Source: Holophagaceae bacterium (lineage in GTDB: Bacteria > Acidobacteriota > Holophagae > Holophagales > Holophagaceae). Taken from it: 52,110 nucleotides of DNA. Of this stretch, positions 1 to 52,110 are shown piece by piece; positions within the stretch are counted from its first letter, which is position 1; every line of letters starts with the position of its first letter. The stretch is taken from the NCBI GenBank assembly GCA_025357545.1, contig JANXPB010000066.1, positions 1 through 52,110 of the forward strand. The letters are read 5' to 3'. The translations under genes and the position numbers were made by a program. A model generated the notes under the pieces. That model was not told where the DNA came from and made no database searches. It worked only from the letters and a program-made list of their open reading frames with translations.

Positions 1-3
1 AAA

Positions 4-27
4 CGGCCAGGGCATTCCCCCTGGCCG
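4..27. terminator. GC-rich hairpin, possible terminator
   Basis: A perfect 9-bp inverted repeat (CGGCCAGGG paired with CCCTGGCCG, six-base loop) sits at the very edge of the window. There is no clear T tract after either arm, so it may be a terminator for a gene outside the window or simply a structured intergenic element. Confidence 0.35.
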
Positions 28-142
28 CCACCGTCCGGTGCCTCACGGCGGCGCTCAGGTCGCTTCCCAGCGTTGCCCTATCCTCCGACGAGATGACGAT
101 CACGCTACCATCACTTCCTGCCCCTGATGGCCATCTGGCCCA

Positions 143-511
143 TCAGGATGTCCCCAACCACCCAACCCTAACTTTATGAGTGGTACAGAATCCGGGGGCA
201 GGCCAATCTTCCAACGCTTTCCTGTGACGGAGTGTCGGCAAGACGGAGAGCACTACCTGGACAGCACTGCGTGTTGTGTTGGCAACCTTCTTCGGTTGAA
301 TGAAGCGAATGCGAGACACATGCGACTCGAACATTGCGACCAATAGCAGTACGCCTGACGCCGCGTAACCGCTCTCGGTAATTGTTGACATGACTCGAGT
401 GGGTCTGGCTCGTTTCTTTTGAGCAAGGCGCTCAAATAGGTCAGCGATAGGTTGAAAATAGGCTGAACCCAGAACTGTGATGATTTTCTCGCGCTGTCGG
501 GTCATATGCAC
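143..511 (-). CDS. hypothetical protein, low-GC, possibly a truncated HEPN-like protein
   Basis: This 122-residue reading frame has clearly lower GC than its surroundings and no competing frame of quality. Residues 45-70 (an ESGYAASGVLLLVAMFESH stretch) look like the first amphipathic helix of HEPN-type nuclease or helper proteins, which normally continue for another 100 residues or more; here the tail after about residue 100 looks unrelated and the frame stops. I do not recognise a family with certainty. It may be a truncated, horizontally acquired gene, or a spurious frame in a degraded region. The neighbouring Mpo1-like gene lies on the same strand only about 10 bp upstream, but the base-composition difference argues against a shared operon history. 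Confidence 0.3.
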   Translation of the reverse strand: MHMTRQREKIITVLGSAYFQPIADLFERLAQKKRARPTRVMSTITESGYAASGVLLLVAMFESHVSRIRFIQPKKVANTTRSAVQVVLSVLPTLRHRKALEDWPAPGFCTTHKVRVGWLGTS

Positions 512-520
512 TTGCGCACC

Positions 521-979
521 CTAACTCTGTTTCGCAGTCCCCCCGCCAAGCAAACCATCCAGCAGGAATGCAGGGGCGACGAAAAGGGAGACGAGGTTGG
601 ACATGAGGCTGGGGCGGTTCTTTTCCCAGAGGCCGTGGCCGAAGAACTGGGCGATCCAGGTGGTGGCGAAGATGGCCACGTGGGCCAGGGGGGGCAGGTA
701 GCGGGCGGCGATGACCATGGCGGCGGCGAAGGGCAGGGCCAGCAGGGCCAGGCGCAGGTCGTGGCGGGCGAAGAAGGCCAGCAGCAGCAGCAGCCCCAGG
801 TCTCCCAGGCCAACCCCGTGGTTCAGCAGCGTCAGGTGCAGCGGAATCCAGTTCAGCAGTCCCAAACTCGAGAACACGATGAGCGGAATGCACACCACGT
901 GGATGGCGTGGTTCACGGGGTTGCGGTGGTCCCCGGCGTAGCTGGCGATCCACGAGTCAAGCCGCGCCGTCCGCTGCAT
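521..979 (-). CDS. Mpo1-like (DUF962) integral membrane protein
   Basis: The 152-residue product matches the Mpo1/YGL010w-like family (DUF962), whose yeast member is an Fe(II)-dependent dioxygenase in alpha-oxidation of 2-hydroxy fatty acids; the bacterial role is unproven. Visible hallmarks are the N-terminal histidine-rich segment near residues 17-32 (DHRNP, then NHAIHVVCIP) and the C-terminal FFGHGLWEKNRP motif near residue 112, both of which probably supply metal ligands. Between them are three to four hydrophobic segments, so it is membrane embedded. The frame could extend upstream to 1027, but the ATG at 979 is preceded by a good GGGAGG ribosome site five bases away and starts the conserved domain, so I use it. 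It is divergent from the radical SAM gene. Confidence 0.8.
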   Translation of the reverse strand: MQRTARLDSWIASYAGDHRNPVNHAIHVVCIPLIVFSSLGLLNWIPLHLTLLNHGVGLGDLGLLLLLAFFARHDLRLALLALPFAAAMVIAARYLPPLAHVAIFATTWIAQFFGHGLWEKNRPSLMSNLVSLFVAPAFLLDGLLGGGTAKQS

Positions 980-1172
980 CGCCCCTCCCGGTCTGCCAAG
1001 AGCGTGAACCCGTGGGCGGCGCGGCACAAGCGCCCAAACTAGATCCTTCGGAGAAATTGGTCAAAATCCGTTGCCGTCAGCCCGCAGTCCTCAGCCCAGC
1101 CCACCGCCCCTTGTGACCATGGGCTTTGGGGCGGAGCGTAAAATGGGAGCAGCCTCCAGAAAGGATGGGTGC

Positions 1173-2927
1173 TTGGCCACCAAGGCGCTGCTGATCTACC
1201 CGGAAATGCCGCCGACTTACTGGAGCATGCGCTACGCCCTGCCGTTCCTGGGCTGCCAGGCGGCCCTGCCGCCCCTGGGCCTGCTCACGGTGGCCGCCCT
1301 GCTGCCCGCGGACTGGGAGCTGAAGCTCATCGACCTGAACGTGGAGGCGGTGTCCCCGGCCGAGATCGCCGCGGCGGACCTGGTGCTCATCTCCGCCATG
1401 CTGGTGCAGCGGGAGTCCTTCGAAAGGGTGGTGGCCATGTGCCGCACGTCGGGCACCCCCCTGGTGGCGGGCGGCCCCTATCCCACCAGCTGCCACGAAC
1501 AGATCGAAGGCGTGGACCACTTCGTGCTGGGCGAGGCGGAAGTGAACCTGCCGCCCTTCCTGGAGGACTACCGGCGGGGCCAGGCGAAGCGCTGCTATCG
1601 GGATCCCTCCCGTCCCGACATCACCCGCACGCCACCGCCCCGCTTTGACCTGGTGGATCGCACCCGCTACGCCGGCGCGGCCCTGCAGTACTCCCGCGGC
1701 TGCCCCCACCACTGCGAATTCTGCGACATCGTCGAGCTGTTCGGCCACACCCCCCGTACCAAGGCGCCTGAGCAGATTCTTGACGAGATGGAGCTGCTCT
1801 ATAGGGGCGGCTGGCGCGGCTCGCTGTTCGTGGTGGACGACAACTTCATCGGCAACCGCCGGCAGGTGCGCAAGCTGCTGCCGGAAGTGGCCCGCTGGCA
1901 GGCGGAACGGGGCTTCCCCTTCACCCTCTACACCGAAGCCAGCCTGGACCTCGCAGCGGACGAAGCCCTAATGGATGCCCTGGTGGCAGCGGGCTTCAAC
2001 ATGGTCTTCGTGGGCATCGAGACCCCCGACCAGGCCACCCTCGAGGCCGTGGGCAAGCGCCAGAACACCCGCATGGACCTGCTGGACAGCGTGCGCGCCA
2101 TCCAGGCCAAGGGCCTGGAAGTGGCCGCCGGGTTCATCGTGGGTTTCGACGGGGACCGGGCCGACATCTTCGACCGCCAGATCCGCTTCATCAACGAGGC
2201 CGCCATCCCCACCGCCATGGTGGGGCTCCTGACAGCGCTGCCCGGCACGCGGCTCCACACGCGCTTGGCTGCGGAAGGGCGCCTGCTGTCGGCCTCCGCG
2301 GGGGGCAACAACACCCACGACCTGGACCTGAACTTCACGCCGCGCATGGACGCGGGCCAGCTGCGCACCGGGTACAAAAGGGTGCTCGCAGAGGTGTACC
2401 GCCCCCGCCGCTACTTCGCCCGCTGCCTGGGGCTGATCCTGCGGATGAAGCCCCACCAGGCCTCGGTGCGCCGCATCCGGCTCATCGAACTGCGGGCCTT
2501 TTTCTATTCCCTGTTCCGGCAGACCTTTTCCCGCTACTCCCTGGTCTATTGGAGCTACCTGCTGCGGGCCCTGAGCCGGCGCCCCTTCATGGCCGCGGAG
2601 ATCGTGACCATGGCCGTGAAGGGCCACCACTTCTTCACCATCACCCAGAACCTGCTGGCCCTGGAGCAGTTCAAGGAGCGCCTCGGCCGTTCCCGGCAGG
2701 ACCTGGAAGCGCGGCTGCGCCAGGCCCTCGCGGGCAATGCCCAGAGCCTGGCGGCCTGGCAGCGCTGCCGGGAGCGGTTGGTGGCGAAGGCGCGGCTGCG
2801 CAGCACCCGCTTCAACCCGGATTTCAAGGTCGGCGCCACCCGGGCCTTTGAGGAGTTCCGGGCGCTGGTGGAGGGCCTGTCCCATGGATTGGCATTTAAA
2901 AAATTAGAAACCACGGATGAACACTGA
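1173..2927 (+). CDS. B12-binding domain radical SAM protein (DUF4070 type)
   Basis: The product (584 residues from this start) has an N-terminal cobalamin-binding Rossmann domain (about residues 1-140), then a radical SAM core with the cluster motif CPHHCEFC at residues 177-184, and a C-terminal DUF4070-like extension with PRRYFARC. Such proteins use SAM and often methylcobalamin; the architecture is shared with hopanoid methylases such as HpnP and many uncharacterised methylases or oxidoreductases, so the substrate cannot be told. In-frame starts exist at 1071, 1119 and 1143, but TTG at 1173 has an AGAAAGGA ribosome site seven bases upstream and begins the conserved ATKALLIYPE segment. The stop codon lies inside the left arm of a palindromic repeat, so the last ten or so residues are probably repeat-derived. 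The gene stands alone, followed by a convergent secreted-protein gene. Confidence 0.85.
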   Translation: MATKALLIYPEMPPTYWSMRYALPFLGCQAALPPLGLLTVAALLPADWELKLIDLNVEAVSPAEIAAADLVLISAMLVQRESFERVVAMCRTSGTPLVAGGPYPTSCHEQIEGVDHFVLGEAEVNLPPFLEDYRRGQAKRCYRDPSRPDITRTPPPRFDLVDRTRYAGAALQYSRGCPHHCEFCDIVELFGHTPRTKAPEQILDEMELLYRGGWRGSLFVVDDNFIGNRRQVRKLLPEVARWQAERGFPFTLYTEASLDLAADEALMDALVAAGFNMVFVGIETPDQATLEAVGKRQNTRMDLLDSVRAIQAKGLEVAAGFIVGFDGDRADIFDRQIRFINEAAIPTAMVGLLTALPGTRLHTRLAAEGRLLSASAGGNNTHDLDLNFTPRMDAGQLRTGYKRVLAEVYRPRRYFARCLGLILRMKPHQASVRRIRLIELRAFFYSLFRQTFSRYSLVYWSYLLRALSRRPFMAAEIVTMAVKGHHFFTITQNLLALEQFKERLGRSRQDLEARLRQALAGNAQSLAAWQRCRERLVAKARLRSTRFNPDFKVGATRAFEEFRALVEGLSHGLAFKKLETTDEH

Positions 2928-3086
2928 TTCACGCAAATGAAAGCGATTCAGCCCTACTACTCCTTCAGCCAGGTACCTGGCATCTGCCATGTTCGGGCAT
3001 CGGCCCGCAGGCGATCTGTAGCTAACGAAGCGATCTTGAGCTAAAAAATTTGGTTATTCATTTGTATGAATCAACGTTAATCCGGG
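2907..3086. repeat. palindromic intergenic element A (MITE-like)
   Basis: Left arm 2911-2943 and right arm 3052-3086 are imperfect inverted repeats (about 25 of 32 positions pair; the best core is TGATTCACGCAAATGA at 2925-2940 against TCATTTGTATGAATCA at 3058-3073). The left arm resembles the arm of a second element near 16617. The element is lower in GC than flanking genes and contains the stop codon of the upstream radical SAM gene. No transposase is encoded; it looks like a non-autonomous or degraded repeat. Confidence 0.6.
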
Positions 3087-3095
3087 ACTGCGCGC

Positions 3096-3773
3096 TTAGA
3101 TTTCGGTGATCTGGCAGCCGTACCAGGACCAGTACCCCCGGCTGGGGATGCTGCCCCGGATGGCGATGTAGGATTCCTGGGGCTTGCTGGTGCCGGGAAA
3201 GACGATCAGCAGGCGGTTGGAATTGGGCATGATCTGCTGGAAGGCCGTGCTGTTGTCCACATGGACGTAAATGAAATAGGTGCCGCTGCTGCCGTACATG
3301 CCCGCGTCGATGAGGTACTTCTTGTTGGGCTGGGGCTTGAACACGAGAAAGATGTCCGGGTCGTTGCCGGTGCCGTTGTACATGGTGGTGGAGTTGCCGA
3401 GGGAGGCCACCCCGGTGCCGTAGAAGTCCGAATACACGTACATGGGGCTGTGGTAATAGGTGGCGGCATAGACGCCATTCACAGTCTGGACGTGGTTCTG
3501 CACCGTGAGATTGATGGTCGTGGCCGGGGCGCCACCGCCGCCCGAGTAGAGGCTCAGCGCCTTGAGGGCCGTGACCTTTTCCGCCCAGGGCAGGAATCCT
3601 GGACCTGCCTGCAGCCCCAGGGGCTTTTGCGCCAGCTGCACCGCCGGCACGCTCTTGCTGGCGGCCAGGTGGACGATGGGATGGGCCGGGGCCGTGACCC
3701 TTTGCAGGCCCCCGGGGCCTTGGAGGGCGGCGAGAACCGCCATGGGAAGCAGGGCGAACAGGGCACGGGACAT
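3096..3773 (-). CDS. secreted protein of unknown function
   Basis: The 225-residue product begins with a short signal peptide (MSRALFALLPMAVLAALQG) and continues as a soluble, Gly/Ser/Tyr/Asn-rich chain. The second half (about residues 75-225) is rich in beta-strand-forming aromatic stretches such as YYHSPMYVYSDFYG and WSWYGCQITEI, and resembles bacterial secreted beta-sandwich domains that bind at the cell surface, but no catalytic motif is visible. I do not recognise a family. It is convergent with the radical SAM gene across repeat element A and divergent from the large secreted protein at 4000, sharing a 226-bp intergenic region with it. Confidence 0.7.
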   Translation of the reverse strand: MSRALFALLPMAVLAALQGPGGLQRVTAPAHPIVHLAASKSVPAVQLAQKPLGLQAGPGFLPWAEKVTALKALSLYSGGGGAPATTINLTVQNHVQTVNGVYAATYYHSPMYVYSDFYGTGVASLGNSTTMYNGTGNDPDIFLVFKPQPNKKYLIDAGMYGSSGTYFIYVHVDNSTAFQQIMPNSNRLLIVFPGTSKPQESYIAIRGSIPSRGYWSWYGCQITEI

Positions 3774-3920
3774 GGGTCCTCCTGAGAACCGGGTGTTGCT
3801 GGCAGATGGTGGGGGCTGCCCGAGACTATCGGCCGGGCCTTTGGGCGTGTCCAGCCCTTTCTACCCGAGCCTTCGGCGGGTGGAACACGCCCCGTGCCGC
3901 CACACCGGAGCGTCTTTCGT

Positions 3921-3945
3921 GGGAATGAGGATTATTCTCCTTCCC
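3921..3945. promoter_or_regulatory. hairpin upstream of the 4000 gene
   Basis: GGGAATGAG at 3921-3929 pairs with CTCCTTCCC at 3937-3945 (8 of 9 positions) across a seven-base AT-rich loop, about 55 bases before the start codon at 4000. It could be part of the leader RNA or an operator for the divergent pair; no T tract follows. Function is inferred only from position. Confidence 0.3.
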
Positions 3946-3999
3946 GGGTGAACCTTCAGGACAAAACGAGGTCTATTTCTGCACCGATAGGGAGTAGCT

Positions 4000-5985
4000 A
4001 TGTGGAAACGAACACGCTGGGTGCCTTCCATCTTCACGATGCTGATCGCAGCCATGGCGCTGGCCACGGCCGGCCGCGCCTACGCCCAAGTGGAGCGGCC
4101 CCGCCGTGGCGCGCCGAGGCCATCCCAGGTTCAGGAGGACAACTGGCCCAAGACGGTCCGCATGGGAGGTGGCACCACCATCACCCTGGATATCCCCCAA
4201 GCCGAAAGCCTGAACGGCACGAAGCTCAGCGCCAGGGGCACGCTCCGGGTCCAGCGCGAAGGACAGGCCGAAACTTCCACCGGCAAAGCGTGGTACGAGG
4301 CCGAGGTGCAGGTCGACCGCGAGGGGCGGAACGTCTGGCTCACCTCGGTCGTGGTTGCCAAGGTCGAGCTCGCCCCGACGGCGCCCGGACTGCAGCAGCG
4401 GCTGGCCAAGCGCCTCGGCTTGGCCTTGACGCGGATGCACGCGAAGCTGCCGCTCGATGAAGTCCTGGCCGCCGCCAAGATGGCCAGCCAGCGCGGCGCC
4501 GCACCGGCGGCCTTGAACACCGACCCGCCCAAGATCCTCTTCGAGACCCAACCGGCGATCCTCATCACCTTCGACGGCGAACCGCGCTTCCGCGCGGTGG
4601 AGGGCTCCCGCCTGGAGCGGGCGCTCAATACGCCGTTCCTCGTGCTGCGCGATCCGGGCCCCAACGCCTACTACCTGAACGGCGGCACCATGTGGTTCCG
4701 CGCCGCGGACCCGAAGGGGCCCTGGACAAAGACCGACGACGCGCCCGCGGAAGCGGCGCGGATCGCCCGCGCAGACCTCCAGGAGGCCGGCGTGGCGGAC
4801 AGCGAAGTGGAGGAGGCAAAACAGACCGCGGAGAAACGCGTCCCGAAAATCCTGGTGGCCATTGAACCGGTGGAACTGATTGTTTCCGATGGCCCGCCCC
4901 ATTGGAGCCCTGTGGTGGCGGGCGAGGTGGATGCCATCTCCAACTCCGAAAGCAACGTCTTCCGCACGCCTTCCGACCAGGTGTACTGGGTGGTGCTGTC
5001 CGGCCGGTGGTTCAAGAGCGATTCGTATTCTGGGCCCTGGACCTTTGTCCGCCCCGACGGGCTCCCCACGAGCTTTCGCAGGATCCCCAGCGATTCCCCC
5101 AAGGCGGAGGTCCTTGCGTTCATCCCTGGAACCGATGCGGCCCAAGCGGCCTTGGCCGACGCCTCCAAACCTCGGACCACGGCGGTCCGCCGCAGCGACG
5201 CGCACGTGTCGGTCACCTACGATGGCGAGCCCCGCTTCGAGGCGGTCCCCGGCACCCGCGTGGAATACGCGTTGAATACTCCCGAGCAGGTGCTCAGGAT
5301 CCGCGGGCGTTCCTACGTCTGCGATAAGGGCGTCTGGTTCACGGCCCCGGAGCCTACGGGCCCCTGGCAGATCGCGGACTCGATTCCGGAAGACGAAATC
5401 CAGGCCATCCCGCCCGAGAGCCCGGTCTACAACACGCGCTTCGCCTATGTGTACGACGCCACACCCGACGTGGTCTACGAGGCCTATACCCCCGCCTATG
5501 TGGGCTCCTACCCCTATTACGGCACGGTCGTGTTCGGCACGGGCTGGCGCTACCGATCCTGGGGCGGCGCCTTCTACTACCCGAGGCCTTGGACCTGGGG
5601 ATTCCACGCCCGGTACTCCCCGTGGGCCGGATGGGGCTTCGGCTTCGGCTGGGGACCCGCCTGGGGCGGATTCCGCTACGGTTTCGGGTTCGGTTGGGGC
5701 GCGCGCTGGTGCGGTCCCGGGGCTTTCTTCCGGCCCGCCTTCCGCAATGTGAACATCACCCGCAACGTCAACATCACCCGCAATGTCACCGTGAACCGCA
5801 ATCTGTACAACTCCCGCAGCACCCAGGCGCGATCGGCGTCCACCCAAACCGCCGCCGCACGAAATTCAAATCCGGGGCGGCCATCGACGGCCCGATCGGC
5901 GGGAACCCCCCACGGAAAGGGTGGGGGAACCCGGAGTGGCAGGGCCCACCACGAAGGCGGCCGGGGCGGCGGGAAGCAGCACTGA
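4000..5985 (+). CDS. large secreted protein with internal repeats (annotated in relatives as carbohydrate-binding family V/XII)
   Basis: The 661-residue protein has a signal peptide (residues 1-30, cleavage probably after AYA). It then carries three copies of a roughly 70-residue module: near 175-255, 285-355 and 405-460, each with an ITFDGEPRF- or IVSDGPPHW-like strand, an N-T or N-V-F turn, a Y-Y or Y-W-V strand and a closing GPW. This is the pattern of a widespread family of large exported proteins often labelled carbohydrate-binding family V/XII; their function is unknown. Residues 500-575 are extremely rich in Gly, Tyr, Trp and Phe, followed by tandem RNVNIT repeats near 580 and a basic Gly/Arg/His tail, suggesting a disordered or surface-attached end. 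The ATG is preceded by an AGGGAG ribosome site. It appears monocistronic. Confidence 0.75.
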   Translation: MWKRTRWVPSIFTMLIAAMALATAGRAYAQVERPRRGAPRPSQVQEDNWPKTVRMGGGTTITLDIPQAESLNGTKLSARGTLRVQREGQAETSTGKAWYEAEVQVDREGRNVWLTSVVVAKVELAPTAPGLQQRLAKRLGLALTRMHAKLPLDEVLAAAKMASQRGAAPAALNTDPPKILFETQPAILITFDGEPRFRAVEGSRLERALNTPFLVLRDPGPNAYYLNGGTMWFRAADPKGPWTKTDDAPAEAARIARADLQEAGVADSEVEEAKQTAEKRVPKILVAIEPVELIVSDGPPHWSPVVAGEVDAISNSESNVFRTPSDQVYWVVLSGRWFKSDSYSGPWTFVRPDGLPTSFRRIPSDSPKAEVLAFIPGTDAAQAALADASKPRTTAVRRSDAHVSVTYDGEPRFEAVPGTRVEYALNTPEQVLRIRGRSYVCDKGVWFTAPEPTGPWQIADSIPEDEIQAIPPESPVYNTRFAYVYDATPDVVYEAYTPAYVGSYPYYGTVVFGTGWRYRSWGGAFYYPRPWTWGFHARYSPWAGWGFGFGWGPAWGGFRYGFGFGWGARWCGPGAFFRPAFRNVNITRNVNITRNVTVNRNLYNSRSTQARSASTQTAAARNSNPGRPSTARSAGTPHGKGGGTRSGRAHHEGGRGGGKQH

Positions 5986-6052
5986 GCGGGTTCCGCGCGG
6001 ACCTTTTCCATCCGTGCCCACTCGTCGTGGAAATCGCTTGCCTCAGCGCATG

Positions 6053-6110
6053 CGGATTCGCATTCGAACGACAACGATTGACCACCAAGACTCGGGACAC
6101 GCCGACAATC
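6053..6110. repeat. degraded copy of one MITE end
   Basis: The block starting GGATTCGCATTCGAAC and continuing into GACCACCAAGAC and a CGCCGACAATCGGCG palindrome matches the left half of the MITE at 30169-30417 (GATTCGCATTC, then ACCACCA, then a CGGC..GCCG palindrome). It lies between the convergent genes ending at 5985 and 6164. Only one arm is clear, so I call it a relic. Confidence 0.45.
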
Positions 6111-6163
6111 GGCGGGTTTGCCTTCTTGAATGGAGCTAGCCACCCAAGCTCAATACCTCAGGC

Positions 6164-6598
6164 TCAGCGCAACTCCACGAACATCAGCGGCGGCAGCTCG
6201 GCGGCCTCTAGCTTCCATAGGTCGCGGCCAAGCTGGAACGACGCGGGCAACACCAGGCCCGGCGTGTAGGACCAATAGGTGGCCTCGTCGGCCTGGAGCA
6301 GTTTCGAACCGCGGTGCTTCCCCACTTTCCAGGCGGCCGGGGCCGAGGCCTTCAGCGGGTTGGCGTTGGGGGCGATCATTTTTTCCGGGCCGCTGTGGGT
6401 GAGGAAGAATTCCCGCACCACCCCTGATTCACCCTCCTCCGGGCGCAGCGCCAGGAAGGCCGGATGGTTGCCGTCGATGACCCGCAGGACCACGCGCTTG
6501 GCGCCGGAACTATAGCTCAAGGAGCCGCGGGAGGCCTGGGCCGAAAGTGCCAGACCGGCCAGGGCCGCGAGGAGCAATCCCCTTGAACGGCGCCTCAA
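6164..6598 (-). CDS. small exported protein of unknown function
   Basis: The 144-residue product has an Arg-rich start and a hydrophobic signal segment (RRRSRGLLLAALAGLALSAQA), followed by a compact soluble domain ending in PPLMFVELR. No family is recognised. The start is a TTG overlapping the stop of the upstream small gene as TTGA, which implies translational coupling in the lpd operon (lpd, 77-residue gene, this gene). It might be a periplasmic protein accidentally co-transcribed with a cytoplasmic enzyme, since nothing in it suggests a lipoyl or redox role. Confidence 0.65.
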   Translation of the reverse strand: MRRRSRGLLLAALAGLALSAQASRGSLSYSSGAKRVVLRVIDGNHPAFLALRPEEGESGVVREFFLTHSGPEKMIAPNANPLKASAPAAWKVGKHRGSKLLQADEATYWSYTPGLVLPASFQLGRDLWKLEAAELPPLMFVELR

Positions 6599-6828
6599 CC
6601 CTCGTGGCTCACGGCGTGTTCCCAGTCCACCTTGAGGTGCTGCTGCACGAAGTATTCCTCCACCTCGGCCATGTGCTTCAGGGGCCCATGGAAGAGCTTG
6701 GTGTTGCTCATTTCAGGGTCCAGGGCCTTGACCACCAGCAGGCCCATGCCCGGCGTGTCATGCACCATCACGAACCAGTTCTTGTAGTCGCCTTCGACGA
6801 CGCGCCCCAGTTTTCCGATCGGAATCAC
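6595..6828 (-). CDS. small conserved-looking cytoplasmic protein, function unknown
   Basis: The product is 77 residues from GTG at 6828, which has an AGGAG site five bases upstream; an earlier GTG at 6852 that overlaps the lpd stop (GTGA) would add eight residues. The chain has a beta-strand start (VIPIGKLGRVVEGDYKNW), a GMGLLVV strand and an amphipathic C-terminal helix with His and Glu (HMAEVEEYFVQQH). I do not recognise it. Its tight placement after lpd, and before the exported protein with a 4-base overlap, suggests one transcript; a role alongside lipoamide chemistry is possible but only inferred. Confidence 0.6.
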   Translation of the reverse strand: MIPIGKLGRVVEGDYKNWFVMVHDTPGMGLLVVKALDPEMSNTKLFHGPLKHMAEVEEYFVQQHLKVDWEHAVSHEG

Positions 6829-6848
6829 TCGTGCTCCTGCCTGTTCAA

Positions 6849-8255
6849 TCACATGTTCAATGCGCGGCCGAGGACGGCGCGGGCGGCTTCGGGGAAGACT
6901 TCGTTCAGGGTAGGGTGCGGGTACATGGTGTGGATGAGCTCCTCCACCGTGTATTCGCCCCCCAGGAGCGCCACGCTGGAGGCCACCAGCTCCGTGGCCT
7001 TGGGGCCGATGATGTGGATGCCCAGGAGCTCGCCGTATTTTTTATCCGCCACAATCTTGATGAAGCCGTGGGGCTCGCCGATGATGTTGGCCTTGGCGAT
7101 GGGCATGAAGGGAAACTGGCCCACCTGCACGTCGTAGCCCTTCTCCCGGGCCTTGCGCTCGGTCAGGCCGATGCTGCCGATTTCGGGATCGCAGTAGGTG
7201 CAGCCGGGCACCCGGTCGTAGTTCACCGGGTGGGGGCGCGCGTCGTGGCCCAGGGCTTGGGCGGCATGTTCGGCGGCGACGATGCCCTCGTCGGAGGCCA
7301 CGTGGGCCAGCCATGGGGTTTTCACGATGTCGCCGATGGCGTACAGGCCGTCTTCCTGGGACTGCATGAATTCATTGATCTCCACGTAGCCCCGGTCCAG
7401 GGTGGCCTTGGTGTTCTCCAGGCCCACATTCGTGGTGACCGGCGCGCGGCCCACGGCGATGAGCACATGGCTGGCCTCCACCTCGCCGGCCTTGTCGCCC
7501 TCCAGGTGGCAGACCACCTTATCTGCGAAGCGTTCGATCGAGGCGATCTTGGTCTTCACCCGCACGTCAATCTTGTAGCTCTTGGTGAAGATTTTGGCCA
7601 GCTCCACGCCGATGTCGGTGTCCTCGATGGGCACCAGCTGGTCCACCAATTCCACCAGCGTCACTTTGCTGCCCAGCCGCGCGAAGGTGGAAGCGAACTC
7701 CACGCCGATGGCGCCGCCGCCCAACACCACCAGGTGGCTCGGCAGTTCGGTGAGGTCCAGGATGTGGTCGCTGTTCAGCACCCGCTGGCCATCGGTTTCC
7801 AGGCCCGGCAATTCCCGGGGCACCGAGCCCGTGGCCAGGATGATTTTCTTGGCGGTGTGGACTTCCTGCTCCACCACCACGCGGCCGCCGCCCAGCAGCT
7901 TGCCCACGCCCTTCAGCACCGTGACCTTGTTCTTCTTCATCAGGTATTCGACGCCCTTGCCGTTCTTCAGGACTATGCGGTTCTTGCGGGTGACGATGGC
8001 CGCGAGGTCGGCCCGCATCTTCGATACATCCACGTCGGCGATGCCGAATTCTTTCAGGCTCTCCATCTGCTCGAAGCGGTGGGCGGTCTCGAGCCAGGTC
8101 TTGGCGGGAATGCAGCCGCGCCGCAGGCAGGTGCCGCCGAGGCCCGCGGGGTCCTTTTCCACCAGGGCCGTGGTCAGGCCCAGCTGTGCGCCCCGCACCG
8201 CGGCGATGTAGCCCCCGGGGCCACTTCCAATCACGATCAGATCAAAGGCAGCCAT
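6849..8255 (-). CDS. lpdA: dihydrolipoyl dehydrogenase
   Basis: This 468-residue flavoenzyme reoxidises dihydrolipoamide of 2-oxoacid dehydrogenase complexes or the glycine cleavage system with NAD. Visible are the FAD-binding GSGPGG near residue 10, the redox-active pair C43-x4-C48 in GGTCLRRGCIPAK, the NAD-binding GGGAIGVEFA near 175, the second FAD motif YAIGDIV near 320 and the C-terminal catalytic HPHPTLNEVF. The ATG at 8255 is chosen over a longer frame (to 8333) because it begins the AFDLIVIGSG fold and has a GGAG site upstream. No E1 or E2 genes are in the window, so its complex is unknown. It heads a three-gene minus-strand operon and is divergent from the lipin-like gene. Confidence 0.95.
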   Translation of the reverse strand: MAAFDLIVIGSGPGGYIAAVRGAQLGLTTALVEKDPAGLGGTCLRRGCIPAKTWLETAHRFEQMESLKEFGIADVDVSKMRADLAAIVTRKNRIVLKNGKGVEYLMKKNKVTVLKGVGKLLGGGRVVVEQEVHTAKKIILATGSVPRELPGLETDGQRVLNSDHILDLTELPSHLVVLGGGAIGVEFASTFARLGSKVTLVELVDQLVPIEDTDIGVELAKIFTKSYKIDVRVKTKIASIERFADKVVCHLEGDKAGEVEASHVLIAVGRAPVTTNVGLENTKATLDRGYVEINEFMQSQEDGLYAIGDIVKTPWLAHVASDEGIVAAEHAAQALGHDARPHPVNYDRVPGCTYCDPEIGSIGLTERKAREKGYDVQVGQFPFMPIAKANIIGEPHGFIKIVADKKYGELLGIHIIGPKATELVASSVALLGGEYTVEELIHTMYPHPTLNEVFPEAARAVLGRALNM

Positions 8256-8369
8256 GCACGCTCCAGAGCCCAAAACAGCAGTATCCCACGGGCTGCTGGA
8301 GAGCCCAATGGTTGGGATGCTAGGGTGGGCCAATGAGAATGATTTAATGGGAGAATTGGTGGAACGCCT

Positions 8370-9266
8370 ATGCGAAGGGTCCGAGGAACTGGCTTGATGG
8401 AGCCCCGGATCCGCCTTCCCTTAATCGCAGCCGTGCTGGCTGTGGTACCTGTGCCCGCGGGCGTTCTCGAATCCCGCACGCCCTACCACTCGGCTTCGGA
8501 CGCCGTGGCCCGGCCCGATTCGGCGGTGCTGCTCACAGCCTGGTTCCACCACAGCGCCGGGGTCCAGAAGAGCTTGGAACATGCTCCTGTGCGGGCTGAA
8601 TGGCAGGTGGACGGGGCCTGGAAGCCCCTGGGCGAGACCACCACCGATGGGGAAGGCAAGGCGGTGCTGACCGTCAAGGCGCCCTCCCGGCCGGGAACGG
8701 TGCGGCTGCGCTGGTGGTACCAGCTGCAATCCGCGGACGCGAACCTCGTCGTCGTCGCGGAGAGCCGGCCCGCCTCGGTCTTCGACATCGACGGCACCTT
8801 GACCGTGTCGGACCTGGAGAATTGGAAGGATTACGGGCGCCGCCTACGGCGCAGCCCGAAGCCCGAGGGGCCCCGGCCCCGGCCCCATGCGGTGGAGGCT
8901 GTGCAGGCTTGCGCCACTGACAGCTTCATTGTCTACCTGACGGGCCGGCCGCCTTGGCTGGGAGGGCCCACCCGCGCCTGGCTGGCCATCCATCACTTCC
9001 CCGAAGGCCTGGTGCTGTGGATGCCTACCACCGGCGCCGCGATGCCCACCCAGGCCCACGTGGGCGCGGCCAAGGCGGTCCAGCTGAAAGCTCTGCAGGC
9101 CGCGGGTTTCACGTTCATCCGCGCCTACGGCAATGCGGCCACGGACATCCGCGCCTACGCGGCGGCGGGCATCCCCAAAGCCCAGACCTACATCATGGGC
9201 CGGCATGGCGGCGAAGGCGGGACCGTGGCGGGGGGCGAGGGATTTTCAATGCCCGATTCGCGCTGA
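8370..9266 (+). CDS. lipin/LNS2-like HAD phosphatase, exported
   Basis: The 298-residue protein has an N-terminal hydrophobic segment (signal peptide if translation starts at ATG 8397, a fair alternative to ATG 8370), an Ig-like beta domain to about residue 130, then a HAD phosphatase domain of the lipin (LNS2) type: nucleophile motif DIDGT near 142, YLTGRPPW near 192 and YGNAATDIRAYAAAGIP near 252. Eukaryotic lipins are Mg-dependent phosphatidate phosphatases; bacterial homologues are mostly uncharacterised. Export would place the activity at or outside the inner membrane. It is followed, 26 bp on, by a small membrane protein and then a Spinster-like transporter on the same strand. Confidence 0.8.
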   Translation: MRRVRGTGLMEPRIRLPLIAAVLAVVPVPAGVLESRTPYHSASDAVARPDSAVLLTAWFHHSAGVQKSLEHAPVRAEWQVDGAWKPLGETTTDGEGKAVLTVKAPSRPGTVRLRWWYQLQSADANLVVVAESRPASVFDIDGTLTVSDLENWKDYGRRLRRSPKPEGPRPRPHAVEAVQACATDSFIVYLTGRPPWLGGPTRAWLAIHHFPEGLVLWMPTTGAAMPTQAHVGAAKAVQLKALQAAGFTFIRAYGNAATDIRAYAAAGIPKAQTYIMGRHGGEGGTVAGGEGFSMPDSR

Positions 9267-9292
9267 CTCCCCGCTGGCCTACACTGGCTGCC

Positions 9293-9694
9293 ATGCGAAC
9301 CCTGCTCCGTTTCCTCTTTTCCGCCGTCGGGCTGCTGGTGGCGAGCTATGCGCTGCCGGGGCTCCGCCACGGTTCCTTTGTGGACCTGCTGGCGGTGGCG
9401 GTGCTGCTGGGCGTGCTCAATGCGACCCTGGGCTCCCTGCTGAAATTCATCGCCTTCATCCCGGTGATCTTCTCGTTCGGCTGCTTCAGCCTGGTGATCA
9501 ACGGCCTGGTGTTCTGGCTGGTGGGCTCCCTCTCCCACCGCTTGGGGCTGGGCTTCGAAGTGGCCGGCTTCTGGGCGGGTTTCTTCGGCGCCCTCATCAC
9601 CAGCCTGGTGGCGGGCCTGCTCGAGGTCATCCTCATCGGCCGAGAACGCAGAAATGGGCCGTCCGCGCCCCGCACCATCAAGATCATCAACTGA
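9293..9694 (+). CDS. phage holin family IV-type small membrane protein
   Basis: The 133-residue product has four hydrophobic segments and the signature of the phage_holin_4_2 / YvlD-like family: an ASYALPG start after the first helix, a VLLGVLNATLG turn, then FSFGCFSLVINGLVFWLVG. Despite the family name, chromosomal members are not lysis genes and their role is unknown. A basic C-terminal tail (RERRNGPSAPR) faces the cytoplasm by charge. The ATG at 9293 is the only start giving an intact first helix; a ribosome site is not obvious. It lies between the lipin-like gene and the MFS gene, probably co-transcribed. Confidence 0.8.
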   Translation: MRTLLRFLFSAVGLLVASYALPGLRHGSFVDLLAVAVLLGVLNATLGSLLKFIAFIPVIFSFGCFSLVINGLVFWLVGSLSHRLGLGFEVAGFWAGFFGALITSLVAGLLEVILIGRERRNGPSAPRTIKIIN

Positions 9695-9739
9695 GTTGGC
9701 GGGCTTCCCGCCCCGGATGCAGGACCCAGGAGCTCCTTC

Positions 9740-10984
9740 GTGAAGACCTCCCAGAAACTCCTGGTGTTGCTGACCTGCATCAACCTGGTGAACTATCTGG
9801 ACCGCTACGTGGTGGCGGCGATCCTGGAGCCACTGGGCAAAGAGCTGCATCTGGCGGATTCCCAGCTGGGCAGCCTGACCCTTTATTTCGTGGTGGTGTA
9901 CATGCTGGCCGCGCCGGTTTTCGGATGGCTGGCGGACCGCTACCACCGGCCGCGGCTGGTGGCGGCGGGTGTGGCCTTGTGGAGCCTCTCCACCATGATG
10001 GCGGCCTTCGTGCACAGCTACCCGATGCTGCTGCTCACGCGCTCCCTGGTGGGCGTGGGCGAAGCGGCCTACGCCACCCTGGGGCCCGCTATCCTGAGCG
10101 ACGTGATCCCCGAGGACGAGCGGGCCTCCAAGTTCACCTGGTTCTACCTGGCCATCCCCGTGGGCTCGGCGCTCGGCTATGGGCTCGGGGGCGTGGTGGC
10201 GCAGCACTACGGCTGGCGCGCGGCCTTCCTGGTGGCGGGCCTGCCGGGCCTCCTGTTCGCCGGGCGCATGGCGCTGCTGGCGGATCCCGTGCGTGGGGCC
10301 CTGGACCACATGGTGGACGCCACGGTCTCGGCCTCCTGGGTGCAGAAGCTGGCCGCCATATTCCATAACCGTATCTGGCTGGCCTGCACGGGCAGCTACG
10401 TGGCCTACACCTTCGCCATGGGCGCCCTTTCCACCTGGGGGCCGGCGCTGCTCCAACGGAAATTCGCCGTGAGCGTGGGCGGGGCGGGCCTCATGTTCGG
10501 CGGGCTGGCGGTGGTCACGGGCATCGCGGGCACCTTCCTGGGCGGCAGCCTCACAGGCCGCTTGCAGCATCGCTGGCCCGACGCGGGCGTCTGGATCAGC
10601 GGCCTCACCCTGCTGGGGGCGGTGCCGGCGGTGGCCTGGGCGGTGGTGTCGGGCAGTCTGAGCGTCACCTACGCCATGTTCTTCGTGGCCATGCTACTGC
10701 TCTTCATCAATACGAGTCCGGTGAATTCGCTGACGGTGAGCTGCCTGCCCTCCAGCGTGCGGGCCACGGGCGTAGCCCTGAACGTGCTGTTCATCCACCT
10801 GTTCGGCGATGCCATCAGCCCCCGGCTGGTGGGCAGCCTGAGCGACTGGTTGGGCGGCGGCGGTGTAGCGCTGGGCAAGGCCCTGCTCGTCGCGGTGCCG
10901 GCGGTACTGATGTCTGGCGCGCTTTTGTGGTGGGCCCGGGGCTTCCATGCCTCCGCACCCCACCTGGCGGGCCCGGAAACCTAG
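9740..10984 (+). CDS. MFS transporter, Spinster-like
   Basis: This 414-residue protein has 12 hydrophobic segments and MFS signatures: NYLDRYVVAAIL in helix 1, GWLADRYHRPRL in the loop 2-3, and RSLVGVGEAAYATLGPAIL in helix 4-5. The NYLDR plus GVGEA pattern is typical of the Spinster (Spns) subgroup, whose animal members export lysophospholipids or sphingosine phosphate; bacterial members are largely uncharacterised. The start is GTG at 9740 with a CCAGGAGCT ribosome site. It follows the lipin-like and holin-IV genes on the same strand, which invites a lipid-related role, but MFS substrates cannot be read from sequence. Confidence 0.85.
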   Translation: MKTSQKLLVLLTCINLVNYLDRYVVAAILEPLGKELHLADSQLGSLTLYFVVVYMLAAPVFGWLADRYHRPRLVAAGVALWSLSTMMAAFVHSYPMLLLTRSLVGVGEAAYATLGPAILSDVIPEDERASKFTWFYLAIPVGSALGYGLGGVVAQHYGWRAAFLVAGLPGLLFAGRMALLADPVRGALDHMVDATVSASWVQKLAAIFHNRIWLACTGSYVAYTFAMGALSTWGPALLQRKFAVSVGGAGLMFGGLAVVTGIAGTFLGGSLTGRLQHRWPDAGVWISGLTLLGAVPAVAWAVVSGSLSVTYAMFFVAMLLLFINTSPVNSLTVSCLPSSVRATGVALNVLFIHLFGDAISPRLVGSLSDWLGGGGVALGKALLVAVPAVLMSGALLWWARGFHASAPHLAGPET

Positions 10985-11035
10985 GCGGGAAGGGGGGCCG
11001 TGCCGCTATGCTGGTGGCCCATCTCTGGAGTCTCC

Positions 11036-12304
11036 ATGCGCCGATCCACCTTGTGCGGTCTGATGCTCGCCACCAGCGCGGGGCTGGGGGCCCAGGACCG
11101 CGACGCCCGCATCGCCAAGGCGGCTGAGGCGCTGCGGCCCCGCCTCGTGGAGACCCGCCGGGACTTCCACCGGCATCCGGAGCTTTCCAACCAGGAGGAA
11201 CGCACCTCGCGTATTGTGGCCGAACGGCTGCGAGCGCTGGGCCTGGAGGTCAAAACAGGGGTTGGTAAATTCGGCGTAGTCGCCCTGCTGAAAGGAGGGA
11301 AGCCGGGTCCGGTCGTCGCCTACCGGGCGGACATGGATGCGCTGCCCATCACCGAGGTCCACGAAGTGCCCTACAAGTCCCAGAACGTGGGGGTGATGCA
11401 TGCCTGCGGGCACGACGCGCACACCACCGTCGGCCTGGGCATCGCCGAAGTGCTGGCCGGCATGAAGGCTGAGCTGCACGGCACCGTGAAATTCATCTTC
11501 CAGCCGGCGGAAGAAGGCGCGCCCGGCAACGAAGAAGGTGGCGCGGCCCTGATGATCAAAGAAGGCGTCATGGAGAATCCCAAGATCGACGCGATCTTCG
11601 GGCTGCACACGAACGCCGGCCTGCCAGTGGGCACCATGAGCCTGAAGGCCGGTCCCATGCTGGCTTCCGTGGACACCTGGGTGCTGACGGTGCGCGGAAA
11701 GATGGCCCACGGGGGGGCGGCGCCGCACCAGGGCATCGACGCGGTGCTGGTGTCGGCGGAGTGTATCGAGGCCCTGCAGACCATCCGCAGCCGCCGCATC
11801 GACCCACTGCAGCCGATGGTGCTGAGCGTCGGCACCATCCATGGCGGGATCCGGGACAACATCATCGCCGAAGAGGTGCGCATGGAAGGCACCCTGCGGA
11901 CCCTCGATCCCGATGTGCGGGCCCGGGCCAAGGGCTTGATGAAGGAAATCCTGGATGGCGTCACCGCCGCCCATGGCGCCCGCTATGAGTTGAGCTACCG
12001 GGCCAACACCGCCTACCCGGTGACCGTGAACGACGCCGCCCTGGTGACCGCGACGCTGCCCACCCTCGCCCGGGTCCTTGGTCCGCAGTTGGTGCCCGGC
12101 CCCACGGTCATGGGCGCCGAGGACTTCTCCTTCTTTCAGGAACGCGCGCCCGGCGCCTATCTCTGGCTGGGGGTGGCCAATCCCGCCAAGGGTTTCACCA
12201 GCGGCGCCCACACCGCGGTCTTCGATTTGGACGAAGAGGCTCTGGTGGTGGGCGTGCGGACCATGTGCAGCGTGCTGGCGGACAACCTGGAACACCGGCC
12301 CTGA
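11036..12304 (+). CDS. M20 family amidohydrolase (IAA-amino acid hydrolase/carboxypeptidase type), exported
   Basis: The 422-residue zinc-dependent hydrolase starts with a signal peptide (MRRSTLCGLMLATSAGLGAQ), so it is periplasmic or secreted. Family motifs are the DFHRHPELS stretch near residue 43, the ADMDALPI strand, HACGHDAHT with the metal-binding His and Cys, and QPAEEG with the catalytic Glu pair; the C-terminal GAEDFSFF supplies the last metal-site residues. Members cleave N-acyl amino acids or small peptides. The ATG at 11036 (GGAG site upstream) is chosen over the longer frame because it begins the signal peptide. It follows the MFS gene by 51 bp and could be its partner in peptide or amino-acid-conjugate use. 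Confidence 0.9.
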   Translation: MRRSTLCGLMLATSAGLGAQDRDARIAKAAEALRPRLVETRRDFHRHPELSNQEERTSRIVAERLRALGLEVKTGVGKFGVVALLKGGKPGPVVAYRADMDALPITEVHEVPYKSQNVGVMHACGHDAHTTVGLGIAEVLAGMKAELHGTVKFIFQPAEEGAPGNEEGGAALMIKEGVMENPKIDAIFGLHTNAGLPVGTMSLKAGPMLASVDTWVLTVRGKMAHGGAAPHQGIDAVLVSAECIEALQTIRSRRIDPLQPMVLSVGTIHGGIRDNIIAEEVRMEGTLRTLDPDVRARAKGLMKEILDGVTAAHGARYELSYRANTAYPVTVNDAALVTATLPTLARVLGPQLVPGPTVMGAEDFSFFQERAPGAYLWLGVANPAKGFTSGAHTAVFDLDEEALVVGVRTMCSVLADNLEHRP

Positions 12305-12837
12305 AGCGTGGAATGCAGCGTGGAATCCAGATTGTGCCGGGTTCCCTCAGCGGCTGCCGAAGGTCCAGGAAAATGCCCTCGGGATCCCGGACGTAGGCGA
12401 ATTTGCCATGGCCATGAGCTTCGTGGGATTCGGCGGCGGCGCCTTCCTTTCCAAGTTGGTGAAGGACGACACCCGGGTCTTTCTTCGCGCCAGTTGACGC
12501 GTGCCGCTAGGCATGGCGCACCCGGAATCGGCGCCCTGGCAGTTGCCCTCGCTGAAGCACTGGACAGGAAGCCCGGGAGGCCTCGCATACCTATCCTTCA
12601 GGTCGACGCAATCGCCCTCAACCACGAACACACCACTGATTCCAAGGATGGTGGGCTCATGCAGCTGCGGCTCCTCTGCGGGGATGGGCCATTTCGACCG
12701 CTGCCCGCGAATGGTATATCCCAACATGGCCCCAGCTCTCCCAAACCTAATAAAAATTCGATCGCATTGGCATTGACTTGGGAACATTCTGGTCCGAAGC
12801 TCCTCACTACATAATTGAGAGCCCAGGAGACTTTCAC
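12305..12837. other. 533-bp intergenic stretch with gene debris
   Basis: No intact gene is visible between the amidohydrolase and the EAL regulator. The left third holds the glyoxalase-like remnant on the minus strand (listed separately). The right part, from about 12680, becomes AT-richer (AATAAAAATTCGATC near 12750) and should contain the promoter of the EAL regulator, although I see no well-spaced -35/-10 pair. Confidence 0.5.
12344..12499 (-). pseudogene. VOC/glyoxalase superfamily C-terminal remnant
   Basis: Read on the minus strand, one frame gives DPGVVLHQLGKEG, then HGHGKFAYVRDPEGIFLDL, which is the hallmark end of a vicinal-oxygen-chelate fold (KFAY-x-DPEGI-x-L-DL, with the Glu as a metal ligand). 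Just upstream the same frame hits a TAG near 12502, and no start or N-terminal half can be found, while downstream it runs without stop into antisense of the amidohydrolase. It is therefore a decayed fragment, not a gene. Confidence 0.65.
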
Positions 12838-14040
12838 ATGGAATTCGGGAATCGAGCCGTCATGGTGGTCGAAGACCACGATTTCCAACGAAGGATGATG
12901 CTCCGGCTGCTCAAGGACCTGGGTGTGGTGGACCTGGTGGAAGCCGCCAACGGCCGCGAGGCTATGGAGATCCTCACGGCCCGCGCGACGCCCGTGGATG
13001 TGGTGTTCTGCGATCTGGACATGCCTGAGATGGATGGCATCGAATTCATCAGCCATCTGGCCGAGAAGCAGCTGGCGCTTTCGGTGGCGGTGGTGAGCGG
13101 CATGGAGCCTTCCATCCTCAACACCGTGGAGACCATGGCCCGGGCCTACGGTTTGCAAGTGCTGGGCGCCATCGTCAAGCCCCTGACGCTCCAGGAGCTC
13201 ACGACCTGCCTCGGGCGCTACGTGCCCCGGGAGAAGGACCACAGCGGCTATGTGGCCGTGAAGGAATTCACGCCCGAAGATCTGAAGGCCGGCCTCGCCC
13301 GCCGGGAATTTCTGGCCTTCTTCCAGCCCAAGGTCTCCTTCAGCACCGGGGAACTGCTGGGCGTCGAGGCCCTGGTGCGATGGTTCCGCCCGGGTCACGG
13401 GGTGGTGACCCCGATCTATTTCATCCCGAGCATAGAGCTGGAAGGGTTGGTGGTGCCCCTCACCGAAACGCTGCTCCAACAGACCTGCGCCTACCTCTTG
13501 GCCTGGCAGGAACGGGGCCTCCATCTGGACGCTTCGGTCAATGTGTCCATGCTCTGCCTCTCGGATGTGAGCATCGCGGACCGCTTCAACGACATCGTCC
13601 GGAAGGCTGACTGCGACCCCAAGCGCATCACGCTGGAAGTGACCGAGACCGAAGTCATGAGCGAGGTGGCCAAGGTCCTGAATGTGCTGGCCCGCCTGCG
13701 GCTCAAAGGCTTCGGCTTGTCCATCGACGACTTCGGGACCGGGTACTCCTCGCTCCAGCAGCTCAGCAACGTCCCCTTCACGGAATTGAAGATCGACCAG
13801 AGCTTCGTGAAGGATTCGCCGGAACAGCCACGCCACAGGACCATCGTGCAGACGAGCCTGGAACTGGCCCGGAAGCTCAACCTCAAGACCGTGGCGGAGG
13901 GCGTGGAGACCCGCGCCGAATGGGATCTGCTCAAGTCGCTGGGCTGCGAGCAGGCCCAAGGCTACTTCATCGCCCGCCCCATGCCCGGCCCGCAGATCCC
14001 GGACTGGGCCCAGTTGTGGCAGGCCCCGGAAGCTCAATAG
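12838..14040 (+). CDS. response regulator with EAL domain (c-di-GMP phosphodiesterase)
   Basis: The 400-residue protein has a receiver domain (residues 5-130; phospho-acceptor Asp in FCDLDMPEMDG, conserved Lys in AIVKPLT) and an EAL domain (about 150-390). Catalytic signatures are intact: VEALVRW, NVSM, ITLEVTETE, DDFGTGYSSL, KIDQSFV and AEGVET, so it should hydrolyse c-di-GMP to pGpG. The ATG at 12838 has an AGGAG site upstream; a longer frame to 12778 has none. No kinase is adjacent, so its partner is elsewhere. It converges with mutS with only 30 bp between the stops. Confidence 0.93.
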   Translation: MEFGNRAVMVVEDHDFQRRMMLRLLKDLGVVDLVEAANGREAMEILTARATPVDVVFCDLDMPEMDGIEFISHLAEKQLALSVAVVSGMEPSILNTVETMARAYGLQVLGAIVKPLTLQELTTCLGRYVPREKDHSGYVAVKEFTPEDLKAGLARREFLAFFQPKVSFSTGELLGVEALVRWFRPGHGVVTPIYFIPSIELEGLVVPLTETLLQQTCAYLLAWQERGLHLDASVNVSMLCLSDVSIADRFNDIVRKADCDPKRITLEVTETEVMSEVAKVLNVLARLRLKGFGLSIDDFGTGYSSLQQLSNVPFTELKIDQSFVKDSPEQPRHRTIVQTSLELARKLNLKTVAEGVETRAEWDLLKSLGCEQAQGYFIARPMPGPQIPDWAQLWQAPEAQ

Positions 14041-14070
14041 GCCCACCCGAACCTGGGGCGGCGGACTGGG

Positions 14071-16611
14071 TTAGCGCGGCTGGCGCTGCCGGTCGGCGGC
14101 CCAGTTCATCACTTCCAGCGGGGTCATGCGGCTGAGGTCCAGGGCCAGCAGCTCTTCCCGCAACGGCTCCACCTCGGCCTCGAAGAGGGGCAGTGGCGGC
14201 TGTTGCGCGGCGCCCCGGACGGCGGATTTCCCCGGGCGCGCCGCGGCCGGTTCCTCCGAGAGCAACCGCTGCGCCTTCGCGATAACGGATTTCGGCAGGC
14301 CGGCCAGCTTGGCCACCTGGATGCCATAGCTGCGGTCCGCGGGCCCTGGCCCGATGCGATGCAGGAAAAGCAGTTGCTCTTCCCACTCCTGGACCTCCAC
14401 GTGGAGGTTGGCGATGCGCGGGTCCTCGGCGAGCCGGGTCATTTCGAAAAAATGGGTCGCAAAAAGGGTGCGCGGCTCGCCGCCCTTGAGGTCCCGCAGG
14501 TGGAGCGCGATGGCTTCCGCCAGTGCGAGGCCGTCCCGGGTGCTGGTGCCCCGGCCGATCTCGTCCAGGATCACCAGGCTCGCGGGTGTCACCTGGTTGA
14601 GGATGCGGGCGGTTTCGGTCATCTCCACCATGAAGGTGGATTGGCCCTTGGACAGGAAATCTGAGGCGCCGATGCGCGTGAAGATGCGGTCGGTGATGCC
14701 GAAGCGCATCAACTCGGCGGGCACGAAGGAGCCAGTCTGGGCCAGCACCACCAGCAGGGCCGCCGTGCGGAGGAAGGTGGATTTGCCGCCCATGTTGGGG
14801 CCCGTCACTACCGCCATGCTCTGGAAGGGTGTGAGGCCCAGGTCATTGGGGATGCATTCGCGGCCGAGGCGGGCCTCCAGCATGGGGTGGCGGGCTCCGG
14901 CCAGGACCAGTTCCCGCTCGGCGCTGACCTCTGGGCGGGTCCAGCCGCCCTGCCTCGCCCGCTCGGCGAAGGCGCACAACAGGTCCAGGGCGGCGACAGC
15001 CTTGGACAGGACCCCCAGGCTGGCCCGGGCCGCCAGCACTGCCTCGAGCAGGCGCTTGAACTGAAGGGTTTCCAGTCGTACTTGGTCGCTCTCGGCGCTA
15101 AGCAGGCGCTGCTCGAAAGCCAAGAGCTTTTCGGTGGTGAAACGCTCGGCGTTGGCCAGGGTCTGCTTCCGGATGAAGTGGGCCGGAGCCGCGCCCAGAT
15201 TGGCTTTGGTGATCTCGAAGTAGTACCCGAACACCCGGTTGTATTTGATCTTCAAACTGCCGATGCCCGAGGCGATGCGCTCCTCCTCCTCCAGTTCGAG
15301 CATCACCTGTTTCGCATCCCGGGCCAGGCGGCGGATGGCGTCCAGTTCGGCATCCACGCCATCCCGGATGACCTTGCCCTTTTCGATGTCCAGGGCCGGG
15401 GCGGCCTCCACGCAGCGCCGCAGTTCTTCGAAGAGATCGCTGCAGAGCGGAGTCCCGGTCGGCCAGAGGCCCAATTCCGCCGCATCGCCAAACCAGCCCC
15501 GGTCCTGCAGCAGCTCCGGGAGCTCCTGCAGGCGGGCCAGGCCATCGCGCAGCTGCGCCAGCTCCGGCGGCGTGGCGAGGCCGAGCGCCACCCGGCCCAG
15601 CAGGCGGTCCAGGTCTGGCACCTGGGCGAAGAGTTTCTGCAAGGGTTCGCGGCGGCTGTCTTCGGTGAGCCAGGCCACCCGGGACCAGCGGCTTTCCAGG
15701 GCGGCGCGGTCCCGCAGCGGCTGTTCGAGCCAGGCCCGCAGCAGCCGCGAACCCATGCGGGTGCGGCACTGGTCCAGCAGCGCCAGCAGGCTGCCGGCCT
15801 TGCCGCCGTCCAAGGTGTTGGCGAAGAGTTCGAGGTGCCTCGCGCTGGTGGCATCCAGCAGCGGGCCCGCGGCGCCCAATTCCACCGACACTCCCTGCAA
15901 GTGCGCGGGGCGGCCTTTCTGGGTGATTTCGACCTGGTCGAGCAGCGCACCCAAGGCGCCCTGGGCGGCGGGGAAGGCTTCGAGGCCCACGCCCTCCAAG
16001 TGCTGCCACCCGAAAAAGGCGAGGATCTGCTGGGTGGCCCGGGCCGCTTCGAAGCGCCAAGAGGGCAGGCGCTGGATGGCGGCGATTTCCAACGGGGCTT
16101 CGGCGCCTTCGGCCAGCAGCAATTCGTGGGGAGCCAGGCGCTCCAGTGTGGCAACGAGGGTCGACTCGCCCTCCCCTGGCAGCACACGGATCTGGCCGCT
16201 GGCGAGCTGCAGCAGGGCGATGCCCCACTGTGCGCCCACCCGGTGTACCGAGGCCAGCCAGCGTCCATCGTCGTCCAGCCAGGTGCCCGGCGTAATGATG
16301 CGGGAGATGGCCCGGGGCAGCAGGCCCTTGACCTCCTCGGGCTTGGCCGTGGGCTCGGCGATGGCGGCGCTGTAGCCGGCGGCCAGCAGCTTCGGCAGGT
16401 AGCTCTCCAGCGCGAAGTGCGGCAGGCCGCACATGGGTGTTTCGGCCTCGGTGCCTTTGCCCCTCGCGGTGAGCGCGATCTCCAGGATGGGGGCCGCCAC
16501 CACCGCGTCCTCGCCGATGAGTTCGTAGAAATCCCCCATGCGCGTCAGCAGGATCGCGCTGCCCGCCTCGCGTTTGAGGGCGGCGATCTGGAGCATCATG
16601 GGTGTGGACAT
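14071..16611 (-). CDS. mutS: DNA mismatch repair protein MutS
   Basis: The 846-residue protein is full-length MutS1. The N-terminal mismatch-reading motif is present (GDFYEL, with the intercalating Phe and the Glu two residues on), followed by connector, lever and clamp regions and the C-terminal ABC-type ATPase: Walker A TGPNMGGKST near residues 601-610, Walker B VILDEIGRGTSTRDG, and the ATHFFEM His switch. It binds mispaired bases and recruits MutL; no mutL is in this window. A palindromic repeat element starts a few bases upstream of its ATG, separating it from the aminotransferase gene on the same strand. Confidence 0.97.
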   Translation of the reverse strand: MSTPMMLQIAALKREAGSAILLTRMGDFYELIGEDAVVAAPILEIALTARGKGTEAETPMCGLPHFALESYLPKLLAAGYSAAIAEPTAKPEEVKGLLPRAISRIITPGTWLDDDGRWLASVHRVGAQWGIALLQLASGQIRVLPGEGESTLVATLERLAPHELLLAEGAEAPLEIAAIQRLPSWRFEAARATQQILAFFGWQHLEGVGLEAFPAAQGALGALLDQVEITQKGRPAHLQGVSVELGAAGPLLDATSARHLELFANTLDGGKAGSLLALLDQCRTRMGSRLLRAWLEQPLRDRAALESRWSRVAWLTEDSRREPLQKLFAQVPDLDRLLGRVALGLATPPELAQLRDGLARLQELPELLQDRGWFGDAAELGLWPTGTPLCSDLFEELRRCVEAAPALDIEKGKVIRDGVDAELDAIRRLARDAKQVMLELEEEERIASGIGSLKIKYNRVFGYYFEITKANLGAAPAHFIRKQTLANAERFTTEKLLAFEQRLLSAESDQVRLETLQFKRLLEAVLAARASLGVLSKAVAALDLLCAFAERARQGGWTRPEVSAERELVLAGARHPMLEARLGRECIPNDLGLTPFQSMAVVTGPNMGGKSTFLRTAALLVVLAQTGSFVPAELMRFGITDRIFTRIGASDFLSKGQSTFMVEMTETARILNQVTPASLVILDEIGRGTSTRDGLALAEAIALHLRDLKGGEPRTLFATHFFEMTRLAEDPRIANLHVEVQEWEEQLLFLHRIGPGPADRSYGIQVAKLAGLPKSVIAKAQRLLSEEPAAARPGKSAVRGAAQQPPLPLFEAEVEPLREELLALDLSRMTPLEVMNWAADRQRQPR

Positions 16612-16616
16612 GTTTT

Positions 16617-16745
16617 GAAACCGCTAATGGCGCGAATGTTCGCGAATCAAGTGCCTATCAGGTAATTGAAGAAGGAGCATCTTCACATCATCGCGCAGGT
16701 GGGGCGGGGGTGGGGCTTGATGCCCTTGCGCCTTAGCGGCTAAAC
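16617..16745. repeat. palindromic intergenic element B
   Basis: The left arm (GAAACCGCTAATGGCGCGAATG, shown in two parts at 16617-16638) pairs imperfectly with the right arm (GCGCCTTAGCGGCTAA at about 16727-16742). The left arm also aligns with the left arm of element A at 2907 (GAAACC-C, ATG, C-C, AT-TTC-CG-AAT). The right arm holds the TAA stop of the aminotransferase gene, and the left arm begins 5 bases upstream of the mutS start codon, so the element fills the whole spacer. Confidence 0.5.
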
Positions 16746-18017
16746 GTGCTTCGCGCACACCCGCTCGATGGCTTCCACCAGGGGCTCGATGGCTTCCTCC
16801 TTCAGGGAGCAGAAGGCCAGGCGGAGGTAGCGGGAGCCGTGGTTCACGACGCCGACACTCTCCTCGGCGATGAGCTGCTGGCGAACCTCTTCGGCGTCCA
16901 GCCCGGCCCGCAGTTCCAACAGGCAGAAGCAGCCGGCGTTGAAGGGATAGACCCGCCACTGTTCCGTGGGTTTCGAGACTGCGGCCTTGAGGATGCGGTA
17001 GCGGCGCTCCAGGATCGCCAGCATGCTTTCGAAACTCGCGTCGTGGCGCGGGTCCAGCAGCTCCTCTTCCATGAGGTATTGGCTGAGGCCCACGGGGCTA
17101 CCGATGCCACTGCGCACCAGGGACATGGACTTGTCCACCAGGATCGCCGCCGCCGCCTTCGAGGTGCCAAAGGTGAGGAAGCCCACCCGGCCTCCGAAAA
17201 AGCTCAGCTCCTTGGTGACGCCATCGCACTTCAGGGGAATTAGATTCGGGTGGCGGCCGAGGAGTTCGAAGAAGAGGCTCTTGCTCGTGGCCGAACCCTC
17301 GAAAACCAGACCGTGGTAGGCATCGTCACAGTACACGATGACTGGCCGGTCGGCGGCGGCCTCGGCCAGGACCTGGGCGATGACCTGCAGTTCCAGCGGC
17401 GTGGGTGAGTAACCGCTGGGGTTACTTGGGAAGTTGAGCAGGACATGGACCTTGCCCGGGACTCTGGCCAGGGCCCCCCGAAGCCCCTCCACGTTGAATC
17501 CAGAAAGATTGGCTGGATAGAAGGGGTACCGCTCGAAGCGGCCTTCCAAGCGGATGCCGAAGATCTGCTCGTAGTTGTCCCAATACAGGTCTGGCAGCAG
17601 CAAGGTATCACCGGGGCTGAAGAAGAGTTCCGCCGCCATGCTGAGGGCGTGGCTGATGCCGGCGGTCACTGCGGCCAGGCCCACCGATTCCATCCGGCCG
17701 TCCTCCTTGAGCAGTTTCTCGTGCCACAGCTGCCGGGCCTTGGGCCGTCCCTGGATGGGGCTGTAGAGGAAGGCGTCTTTGGCGCTCATCCCGTGGAGAA
17801 GTTCGCCCATTCGAGCCAGGGGCAGCGGGTTGCCGAAACCGTCCGTGATCTGGCCGATGGTGGCGTTGATGGCGCAGCTGGCCGCCTGGCTGGCCTGGTA
17901 GGGGATGCCCTTGGGAAAGAAGGCCCGGAGCGCCAAGGGTGAAAGGGCGCCGAAGACTTCAGGCGCCAGGGTCTGGAGCCGATGGTTGCGTTCAATGGCT
18001 TCGGAATGCAAGTCCAC
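16740..18017 (-). CDS. PLP-dependent aminotransferase, class I/II fold
   Basis: This 425-residue enzyme has the fold type I pattern: substrate-side N-terminal GQITDGFGNPLP, LLNFPSNPSGYSPT with the conserved Asn, YCDDAYHGL with the Asp that contacts the pyridine nitrogen, and the Schiff-base lysine K269 in DGVTKELSFFGGRVGF. An Arg near the C-terminus (SRYLRLAF) should hold the substrate carboxylate. The amino donor and acceptor cannot be assigned; it is not clearly AspC, TyrB or an ACC synthase. Translation starts at GTG 18017. The stop codon lies in palindromic element B. The gene is upstream of mutS on the same strand and divergent from clpB. Confidence 0.85.
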   Translation of the reverse strand: MDLHSEAIERNHRLQTLAPEVFGALSPLALRAFFPKGIPYQASQAASCAINATIGQITDGFGNPLPLARMGELLHGMSAKDAFLYSPIQGRPKARQLWHEKLLKEDGRMESVGLAAVTAGISHALSMAAELFFSPGDTLLLPDLYWDNYEQIFGIRLEGRFERYPFYPANLSGFNVEGLRGALARVPGKVHVLLNFPSNPSGYSPTPLELQVIAQVLAEAAADRPVIVYCDDAYHGLVFEGSATSKSLFFELLGRHPNLIPLKCDGVTKELSFFGGRVGFLTFGTSKAAAAILVDKSMSLVRSGIGSPVGLSQYLMEEELLDPRHDASFESMLAILERRYRILKAAVSKPTEQWRVYPFNAGCFCLLELRAGLDAEEVRQQLIAEESVGVVNHGSRYLRLAFCSLKEEAIEPLVEAIERVCAKHV

Positions 18018-18108
18018 GGGTACCCCAGGGAAGATTCAAAGCATAGCAAGGGCCTTGGTGGTGGGAGATTTAGCTTAGTATGGTGAGAATATATTTAGAA
18101 AATCTTAG

Positions 18109-18151
18109 TTGATTACAATCAAGTATGAGACTAGTCTATCAGACTCTGGAG
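18109..18151. promoter_or_regulatory. paired palindromes in the clpB leader
   Basis: Two palindromes precede clpB within an unusually AT-rich 100 bp: TTGATT-AC-AATCAA at 18109-18122 (perfect 6+2+6) and AGACTAGTCT near 18129 (perfect 10-mer) followed by CAGACTCT. Such dyads just before a chaperone gene suggest a repressor site, but neither is a CIRCE (TTAGCACTC) nor a recognisable HspR/HAIR element. A possible -10 (TAGTAT, 18076-18081) lies upstream. Confidence 0.4.
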
Positions 18152-18156
18152 GACCC

Positions 18157-20730
18157 ATGTCCCTCTTGGCCCTCACCCAAAAAGCCAACGATGCTCTCGT
18201 GGCGGCCCGCAACCGCGCGGTGGCGGACCAGCACCCTGAGTTGCTGCCGCAGCATCTCTTCGGGGCCCTGCTCGCCCCCGAGATGGGCCTGCGTCCCGTG
18301 TTGGAGCGGGCCGGACTGGCCCCGGAATCGTTGAGGGGCCTCCAGGCCGGGGTCGACGAGGTGCTGAACAAACTCCCCAAGGCCATCGGCGGCTCCGAGC
18401 CGCAGCCCGGCGCGGGCTTTCGGCATTTCCTGGAGGTTGCGAGCGATACGGGCCGGGGTTTGGGCGACCGCTTCCTGGCCACCGACGCCATGCTGCTGGC
18501 TTTCAGCAATGCCGCCACGGATGCCAAGAAGCTGCTGGAGCGCTTTGGGCTGGACCGCCAGAAGCTCGAGGCCGCCATCAAGGAGAGCCGCGCCGGCGCC
18601 CGCGTAGAGGACGACAAGGCCGAAGAGAAATTCGCGGCCCTGGAGAAATACGCCAAGGACTTCACGGCCCTGGCCGAGGCCGGAAAGCTCGACCCGGTCA
18701 TCGGCCGCGATGAAGAAATTCGCCGGGTGCTGCAGGTGCTATCGCGCCGGACGAAAAACAATCCCGTGCTCATCGGGGAACCGGGGGTCGGCAAGACCGC
18801 CATCGCCGAAGGCCTGGCCCAGCGCATCGTCAAGAATGACGTGCCCGAAAGCCTGAAGGGCATCCGCCTCATGGGCCTGGACATGGGTCTGCTGGTGGCG
18901 GGAACCCAGTACCGGGGCCAGTTCGAAGAGCGCTTGAAGGGCGTGCTCAAGGAGATCGAGGACAGCGACGGCCGCATCGTGCTGTTCATCGACGAGCTGC
19001 ACACGCTGGTCGGCGCGGGCTCCGCCGAGGGGTCCATGGATGCCGCGAACATGCTGAAACCGGCCCTGGCCCGGGGCGACCTGCGCTGCATCGGCGCCAC
19101 GACCTTGAACGAATTCCAGAAGCACATCGAGAAGGACCCGGCCCTGGAACGGCGCTTCCAGCCAGTCTTCGTGGAGGAGCCGAGCGTCGAGGACGCCATC
19201 TCGATCCTGCGGGGCCTCAAGGAGCGCTACGAACTGCACCATGGCGTCCGCATCAAGGACGCGGCCCTGGTGGAAGCCGTGCAGCTGTCCAGCCGCTACA
19301 TCGCGGACCGATTCCTTCCCGACAAGGCCGTGGACCTCATGGACGAGGCAGCCGCCAGCGTGCGCATGCAGATCGACTCCCGGCCCATCGAGATCGACGT
19401 GCGGGAGCGCCGCGAGATGCAGCTGCAGCTGGAGCGCCACGCCCTCACCAAGGAGAAGGACTCCGTGTCCAAGGCGCGGCTGAAGGAGCTGGACAGCGAA
19501 TTCGCGGAACTCAACGAGGAACTATCGAGGCTCCGCGCCCGGTGGGAGAACGACCGGAAGGCCATCGAGCTCACCCGTTCCCAGCAGAAAAAACTGGACG
19601 ATCTGCGCATCGAGCTGGAGCAGGCCAAGGCCCGGAGCGAGTACGAACGGGCATCGCGGCTGGAATACGGCGAGATTCCGGGCCTGGAAAAGCAGATCGA
19701 GGCGGGGTCCCACAATGAATCATCCATGCTGCGCCTGGAAGTGAGCGAGGAGGATGTGGCCTCGGTGGTGAGCAAGTGGACGGGCATCCCCGTTTCCCGC
19801 CTGATGGAGGGGGAGATCCAGAAGCTGTTGCACATGGAGGAGCGCTTGCGGTTCCGCGTGGTGGGCCAGGATGCGGCCCTGGTGGGGATCTCCGACGCCC
19901 TGCGGCGGAACCGAGCGGGCTTGGCGGACCCTAAGCGGCCAATCGGCTCCTTCTTGTTCTTGGGTCCCACCGGAGTGGGCAAGACCGAGGTGGCCCGGGC
20001 CCTGGCGGAGTTCCTGTTCGACGACGAAAACGCCATGGTGCGCATCGATATGAGCGAGTTCACCAGCGAGGCTGACACCACGCGGCTCATCGGCTCCGCC
20101 CCAGGGTACGTGGGCTATGAGGAGGGCGGCCGGTTGACCGAGGCCGTCCGGCGCCGGCCCTACGCGGTCATCCTCCTGGACGAGATGGAGAAGGCCCACC
20201 CGCGGGTCTTTGATCTGTTCCTGCAGGTGCTGGAGGACGGCCGCCTGACCGACGGCAAGGGCCGCACCGTTAATTTCCGCAACACCCTCCTGATCATGAC
20301 GAGCAACGTGGGCAGCGCGGCGATCTTCGCCGCCGGAGGCCACGCCGACCAGGCGCAGTCTGAAATCCAGGCGGCGCTGCGCGCGCATTTCAGGCCCGAA
20401 TTCCTGAACCGCATCGACGAGGTCGTCACCTTCAAGACCCTGGGCCGGGAGGACGTGAGGGCCGTCGCGAGGATCCAACTGCAGCGGGTGGAAGCCCAAC
20501 TCGCGGCTCAGCGGCTGGGCCTGGAAATCAGCGAGGAAGCGCTGGACTGGCTGGCCACGGAGGGCTTTGACGAACAGTTGGGAGCGCGCCCGCTCAAGCG
20601 GCTCATCCAGCACGCGGTGGTGAACCCGCTCTCCCGGCTGATCCTGGAGGCCAAATTGCCGCCGGGGTCCCTGGCCCGCGTGGCCCTGAAGGATGGGGGC
20701 CTGCACGTGGAGGCGTCGGCCGTGCAGTAA
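18157..20730 (+). CDS. clpB: ATP-dependent disaggregase ClpB
   Basis: The 857-residue protein is a two-ATPase Hsp100: an N-terminal Clp repeat domain (about 1-145), AAA1 with GEPGVGKT at 207-214, a long coiled-coil middle domain (about 400-520, rich in Glu/Arg heptads) and AAA2 with GPTGVGKT at 604-611 and the arginine-finger region GARPLKR. The middle domain and the absence of a ClpP-binding tripeptide identify ClpB rather than ClpA/C. It rescues aggregated proteins with DnaK. The ATG at 18157 follows a GGAGGA ribosome site; the frame extends upstream without a better start. It is probably heat- or stress-induced through the AT-rich palindromic leader. Confidence 0.96.
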
Positions 20731-20788
20731 CGAGGCTTCCCAGCTATGGTGGAGGTCCACCCCCCAAGCTGACCTCCGCGCCTCTCCG

Positions 20789-21391
20789 ATGCACCTTCCG
20801 CCGCCTTCAATCATCCAGGCCCATCCTGGGGTTTCCACTTCCCTTCGCCCCGGTCCAAGGAGGCACCTGCCCTACGCGGAAGTCGCGCCTGGGGACCTGG
20901 TGTCCCTGGACGGGGGGATCCGGGTGCATCGGGTCCTCCAGGCGCCCTTGGCCGCGCTGCTGGCGGCGGCCCGCGAAGCTGGCGTCGCGCTGAAAGTCGG
21001 AGCGGGCTTCCGCTCCATGGAGGCCCAGCGCCTGATCTTTGAATCAGGGGCCAGGAAGAAGGGCCTTTCCCCAGCGTCCTATGCCTGGTGGACCGCCCCC
21101 CCGGGCTACAGCGAACACCACACCGGATTGGCGGTGGATTTCATCGACCCGGAGCGGCCGCAATCAAATTTCACGCCCGCCTTGTTCGTCCAGACCCCTG
21201 GCTACTCGTGGCTCCGGGACCATGCGCCAGCATTCGGTTTTGAGCTCTCCTTTCCCGAACACAGCGGACTCCGGGTGGCCTTCGAACCCTGGCATTGGCG
21301 CTATGTGGGGGATGCCGGGGCCCAAGGCATTTTTGCCATGGCAAGGGCGCACAGGGCCGCTCAAGATGGAGTTTCCGTCCGTCCTCGGTAA
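20789..21391 (+). CDS. VanY-type D-alanyl-D-alanine carboxypeptidase
   Basis: The 200-residue metallopeptidase carries the VanY/M15 signature: GFRSMEAQ, then SEHHTGLAVDF (S-x-H-x2-G-x-A-x-D with two zinc ligands) and EPWHWRY with the catalytic Glu and third ligand His. Such enzymes trim the terminal D-Ala of peptidoglycan stem peptides. No signal peptide is evident from the ATG at 20789, which is odd for a wall enzyme; either export uses an unseen signal, a different start is used, or it acts on cytoplasmic muropeptides. It sits 58 bp after clpB and 18 bp before the HD-GYP regulator, so it is likely transcribed with the regulator and the NagZ-like gene. Confidence 0.87.
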   Translation: MHLPPPSIIQAHPGVSTSLRPGPRRHLPYAEVAPGDLVSLDGGIRVHRVLQAPLAALLAAAREAGVALKVGAGFRSMEAQRLIFESGARKKGLSPASYAWWTAPPGYSEHHTGLAVDFIDPERPQSNFTPALFVQTPGYSWLRDHAPAFGFELSFPEHSGLRVAFEPWHWRYVGDAGAQGIFAMARAHRAAQDGVSVRPR

Positions 21392-21409
21392 ACCACTGAA
21401 GGAGAGCTG

Positions 21410-22834
21410 TTGAAGTCGCATAGCATCCTCATTGTCGACGACGAGCCAGGATTCCGGGAACTCCTGGTGGAGGCCGTCCGCATGGATGGCTTTCTGGCGG
21501 ACAGCGCCCCGGACGTGGACGAAGCCCTGGCCCTGGTGCAGGAGAAGCACTTCGCCGTGGTCATCACGGACCTGATGCTGCCCGGCGGGCAATCGGGCAT
21601 GGATCTCATCGGCGCCATCCGCAAACTGGACCGCCGCACCTTCTGCATCGTCATGACCGGCAACGCCACCACCGAGGTGGCCATCCAGGCCCTGAAGGAA
21701 GGCGCCTACGACTTCATCCAGAAGCCCTTCACCCTTGTGGAACTGATCTCGAGCCTCAAGCGCGCGCTCAACCACTACGCCACCCTCCGGGAGAATGAGA
21801 GCTACCAGGCCCAGCTGGAGGAAATGGTCGCCGAGCGCACCGGCGAGACCATGAAATTAAAGGAGAACATCGAGCAACTCTTCGACAGCTTCGTGGCGGC
21901 CTCCGTGACCGCCATCGAATCCCGCGACCCCAGCACTTCAGGTCATTCCGAGCGGGTGGCGGAGCTCACCGTCGCCCTGGCCGAGGCCGTGAACCGCACC
22001 GAGGGCGGGGTCTATGGCGCAGTCCATTTCTCGTCCGGCCAATTGCGCGAAGTCCGCTATGCCAGCCTGCTGCACGACGTGGGCAAGGTCGGCGTGCGGG
22101 AACACCTGCTGCTGAAGGCGAAAAAACTCCAACCCGAGAGGCTGGACCACGTGCTCCAGCGCCTCTACCAGCGCGACCTGGAACAGGTGCTCGACCTGTA
22201 CCAGCAGGCTTGGGCCACCGGCCATGACTTTGATCCCGGCCTGCTGTCCACCCTGATGAAAACCCGGCAGCGGGAATCGGATTCACTGGTGGACATGCTC
22301 CGTCGGTGCAACGAACCCTACCATCTGCCCCAGTCCACCCTGGATGAGCTGGAGGCCCTGGAAAACCTGGATTTCCAGCATTGGAGCGGTCGCCTGACCC
22401 CCCTTCTGGACCCGAACGACCTGGAGAGCCTGCGTGTGCGGATGGGCAGTCTCACCGTTCCGGAGCGGGAAGAGGTGCGGGCCCACGTGAGCCATTCCTA
22501 CCGCTTTCTCAGCCGCATTCCGTGGACCGGCGAGCTCGCGAACATCCCCCAGATCGCCTACGCCCACCACGAGCGGCTCAACGGGCAGGGCTATCCCCGG
22601 GGGATCCAGGCCGAAGAGATCCCGGTCCAGAGCAAGATCATGGCGATTTCCGATGTCTTCGACGCGCTGGTGGCCAAGGACCGGACCTACAAGCGCTCCG
22701 TGAGCTTGGAGGAGAGCCTGGACATCCTGACGGAGGAGACCCGGGCCGGGTTGCTGGACCGGAATCTGCTGGACATTTTCATCGAAGCCCGCGTTTATGA
22801 AGTGACAACCATGCAGCCCCGGGAGGCCCCATGA
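21410..22834 (+). CDS. response regulator with an expanded HD-GYP domain
   Basis: The 474-residue protein has a receiver domain (residues 5-125; DDE acidic pair, phospho-Asp in VITDLMLPGG, Lys in FIQKPF), a short coiled linker and an HD-GYP-type phosphohydrolase: SGHSERVAEL near 182, LLHDVGKVGV near 220, HHERLNGQGYP at 386-396 and SDVFDAL near 419. The metal-site histidines and the GYP tripeptide are all there, so c-di-GMP hydrolysis is plausible. The gap between LLHDVGK and HHE is about 165 residues, roughly 90 more than usual, filled by a helical insert (about 250-350). Start is TTG with a GGAGAG site. Its stop overlaps the next start as ATGA. Confidence 0.88.
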   Translation: MKSHSILIVDDEPGFRELLVEAVRMDGFLADSAPDVDEALALVQEKHFAVVITDLMLPGGQSGMDLIGAIRKLDRRTFCIVMTGNATTEVAIQALKEGAYDFIQKPFTLVELISSLKRALNHYATLRENESYQAQLEEMVAERTGETMKLKENIEQLFDSFVAASVTAIESRDPSTSGHSERVAELTVALAEAVNRTEGGVYGAVHFSSGQLREVRYASLLHDVGKVGVREHLLLKAKKLQPERLDHVLQRLYQRDLEQVLDLYQQAWATGHDFDPGLLSTLMKTRQRESDSLVDMLRRCNEPYHLPQSTLDELEALENLDFQHWSGRLTPLLDPNDLESLRVRMGSLTVPEREEVRAHVSHSYRFLSRIPWTGELANIPQIAYAHHERLNGQGYPRGIQAEEIPVQSKIMAISDVFDALVAKDRTYKRSVSLEESLDILTEETRAGLLDRNLLDIFIEARVYEVTTMQPREAP

Positions 22835-23730
22835 TTCCCGAGCCCATTCTTCTTGTGGACGATGAAGCCTTGGTGCGCAGCACCCTCCGCGAAGCCCTCG
22901 CCAACGATGGCTACGCCGTGGAGACCGCCGACAGCGGTGAAGCGGCCCTGGCCCTCATCGCGAAGAAGCACTACCCCTTGATCCTCACGGATCTTAACAT
23001 GCCCGGCCTGCCGGGCCTGGAGTTGCTGGCGGCGATTCGCGAAAAAGATCCGGCCGCCCTCTGCGTGGTGATCACCGGCTATCCCACCACCGACGTGGCC
23101 ATCGAAGCGCTTCGGAAAGGGGCCTACGATTTCATCCGGAAGCCCTTCAAGACCGTGGAGCTGGAAGCCGTGCTGGATCGGGCCTTGGATCATGCCCGGC
23201 TGATGAAAAAAGTGGAGAACTACCAGGCGGACCTGGAAAGCCGGGTCATGACCCGCACCTGGGAATTGCACGCCTTCCACGAAGAGGTGCTGCGCCTCAA
23301 CGCGCTGCTGCTCTCCGCCCAGAAGGAGATCGAGCTTGAGCCGCTGGTGAGGCCCTTCCTGGACCATCTGCGGACGCGCTTCAATCCTGATGGCTGGGCC
23401 TTCCTGGTGCCCGGGGCTGGCGCGGATCCCTGGCACTACCTGTCCTGGACCGGGGACAAGACCTGGCCCGAAGTGGAGGCCTGGGGCGACCTGGGCGCCC
23501 TCCATGAGGCCCAGGAATGCACAGTGGCCACGGGCTACAGCGAGGGCTTCATGATTCCCCTAAGGCATGGCGACACGCCTTTGGGGATGCTGGTGCTGGG
23601 CTTCGACGGCCGCTCCGCCTTCTACCCCTCGGACCGCAGCTTCCTGCTCTGGAAGCGACAGCTGGAATCGGCCCTGCTGGGCCTCCACCGCGCCCTGGCC
23701 CTGGGGCGGATGCTGGCGGGCAAGGCTTGA
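22831..23730 (+). CDS. response regulator with C-terminal GAF-like sensor region
   Basis: The 299-residue protein begins with a receiver domain (LLVDDEALVR; phospho-Asp in LILTDLNMPGLPG; Lys in FIRKPFK) and a coiled linker (about 125-165). The remaining 130 residues (about 170-295) have the strand/helix pattern of a GAF-like domain (WAFLVPGAG, FMIPLRHGDTPLGMLVLGF) but lack any effector residues I can name. No DNA-binding or enzymatic output domain is present. The start overlaps the HD-GYP stop (ATGA) and its own stop overlaps the next TTG start, so the three are translationally coupled. Confidence 0.85.
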   Translation: MIPEPILLVDDEALVRSTLREALANDGYAVETADSGEAALALIAKKHYPLILTDLNMPGLPGLELLAAIREKDPAALCVVITGYPTTDVAIEALRKGAYDFIRKPFKTVELEAVLDRALDHARLMKKVENYQADLESRVMTRTWELHAFHEEVLRLNALLLSAQKEIELEPLVRPFLDHLRTRFNPDGWAFLVPGAGADPWHYLSWTGDKTWPEVEAWGDLGALHEAQECTVATGYSEGFMIPLRHGDTPLGMLVLGFDGRSAFYPSDRSFLLWKRQLESALLGLHRALALGRMLAGKA

Positions 23731-24728
23731 ATCAGCTGCTCTGGATCGGCTTCCACGGCCTGGATGCAGAGTCGGTTCCGGCCGGGGTGGCGCCGGGGGG
23801 GATCATCCCCTTTGCCCGGAACCTCGACCCCGATCCGGCCCGGGGTCCCGCTCGGCTGAAGGCCTTGATCGATGGCTTGCAGGCCCGCTGGGGCCAGGAG
23901 CTCCCACTCGCCGTGGCGCTGGACCAGGAGGGCGGGGCCGTGTCGCGTCTGAAACCCTGGGTGGGCGAAACCCCGAGCTTCCGCGCCATCTGGGAACGGG
24001 GCGGCGCAGCAGCCTGTGGGGCGTGGGGCCGGCTCTGGGGCGAGGGCCTCCGAATGCTTGGTTTCAACGTGGATTTCGCGCCAGTGGCCGATTTATGGGA
24101 CGGGATTGCCGGCACCGGCCTGGGCGACCGCGCGGCCAGCCAGCGTCCAGGGGAGGTCGCCCAAGCGGCGGGGGCCTTCCTGCATGGCCTGGAGGGCTGG
24201 GGCGTCCGGGGCTGCCTGAAACATTTTCCGGGCTTGGGCGGCACTCGCGTGGACAGCCACGAAGCCCTGCCGGAACTGGCCGACGAGGCCCAGGTCCGCC
24301 GCAACCTCGAGCCCTTTGTGGCCCTCGCGAACGAGGATCGCCTGATCATGGTGGCCCACCTCCGGACGTTCCACACCGAGGGGTTGCCGGCCTCTCTGCA
24401 CCGGGGCTCGGTGGCGGAAAACGCCTTTGGCGTGCGGGGGCGCTTCCTGCCGGACGATCTGGAGATGGGCGGTTGCACCGACTGGTCCTGGAGCGACCGG
24501 GTGCGGCTCTGCCTCGAAGCGGGTCATGACTGGCTGCTGGTCTGCCAGACCGAGCAGGGCGTCCGCGCCTGTGCTGAAGCCTTAGCCACGCAGCCGGAAA
24601 CCCTGACCCGCGGAGCCGTCGTGAGGAGCCGGGCCTTGCGGGCCAATCTGCTGCGCCCAGTGCCTGGACCCTTGGCCCCCCGGGCCTGGGCGGATTGGGT
24701 GGACCAGGTCCGGAGCGCCGCCAGCTGA
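23727..24728 (+). CDS. GH3 beta-N-acetylglucosaminidase-like enzyme (NagZ type)
   Basis: The 333-residue product matches NagZ-type glycoside hydrolase family 3: ALDQEGGAVSRL near 72, GFNVDFAPVADL near 113, KHFPGLGG with the substrate-binding Lys165, the VDSH catalytic dyad loop shortly after, and the nucleophile region PDDLEMGG at 242-248. NagZ removes GlcNAc from anhydro-muropeptides during wall recycling. Standard NagZ has KHFPGHGDT; here the second His is Leu and Asp is Gly, a mild departure. There is no signal peptide, consistent with a cytoplasmic recycling enzyme. The TTG start overlaps the previous stop (TTGA). It converges with metK, stops only 4 bp apart. Confidence 0.85.
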   Translation: MNQLLWIGFHGLDAESVPAGVAPGGIIPFARNLDPDPARGPARLKALIDGLQARWGQELPLAVALDQEGGAVSRLKPWVGETPSFRAIWERGGAAACGAWGRLWGEGLRMLGFNVDFAPVADLWDGIAGTGLGDRAASQRPGEVAQAAGAFLHGLEGWGVRGCLKHFPGLGGTRVDSHEALPELADEAQVRRNLEPFVALANEDRLIMVAHLRTFHTEGLPASLHRGSVAENAFGVRGRFLPDDLEMGGCTDWSWSDRVRLCLEAGHDWLLVCQTEQGVRACAEALATQPETLTRGAVVRSRALRANLLRPVPGPLAPRAWADWVDQVRSAAS

Positions 24729-24732
24729 CCTA

Positions 24733-25875
24733 CTATCTAGCGGCGGCTTTCAGCGCCTCGACCTTGTCGGTCTGCTCCCAGGAAAATTCCGGACGGCCGA
24801 AATGGCCATAGGACGCGGTGGAGCGATAGATGGGTTTGCTCAGGTCCAGGGCCTCGATCATGGCTTTCGGCGTGCAGCTGTAGACCGAACGCACCGCTTT
24901 CACGATGGCTTCTTCACTGACATGCCCGGTGCCGAAAGTGTCCACGTGGATGCTCACGGGTTCCGCCACGCCGATAGCATAGGCCAGCTGGATCTCAGCC
25001 TTGTCAGCCAGACCCGCGGCCACGATGTTCTTGGCGATGTGGCGGCCCATGTAGGCAGCGCTGCGGTCCACCTTGCTGGGGTCCTTGCCGCTGAAGGCGC
25101 CGCCGCCGTGGTGGCCTGCTCCACCATAGGTGTCGACGATGATCTTGCGGCCCGTGAGCCCGCAATCACCCATGGGGCCGCCGATGACGAAGCGCCCCGT
25201 GGGGTTGATGAAGAACTTGGTCTGGGCGTCCAGGAACTGCTCCGGCAGCGCGAAGCGGATGACCAGCTTTTCGATTTCCGCGTGGATGGTGGCGTTGGTG
25301 ACGGCCTCGTCGTGCTGGGTGGAGATCACCACCGCATCGATGCGCCGCACCTGGTTGCCCTCGTACTCGACCGTGACTTGGCTTTTGCCGTCAGGCCGCA
25401 GCCAGGGCAGGCTGCCGTCCTTCCGGACTTCCGCAAGGCGCCGGGTCAGGCTATGGGCGTATTGGATGGCGGCGGGCATCAGCTCCGGCGTTTCCCGGGT
25501 GGCGTAGCCGAACATGAGGCCCTGGTCCCCGGCGCCGCCGGTGTCCACGCCCATGGCGATATCAGGGCTCTGCTGGTCGAGGGTGACCACCACGCCGCAG
25601 GTGCCCGCGTCAAAACCCTTGGTGCTGTGGTCGTAGCCGATGTCCCTGACGACCTCGCGCACCAACTTGGCCACTGGAATGTAAGCTTCGGTGGTCATCT
25701 CGCCGGCCACCACCACCAGGCCGGTGGTTACCAGGGTCTCGCAGGCCACGCGGCTCTTGGGATCCTCCTTGAGGGCCGCATCCAGCACCGCATCGGAGAT
25801 CTGGTCCGCGATCTTGTCGGGGTGGCCTTCGGTGACGCTCTCGGACGTGAAGAAATGCTTGCCTGCCGTGGCCAT
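24733..25875 (-). CDS. metK: S-adenosylmethionine synthetase
   Basis: The 380-residue enzyme makes SAM from methionine and ATP. Signatures are the N-terminal [18 protein letters not shown] (metal and ATP contacts), the [12 protein letters not shown] motif near 117, and [19 protein letters not shown] near 258, which holds the P-loop-like and K+ sites. ATG at 25875 with a GGGGAG site is chosen over a longer frame to 25935. I saw no SAM riboswitch in the 190 bp to the divergent gene. SAM demand in this neighbourhood includes the radical SAM protein, and MTA salvage is provided at 31889, though they are not linked in an operon. Confidence 0.97.
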
Positions 25876-26065
25876 TCGAGGACTCCCCATCACCCGGGGC
25901 GGTCCGCGGCCTCCAGGAGCCCTCCAGCTTAGCATCGCCGCCCGGACCGCCGAACCGGGTTTCGCGGGCCCTGCGGTGTGGCTTGTCAGGCATGGAACAC
26001 AGGGCTATGGTTGTTCCACCTAGCCAGGACCCCAACCGCAAATTCCCCTTTTCCAGGAGTGCCCC

Positions 26066-27229
26066 ATGATGCCGTCCCGATTCCGCAGCGCATTGGCGAG
26101 TTCCTTCGCCGCCACGGCCGCCCTGACCCTGCTGGTGGTGGCCCCCGGATGCGACCGGTTCAAGCAGAAAACCACCGAGGACAAGGAGATCAAGAACCTG
26201 GAGCAGAAGGCTGCCGAGCTGGACAAGTTGAACCAGCAGCAGCAGCAGGCGGCTGGAGCCCAGGAGGAGAAGCTGAAGCAGGCCGGCGTCAACGACCTCA
26301 AGCCCAACGCCGAGACCATGCAGCTCACGGATGAGCAGAAAAAGGCGCTGGAGGAGCGCATCAAGTCCGAGAAGAACAGCTCCTACCAAGCGCTCCTCCA
26401 GGAAGTCCTCAACAAGGACAAGGAGATCAAGGACCTGAACGAGAAAGTCGCCAAGCTGCGCGCGGTGCTGCCCAAGCCCGACATGGCGGGGCCCAACGAC
26501 AGCCACTACGGGATGGCGGTACGCTTCCTGCGCAAGAAGGGCGTGCCCACGGAAGAGGCCCGCAATCTTGTCAGCCGCGTGAACCTGATGGAGAAGATGG
26601 CGCCGGGCTTCGAGGTCTACCACTTCTACGCGAACGGCGTGTACGGCACCTGGGTGAGCCAGGGCAAGGCCAAGATCAGTCCCAACGATTTGCAGCGCCA
26701 GGAGCGCGAAAAGGTCGAAAACGAGCGCGACACGGCCGTGGCCCAGGGTGAGAAGCTCCAGGAAGAGGTCAGCGACCTGGCCACCCGCAAAAAGCAGCTG
26801 GAATCCGACATCTCGGGCCTCACCGATGAAAAGACCAAGCTGCAGACCTCGGTGGCGGAACTCACCACCACCAGCGAGAAGCAGAAGGCGCTGCTGAACT
26901 CCCTGCACTACGTCGTGGGGGACAGCAAGAAACTGGTCGAGCAGGGGGTCATCATCGTCCCGGTCTTCGCCAAGGACCGCGCCGGCAAGAACTGGCGCGA
27001 CGATGTGTTCGAAAAGTCCCTGGACCTGCGGTCCGCGGACACCATCAACATTAGCGCCGCCGACCTTGGCCTGAAGCGCATCGGCAAGGTCAGCGTGGTG
27101 CCGGGCTCCCTGGTCAAGGACGAACACTACAAGCTCACCATCAGCGACGACAAGGCCACCGCGGTGATCAAGCTGCTGACCAAGGACCGCTTCCGGAATG
27201 AAAAGGTCGTGTTCGCCGTCTCCGAATAG
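26066..27229 (+). CDS. coiled-coil lipoprotein-like protein of unknown function
   Basis: The 387-residue product has a signal segment ending LLVVAPGC, a plausible lipobox with Cys29, then long Glu/Lys/Gln-rich coiled coils at about 35-150 and 210-285, separated by a globular patch containing GMAVRFLRKKGVPTEEARNLV and YHFYANGVYGTW. The last 100 residues (about 285-387) look like a small beta domain (VIKLLTKDRF). No catalytic motif is visible; the shape suggests a periplasmic scaffold or tether anchored to the membrane. The ATG has an AGGAG site. It lies 95 bp upstream of a second lipoprotein gene on the same strand. Confidence 0.72.
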   Translation: MMPSRFRSALASSFAATAALTLLVVAPGCDRFKQKTTEDKEIKNLEQKAAELDKLNQQQQQAAGAQEEKLKQAGVNDLKPNAETMQLTDEQKKALEERIKSEKNSSYQALLQEVLNKDKEIKDLNEKVAKLRAVLPKPDMAGPNDSHYGMAVRFLRKKGVPTEEARNLVSRVNLMEKMAPGFEVYHFYANGVYGTWVSQGKAKISPNDLQRQEREKVENERDTAVAQGEKLQEEVSDLATRKKQLESDISGLTDEKTKLQTSVAELTTTSEKQKALLNSLHYVVGDSKKLVEQGVIIVPVFAKDRAGKNWRDDVFEKSLDLRSADTINISAADLGLKRIGKVSVVPGSLVKDEHYKLTISDDKATAVIKLLTKDRFRNEKVVFAVSE

Positions 27230-27323
27230 TTTTCCGGGGCAGCAGCCGGAAGATTCCCCTTTCGCCCAGCCATTCCAAGTATTAGTGTTGCTTCCAATCC
27301 CTTCCAACCTCTCTGAGGTGCCT

Positions 27324-29999
27324 ATGTCACAGCGGCCCGCTTACCCTTCTTCCTCCCTGGTGCTCCGGTCCCGCACCGCCCTGGTGGGGGCCTTGGCCCT
27401 ATTCCTGGTGGGGTGCAGCTCCAATCTCCAAGTGCAGCAGCCCAGCCCCACCGCCAATGACGGGGCGTCCACGGTGAGCACCAACCTGCCGCTCTTCGAT
27501 CCTTCCACGGGGGTGGTGCCGTTGCCCAACCTCCTGGTGACGGGCACCACCACGGGCGTGGATTTCAACACCACCACTCCGGCGCTCGGCCACTTGGCGG
27601 TGAACCCGGGCGTCCCATTGAAGCCCAATGAAGCTCTCTCCTATATCAATCACCGTGAGGTGGGGGCCACCAATGCGGTCTCGGGTATCACCGCGCCGAT
27701 CTACATTCGCTTCGGGGCGCCCGTCAAAGCGTCCAGCATCACGCCCGCCACCGTGAAGGTCTTCCAGGTCATTCCCGACGTGAGCGGTCCCACCGCCGGC
27801 CTCGCGGAAATCGCACCCCTGGGCTTCCGCGATATCTCCGCCATGTTCGAGAAGGAGATGCTCGGCAAGGATGCCAATGGCGACAGCGCCGAACTCCAGC
27901 TCAATCCGCGGGTCGCGCTCACACCAGGCTCGCGCTACATCTACGTGGTCACCGATGGGGTCATGGATCTGGCCAGCGGCCTGCCGGTGGGTCAGAGCCT
28001 GGTGTTCGGCCTGCTTAAGTACGTGAAGGGCTCGGATATCAATCCCAACGCCACCTCCGTGAATACCAACCTGGCGGACACCTCGGACCTGCAGAACCCC
28101 GCGCGGCTCCTTGGGCCCTCCGCCGCGTCGCTCCAGTCGATCTACGGCAACGTCTTCCAGGGGCCGGTTCTGGCCCTTTCCGGGTATGGCAAGAGCATCG
28201 ATGACCTGGTTGCCAGCTCCGCCGCGGACGCCAGCGGGAAGGCCGCGGCTGGCGCAGGCCCGACCGGTATCGGCACCGCCACAGAAAACCTTCTGCAGCG
28301 GCGCAACCACATCAAGCTCATCGGCCGCTTCATCACCACCGCCGCGGGCGCCGTGGTGCCGGATCCTCAGGCTTCAACGAATGTCCGCGCACCGGTGGAG
28401 GCCGCCCTTTGGGCTTGGGCCAACAACGCCACGGTGCCCCTCTCCGCCAGTCCCGCGGTCGCCATGAATTTCTCCGCCACCAACGGTGAGAGCCGGGGCT
28501 GGAGCAATGCGGCCGCGGTCACCGTGGCAGCTCCTACCAATACTGTAACGGTGGATCAATTCTATGCCTCCCAGGGGTTGTCTGCCGTGCCTCACGCGGC
28601 TGTGGGTTTGGTGGCCGTGGGCAGTTACGAAAGCGGAGATCTCAACTTGGATCCCGCTGTGGTGGCTGGAACCGCAGGGAAACCCATCAGCGGCGATATG
28701 ACCGGGACTGCCAATGTCTATTCGCCGGGCTCGGGTGGTGGCGCTGTGCCAGGCACGGGTGTGCTCCAGGCCTCACGCAACGCGACCGGCCAGATCCGTG
28801 GCTTCTTCCATGTCACCCGCACCGTGTCCTTCATGTTCCTGGCTCCCATTACCGCTGCGCCCCCTGCCGGATACCCGGTGGTGATCTTCCAGCACGGCAT
28901 TGGTGGCAAGAAGGAGCAGGTGGTGGCCATGGCCAATGCGGCTTGCGCCGCGGGCTTCGCGGTCATCGCCATTGATATCCCGCTGCATGGCGCCCTGGCC
29001 AATGGGAATCCCGCGACAGATTGGGCTTCCAACTTCATCAGCCTTCCTTCAACCCTGAATTCCCGCACCAACGTCCAACAGGCGGGCTTCAATCTCTGGC
29101 GCCTGGAGCGCTTGCTGCTTCAACCTGCCTTCGATCCATCCAGCTTCCAGGCTAAAATCGCGGTCGCCGGCAAGCCCATCTCGGCCTCCTCTGCGGACCG
29201 CCGCTATGTGAGCATCTCGCTAGGCTCCATCGTCGGTGCCTACTTCCTGGCGGGGAATTCCAACCAGACGGGTGGCTCCAACATGAAGGCGCTCCTCAAC
29301 GTGCCCGGTGGACGCATCGCCTACACCCTGCGCGATAGCCCCACCTTCGCGCCGATCATCAATGCCGGCCTCGCCGCTTCGGGCGTGCTTGTGGGCACTC
29401 CCACCTACAATCAATTCTTTACCCTGGTGCAAAGCGTCATTGATACTTCGGACCCGGCCTACATGACCTTCCCCATCAGTTCAGTGGCGCCATCGCGCCT
29501 GGCGAGCCGGGTGCTCATTCAAGAGGCCATCGGCGATGTCACCATCCCGAACAGCTCGAACAACTATTTCGTGAATAGCCTCGCAGGCCGTGGACTGTTG
29601 GGGGCTGCCTTTGACACCGCGCCGAATTTCACGCAGATCCGCCTGGCCAGCGCCGCGAGTCCCACGGTGCCCTTCCTCTATGGTCCTGCAGGCCTCAAAC
29701 CGTCGGTCGCACCGGCCACCGCTGTGAGCGCGGGCCCGACCGAAGGCATCTTCCAGTTCGGCAGTCCAACGACTCCTGCGAACCACGGCATGCTCCTGGA
29801 TGGCTCCGCCAATACGCCGCTGGCCCAGCGCCAGATGGTCATTTGGTTGTTGACGGGCAAGGTGGCTGATCCAGCGGATACCGGTAGTGGCTTCCCCATC
29901 GCACCCACCTCCTTGAGTGGGGAATCCGCGGCAGCCATGACGCTGTTGGCAACCCCGGCCTACGGGCCCATGTACTTCCCCAAGGTCACCGACCATTAG
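27324..29999 (+). CDS. large lipoprotein with lipase-type alpha/beta-hydrolase domain
   Basis: The 891-residue protein has a lipoprotein signal (LALFLVGCSS, Cys at about residue 33) and begins with an Ig-like region resembling the bacterial virulence-factor lipase N-terminal domain (PLPNLLV, then strands with conserved PIYIRFGAPV). The hydrolase domain (about 515-860) shows the oxyanion-hole start VVIFQHGIGGKKEQ, the FAVIAIDIPLHG strand and a nucleophile elbow in YVSISLGSIVGAYFLA, where the usual leading Gly is Ser (S-x-S-x-G-S). A late NHGMLL could supply the catalytic His. An outer-membrane or surface esterase is the best guess. The ATG follows a GAGGTG site; a strong terminator follows the stop. 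Confidence 0.82.
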   Translation: MSQRPAYPSSSLVLRSRTALVGALALFLVGCSSNLQVQQPSPTANDGASTVSTNLPLFDPSTGVVPLPNLLVTGTTTGVDFNTTTPALGHLAVNPGVPLKPNEALSYINHREVGATNAVSGITAPIYIRFGAPVKASSITPATVKVFQVIPDVSGPTAGLAEIAPLGFRDISAMFEKEMLGKDANGDSAELQLNPRVALTPGSRYIYVVTDGVMDLASGLPVGQSLVFGLLKYVKGSDINPNATSVNTNLADTSDLQNPARLLGPSAASLQSIYGNVFQGPVLALSGYGKSIDDLVASSAADASGKAAAGAGPTGIGTATENLLQRRNHIKLIGRFITTAAGAVVPDPQASTNVRAPVEAALWAWANNATVPLSASPAVAMNFSATNGESRGWSNAAAVTVAAPTNTVTVDQFYASQGLSAVPHAAVGLVAVGSYESGDLNLDPAVVAGTAGKPISGDMTGTANVYSPGSGGGAVPGTGVLQASRNATGQIRGFFHVTRTVSFMFLAPITAAPPAGYPVVIFQHGIGGKKEQVVAMANAACAAGFAVIAIDIPLHGALANGNPATDWASNFISLPSTLNSRTNVQQAGFNLWRLERLLLQPAFDPSSFQAKIAVAGKPISASSADRRYVSISLGSIVGAYFLAGNSNQTGGSNMKALLNVPGGRIAYTLRDSPTFAPIINAGLAASGVLVGTPTYNQFFTLVQSVIDTSDPAYMTFPISSVAPSRLASRVLIQEAIGDVTIPNSSNNYFVNSLAGRGLLGAAFDTAPNFTQIRLASAASPTVPFLYGPAGLKPSVAPATAVSAGPTEGIFQFGSPTTPANHGMLLDGSANTPLAQRQMVIWLLTGKVADPADTGSGFPIAPTSLSGESAAAMTLLATPAYGPMYFPKVTDH

Positions 30000-30002
30000 G
30001 GT

Positions 30003-30051
30003 CCGTTACAAACTAACCAGTTCAGTTCTGGTTAGTTGTAACGGCCCCTTT
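30003..30051 (+). terminator. rho-independent terminator after the lipase gene
   Basis: CCGTTACAAACTAACCAG pairs with CTGGTTAGTTGTAACGG across a seven-base loop with a single bulged A, followed by CCCCTTTC. It starts 4 bases after the stop at 29999. The stem is long and AT-containing rather than GC-rich, unlike the other terminator nearby. Confidence 0.75.
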
Positions 30052-30064
30052 CACCCTAAAGGGT

Positions 30065-30123
30065 ATTAAGAGCCCTAACCGAACCGCCAGAAATGCACAG
30101 GCGATTCGTTAATGGCTCTTAAT
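30065..30123. repeat. 59-nt long hairpin element
   Basis: ATTAAGAGCC at 30065-30074 pairs perfectly with GGCTCTTAAT at 30114-30123, and inside it TAACCGAACCGCC pairs closely with GGCGATTCGTTA, leaving an 11-base loop. The nearly complete 59-nt fold resembles a REP-type or attC-like hairpin, but no R-box pair matching an attC consensus is visible and no other copy is present here. Confidence 0.5.
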
Positions 30124-30168
30124 GCCGGTCGACTATCGAAATGACCAAGTTGTTATTTGGCTACGGCT

Positions 30169-30417
30169 TATACTGATTCGCATTCAAAAAATAAAGATTC
30201 ACCACCATCCATCTTTACGTCTTGTGTATCGGCCAAGCCGATACCGAGAAGGCACGAAGCCACCAAGCAAAGCACCAAGCTCCGCCGCCCTTGATCCGCG
30301 AAGCTGCCACATGTGGTGGTTCTTCTCGGCATCGGCTGCGCCGATACACGAGACAAAGTGAAACTTGGTGCCCTTGGTGTCTTGGTGGTTCTATTTTATT
30401 GAATGCAACTTGGTATT
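30169..30417. mobile_element. MITE related to an IS630-type element
   Basis: The roughly 250-bp segment is an imperfect palindrome: left end TTATACTGATTCGCATTC and reverse-complemented right end TTAATACCAAGTTGCATTC, each followed by A-rich sequence, ACCACCA blocks and GTCT-GTGTATCGGC. Internal small palindromes (GTATCGGC-CAA-GCCGATAC) sit in each arm. It has no coding capacity. The right end matches the element end at 51925-51950 (TATACCAAGTTGCGTTCATAATAG, two parts), so it is probably mobilised by an IS630-type transposase. Confidence 0.65.
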
Positions 30418-30432
30418 AATCAGGGTTTCCAG

Positions 30433-30460
30433 GAAACGCGCCGGGCAACCGGCGCGTTTT
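30433..30460. terminator. GC-rich bidirectional terminator
   Basis: AAACGCGCCGG pairs perfectly with CCGGCGCGTTT around a GCAA tetraloop, with a T run on the plus strand and a shorter one on the minus strand. It abuts the stop codon of the acyltransferase gene (minus strand), which is its most likely client. Confidence 0.8.
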
Positions 30461-31737
30461 CATGTCTGGAGCTGAGGAAAAGCGCGGAGCAGTTCCATAC
30501 GGGCTTTCACCAAGTGGGCCACATCGGGATGATGGCGCACCAGGAAGCCGCGGAGCGCCTGCCAGTCCTCCTTCAGGCGTTCGGACAGGGGCAGGCTGAG
30601 GAAGGCGAGGAGGGCCAGGAGCAGCACCCCTGCGGCCCCCTCCCAGCCCCATCGCCATCCCCCTAGTCCCAGCAGCAGCACCGACCAAAGCGGGAGGAAG
30701 AGGGCGCCGCCCAGCAGCTTGTAGGTGGCCACCACGTCCACTTCGTCGGTGAGCCGGCCGCTGAGCCAGCCATTGAAACGGTAGGGGGGCCAGAAGAGCA
30801 GGGCGGCCGGAGCGATGAGCAGGGCCGCAGCATGTCGCAGCAGGGACTTCGGGATCCAGGCCCGGACTTCGCCCGCCGGGTAGGGATAGCCCACCTGGTC
30901 GGGGCGTACGCCTTTTTCATCGAGCCACCCCAGCGCTTCATCCACCCGGGTGCGGAGGTGCGTCAGTGCAGCGACATCCCATGCAACCAGGGTGTCAAGC
31001 AGGGAGCGCACCCGGAGCCGATGGGCTTCCAGGTCCATACGCTCAGCGGGGCCTTCGGCCAGCAACCGGGCCAAGTCCTCGGCCAGGCGTAGCGGCGCCT
31101 CCTCAGGGCTGTGCAGGGTTAGGGGCAGCAGAGCTTGGCGCAGACGCGCCGTGAGCTCGCGCACGGCCTCGGGGTCGTCGCCACATGCCTTCAGGCCATC
31201 CCAGGGGATGGCCTCGCCGAGCCGCAGCAGTACGTTGTGGCGGAAGAGCTCCCGTTGGCCATACACCAGGCCCGCGGGCACCAGGTGCAGGGCCACTGGG
31301 CTCGACAGGGCCATGCGGGCCGCACCGGTCTTCAACGGCGCCAACTGGGCCATGCCGTGGCTGATGCCTTCCGGGAAGAGCCCGACCCGACCGCCCTGTT
31401 GCAGAACCCGGTGCACAGCTTCGAAGGCTTCGGCAGTGGCACGCGCCCGGGAGGCGGGATCGTCCGTGGCGAGGGCATCCTGGGCCCGGGCCACCGGAAT
31501 GGCCTGGAAGAGCGCCAGCAAAGGTCGCAGCGGGGCCAGGTTCCAAAGCGTGGATTTGGCCAGGAAGCGCGGCGGAGGGTCCACCAGCGCCGAGACCACC
31601 ACCGGATCCAGCAAGCCGTTGGGGTGATTGAACACGAGCAGCACCGGCCCCTCGGGCAGGGCGGGGCCCTCCACCCGCAAGGTGCGGAACCACAGACGCG
31701 CCAGGCAGCGGGCGGCCAAGCCATGGGCCTGGGTCAT
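30460..31737 (-). CDS. PlsC-type acyltransferase with C-terminal membrane region
   Basis: The 425-residue protein has an acyltransferase domain in its first half: FNHPNGLLDP (H-x4-D catalytic motif, near residue 32) and LFPEGISH (substrate-binding FPEG, near 118). Family members transfer fatty acyl groups to glycerol phosphate or lysophosphatidate at the inner membrane. The second half has an Arg/Leu-rich helical region and two to three hydrophobic helices (about 305-380), a layout seen in long bacterial 1-acyl-sn-glycerol-3-phosphate acyltransferase homologues. The ATG at 31737 begins the domain; a longer frame to 31833 lacks conservation features. It is divergent from the MTA phosphorylase gene. 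Confidence 0.85.
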   Translation of the reverse strand: MTQAHGLAARCLARLWFRTLRVEGPALPEGPVLLVFNHPNGLLDPVVVSALVDPPPRFLAKSTLWNLAPLRPLLALFQAIPVARAQDALATDDPASRARATAEAFEAVHRVLQQGGRVGLFPEGISHGMAQLAPLKTGAARMALSSPVALHLVPAGLVYGQRELFRHNVLLRLGEAIPWDGLKACGDDPEAVRELTARLRQALLPLTLHSPEEAPLRLAEDLARLLAEGPAERMDLEAHRLRVRSLLDTLVAWDVAALTHLRTRVDEALGWLDEKGVRPDQVGYPYPAGEVRAWIPKSLLRHAAALLIAPAALLFWPPYRFNGWLSGRLTDEVDVVATYKLLGGALFLPLWSVLLLGLGGWRWGWEGAAGVLLLALLAFLSLPLSERLKEDWQALRGFLVRHHPDVAHLVKARMELLRAFPQLQT

Positions 31738-31888
31738 GGTGAATCCGGAAAGCGAGCCATGCCCTCCAGCATGCCGTGAATGACTCCCCTCGTGCCACGG
31801 CCCACTCGGCGGACGGGCATGCTGCTGCGCCAACAGTTACCGCGTAACCTGGGTGCTCCAACCACGGCTCTCACCTCCAGGCGGACCC

Positions 31889-32755
31889 ATGACCCAGCCC
31901 ATAGGCATTCTTGGCGGCAGTGGCCTTTACTCGATGGCCGGCGTGCAGGACACCACGACGCGGCTGGTCGAGACTCCCTTCGGCAGCCCCTCCGACTCAG
32001 TGGTGCTGGGCACCTTGGAGGGCGTGCCCGTGGCCTTTCTGGCGCGCCATGGCCTGGGCCACCGCATCCTGCCCAGCGAAGTGAACTACCGCGCCAACCT
32101 CTTCGCCCTCAAATCCGTGGGCTGCGCAATCCTCATCTCGGTTTCCGCGGTGGGCAGCCTGCAGGAGCGGCACGCTCCGGGGACCCTGCGCCTGCCGGAC
32201 CAGTTCATCGACCGCACCCACCTGCGGGCCAGCACGTTTTTCGGAGAGGGACTGGTGGGTCACGTGGGCTTCGCGGACCCCACCTCGGCGTGGCTCCGCG
32301 GCCGGCTGTTGGCCGCGGGCCGGGAGCTCGGTCTGGCCATCGAGGACGGCGGCACCTACGTGAACATGGAGGGCCCCGCCTTCAGCACCCGGGCCGAGAG
32401 CCAGCTGCATCAGGCCTGGGGCGCCGACTACATCGGCATGACCCAGGCGACCGAAGCCAAACTGGCCCGCGAAGCGGAGCTGGTCTTCGCCACCTTGGCC
32501 CTGGTCACGGATTACGATGCCTGGCGCGCCCACGCAGCGGGCGCCGATGCTGCTGACATCATGGCCGTCATGGCGGCGAATGTGGGAAATGCCCAAGCGC
32601 TCCTGCGGCGCGTGATGGAAGAGCTGGCCCAAGGGCCGCCGCCCGATGAACCGGCACGCCATGCTCTGGCCACGGCCCTCATCACTCCGCCGGCGAAAGT
32701 GCCCGCGGCGACGCGGGAGCGGCTGCGGCTGCTCATCGGGAAATACGGCTACTGA
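31889..32755 (+). CDS. S-methyl-5'-thioadenosine phosphorylase family enzyme
   Basis: The 288-residue enzyme belongs to the MTAP/PNP family that phosphorolyses 5'-methylthioadenosine to adenine and methylthioribose 1-phosphate. Visible are the phosphate loop GILGGSGLY, the ARHGLGH and PSEVNYRANLFALK motifs, VSAVGSLQE, and NMEGPAFSTRAESQ followed by GADYIGMTQATEAKLAREAEL. The late LVTDYDAW supplies the base-contact Asp. In human-type MTAP the SCA-type residues select MTA; purine nucleoside activity cannot be excluded. The ATG at 31889 begins the fold. MTA arises from polyamine synthesis and radical SAM side reactions. It stands alone. Confidence 0.9.
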   Translation: MTQPIGILGGSGLYSMAGVQDTTTRLVETPFGSPSDSVVLGTLEGVPVAFLARHGLGHRILPSEVNYRANLFALKSVGCAILISVSAVGSLQERHAPGTLRLPDQFIDRTHLRASTFFGEGLVGHVGFADPTSAWLRGRLLAAGRELGLAIEDGGTYVNMEGPAFSTRAESQLHQAWGADYIGMTQATEAKLAREAELVFATLALVTDYDAWRAHAAGADAADIMAVMAANVGNAQALLRRVMEELAQGPPPDEPARHALATALITPPAKVPAATRERLRLLIGKYGY

Positions 32756-33036
32756 TTTCCCGGTGCATCGCCCAAGGCCCCCATGGGCTTTGACATCCGC
32801 CCGATTGGGAGTATGAACTTGGAAAGGCATTCCCAACCCAGAACAAGACTTGAGCAAGAGGCCGTTTCCATGCGACTCGATCCGTTCGGTGCAGCTTTTC
32901 CCGGGCCCGGGAGGCGGGCTGAAACAATCCGCGGATGCCCGCATCTTTCAGTTCTGTCCCTTTGGCGGGACCGCCATCGCTCTGATTGCGGCATTATTTC
33001 GCCACGGCCCGGCAGGACTTGGTTTGCGGCCCGGTG

Positions 33037-33591
33037 ATGCTCCTGGTCCTGCGGGTTCCTGCAGTGCTCCTGGCCTGGGCGGGGCTGGGGAGCGCCGGCG
33101 TGGTCGTGGGCCCGGGGGGCCAGGAACCTCAGCCTGAATATGCCTTGAAGGCACGGTTCCTTTTGCAGTTCCCGGAATTTGTGGTGTGGCCGCCGGAAGC
33201 CGGCCTCGGGGAGGCCTCCAGGCCCTTCGTATTGCTGGTGCTCGGGACCTCGCCCTTCGAGCATCACTTGGACGAGGCCCTGGGTTCCCGCAAGGTGAAA
33301 GGGCATCCGGTGAAGATCGTCTATTCGAACGATCCGGGGGCGTTGGACGGCTGCCAGATGGTGTTCATCTGCGCCTCGGAGAAGGGCCGCCTGAAGGAGA
33401 TCACGGCGCGCCTCGGCAACCATCCGGTGTTGACCGTGGGGGACACCGAAGGCTTCGGGAAAAAGGGCGTGATGATCAACCTGGCCATCGAGGACGAGCT
33501 CCCGCGCTTCGAGGTCAACCTGGGCGCCGCCCGGTGGAACAACCTGGGCATCAGCGCCCAGCTGCTCAACCTCGCCCGAAAGGTCTGGTGA
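33037..33591 (+). CDS. YfiR-family periplasmic regulator
   Basis: The 184-residue protein has a signal peptide (to about residue 25) and the YfiR (DUF4154) domain: EYALKARFLLQFPEFVVWP, a VLGTSPFE strand, GCQMVFI and the GVMINLAIEDELPRFEVNLGAARWNNLGISAQLLNLARKV ending (given as key parts: F-x-VNL, A, S-x-QLL-LA). In Pseudomonas, YfiR is a periplasmic inhibitor of the diguanylate cyclase YfiN. Here only one Cys remains in the mature domain, so the disulfides used by P. aeruginosa YfiR are absent. ATG 33037 or GTG 33034 could start it. The stop is 7 bp before the kinase start. Confidence 0.87.
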   Translation: MLLVLRVPAVLLAWAGLGSAGVVVGPGGQEPQPEYALKARFLLQFPEFVVWPPEAGLGEASRPFVLLVLGTSPFEHHLDEALGSRKVKGHPVKIVYSNDPGALDGCQMVFICASEKGRLKEITARLGNHPVLTVGDTEGFGKKGVMINLAIEDELPRFEVNLGAARWNNLGISAQLLNLARKVW

Positions 33592-33598
33592 GACGCCG

Positions 33599-35146
33599 AT
33601 GGTCCTCTTCCACGACATGTCCATCCGCCGCAAGCTCACGCTTGGGATGACCTTCATCGCCGGCACGGCGTTGCTGCTCTCGGCGCTGGCGGTGCTGGGC
33701 TACGAGACCTACTCCTACCGCGAATCAATGGTGCGGCAACTGGTCACCTTGGGGGACGTGGTGGGCCAGAACAGCCGCGCGGCCCTGGCCTTCAACGACA
33801 CCGTCGCCGCCGGGCAGATCCTGGAGTCCCTCAAATCCATTCCGGCGGTGGATGCGGCCTGCCTCTACGCTCCCGGCGGCCAGGTGTTCGCCACCTATCC
33901 CCCGGGATCCGCCTCGACCTTCCCGGCCTTGCAGGCCGGCGACCGGGCTTTCTTCCAGGATGCCCGCCTGGTGATCTTCCATCCCATCCAGCAGGAGAAC
34001 GGCATCGCTGGGACCGTCTATCTGCGGGCGGACCTGAAGGACCTGAAGCAGACCCTGCGCTGGAATCTGATCTTCAACCTGGGCCTCTTCTGCGTGCTCG
34101 GCCTCATGGTGGTGGCCATCGCCTTCCGGGTGCAGCGCTACATCACCGCGCCCTTGTTGGATCTCGCGGCCTTGGCCCGGCGGGTCTCCGAGGAGAAGGA
34201 CTACACAGTGCGCTCCGTCAGCCGGGGCGCCGATGAGATCGGATCACTGGTGGAGGCCTTCAACAACATGCTGAGCCAGATCCAGCGCCGCGATGACCAG
34301 CTGCGGGAATACCACGAACAACTGGAGGACCAGGTGGCCTGCCGCACCGAGGAACTGGTGCTCAGCAACGAGCAGTTGCGTGAGGCCAAGCTCAAGGCCG
34401 AAGGGATGAGCCGCGCGAAAAGCGCCTTCCTGGCCAACATGAGCCATGAATTGAGGACCCCGTTGAACGCGATCCTGCTCTACAGCGAACTGCTGGAGGA
34501 GGACGCCCAGACCCAGGGCCGTGAATCAGAGCGGGTGGATCTGCTGCGCATCCACAGCTCCGGCGAGCACCTGCTCCGATTGATCAGCGACATCCTGGAC
34601 CTCTCCAAGGTGGAAGCCGGGAAGATGAGCCTGGCGATGGAGGCGGTGGATCTGGCGATCCTGGTGCAGGAGTGCGTCCAGACCGTCCAGCCCCTGGCGG
34701 AAAAGAACGGGAACAGTCTGACCTGGGATTGCGAGTCCGGCCTTCCGGTCTTTCAAGGGGATGCCACCAAGCTGCGGCAGGCCTTGTTCAACCTGCTGAG
34801 CAATGCCTGCAAGTTCACCGAACTGGGTTCCGTGGAACTGCATGCGGCCGCCTTCCAGCGGGAGGGATGCCCTTGGATTCGGATCATCGTGCGGGACACG
34901 GGGATCGGCATGACCGAGGCCCAGCAGGAACGCATCTTCCAGGAGTTCACCCAGGCGGAGGAGCACACCTCCCGTCGCTACGGGGGCACGGGCCTGGGCC
35001 TGGCCCTTAGCCGCAAGCTGTGCCAGCTCATGGGCGGCGACATCGAGGTGGCCAGCCAGCTCGGGAAGGGCGCCACCTTCACTCTTGAAATCCCGGCACC
35101 GGGGCCGTCCGCCGCCGGTTCCCCGGGGGAGGCCCGGAATGCCTAG
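33599..35146 (+). CDS. sensor histidine kinase with CHASE8-like periplasmic domain
   Basis: The 515-residue kinase has TM1 (about 13-35), a periplasmic domain of about 120 residues with the NSRAALAFND motif typical of CHASE8 sensors, TM2 (about 155-180), a HAMP domain (to about 235), a coiled linker, HisKA with His283 in NMSHELRTPLNAI and an HATPase domain with NLLSNACKF, DTGIGM and GGTGLGLAL. The NSRAAL sensor with HAMP is the input of YfiN-type diguanylate cyclases, normally inhibited by YfiR; here the output is a kinase instead of GGDEF. It lies directly after yfiR-like and overlaps the receiver gene by 8 bp, so phosphotransfer to that receiver is likely. Confidence 0.9.
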   Translation: MVLFHDMSIRRKLTLGMTFIAGTALLLSALAVLGYETYSYRESMVRQLVTLGDVVGQNSRAALAFNDTVAAGQILESLKSIPAVDAACLYAPGGQVFATYPPGSASTFPALQAGDRAFFQDARLVIFHPIQQENGIAGTVYLRADLKDLKQTLRWNLIFNLGLFCVLGLMVVAIAFRVQRYITAPLLDLAALARRVSEEKDYTVRSVSRGADEIGSLVEAFNNMLSQIQRRDDQLREYHEQLEDQVACRTEELVLSNEQLREAKLKAEGMSRAKSAFLANMSHELRTPLNAILLYSELLEEDAQTQGRESERVDLLRIHSSGEHLLRLISDILDLSKVEAGKMSLAMEAVDLAILVQECVQTVQPLAEKNGNSLTWDCESGLPVFQGDATKLRQALFNLLSNACKFTELGSVELHAAAFQREGCPWIRIIVRDTGIGMTEAQQERIFQEFTQAEEHTSRRYGGTGLGLALSRKLCQLMGGDIEVASQLGKGATFTLEIPAPGPSAAGSPGEARNA

Positions 35147-35519
35147 GCTGCTGCTGGTGGAGGACAACGAGTTCAACCGGGATGCGCTCACCCGGCATCT
35201 CACGCGCCGGGGTTTTGAGGTCATTTCGGCGCGGGATGGAGTGGAGGGCCTGGCCGCCGCCACCCGCGAATGCCCTGACCTCATCCTCATGGACATGGGC
35301 CTGCCGGATCTGGACGGCCAGGACGCCACGCGCCTGCTGCGGCAGAGTGAAGCCACCGCCGGCATTCCAGTGATTGCGCTGACCGCCCACGCCATGGAGA
35401 CCGACCGCGAAGATGCCCTGGAGTCTGGCTGCGACGATTTTGAGACCAAGCCCGTGGATGTGGCGCGGTTGGTGGGGAAGATCCAGGCCCTGCTCCAGGC
35501 GCGGTTGGAAAGGAGCTGA
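35139..35519 (+). CDS. single-domain response regulator (CheY-like)
   Basis: The 126-residue protein is only a receiver: LLVEDNEFNRD acidic patch, phospho-Asp in LILMDMGLPDLDG, Thr in ALTAHAM and Lys in FETKPVD. It has the style of receivers usually fused to hybrid kinases and here appears as a separate protein. The ATG overlaps the kinase stop by 8 bp with a GGGGGAGG site upstream, which indicates coupled translation. With no output domain, it must act through protein contact or as a phosphate sink. Confidence 0.92.
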   Translation: MPRLLLVEDNEFNRDALTRHLTRRGFEVISARDGVEGLAAATRECPDLILMDMGLPDLDGQDATRLLRQSEATAGIPVIALTAHAMETDREDALESGCDDFETKPVDVARLVGKIQALLQARLERS

Positions 35520-35630
35520 GTCGGCCCACTTGCCGTCGGTGGTACAAATGACTGAACTCATCCACCCCTTGTCCACGCCCCATCCAGGGCGCCCTGTGGC
35601 CCCGGCCGCGGCTCTCCCAGAGGAGGAACC

Positions 35631-37784
35631 ATGCGCCTGAGCGCCGTGCTGTCCTCGCTGGGGCTGCTGCTGAGCCTTGCGCCCGCACTGGCCCAGGTAG
35701 TCCCAGGGCCACCGTCGCCCCGGGGAGAGGACAAGCCCCTGAAGGACCTGATGGAGCTCATGAACACCCACGTGGTGTCGGCCTCCAAGACGCTGGAGAA
35801 GATCTCCGACGCACCAGCCACGGTGATCGTGCTGAGCCGGACGGATATCGAGGAGCGGGGCTACACGGAATTATCGCAAATTCTGGACGACCTGCCGGGC
35901 ATGGACGTGGTCCGTTCCTATGGAGCGAATTATTTCAAGAACTACTGGCGGGGCTACCGCAATGACATTGGCGAGCCCTTCCTGGTGTTGGTGGATGGGG
36001 TGGCCTTCAACCACCTGTGGTTTGGCACCGCCGACACGCCCCTGGTCACCTATCCCCTGTCGGCCGTCGACCGGGTGGAGGTGGTCTATGGGCCCGCCTC
36101 GGCGGTCTACGGCGCTGACGCCTTCATGGGCGTCATCAACCTCATCACCCGCAAGGCCAAGGGGGATGGCGCCTCCGTGCGGGGTAAGCTCACCCGCGGC
36201 GCTTTCGGAACGAAGATCGCGGACCTCTCGGCCATCTACCGCAGCGGCGACCTGGTGTTCAGCGTCGCGGCGCGGAGCGACCAGGGGAACGTGGACGAAC
36301 GCGCCGCCGAGGGCTACGAATACACCAAGGCCAAGTACTACGCGAACCGCGCCCTCTGGGGTTCCGTGGTGGATGATCCGAACCTGGCCGGGAGTGCGCG
36401 GTCCGAACATCAGCACCATGCCGTGGATGCGAGGCTCACCTGGGGCGACACGGAATTCGGCGTGCAACAACTCTGGATCTCATCGGGCTTCGGCACGGCC
36501 TATTCTGCCGACCAATCCCAGAGCCTGGGCCGCTGGACCCGGCCCGAGACCAGTGTCTATGTCCGCCAGCCCATCACCCTGGGCGACCGGGTGACCAGCA
36601 CCATCCTGGTGCGCTTCCGCCGCAGTGATGTGGACAAGGATTCCTTCGACGTGGAATCCGCCTACGGGTATGGCAACGGCACCAGCACTGTGCTCACCCA
36701 TTACGAGGTGCTGGATTCCAGCCTGGGCTACACCCAGGATTTCGAATTCAAGGCCACGGAAAACCTGTCCTTCAACGCTGGCCTCAAGTACGAACAGAAA
36801 ATCTTGCAGAAGGCCTACGAGACGGCCTTGGGGGGACTGCAGCCCAATGATTCCTTGGGCGACGCCAACCATTTCAGTACGAGCGACCGTGGCGTCTACC
36901 TGCAGGGTCGCTGGCGGCTCGACCCATCCAACCAGTTGCACGTGGGGCTGCGCTCGGACACCAATTCCATCTATGGCACCGCGAACACCCTGCGCGGCGG
37001 CTACGTGGGCACCTTCGGGAACTGGAGCCTCAAGGCCCTCTACGGGCAGGCTTACGAGGAGCCTACGGCGCGGCTGCTCTATGGGGCCACCTCTGGCACC
37101 GGAGCCAACGCCAACCTGCGTCCGGAGACCTCCAACACCACCGAATTGAGCGCCGGCTACACCCAGAAATCCTTCAGCCTGAGCCTGGATGTCTACCACG
37201 TGAAGAACGCCGGCAAGATCCAGAAGATCAACGGAGCCGTGGTGAATTCGGGCGATCAGGCCATCGTCGGTGCCGACCTGGGCGCGCACTGGATCGTGCC
37301 CGTGGGCTTCGCGCGGCAGTGGAAGGTATGGGGCTACTATTCGCACTATTTCACAGCCCATGACGTCACGGCGGGACCGACCGGCAGCCTGACCACCCGC
37401 AGCGGCGACCTGGCGGACAACAAGGTTTGGCTGGGGTCCACCCTGGTCTGGAACCGCCACTTCAGCGGCACCGCCCTGGCGCGGGTCATCGGCTCCCGGC
37501 CTACCGTGGTGAGCAACCCGGTGCGGGAGGTGGGCGCTTATGGAACCCTGGATCTCATCCTCAACCTGAAGGATCTCTGGATCGAAGGATTGGGGTTTTC
37601 CCTTCGGGTGGCGAATCTGGCGGACCGGACCTACTTCCAGCCGGGCCTGCGGGATGCAGGAGCAGGCTTGACTCCGGGCGGGTTCAAAGCGGCGGGCGCC
37701 TGGAAGGGTTCCGGCAGCTATTACAACTCCCTGCTGCCCCAACCGGGGCGCTCGGTGGAATTCTCGCTGACCCTTCGCTTCTGA
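35631..37784 (+). CDS. TonB-dependent receptor
   Basis: The 717-residue outer-membrane receptor has a signal peptide (about 1-22), an N-terminal plug domain (about 55-165; ISDAPATVIVLSRTDIEERGY, then DVVRSYGANYFKNYWRGYRND, VEVVYGPASAVYGADAFMGVINLIT in parts) and a 22-strand-type barrel ending in the terminal Phe of VEFSLTLRF, the BamA recognition signal. No TonB-box can be fixed with confidence. The substrate is unknown; the plug type is shared with cobalamin- and siderophore-like receptors. It follows the receiver gene by 111 bp and a GAGGAGGAACC ribosome site, probably the effector or sensor partner of the YfiR-kinase cluster. Confidence 0.93.
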   Translation: MRLSAVLSSLGLLLSLAPALAQVVPGPPSPRGEDKPLKDLMELMNTHVVSASKTLEKISDAPATVIVLSRTDIEERGYTELSQILDDLPGMDVVRSYGANYFKNYWRGYRNDIGEPFLVLVDGVAFNHLWFGTADTPLVTYPLSAVDRVEVVYGPASAVYGADAFMGVINLITRKAKGDGASVRGKLTRGAFGTKIADLSAIYRSGDLVFSVAARSDQGNVDERAAEGYEYTKAKYYANRALWGSVVDDPNLAGSARSEHQHHAVDARLTWGDTEFGVQQLWISSGFGTAYSADQSQSLGRWTRPETSVYVRQPITLGDRVTSTILVRFRRSDVDKDSFDVESAYGYGNGTSTVLTHYEVLDSSLGYTQDFEFKATENLSFNAGLKYEQKILQKAYETALGGLQPNDSLGDANHFSTSDRGVYLQGRWRLDPSNQLHVGLRSDTNSIYGTANTLRGGYVGTFGNWSLKALYGQAYEEPTARLLYGATSGTGANANLRPETSNTTELSAGYTQKSFSLSLDVYHVKNAGKIQKINGAVVNSGDQAIVGADLGAHWIVPVGFARQWKVWGYYSHYFTAHDVTAGPTGSLTTRSGDLADNKVWLGSTLVWNRHFSGTALARVIGSRPTVVSNPVREVGAYGTLDLILNLKDLWIEGLGFSLRVANLADRTYFQPGLRDAGAGLTPGGFKAAGAWKGSGSYYNSLLPQPGRSVEFSLTLRF

Positions 37785-37896
37785 AGTGGCCACTGGGGGC
37801 GGACAGGGTGTGACCTCCGGCACATCCGAGGGGCCGGTGGGAATGACAGTGGGCGAAACCCCTGGGTGGGGAGTAGCTTCCTTGGGAGGTGGGGCC

Positions 37897-38322
37897 ATGG
37901 TCGACAAGCTCCTGGTTGGAATCGATTTCTCGCCCGCGTCCAGGCGCGCGCTGGACCGCGGGGTGGAGTGGGCCGGCCGGCTGGGGGTTCCACTGGTCGT
38001 GCTGCACGTCCTGCCCTTGCCCGCGCCGATGCCCTTCGGGGCCGGCATGGACGTGCCGCCCACCCTGCCGGAAACCGGCTGGTTCGACCGCATGGAGGCC
38101 GACACCGCCAAAACCCTGCAGGACTGGGTGAAGGGCATTCCTGATGTCCAGACCCGGATCGTATGGGGCACTCCCTCGGTCAAGCTGCTGGAAAATTCGG
38201 ACGCAAACACGCTGCTGCTGGTGGCGCAGAAGAGCCATTCCAAATTCGAGCACCTGTTCTTCGGGAGCACCGCCGCCCACGTGGCGCGGGAAGCCCCGTG
38301 CGATGTGCTGGTGGTGCGGTAG
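37897..38322 (+). CDS. universal stress protein (UspA family)
   Basis: The 141-residue single Usp domain shows the KLLVGIDFSP start, VVLHVLPLP strand and the C-terminal FFGSTAAHVAREAPCDVLVVR. The usual ATP loop G-x2-G-x9-G(S/T) is changed: the segment reads KSHSKFEHLFFGSTA, which keeps only the GST end, so nucleotide binding is uncertain. ATG 37897 has a GGGAGG site. It is 116 bp upstream of formate dehydrogenase and may share its control, as Usp genes often sit with anaerobic or redox enzymes. Confidence 0.88.
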   Translation: MVDKLLVGIDFSPASRRALDRGVEWAGRLGVPLVVLHVLPLPAPMPFGAGMDVPPTLPETGWFDRMEADTAKTLQDWVKGIPDVQTRIVWGTPSVKLLENSDANTLLLVAQKSHSKFEHLFFGSTAAHVAREAPCDVLVVR

Positions 38323-38438
38323 CCCCTGAAATGTGACGGCCATCAACAAACCCCCGTGCAGCTTGCGGGCGGCGCGGCCTGACAGGACGCTGAAAGTCAC
38401 TGCGCGTCCTTTCGCGGTGAAGGAAAGGGCGGCCCTCC

Positions 38439-41135
38439 ATGCCAGAACGCATCAGCTTCACTGTGAATGGCACCCTCCTGGAAACCCGCCAGGGAGCCAC
38501 CCTGCTGGAAGCCCTGTCCGAAGCAGGCGCGGAGGTGCCTAGCCTGTGCCACGATCCGCGTATCCATGCCGTCTCCGCCTGCCGCCTGTGCGAAGTCGAG
38601 GTGGCAGGACATGAGCGCAACCCCTGCGCCTGCGCCACCCCAGTGCAAGCGGGCATGGTGGTGCGCACCCATACCCCGGAGTTGGAGAAGTATCGCAAGG
38701 GCATCCTGGAATTGCTGGCCCGGGAGCATCCGGCCGACCCGGCGGGCCTCTTCAAGGGCAAGCCCTTCGCCCGGTGGATGGCCCATTACGGAGTGACGCC
38801 CCAAGGCTTGCGGCGTCCGGAGCTGGAAGACCGTTCCCACCCCTACATCCACCTGGACATGGCCCGCTGCATTGAGTGCTACCGCTGCGTCCACATTTGC
38901 CAGGAAGTGCAGGGGCAGTTCGTCTGGACCGTCACCAACCGCGGCGCGGCATCGAAAATCGTGCCCCAGGCCGGGGCGACCCTACTGGAGAGTTCGTGCG
39001 TGAGCTGTGGCGCTTGTGCAGACTCTTGCCCCACGGGCGCCATCGCGGACGCTTCGGTGGGGGAACACGGCCCGCCCGCCCTTTGGACCCGGACCACCTG
39101 CCCCTACTGCGGCACCGGCTGCGAAATGAATGTGGGCGTGACGGACGACCGCATCGTCCAGGTGCTGCCCGTGCTGGACTCCCCGGTGAGCAAGGGCCAT
39201 CTGTGTGTGAAGGGCCGCTATGGCACTGGTTTCGTGGAGGCTCCCGACCGGGTGCTGCACCCCATGGTGCGGCGGGCGGGAACCTGGGTCCAGGTGTCCT
39301 GGGACGAGGCCCTCTTGGAAGCGGCCAAGGTGTTGCGCCGAGCGCGGGACACCCACGGCGCCCAGGCCCTGGGGGTGCTGGGTTCGTCCCGCTCCACCAA
39401 TGAGGAATCCTACCTGGTGCAGAAGCTGGCGCGCATCGCCCTCGACACCAACAGCGTGGACTGCTGCGCGCGGGTCTGCCACGGCCCCAGCGCCGCCGGG
39501 CTGGGGCTGGTCTTCGGCACGGGCGCGGCCACCAACGGCTTCGACGACATCGAAGCGGCCGCGCTCATCCTGGTGGTGGGCTGCAATCCCACGGAAAACC
39601 ACCCCATCGTCGGCGCCCGCATCAAACAGCGCGCCCTCGCGGGCGTGCCCCTCATCGTCATCGACCCCCGGAGAACGGAACTGGCCGGTTATGCCCGGGT
39701 CCACCTCGCCTTGCGGCCCGGCACGAACATGCCGCTATTCTGCGCCATGGCCCGGGTGATCCTGGACGAGGAGCTGGAGGACCTCGCCTTCATCAATCAT
39801 CGGACCGAAGGCCTAGACGCCTTCTGCGAGTCCTTGAGCGAATGGACGCCGGAACGCGCCGCGGAGATCTGCGGCGTGGCCGCCGAGGACATCCGCTGCG
39901 CGGCACGGCTCTACGCCACGACGGTCCCGGCCATGAGCCTGCACGGGCTTGGCGTGACCGAACATATTCAAGGCACGGACGGCGTGGCGGCCCTCGCCTA
40001 CCTGGCCATGCTCACGGGCAATGTTGGAAAAGCCGGCAGCGGCGTGAATCCCCTGCGCGGCCAGAACAATGTACAGGGCACAGCCAACATGGGCTGCGAG
40101 CCGGCGCGGCTCACGGGCTATCAGAAGATCGATGTGGCCCGGGAACTCCACGAACAGGTGTGGGGCACGCGGATCCCCGAGGCCCCGGGGCTGACCTTGT
40201 TGAAGATGCTGGATGCCGCAGGAGAGGGCAAGTTGAAGGCGATGCTCGTCTTCGGCTACGACGTGCTGCTCTCCAGCGCGAACATGTGGGAGGCCGCCCG
40301 GGCCCTGGCGCAGCTGGATGCGCTGGTGGTGGTGGACCTCTTCATGAACGAGACGGCCCGGGCCTTCGGCACGGTGTTCCTGCCGGCGGCCAGCTCCTTC
40401 GAAAAGGAAGGCACCTTCATGAACGCCGAGCGGCGCATCCAGCGGGTTCGGCAGGCCGTGACCCCCAGAGGGGAATCGAAATCGGACCTGGAGATCGCCT
40501 GCCTGCTGGGCCGGAGTCTGGGCTTCGAAAAGGACTTCCGCTTCACGGATGCGGCCTCTGTATGGGAAGAGATCCGCCAAGTCTGGCCCGTGGGCCAAGG
40601 CATCACCTATGAGCGGCTGGAACAGGGTGGGATCCAATGGCCCTGCGCTTCCGTGGAACATCCGGGCACCCGCGTGCTGCACACCAAAACCTTTCCAGTG
40701 GGGCCGCGGGCTGCCTTCCGGGCCATGGACTACCGGCCCAGCGAGGAAAGGGCTTCCGAAGCCTTCCCGCTCATCCTGAACACGGGTCGCTCGCTCTACC
40801 ATTTCAACGCGGCGACCATGACGGGGCGCACCCGCAACCGCGAACTCGGCGCCGACGACTGGATCCAGATGCACCCCAAGGATGCCTCCCGGTTCACCTT
40901 TGCTCGTGGGGATGCGGCTCGGATCGAGAGCGCCCATGGAACGTTTGAAGGGCGGGTCTGGATCACCGATGAGGTGCGGGAGGGCGAACTCTTCTCGACC
41001 TTCCACCGGGTCGAGGCCCTGGTGAACCAAGTCACCGGGACGGGCCGGGATCCCGTCACGCACACGCCGGAATTCAAGGTGACCGCCGTGCGGGTGACGC
41101 GCCCTGGGACCCGGGCCGGTGGTCAAGGCCGTTAG
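38439..41135 (+). CDS. molybdenum/tungsten formate dehydrogenase alpha subunit (Cys type)
   Basis: The 898-residue protein has the FdhA-like multi-cluster layout: N-terminal [2Fe-2S] ferredoxin domain (CHDPR, CRLC, CAC), a [4Fe-4S] Cys cluster region (CIECYRCVHIC near 147 and SCVSCGACADSCPTG near 187), then the bis-MGD catalytic domain beginning CPYCGTGCEMNVG. The metal-ligand position is Cys347 in CCARVCHGP, where selenoenzymes have Sec, so it needs no Sec machinery. The C-terminus has the cofactor-binding LNTGRSLYHFN and a TRPGTRAGGQ tail. Partner subunits (diaphorase, fdhB, fdhD) are absent from the window, so the electron acceptor is not known. Ribosome site GGAAAGG. Confidence 0.93.
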   Translation: MPERISFTVNGTLLETRQGATLLEALSEAGAEVPSLCHDPRIHAVSACRLCEVEVAGHERNPCACATPVQAGMVVRTHTPELEKYRKGILELLAREHPADPAGLFKGKPFARWMAHYGVTPQGLRRPELEDRSHPYIHLDMARCIECYRCVHICQEVQGQFVWTVTNRGAASKIVPQAGATLLESSCVSCGACADSCPTGAIADASVGEHGPPALWTRTTCPYCGTGCEMNVGVTDDRIVQVLPVLDSPVSKGHLCVKGRYGTGFVEAPDRVLHPMVRRAGTWVQVSWDEALLEAAKVLRRARDTHGAQALGVLGSSRSTNEESYLVQKLARIALDTNSVDCCARVCHGPSAAGLGLVFGTGAATNGFDDIEAAALILVVGCNPTENHPIVGARIKQRALAGVPLIVIDPRRTELAGYARVHLALRPGTNMPLFCAMARVILDEELEDLAFINHRTEGLDAFCESLSEWTPERAAEICGVAAEDIRCAARLYATTVPAMSLHGLGVTEHIQGTDGVAALAYLAMLTGNVGKAGSGVNPLRGQNNVQGTANMGCEPARLTGYQKIDVARELHEQVWGTRIPEAPGLTLLKMLDAAGEGKLKAMLVFGYDVLLSSANMWEAARALAQLDALVVVDLFMNETARAFGTVFLPAASSFEKEGTFMNAERRIQRVRQAVTPRGESKSDLEIACLLGRSLGFEKDFRFTDAASVWEEIRQVWPVGQGITYERLEQGGIQWPCASVEHPGTRVLHTKTFPVGPRAAFRAMDYRPSEERASEAFPLILNTGRSLYHFNAATMTGRTRNRELGADDWIQMHPKDASRFTFARGDAARIESAHGTFEGRVWITDEVREGELFSTFHRVEALVNQVTGTGRDPVTHTPEFKVTAVRVTRPGTRAGGQGR

Positions 41136-41362
41136 GCTGCCACTACGCCAACCAGGCAGGACTGGGAGTGCAGGGAATGGGAGCCGCGGGCAAGCTCGGG
41201 TCAGTCCGGTATCCTGATGGGCCGGGCTGGAAACTCACCATGGAATATTTTGGGTTTCCAATCCTGAGGTGAAGCGGCTTCTGGGGATGGTCATCGTGCG
41301 GAATCAAGGGACATGCGGCTCCTGGACTTTCAGTCCGAGCCTTCGAAGCAAGCGGTGTGTGC

Positions 41363-43180
41363 ATGGCTGAGGTCAAGCAACCGAAGGTGGATACTGCGCG
41401 GGCCTGGCGGGAAGCGCGGGCGCTGCTCTACGCCCACCGCAAGTCCCTGGCCATCGGCACCCTGCTGATGCTCGTCAGCCGCTTGGCGGGACTGGTGCTG
41501 CCCGCCAGCACCAAGTACCTGATCGATGAAGTGATCGGGCATCGCAATCTGGCGATGCTCATGCCGCTGGCCCTGGCCGCGGGGCTCGCCACCCTGGTGC
41601 AGGCCGTGGCGAGCTATGCCAATTCCCAGGTGGTGAGCGTCGCGGCCCAGCGCGCCATCATGGCCATGCGCCAACGGGTGCAGGACCACATGCTGCGCCT
41701 GCCCATCCGCTACTTCGATTCCACCAAGAGCGGCATCGTCATCGCCCGGGTGATGAACGACGCGGAAGGCATCCGCAACCTGGTGGGCACCGGCCTGATT
41801 CAGCTCGTGGGCGGCGTGCTGACCGCGATCATCTCGCTGGGCGTGCTGTTCTGGCTGAACTGGAAGCTGACCTTGGCCACGCTGATCTTCCTGGGGGCTT
41901 TCGGCGGCGCCATGGCCATGGCCTTCCGCAAGCTGCGGCCTCTCTTCCGCCAGCGCAGCGAGATCACCGCCGACATCACCGGGCGGCTCGCGGAATCCGT
42001 GGGCGGGGTCCGCATCCTGAAGGTCTACGTGGCTGAGGACCGGGAATCGAAGATCTTCGCCGAGGGCGCCGACCGGCTCTTCCGCAACATCGCGGGCACC
42101 ATCACGGGCACCAGCGCCATTACGGCCTTCTCCACCGCCATCATCGGCGCCGTGGGCGTGCTCATCATGATCATCGGCGGGCGCGCCATCTTCGCTGGAA
42201 CCATGACCCTGGGCGATCTCATCATGTACACCTTCTTCGTAGGGCTCCTCGCGGCGCCGGTGGTGCAGATCGCCAATATCGGCACCCAGGTGAGCGAGGC
42301 CTTCGCCGGGCTGGACCGCATCCGCGAGATCCTCGACATGCCCACCGAGGACCAGGAGGATCTCCAGCGCGCGCCCCTGCCCGAAGTCGAAGGCCGCGTG
42401 GAATTCCGCGACGTGCGGTTCGAATACGAGGAGAAAACGCCAGTGCTCCGCGGTATCTCCTTCGAGGTGAAGGCCGGCGCCACTGTCGCGCTGGTGGGTT
42501 CCAGCGGGTCGGGGAAGAGCACCATCATTTCGCTGGTCATGGCCTTCAACCATCCGCAACAGGGCAGAGTCCTGGTGGACGGCCAGGACGTGGAATCGGT
42601 GCGCCTGCGGGATTACCGGAGCAAGCTGGGCGTGGTGCTCCAGGACAATTTCCTGTTCGATGGCACCGTGGCGGACAATATCGGCTTCGCCAAGCCCAGC
42701 GCAACACGGGAGGAACTCGAGGCCGTGGGCCGCATCGCCCACGTGAACGAATTCGTGGACCGCTTCGAGCTCGGCTACGACACCATCGTGGGCGAGCGGG
42801 GCGTCAAGCTGTCGGGCGGCCAGCGGCAGCGGGTGGCCATCGCCCGGGCCATCCTGGCGGACCCGCGCATCCTGATCCTGGACGAGGCCACCTCCAGCCT
42901 AGACAGCGAGAGCGAAGCCCTGATCCGAGATGGCTTGAAGACATTGCGGGCGGGCCGCACCACCTTCGTCATCGCGCACCGCCTCAGCACTATCGAGAGT
43001 GCGGACCAGATCCTGGTGGTGGAACAGGGCGAGATAGTGGAGCGCGGCACCCATGCGGAGCTCATGGCCGCGCAAGGCCGCTACAAGCAGCTCCACGACC
43101 GCCAGCACGGCATCGAAGAGGACCAGTTCATCAATCCTGGCGAGGACTTCACACTGCCCCAGGAGAGCGGCAAGCTCTGA
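41363..43180 (+). CDS. ABC transporter, permease-ATPase half-transporter (MsbA/exporter type)
   Basis: The 605-residue half-transporter has six membrane helices (about residues 25-310) fused to an ATPase domain: Walker A GSSGSGKST, Q-loop LQDNFLFDGT, signature LSGGQRQRVAIAR, Walker B ILILDEATSSLD and switch IAHRLST. This layout is typical of MsbA-like lipid and drug exporters that work as homodimers. The true cargo cannot be told. Start may be ATG 41363 or GTG 41357; no strong ribosome site is visible. It lies 228 bp after formate dehydrogenase and 85 bp before the DUF5916 gene. Confidence 0.92.
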   Translation: MAEVKQPKVDTARAWREARALLYAHRKSLAIGTLLMLVSRLAGLVLPASTKYLIDEVIGHRNLAMLMPLALAAGLATLVQAVASYANSQVVSVAAQRAIMAMRQRVQDHMLRLPIRYFDSTKSGIVIARVMNDAEGIRNLVGTGLIQLVGGVLTAIISLGVLFWLNWKLTLATLIFLGAFGGAMAMAFRKLRPLFRQRSEITADITGRLAESVGGVRILKVYVAEDRESKIFAEGADRLFRNIAGTITGTSAITAFSTAIIGAVGVLIMIIGGRAIFAGTMTLGDLIMYTFFVGLLAAPVVQIANIGTQVSEAFAGLDRIREILDMPTEDQEDLQRAPLPEVEGRVEFRDVRFEYEEKTPVLRGISFEVKAGATVALVGSSGSGKSTIISLVMAFNHPQQGRVLVDGQDVESVRLRDYRSKLGVVLQDNFLFDGTVADNIGFAKPSATREELEAVGRIAHVNEFVDRFELGYDTIVGERGVKLSGGQRQRVAIARAILADPRILILDEATSSLDSESEALIRDGLKTLRAGRTTFVIAHRLSTIESADQILVVEQGEIVERGTHAELMAAQGRYKQLHDRQHGIEEDQFINPGEDFTLPQESGKL

Positions 43181-43231
43181 CAGCCGGGTGCCGAAGGATC
43201 CCCTAAACCCGAAAAAGCCAGGGGCGTAAGC

Positions 43232-43253
43232 CACTACGAACAAACTCGTAGTG
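43232..43253. promoter_or_regulatory. perfect hairpin before the DUF5916 gene
   Basis: CACTACGA and TCGTAGTG form a perfect 8-bp stem with a six-base loop (ACAAAC). The right arm ends in GTG, at the edge of the likely ribosome site GAGGG (43253) for ATG 43266. It could be an operator, a terminator remnant for the ABC gene (no T tract), or a leader hairpin that affects start access. Confidence 0.4.
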
Positions 43254-43265
43254 AGGGTCTTTCCG

Positions 43266-45443
43266 ATGCGTATCCCGGTCTTGGCTGCGGCCTGCACGAC
43301 CCTGCTTTCAGCGCAGGCTCCAACCCAGGTGCACCTGCAGATTCCAAGGCTGGCCCAGGCGCCCTCCATGGCCCGGGATGCGGAGCTGTCTTCCTGGGAG
43401 GGTTCCCTGCTGGTTTCCGACTTCGGCATGAACATGCCCGACGACCGGGGGGAGAACCGCTGGCCCACGGTGGCGCACATCGCCTTCGGCCCCGATGCCT
43501 TCTACGCCGCCTTCGAATGCACAGACCCCTCCCCCTCCGCAGTGCGGGCCTCGCTCCACAAGCGGGATGACTTCAGTGGGGACCTAGATTTTGTGGGGTT
43601 GGACCTGGACGCCTCGGGCAAAGGGCAGAGCGGCCTCAGGCTGCTGGTCACGCCCATGGGCGGCCAGTTCGATGCCATTCTCACGGACAGCGCGGGGGAG
43701 AATTACACCTACGACTGCATCTGGGATTCGGTGGGGCTGCTCACACCCAAGGGCTACGTGGTGAAGATCCGCGTGCCCTACAGCAGCCTCCGGCGGCGGC
43801 CCGGGGAGTGGGGCCTGCGCTTCCTCCGCATCATGCCCCGGGAACGCCGCTACGGCATCGTCTGGCCGAAGATGAGCCGGGACGTCCAATGCGACCTTTG
43901 CCAGATGGCGAAGGTTTCCGGGGCCCCTGTGCAGCGCTCGGGCTCGCCCTTCATGGTCATCCCCTTCGCCACCTACACGCGGACCCAGTCACTGGACGAC
44001 AACTCGACGGCGGTGCCCAGGGACAAGCAGAACCTGGGGCTGGACCTGCGCTATTCCAGCACCTCCGTCACCTTCGAGGGGACCTACCGCCCGGATTTTG
44101 CCACCGCCGACGCGGACGTGGATCCGCTCCAGATCAACAGCCGCTTCCGGGTGCTGTACCCTGAGCGGCGCCCTTTCTTCCTGGAAGGCATGGAGCTGCT
44201 CGGGCTCCAGGGCGCCCAGCGGCAATTCTTCAGCCGCTCCGTGGATGAGCCGCTCTATGGTGTCAAGGCCTCCGGCCAATCCGCCTGGGCGAGCTGGACC
44301 GTGCTCCACGCTAAGGATGAGCACGGCGGCTCCGTGGTGGGCTTCAACGGGGGCGTCGGTGTCGAGGGCCTGCCCACGCGGGATGCCGCCGCCGCCGTGC
44401 GGCTGAGCTTGGATTCCCGGGGTTCGGGCCTGACCTTCCTGGGGACCGACAAACTGCTGCTGGGCGGGCCCGCGGGGTCCGGCGGGCAGAGCGGCGGCGT
44501 GTACCTGGACCAGTACCTCGGGCCTCAGTTCCATTTCATTGGCAGCACGGTCAGTGCGGTGGCCCACCTGCCCCAAGGGGATGGCAGCGTCCTGTCCGAG
44601 CGCGGCACCGCCACGTCCCTGCGCCTGGACTGGAACACCCGGAACTGGTTCGCTTCCGCGTCCCAGCAGGCCACGAGCCCGCAGCTGGTGCTCATGTCGG
44701 GCTTCACAGATCTCCAGGGCTATCGGAGCTTCAACGCCAACGCCGGATGGCAGAACAACTGGAACGAGGGAGCCCTGTCCCAGGCCAACGTGAGCCTGAG
44801 GTGGCGGAACCTGGATTGGTGGGATGGCCATCCCTTCGACCGCGCGGTGGGGCTAAGCGCCTATCTGGAGACCCTGGGACGCTGCGCCGTGAGCCTCGAT
44901 TGGGAAATCGAGGGCCGCACCTGGAGCGACGACCAGGTCCATGCCAATGCCAGCCGGAACCTCAATCTAGCCGTGAGCTGGCGGCGGTTGACTTGGGCGC
45001 AGCTGCTCCTGCGCGCCACCACGGGCCGCACCATCGATCTCGCTTCCGGCGCGCCCGCCCAACTGCGCACCTTGCAGTTCAACTCCGGAGGCGCCATCGG
45101 AAACGTGGGCTACAACCTCACCGCCCAGCAGGCGGAGCTGGACCGCGAAGCCGATGGCCTGCGGCTGGTGCGCGCCCGGGAAGTGGCGGGCACCGGCACC
45201 TGGCAGATGCCCCGCAGCATCTACCTGAAGGCCCAAGCCTTCGCGGTGCGCTACGACGGCAGCGAGGCGCAGACAGTGGACAAGTTCATTAAGGCCTTCC
45301 TTGGCTGGCAGCCCAACGCCTTCACCCATGCCTATCTCGGCTGGTCCGGCCAGCGGCGGCGCGACCCGCTCGCCCACATTCCGGACGAGCGGATGGTGGA
45401 GCGCGGCCTCTTCGCCAAGGTGGCCTACGCCAAACAGTTCTAG
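43266..45443 (+). CDS. DUF5916-like outer-membrane associated protein with carbohydrate-binding (CBM9-like) N-terminus
   Basis: The 725-residue protein has a signal peptide (MRIPVLAAACTTLLSA), a CBM9-like N-terminal domain (about 20-225; DPSPSAVRASLHKRDDFSGDLDFVGLDLD) and a long beta-rich C-terminal DUF5916 region with RPFFLEGMELL and strands typical of a barrel, ending with AYAKQF (terminal Phe, OMP-like). Such proteins are common in Acidobacteriota and Bacteroidota; their role is not established. GTG 43251 is an alternative start, but the signal peptide begins at ATG 43266. Confidence 0.8.
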   Translation: MRIPVLAAACTTLLSAQAPTQVHLQIPRLAQAPSMARDAELSSWEGSLLVSDFGMNMPDDRGENRWPTVAHIAFGPDAFYAAFECTDPSPSAVRASLHKRDDFSGDLDFVGLDLDASGKGQSGLRLLVTPMGGQFDAILTDSAGENYTYDCIWDSVGLLTPKGYVVKIRVPYSSLRRRPGEWGLRFLRIMPRERRYGIVWPKMSRDVQCDLCQMAKVSGAPVQRSGSPFMVIPFATYTRTQSLDDNSTAVPRDKQNLGLDLRYSSTSVTFEGTYRPDFATADADVDPLQINSRFRVLYPERRPFFLEGMELLGLQGAQRQFFSRSVDEPLYGVKASGQSAWASWTVLHAKDEHGGSVVGFNGGVGVEGLPTRDAAAAVRLSLDSRGSGLTFLGTDKLLLGGPAGSGGQSGGVYLDQYLGPQFHFIGSTVSAVAHLPQGDGSVLSERGTATSLRLDWNTRNWFASASQQATSPQLVLMSGFTDLQGYRSFNANAGWQNNWNEGALSQANVSLRWRNLDWWDGHPFDRAVGLSAYLETLGRCAVSLDWEIEGRTWSDDQVHANASRNLNLAVSWRRLTWAQLLLRATTGRTIDLASGAPAQLRTLQFNSGGAIGNVGYNLTAQQAELDREADGLRLVRAREVAGTGTWQMPRSIYLKAQAFAVRYDGSEAQTVDKFIKAFLGWQPNAFTHAYLGWSGQRRRDPLAHIPDERMVERGLFAKVAYAKQF

Positions 45444-45792
45444 CGGCGCGGGGAGGCCGCGGAAAATATATTCCGGCCTCGAACTGGGACCTAGGGGTAC
45501 CCGCCTTGAGAGTGGACCTTCGGTAGGCCTTGCGGGTGTTGGGATGAGCTGGAGGGCGGTACATTTTCCTACCCGGGGACAGGGTGGCCTAGGCGTTAGC
45601 GGAGCCAGATCCTGTGCCGTAGGTCACTGGACTTCAGGGCGCGGGGAACCCAGGCTGAGGCCGGAGTTTTGTTTGGGCTTCAACGATCTTTCTCGCCACC
45701 GTTCCGCGACTTCCTCAGGTGCCCGGAGCGGGCGCGGGGAGATCCGGATCGACCCCCATTCGCCATCGATTTCCGATGTGCTGGAGCACGCC
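45444..45792. other. 349-bp intergenic region, no gene found
   Basis: The stretch between the DUF5916 gene and the cytochrome gene has no supported CDS. It contains a GC-rich region with small stems (ACCCGC near 45498 against GCGGGT near 45532) that could belong to a long leader or promoter. It holds no recognised riboswitch or repeat found elsewhere in the window. Confidence 0.45.
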
Positions 45793-46215
45793 ATGAACCA
45801 TCCTGCCCTTCTGCTCGTCCTCGCGGCCTCGATCGTCACTCCGGCCCTGGCCCAGGATCCGGCCATCAAGCGGGTCCCCACTCCTTATGTATCGCCCGCG
45901 TCCGGTGTGGAGATGTACAAGGCCTATTGCGCCAGCTGCCACGGCCCCAAGGGCACTGGCGATGGGCCGGTGGCCTCGCACCTGAAAATGCCGCCCGGCG
46001 ACCTGACGCTCCTGGCCAAGAACAACAAGGGTGTTTTCCCGGCGGCCCGAGTGGCCCAGGTCATCCGCGGCGAGGGCGTCTCCCTCACCCACGGCACCGA
46101 GGACATGCCCGTGTGGGGGCCGGTCTTCCGGTCCTTCAATGACCGCAAGGAATCCGCGATCCACCAGCGTGTGGCCAACCTGACCAAGCACATCGCTAGC
46201 CTTCAGGCCAAGTGA
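45793..46215 (+). CDS. exported mono-heme c-type cytochrome
   Basis: The 140-residue protein has a signal peptide (to ALAQ, about 20) and one heme-binding CASCH motif near residue 47, followed by GPKGTGDGPVA and a late EDMPVWGPVF in which Met is the probable sixth heme ligand. This is a class I cytochrome of the small electron-shuttle type in the periplasm. The ATG has a GGAG site. It is alone and convergent with the crotonase gene, whose stop lies 40 bp away; a GCGCGG/CCGCGC stem between them may terminate both. Confidence 0.92.
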   Translation: MNHPALLLVLAASIVTPALAQDPAIKRVPTPYVSPASGVEMYKAYCASCHGPKGTGDGPVASHLKMPPGDLTLLAKNNKGVFPAARVAQVIRGEGVSLTHGTEDMPVWGPVFRSFNDRKESAIHQRVANLTKHIASLQAK

Positions 46216-46255
46216 GCTGACTGCTGTACCTGCGCGGAGGATCGAAGCCGCGCCT

Positions 46256-47086
46256 TCAGGTCCAGCGGCGGGGTTTGAAGGCCGGGAACGGCGTGGGATC
46301 GCCTGCGCCCTCGCCCTTGGGCCGGGCCTGTTCCCGGGCCATGGCTATGCGCTGGTTGGCGCGGCCGATGATGCGCCGCTGCCAGACCCTTTCGGCGCGC
46401 AGTGCCGAATGGTCCCCCGCCCGCCAGGCCTGCTGCAGCAGGTATTTCCCTGCGGCCACGCTATCTGGCGAACGCATGGCGATCTCGGCGGCGAGCCGCT
46501 GCGCCTGGTCCAGGGGAGCTTCGCTCAGGTGGGTGATGAGGCCCAGCGCTTGGGCTTCGGCGGCCTCCAGGATCCGCCCGGTGAAGGTGAGCTCCTTGGC
46601 GATGTCGAGGGGCACCAGCTCCCGCAGGAGGGCGATGCCGCCCATGTCCGGCACCAGGCCCCACTTGGCCTCCATCAGCGAGAGTCGGGCGTCGGGGTGG
46701 CAGATGCGGATATCCGCGCCCAGCGCCAGCTGAAGGCCGGCGCCGAAGCAGTTGCCATGCACCACGGCGATGACGGGCACGCCCATCCTCCGCCAGCCCA
46801 TGCTCCAGTGCTGGAAGCGGTTCATGAAGGGCCAGAGCAGCTGCAGGGCTTTGATGGCGGCCCGGGCGGGCTCCTTCATCACCGTCTTGAAATCCAGGCC
46901 CGCGCAGAAGGAAGGTCCCTCGCCCCGCAGGATCACGGCCCGGAGGCTGCGATCCCGCCGCAGGCGGCGCTGGACGTCGATCATGGCGTCCAGCATGGGG
47001 AAATCCATGCCGTTGTGCCGTTCCGGCCGGTTGAGGCTGACGAGGGCGATGTGCTGGTCGACGGTCACGGTCACACGGTCGTTCAT
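46256..47086 (-). CDS. enoyl-CoA hydratase/isomerase family (crotonase) protein
   Basis: The 276-residue protein has the crotonase fold. Oxyanion-hole segments are FCAGLDFKTV near 64 and GNCFGAGLQLALGADIRI near 108, and the LMEAKWGLVPDMGG segment follows near 136; only one acidic residue of the hydratase Glu pair is evident there, so hydratase, isomerase or thioesterase-like chemistry cannot be told apart. The ATG at 47086 has an AGGAGG site; a longer frame to 47296 is antisense to pntB. It is the last gene of the pnt cluster, starting 23 bp after the pntB stop, and likely co-transcribed. Confidence 0.88.
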   Translation of the reverse strand: MNDRVTVTVDQHIALVSLNRPERHNGMDFPMLDAMIDVQRRLRRDRSLRAVILRGEGPSFCAGLDFKTVMKEPARAAIKALQLLWPFMNRFQHWSMGWRRMGVPVIAVVHGNCFGAGLQLALGADIRICHPDARLSLMEAKWGLVPDMGGIALLRELVPLDIAKELTFTGRILEAAEAQALGLITHLSEAPLDQAQRLAAEIAMRSPDSVAAGKYLLQQAWRAGDHSALRAERVWQRRIIGRANQRIAMAREQARPKGEGAGDPTPFPAFKPRRWT

Positions 47087-47108
47087 GGTGCCTCCTGGCC
47101 AGGGCCGG

Positions 47109-48530
47109 TCAGTGCATGCCCTCGCCGCTGAGCGCCTTGGCCAGTTCACCGACCACCGCCTTAGCGTCGCCGAAGAGCATGAAGGTCTTGTCGAGGAAAT
47201 AGAGCTCGTTGTCGATGCCTGCGAAGCCTGGATTCTTCGAGCGCTTGATGGCGTAGACGGTGCGGGCCTTGTCCGCGTCGATGATGGGCATGCCATAGAT
47301 GGGGCTGCCCTTGTCGGCCCGGGCCGCGGGGTTCACCACGTCGTTGGCACCGATGATGAGGGCCACGTCCGCCTGGGGCATGTCGCCATTGATCTCGTCC
47401 ATCTCGACGAGGTCGTCATAGGGGATTTCGGCTTCCGCCAGCAGCACGTTCATGTGGCCGGGCATACGGCCCGCCACCGGGTGGATGGCGAATTTCACCG
47501 TGACGCCGCGCTTCTTGAGCAGGTCGTAGAGCTCGCGCACCTTGTGCTGGGCCTGGGCCACCGCCATGCCGTAGCCCGGCACGATGACCACCAGATTGGC
47601 TTGGGCCAAGACTTGAGCGGCGCTCTCGGGCGTGTCGGCCTTGTAGGATTTCTGCTCCCCGGCGGCGGCGCTCTGCTGCGCCTGGCCAAAGGCTCCGAAC
47701 AGCACGTTGGCGAAGGAGCGGTTCATGGCCTTGCACATGATGATCGACAGGATCAGGCCCGAACTGCCGTCCAGGGCGCCCGCGATGATGAGCAGCTTGT
47801 TGTTCAGCACGAAGCCCATGGCCACCGCCGAGAGGCCCGCGTAGGAATTCAGGATGGAGATCACGGTGGGCATGTCCGCCCCGCCGATGGGAATGATGAG
47901 CAACACGCCGAAGGCCAGGGACAGCAGGATGACCAGCAGGAAGGCATAGGGCGCCCAGGCGGCCAGCGGGTTCAGCACCAGCGCCACGCCCAGCCCCAGG
48001 GCCAGCAGGAAGAGGCCCAGGTTGCTGACGTTCTGCATGGGGTAGGTCACGGGCCGCTGGGGAATCCACTTCACCTCCTGCAGCTTGCCGGCCGCCAGCA
48101 GGGAGCCCGTGAAGGTCAGGAAGCCCAGCAGGATTTCCGCCACCAGGGCGATGACGATGAAAGGCGACAGCGCGGCTTCGTTTTTTTGGCCGAAATACAG
48201 GAAGTATTTTGCTGAGCCCACCAGGCCCGCGGCCAGGCCGCCGAAGGCGTGGGAGAGGGCGGTCCGCTGGGGCACGGCGGTGAGGGGGACCTGGGCCAGG
48301 GGGTAGCCCACGCCGGCACCCACCGCGAAGGCGGCGAGGATCCACCAGTAGTGGGTGCCGCCGATGGCGAAGACCCCCGCGAGGGTGCCCGCCACCGCCA
48401 GGGCCATGGCGGCCACGCCCGAGAACACGCCCTTGCGGGCGGTCTCCGGATCGCTCATCCACCGCAGTGACATGATGAACAGGCCCGTGGAGACCAGGTA
48501 GAGCAGTTGGACGAGGGTCTCGGCGTTCAT
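47109..48530 (-). CDS. pntB: NAD(P) transhydrogenase subunit beta
   Basis: The 473-residue subunit has eight or nine membrane helices (about 1-260) with the proton channel, then the NADP-binding domain III (about 295-470) with VIVPGYGMAVAQAQ, VKFAIHPVAGRMPGHMNVLLAEA and the KRSKNPGFAGIDNELYF loop. It completes the proton-driven hydride transfer between NADH and NADP at the inner membrane. The ATG overlaps the pntAB stop (ATGA). Domain order confirms the split bacterial form with PntAA and PntAB. Confidence 0.97.
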   Translation of the reverse strand: MNAETLVQLLYLVSTGLFIMSLRWMSDPETARKGVFSGVAAMALAVAGTLAGVFAIGGTHYWWILAAFAVGAGVGYPLAQVPLTAVPQRTALSHAFGGLAAGLVGSAKYFLYFGQKNEAALSPFIVIALVAEILLGFLTFTGSLLAAGKLQEVKWIPQRPVTYPMQNVSNLGLFLLALGLGVALVLNPLAAWAPYAFLLVILLSLAFGVLLIIPIGGADMPTVISILNSYAGLSAVAMGFVLNNKLLIIAGALDGSSGLILSIIMCKAMNRSFANVLFGAFGQAQQSAAAGEQKSYKADTPESAAQVLAQANLVVIVPGYGMAVAQAQHKVRELYDLLKKRGVTVKFAIHPVAGRMPGHMNVLLAEAEIPYDDLVEMDEINGDMPQADVALIIGANDVVNPAARADKGSPIYGMPIIDADKARTVYAIKRSKNPGFAGIDNELYFLDKTFMLFGDAKAVVGELAKALSGEGMH

Positions 48531-48901
48531 TTGCTCGCCCCCGTGGAACTGGGTTCGCGCTTCTTGAACATCTTGAGCATGCGGTCGGTGATGAGGAAGC
48601 CGCTGACGATGTTGGTGGTGGAGCAGAAGATCGCTACCAGGCCCAGGGCCGTGATGTAGATGGGGTAGTCCTTGCCCGCGGAGACGATGATGGCGCCCAC
48701 CACCGCGATGGCGGAGATGGCGTTGGTCAGGCTCATGAGGGGCGTGTGCAGCAGGCGGGAGACGCGCTGCACCACCATGACCCCGATGAAGGTGGCCAGC
48801 ATGAATACGAACAGGGCGCCCATGACATCGAGCTGCCCGTGGCCGCCGCCGGCGTGGCCGGCCGATGGCGCGGTGGGTTCCGTTACATGGATGAGCTTCA
48901 T
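48527..48901 (-). CDS. pntAB: NAD(P) transhydrogenase subunit alpha, part 2
   Basis: The 124-residue protein has three membrane helices (ALFVFMLATFIGVMVVQRV, then AISAIAVVGAIIVSAG, then the TALGLVAIFCSTTNIVSGFL segment) and basic ends, the standard PntAB membrane part of domain II. Its N-terminus carries a polar VTEPTAPSAGHAGGGHG tail. An AAGGAG ribosome site precedes the ATG. It sits 32 bp after pntAA and overlaps pntB by four bases, the usual order. Confidence 0.95.
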   Translation of the reverse strand: MKLIHVTEPTAPSAGHAGGGHGQLDVMGALFVFMLATFIGVMVVQRVSRLLHTPLMSLTNAISAIAVVGAIIVSAGKDYPIYITALGLVAIFCSTTNIVSGFLITDRMLKMFKKREPSSTGASK

Positions 48902-48933
48902 CGAAGCGGTCTCCTTAAGCTTTGAAGTCGAGG

Positions 48934-50085
48934 TCAGGACTGGAGGGCCTTCTGGGTGGGCCCGTGGAGCACTTTTCCGTCATGGGTCACGGTGCAGCCC
49001 TTGAGGATGTCGTCCTCCCAATCGAGGTCGAACCGCTGCGCGTCCTTGTTCCAGAACGCCATCAGGAAGTTCAGCAGGTTGCGGGAGAACAGCATGCTGG
49101 CGTGGAAGGGCACGGTGGAGGGAATGTTCAGGGGGGCGAGGATCTTCACGCCCCCGACCACCACGGTTGCGCCGGGCTGGGACAGGGTGCAATTGCCGCC
49201 GCCCTCGGCGCCCAGGTCCACGATCACCGATCCGGGTTTCATGGACCGCACGATGGCCTCGTCGATGAGTTTTGGCGCGAAGACGCCGCCGATGAGGGCC
49301 GTGGTGATGACCACGTCCACGGTGGCGCAGTGGTCCGCCAGCATTCGGGCTTGGCGCGCCTTGTCTTCGGCGGACAACTCTGTGGCGTAGCCGCCGCCGG
49401 CCTGGGCGCTCTGCTGCAATTCGATGCCCACGTATTTGCCGCCCACGGATTCGATCTGCTCTTTCACTTCGGGGCGCACGTCCGTGGCGGTGACGCTGGC
49501 GCCCAACCGTTTGGCGGTGGCGATGGCCTGCAACCCCGCCACCCCGGCGCCGATTACGAAGACTTTGGCGGGGAGGGTGGTGCCGGCGGCGGTCATGAAC
49601 ATGGGGTAGTACTTGGGCAGCTCCATGGCGCCCATGAGCACGCCCTTGTAGCCGGTGATGTTCGCCTGGCTGGAGAGGGTGTCCATGGCCTGGGCCCGGG
49701 TCGTGCGTGGAATGCAATCCGTGGAGAAAGCCGTGATGCGCCGTTCCACCAGATGCTTCACCGAATCCAGGTTACGGGTGGGGAAGAGCGAAGCCAGCAG
49801 CAGGGTGCCGGGCTTCAGCAGGTCCACCTCGTAGGTGCCGTCAGACCGCAAAGTCGGCGACTGCACCTTCACGACGAAGTCCGCTCCTCCCAGCAACGCC
49901 GGGGCATCTGGCATGACCGTGACGCCCACGGCCTCGTAAGCCGTATCGGGGAAATAGGCCTGCGCTCCTGCGCCGCTTTCGAGGGCTATCTCGATACCCG
50001 CCGCGATGAGCTTTTTGCAGGATTCCGGGTCCAGCGCCACGCGGTGCTCACCGGGACGGATCTCCTTGGGAATGGCGATCTTCAT
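48934..50085 (-). CDS. pntAA: NAD(P) transhydrogenase subunit alpha, part 1
   Basis: The 383-residue NAD-binding subunit (domain I) has the alanine-dehydrogenase-like fold: IPKEIRPGEHRVALDP at the N-terminus, FSTDCIPRTTRAQAMDTLSS near 137, the Rossmann loop VIGAGVAGLQAIATAKRLG near 187 and the C-terminal GNCTLSQPGATV stretch. ATG 50085 with a GAGGAAGCC site is chosen over the longer frame to 50151. First gene of the pntAA-pntAB-pntB-crotonase operon; divergent from the CBS gene across 230 bp. Confidence 0.96.
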   Translation of the reverse strand: MKIAIPKEIRPGEHRVALDPESCKKLIAAGIEIALESGAGAQAYFPDTAYEAVGVTVMPDAPALLGGADFVVKVQSPTLRSDGTYEVDLLKPGTLLLASLFPTRNLDSVKHLVERRITAFSTDCIPRTTRAQAMDTLSSQANITGYKGVLMGAMELPKYYPMFMTAAGTTLPAKVFVIGAGVAGLQAIATAKRLGASVTATDVRPEVKEQIESVGGKYVGIELQQSAQAGGGYATELSAEDKARQARMLADHCATVDVVITTALIGGVFAPKLIDEAIVRSMKPGSVIVDLGAEGGGNCTLSQPGATVVVGGVKILAPLNIPSTVPFHASMLFSRNLLNFLMAFWNKDAQRFDLDWEDDILKGCTVTHDGKVLHGPTQKALQS

Positions 50086-50315
50086 GGCTTCCTCACGGTC
50101 GGGGCTGGCGCATTGGACGTATCGGGGCGGGGCTAGAAGGCATTGTGGCAAAGTTTGGCGCCCACTGTCCCGGAGAAGCGTGAGGTGCCCCTCGCCCCGG
50201 CCATAAACATACGCTTTGCAATGGGGCCGGATTGCGCATTCAATGCTTTAAACCCGTCGCTGCATCAGGGCCAAACCTGGCGCCCTGCACGTGAAGCCAG
50301 GGGGAGGACAAACGC

Positions 50316-50747
50316 ATGCAATCCTTGAAACAACTCATTGAAGAGAAGCGCCGTGGCGTAGTCTCGGTGGGCCCTTCCGACATGGTGCTGCAGGCCCTGA
50401 AGCTCATGGCGGAGCACGACATCGGCGCGCTGCTGGTGATGGAAGAGGGCAAGCCCGTGGGCATCTTTTCCGAGCGGGACTACGCACGGAAAGTCGTGCT
50501 GCAGGGCAAATCTTCCAAGGACACGCCGATCCGGGAGGTCATGAGCGAAAAGATCATCTTCGTCACGCTCTCCCAAAGCGTGGAAGAGTGCATGGCCGTC
50601 ATGACCGATCGCCGCATCCGGCACCTGCCGGTGCTGGGGCCAGAGGGCGAGGTCGCCGGCTTCGTCTCCATCGGCGACATGGTGAAGGAGACCATCTCCG
50701 AGCAGAAATTCGTCATCGAGCAACTGGAGCATTACATCACTCGATAA
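50316..50747 (+). CDS. CBS-domain pair protein
   Basis: The 143-residue protein consists of two CBS motifs: residues 8-65 (SDMVLQALKLMAEHDIGALLVMEEGKPVG) and 73-135 (MSEKIIFVTLSQSVEECMAVMTDRRIRHLPVLG). CBS pairs bind adenine nucleotides and act as energy or redox sensors; stand-alone ones like this often modulate a neighbouring enzyme. It is divergent from the transhydrogenase operon, which is a plausible but unproven client. Start ATG 50316 has a GGGGGAGG site. Confidence 0.92.
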   Translation: MQSLKQLIEEKRRGVVSVGPSDMVLQALKLMAEHDIGALLVMEEGKPVGIFSERDYARKVVLQGKSSKDTPIREVMSEKIIFVTLSQSVEECMAVMTDRRIRHLPVLGPEGEVAGFVSIGDMVKETISEQKFVIEQLEHYITR

Positions 50748-51000
50748 GGCGGGTCTTCACCCGCCGCACCTTCAGCACCACGAAGAGCACAGGCATCACC
50801 AGGAACACCAGGGGCAACAGGAAGGTCCTGCCGCTTATGATGGCGATGGCCAGAGGCCGTTGGTCGTGCAGTTACCGAAGGTCCGGATTGGCGGCCACCA
50901 GCACCACCGCGGCCTCCTCCGGCGCAAGCCCATCGCTGCAATCGATCCCCAGGGACTTCAGGATCGGATGGCCCAGGCCCGGTAGCGCCGGCACCCGACC
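50737..51000 (-). pseudogene. two in-frame C-terminal gene remnants, one RND-like
   Basis: On the minus strand one frame reads from near 51000 an ALPGLGHPILKSLGIDC, LAPEEAAVVLVAANPDLR end followed by TAA (50876-50878 area), and immediately on, in the same frame, HDQRPLAIAIISGRTF and LLPLVFLVMPVLFVVLKVRR ending TGA at 50737. The second part resembles the last transmembrane helix and tail of an RND efflux pump; the first is not recognised. A TGA blocks the frame upstream. Both are fragments too short to function and overlap the CBS stop by a few bases. Confidence 0.5.
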
Positions 51001-51048
51001 TTGGACCTGATTTCAAAGGCGGCGGTGAATCTGTCGGCTGTTTCCAGT

Positions 51049-51924
51049 TCAACGAACCATGCCGACCACCACCAACTGGAAGGTGCCGGGCAGCATGGGC
51101 GGGCGGCTGCGCTGGACTGGCTGGCCGGGTTTCGCCGCGGGCGCCGGGCCGAACTCCGCCGCGGGCAGGTAGAGCAGATGGGTCTGCTCATCCACCGCCA
51201 GGGTGCGCGCGCTTTTGAGGGTGGGGACGGTGGCGGCCACGGCGAAGTGGTTGGGGCCGTCGCTGCGGACCACCGTGAGCGTGCCTTCGCCATTCGCGGC
51301 ATAGACCGATCCCGTGCCGGGATCGAAGGCCGCGCCATCGCAGCCCCCGCCGATAGGAAGCGTCTGCAGTACCTTGCCGGTGGTGGCGTCCACCACGGCC
51401 ATCAGCTTGTTGCCGCCCACGGCGAAAAGCAGGTGATGGGCCACATCGATGGCCAGGCCCGTGGGTTCTTCCGGGGGCTTCAGGGACCACCGGGCTGTCA
51501 CCGTGCGGGCGCGGGCGTCGATGACCAGCAGTTCATGGGTGTCCTCCACGTTCACAAAGACCTGGCCCTTGCCGTCGCAGGCGGCGAATTCAGGCTTGCC
51601 GCCCATGGGAATGGTGCCAGTCACTTCGAGGGTCTCGGCGTTGAACACCGTCGCGTTCTTGCCGCGCCCGTTGAAGGTGAAGACCTGGCGGGTGGCCGGA
51701 TCGTAGAGGATGGCATCGGGATTTTCGCCGGTGGTCTTCACTTCCTTGACCACTTCCAGGGTGGAGAGCTTGAAGACCGTCACGGTGTTTGCACGGCCGT
51801 TGCTCGTGAAACCGCGGTCCAGTTCCCGGGCGAAGGCCACGCCGTGGACGCCTTGGGTATTGGGGATCTCGCCCTTCACGTTGCCGCCGAGGTCCAGCAC
51901 CATGACGCGGGTGGAGCGGGGGAC
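51049..51924 (-). pseudogene. YncE-like beta-propeller gene, 5' end removed by an IS insertion
   Basis: The remaining frame encodes about 290 residues of a YncE-type seven-bladed propeller with repeated blade motifs (GVHGVAFARELDRGFTSN, then NPDAILYDPATRQVFTFNG, then PEFAACDGKGQVFVNV). Intact members are about 330-350 residues with an export signal. Here the coding sequence continues upstream of the first ATG (51903) as VPRSTRV, a typical blade sequence, then meets a TAA exactly where the IS end begins (51925-51927). The signal peptide and first blade are therefore gone. An internal ATG at 51903 could still be used, giving a non-exported 284-residue protein. Confidence 0.72.
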
Positions 51925-51953
51925 TTATACCAAGTTGCGTTCATAATAGGTCT
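51925..51953. mobile_element. terminal inverted-repeat end of an IS630-type element
   Basis: The sequence TTATACCAAGTTGCGTTC, then ATAATAGG, matches the ends of the MITE at 30169-30417 (right end reverse-complemented: TTAATACCAAGTTGCATTC, then AATAAAATAG). It starts at a TA, the expected IS630 target dinucleotide, and lies between the broken propeller gene and the transposase stop. Only this end is in the window. Confidence 0.7.
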
Positions 51954-51954
51954 A

Positions 51955-52110
51955 TCAGCCATGGATAGGGACTACCGGCCGGAGGGATTTGGGATTGTCT
52001 CCGATGGTCTTGAGGGCCAGTTCCAAGCGGTCCTCGACGGCCCGCATGGAGGGGAACACCAGGTTGTCGAACCACGTCTCCCGCAGCACTTTCCAGACGT
52101 TCTCTTGCGG
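51955..52110 (-). CDS. IS630-family transposase, C-terminal part (runs off the window)
   Basis: The frame gives 51 residues beginning PQENVWKVLRETWFDN and ending LRPVVPIHG before TGA. The PQENVW motif is the NPxENxW end of the IS630/Tc1-mariner DDE domain, whose Glu is the third catalytic acidic residue. The N-terminal part lies beyond 52110. The stop is about 25 bp inside the element end, as expected for compact IS elements. The sequence shows no sign of decay in this part. Confidence 0.75.
   Translation of the reverse strand, partial: PQENVWKVLRETWFDNLVFPSMRAVEDRLELALKTIGDNPKSLRPVVPIHG

Follow-up and report, generated by a model that had tools for sequence, protein, structure and literature searches.

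RND metal and multidrug efflux clusters with a CopS/SilS-type sensor kinase combine a permease, an adaptor, an outer-membrane protein and a response regulator, all of which are shared by the gene cluster described here, and the sensor kinase of this cluster scores above the TIGR01386 cut-off, as in CopS/SilS-type systems. Different from the described clusters, however, its permease stays below all curated NCBIfam cut-offs, and in the genome analysed (G000) only a remnant is left of the native copy, not an intact RND cluster. The cluster also holds a beta-propeller gene, whose product shows sequence likeness over several blades to the PQQ-associated propellers of the YncE/TIGR03866 type, with 1l0q and 3vgz (YncE) as solved relatives. 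Then again, the match to TIGR03866 (E 3.7e-17) reaches 62.4 bits against a curated cut-off of 287.3 and that to the YncE family NF052280 (E 1.1e-10) 40.8 bits against one of 400. Unlike YncE/TIGR03866 the propeller is thus below every curated equivalog cut-off, and unlike these proteins it lies inside an RND efflux cluster in G002, in G004 and on contig C151 of G000. By cluster and by sequence it would be a periplasmic YncE/TIGR03866-like protein that accompanies an RND pump controlled by a CopS/SilS-type kinase.

The second described system that bears on this locus is the IS630/Tc1-mariner group of mobile elements, for two members of which, ISY100 and IS630, PMC2170065 reports duplication of the 2-bp target TA. 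The insertion sequence (IS) which in G000 stands between the two halves of the propeller gene has short terminal inverted repeats as well (left TACCAAGTAGCGTTCATAA and right TACCAAGTTGCGTTCATAA, with 1 mismatch) and a target holding T..A. Its 56-aa transposase tail alone matches no Pfam family, the full transposase being unassembled, but relatives of the tail with 33-39% amino acid identity are DDE_3 proteins (E 1.5e-13 to 6.5e-22), in which DDE_3 and a winged HTH are encoded in two overlapping frames as in IS630/Tc1-mariner elements. Judged from these transposase relatives, the IS resembles IS630. A search with the tail returned 1 distant match in plasmids and none in viral contigs. The IS differs from ISY100 and IS630, with their 2-bp TA (PMC2170065), in that it duplicates the 3 bp TNA; insertion into TA with a 2-bp duplication, by which the IS630 family is recognized, was not what we found.

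The two halves of the propeller gene

The window, that is, the whole stretch of DNA that was analysed, is the entire 52,110-bp contig C84 of G000, a genome in 239 contigs that is 95.6% complete. Position 52110 is therefore an assembly break inside the IS, and the other IS end could be searched for solely on other contigs. The 3' part of the propeller gene, lacking the signal peptide, lies on the minus strand at 51049 to 51924. As the sequence-only reading had it, the frame is open up to 51924, where it starts with VPRSTRV, and it continues over 291 codons without internal stop until the stop codon of the gene is reached at 51049. The adjoining positions 51925 to 51927 read TTA on the plus strand and TAA in the sense of the gene, a stop in frame with the propeller at a codon for which the orthologs have Tyr or Phe in the codon alignment. 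This in-frame TAA had been noticed before and placed in the IS end; it is, however, the target-site duplication and thus outside the IS. The right end of the IS, 183 bp on the minus strand including the 3' end of the transposase, begins at 51928 with TACCAAGTTGCGTTC and continues to 52110, where the contig stops. The frame of the transposase tail reaches to 51955, which leaves 27 bp to the junction, close to the 28 bp estimated earlier. The 18-base end motif with TNA is far more frequent in the window than chance would give, as 0.01 occurrences are expected per shuffled window. Although it contains an internal ATG at 51903, the propeller remnant has no signal peptide and is most likely non-functional.

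The signal-peptide region, for which the sequence-only reading had recommended a search, is found on contig C236. There the 5' half (MPILAPFLLSF...LDSKGARI), comprising the signal peptide and the first propeller blade, sits at the contig end against the IS and is cut at the codon that corresponds to the cut on C84; the flank reads MPILAPFLLSFALPSHPTAEAKPKAPAPPTFMVLRSLKAGGEGGWDYVALDSKGARI, then TAA, then IS. An IS630-like element hence does part the propeller from its signal peptide, as had been proposed, and the same 3 bp (TAA) border it at both cuts. When the halves are joined with TAA counted once, the ortholog length is obtained at the junction.

The codon alignment places this TAA opposite TAT in G002 and G003 and TTC in G004 and in the paralog on C151. 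Since the duplication copies the sequence that was there before insertion, and both copies read TAA, the stop was present before the element arrived, and since orthologs carry Tyr at this codon, a nonsense mutation preceded the insertion. A single base change from TAT would account for the stop as well as for the TNA site. The view that the IS beheaded the gene is consequently not supported, as the in-frame TAA is the older lesion. The case corrects a common inference, namely that an IS found at the edge of a gene must have inactivated it: here the target duplication has kept the codon as it was before insertion, when a stop was already in place.

The earlier suggestion of a recent event agrees with the purifying selection under which the gene appears to have stood until recently. 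The 3' half is 83% identical on the amino acid level to its G002 ortholog, dN/dS is 0.14 in this comparison (0.10-0.22 over all pairs), and with G003 and G004 as outgroup there are 15 derived residues in G000 and 16 in G002. With C151 as outgroup the numbers are 22 for the G000 copy and 12 for G002, which could hint at some, earlier relaxation in G000. As the 3' half still looks constrained, the gene died recently in relation to the divergence of the species, though not through the IS.

Decay of the efflux locus and its second copy

In G002 the cluster follows a gene which, from its translation, we take to be pntA, and reads onwards CBS, RND permease, adaptor, outer-membrane protein and propeller, and then the divergent PepSY, response regulator and sensor kinase genes. 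By synteny with G002, the CBS-domain protein gene of the window (50316 to 50747, plus strand; Pfam CBS 4.4e-25) is the conserved left neighbour of the cluster. Two remnants, both on the minus strand, lie between it and the propeller: the 3' end of the RND permease gene at 50773 to 50862, which matches G002 (locus L031, to position 1586; 80%) and G004 (locus L033, 402-491; 77%), and a piece of the outer-membrane efflux (OEP/TolC-like) gene at 50848 to 50975, joined to the former by deletion. The overlap of 15 positions at the join (50848-50862) suggests that the deletion involved short homology. About 5.1 kb of RND, adaptor and outer-membrane pump genes are deleted in the window, and on C236 the 3' end of the kinase gene is fused to a PepSY remnant at about 6788-6799, with the loss of about 1.9 kb of two-component genes. 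That the propeller gene alone was hit is not supported, as the efflux cluster around it has been deleted on both sides.

A complete second efflux cluster with its own propeller is present in G000 (L012, contig C151, 707-10202); it is divergent, being roughly 72% identical. Two strong matches to the propeller are found in only one of the five members of the genus, G000. G002, G003 and G004 have one each, that in G003 among other neighbours and that in G004 beside one weak match, and no match is found in G001.

IS ends and the structure between the halves

The right end of the IS borders both halves of the gene. Besides C84 it is found at four more contig ends of G000 (C236, C30, C66 and C222), and those of C84 and C236 are identical over the 140 bp compared except for one base, at IS offset 42, which is deleted in C84 and present in the other four right-end contigs. 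The left end, whose sequence differs from that of the right end past the 19-base repeat, is found at five contig ends (C91, C193, C194, C227 and C230). With the right end on both halves, the split is inexplicable by one simple IS copy, so the simple single insertion of the first reading is rejected and two head-to-head copies or some other structure with two right ends are needed. Simple insertions, with the left end on one half, the right end on the other and the same duplication on both, do occur in this genome, at C194/C66, where an ExbD gene is split, and at C30/C91, the flanks of which adjoin each other in G001 and G002.

We regard as the probable history of this locus the late decay of a redundant efflux cluster, in which a nonsense codon was followed by the IS, now present in two copies head to head. 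The native cluster beside pntAB-CBS has been stripped by deletion of the pump genes and of most regulatory genes, and a codon for Tyr, as found in the nearest orthologs, would have become TAA, which ended the propeller and by the same change created a TNA site, the target of the IS630-like element. The element would then have inserted with duplication of TAA, and a second copy would have followed, for instance by insertion into the TAA that adjoins the left end of the first, with a head-to-head pair as the most likely result. We infer this order of events, according to which the IS landed in a cluster that was already coming apart, as well as the arrangement between the halves, and redundancy would be the cause. 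The interior of the IS pair is absent from the assembly, and a search of the bin for a junction of two left ends gave 0 matches, but such a short contig may have escaped binning. Because the stop was already there and the neighbouring genes are lost as well, the locus looks like the commonplace decay of a spare cluster that bears an uncommon double scar. The observation is real and for the most part ordinary, a pseudogene in a redundant, shrinking efflux locus, in which the TNA duplication and the paired right ends are the unusual features.

A less probable account is that one ordinary IS insertion is seen with two right ends owing to misassembly or to a mixture of strains with opposite IS orientations. 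The assembly is of the metagenome type and the left and right ends share short terminal repeats, both of which would favour such an artefact. A mixture should, however, branch at the junction, whereas in 8 of the 10 IS-end contigs the IS part is 137-140 bp long, C84 being counted among them by the 140 bp past its private 1-bp deletion; on C222 and C230 it is shorter. These lengths fit an unbranched graph with k=141, a value inferred from the IS lengths and from the contig name of L047 rather than documented, and they argue against strain mixture. In addition, left ends adjoining TAA or TTA were not found among the IS left ends of the genome.

We consider it rather unlikely that a composite of two IS copies, with their right ends outward and chromosomal DNA between them, moved as one unit into the TAA site. 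In that case the left ends of C193 (TGA) and of C227 or C230 (TCA) would lie on the inside. This proposal accounts for the outer TAA duplication common to both halves and for C193, for which no right-end partner with the matching duplication was found in the bin; genus synteny was of no help here, as the C193 locus is not syntenic. It would, however, require a cargo of tens of kb with pst- or kdp-type genes. In addition, a sixth right end, with TCA, was found on L047 (JANYBQ010000366.1), a contig filed under a Betaproteobacteria MAG. Over 2,235 and 426 bases, L047 matches the G000 contigs C26 and C109 at 100% identity, for which reason horizontal spread to a betaproteobacterium was rejected; by this identity L047 is probably a misbinned contig from the assembly of a sister sample and thus belongs to the same population. 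The TCA left ends of C227 and C230 can hence pair with C222 and L047. Pairing C222 with C227 or C230 by way of G004 proved fruitless; G004 differs past the C222 end.

Highly improbable, finally, is the insertion of a palindromic MITE-like derivative with two right ends, which would agree with right ends alone being seen at the propeller gene and with the many non-autonomous relatives of the end family in the genome, but the MITEs observed have two different ends instead of two right ends of this IS, and the arms at the propeller differ by 1 bp.

The TNA target and relatives of the IS

With up to 2 mismatches allowed, the 16-base end motif is matched 36 times in the genome and its reversed control 0 times. 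At the 33 distinct end-motif sites read in G000 loci, T occupies position -3 in 32 and A position -1 in 32, the exceptions being one CTA and one TCG; A at -1 belonged to the search motif, T at -3 did not. Within the MITE-like group (consensus about 365 bp) 19 left ends were read. For 12 of them a right end was found as well, and in 10 of the 12 two-ended copies the 3 bp are identical at both ends, L059 and L074 being the misses. Shuffled pairing attained 10 identical pairs in 11 of 10,000 cases. One MITE-like relative of the same end family, 245 bp in length, lies in the window at 30171 to 30415 on the minus strand with TTA on both sides. Relatives in other genomes are consistent with TNA as well (TCA/TCA in L037, TAA/TAA in L042), whereas the copy on C200, with TGA and TCA, is inconsistent.

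The ExbD/TolR-like gene interrupted by the same IS, with the left end on C194 (L080) and the right end on C66 (L010), is in frame when TGA is taken a single time; a Pfam ExbD match extends across the junction, and the rejoined gene aligns to G002 with 148 codons in 444 bases. TNA restores the length of ExbD and of the propeller, both of which would gain bases and stops with a 2-bp TA duplication; the latter was rejected for this reason. The split gene on C194/C66 neighbours other ExbD-like genes.

Read on one strand or the other, any TNA is a stop codon, so that the element would land on stop-codon sequences and its duplication would restore the stop that was hit. We tentatively raise the possibility that a lineage of IS630/Tc1-mariner-like elements, together with a MITE family, has shifted from a 2-bp TA to a 3-bp TNA duplication and hits stop-codon sequences, at this locus a nonsense codon and then its own duplication, with a head-to-head pair as the outcome. 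Should the TNA duplication hold true for the full-length IS, it would depart from the TA rule that is taken as general for IS630/Tc1-mariner elements. A literature search within the accessible journals, which included PMC7471000 and PMC2170065, found no description of a TNA duplication for IS630; absence is thereby unproven. A preference for genuine gene stop codons is not claimed, since 6 of 19 stop-type sites close an open reading frame of at least 60 codons against a background of 14.7% (104/709), which is a weak difference.

A remnant of a related IS with nested MITE-like copies was also seen at 3307-4161 of L048 (G048). It lies between two genes whose products, judged by their translations, we take to be MoaD-like and DNA polymerase III gamma/tau-like, and the presumed MoaD-like gene uses the left TGA of the remnant as its stop codon.
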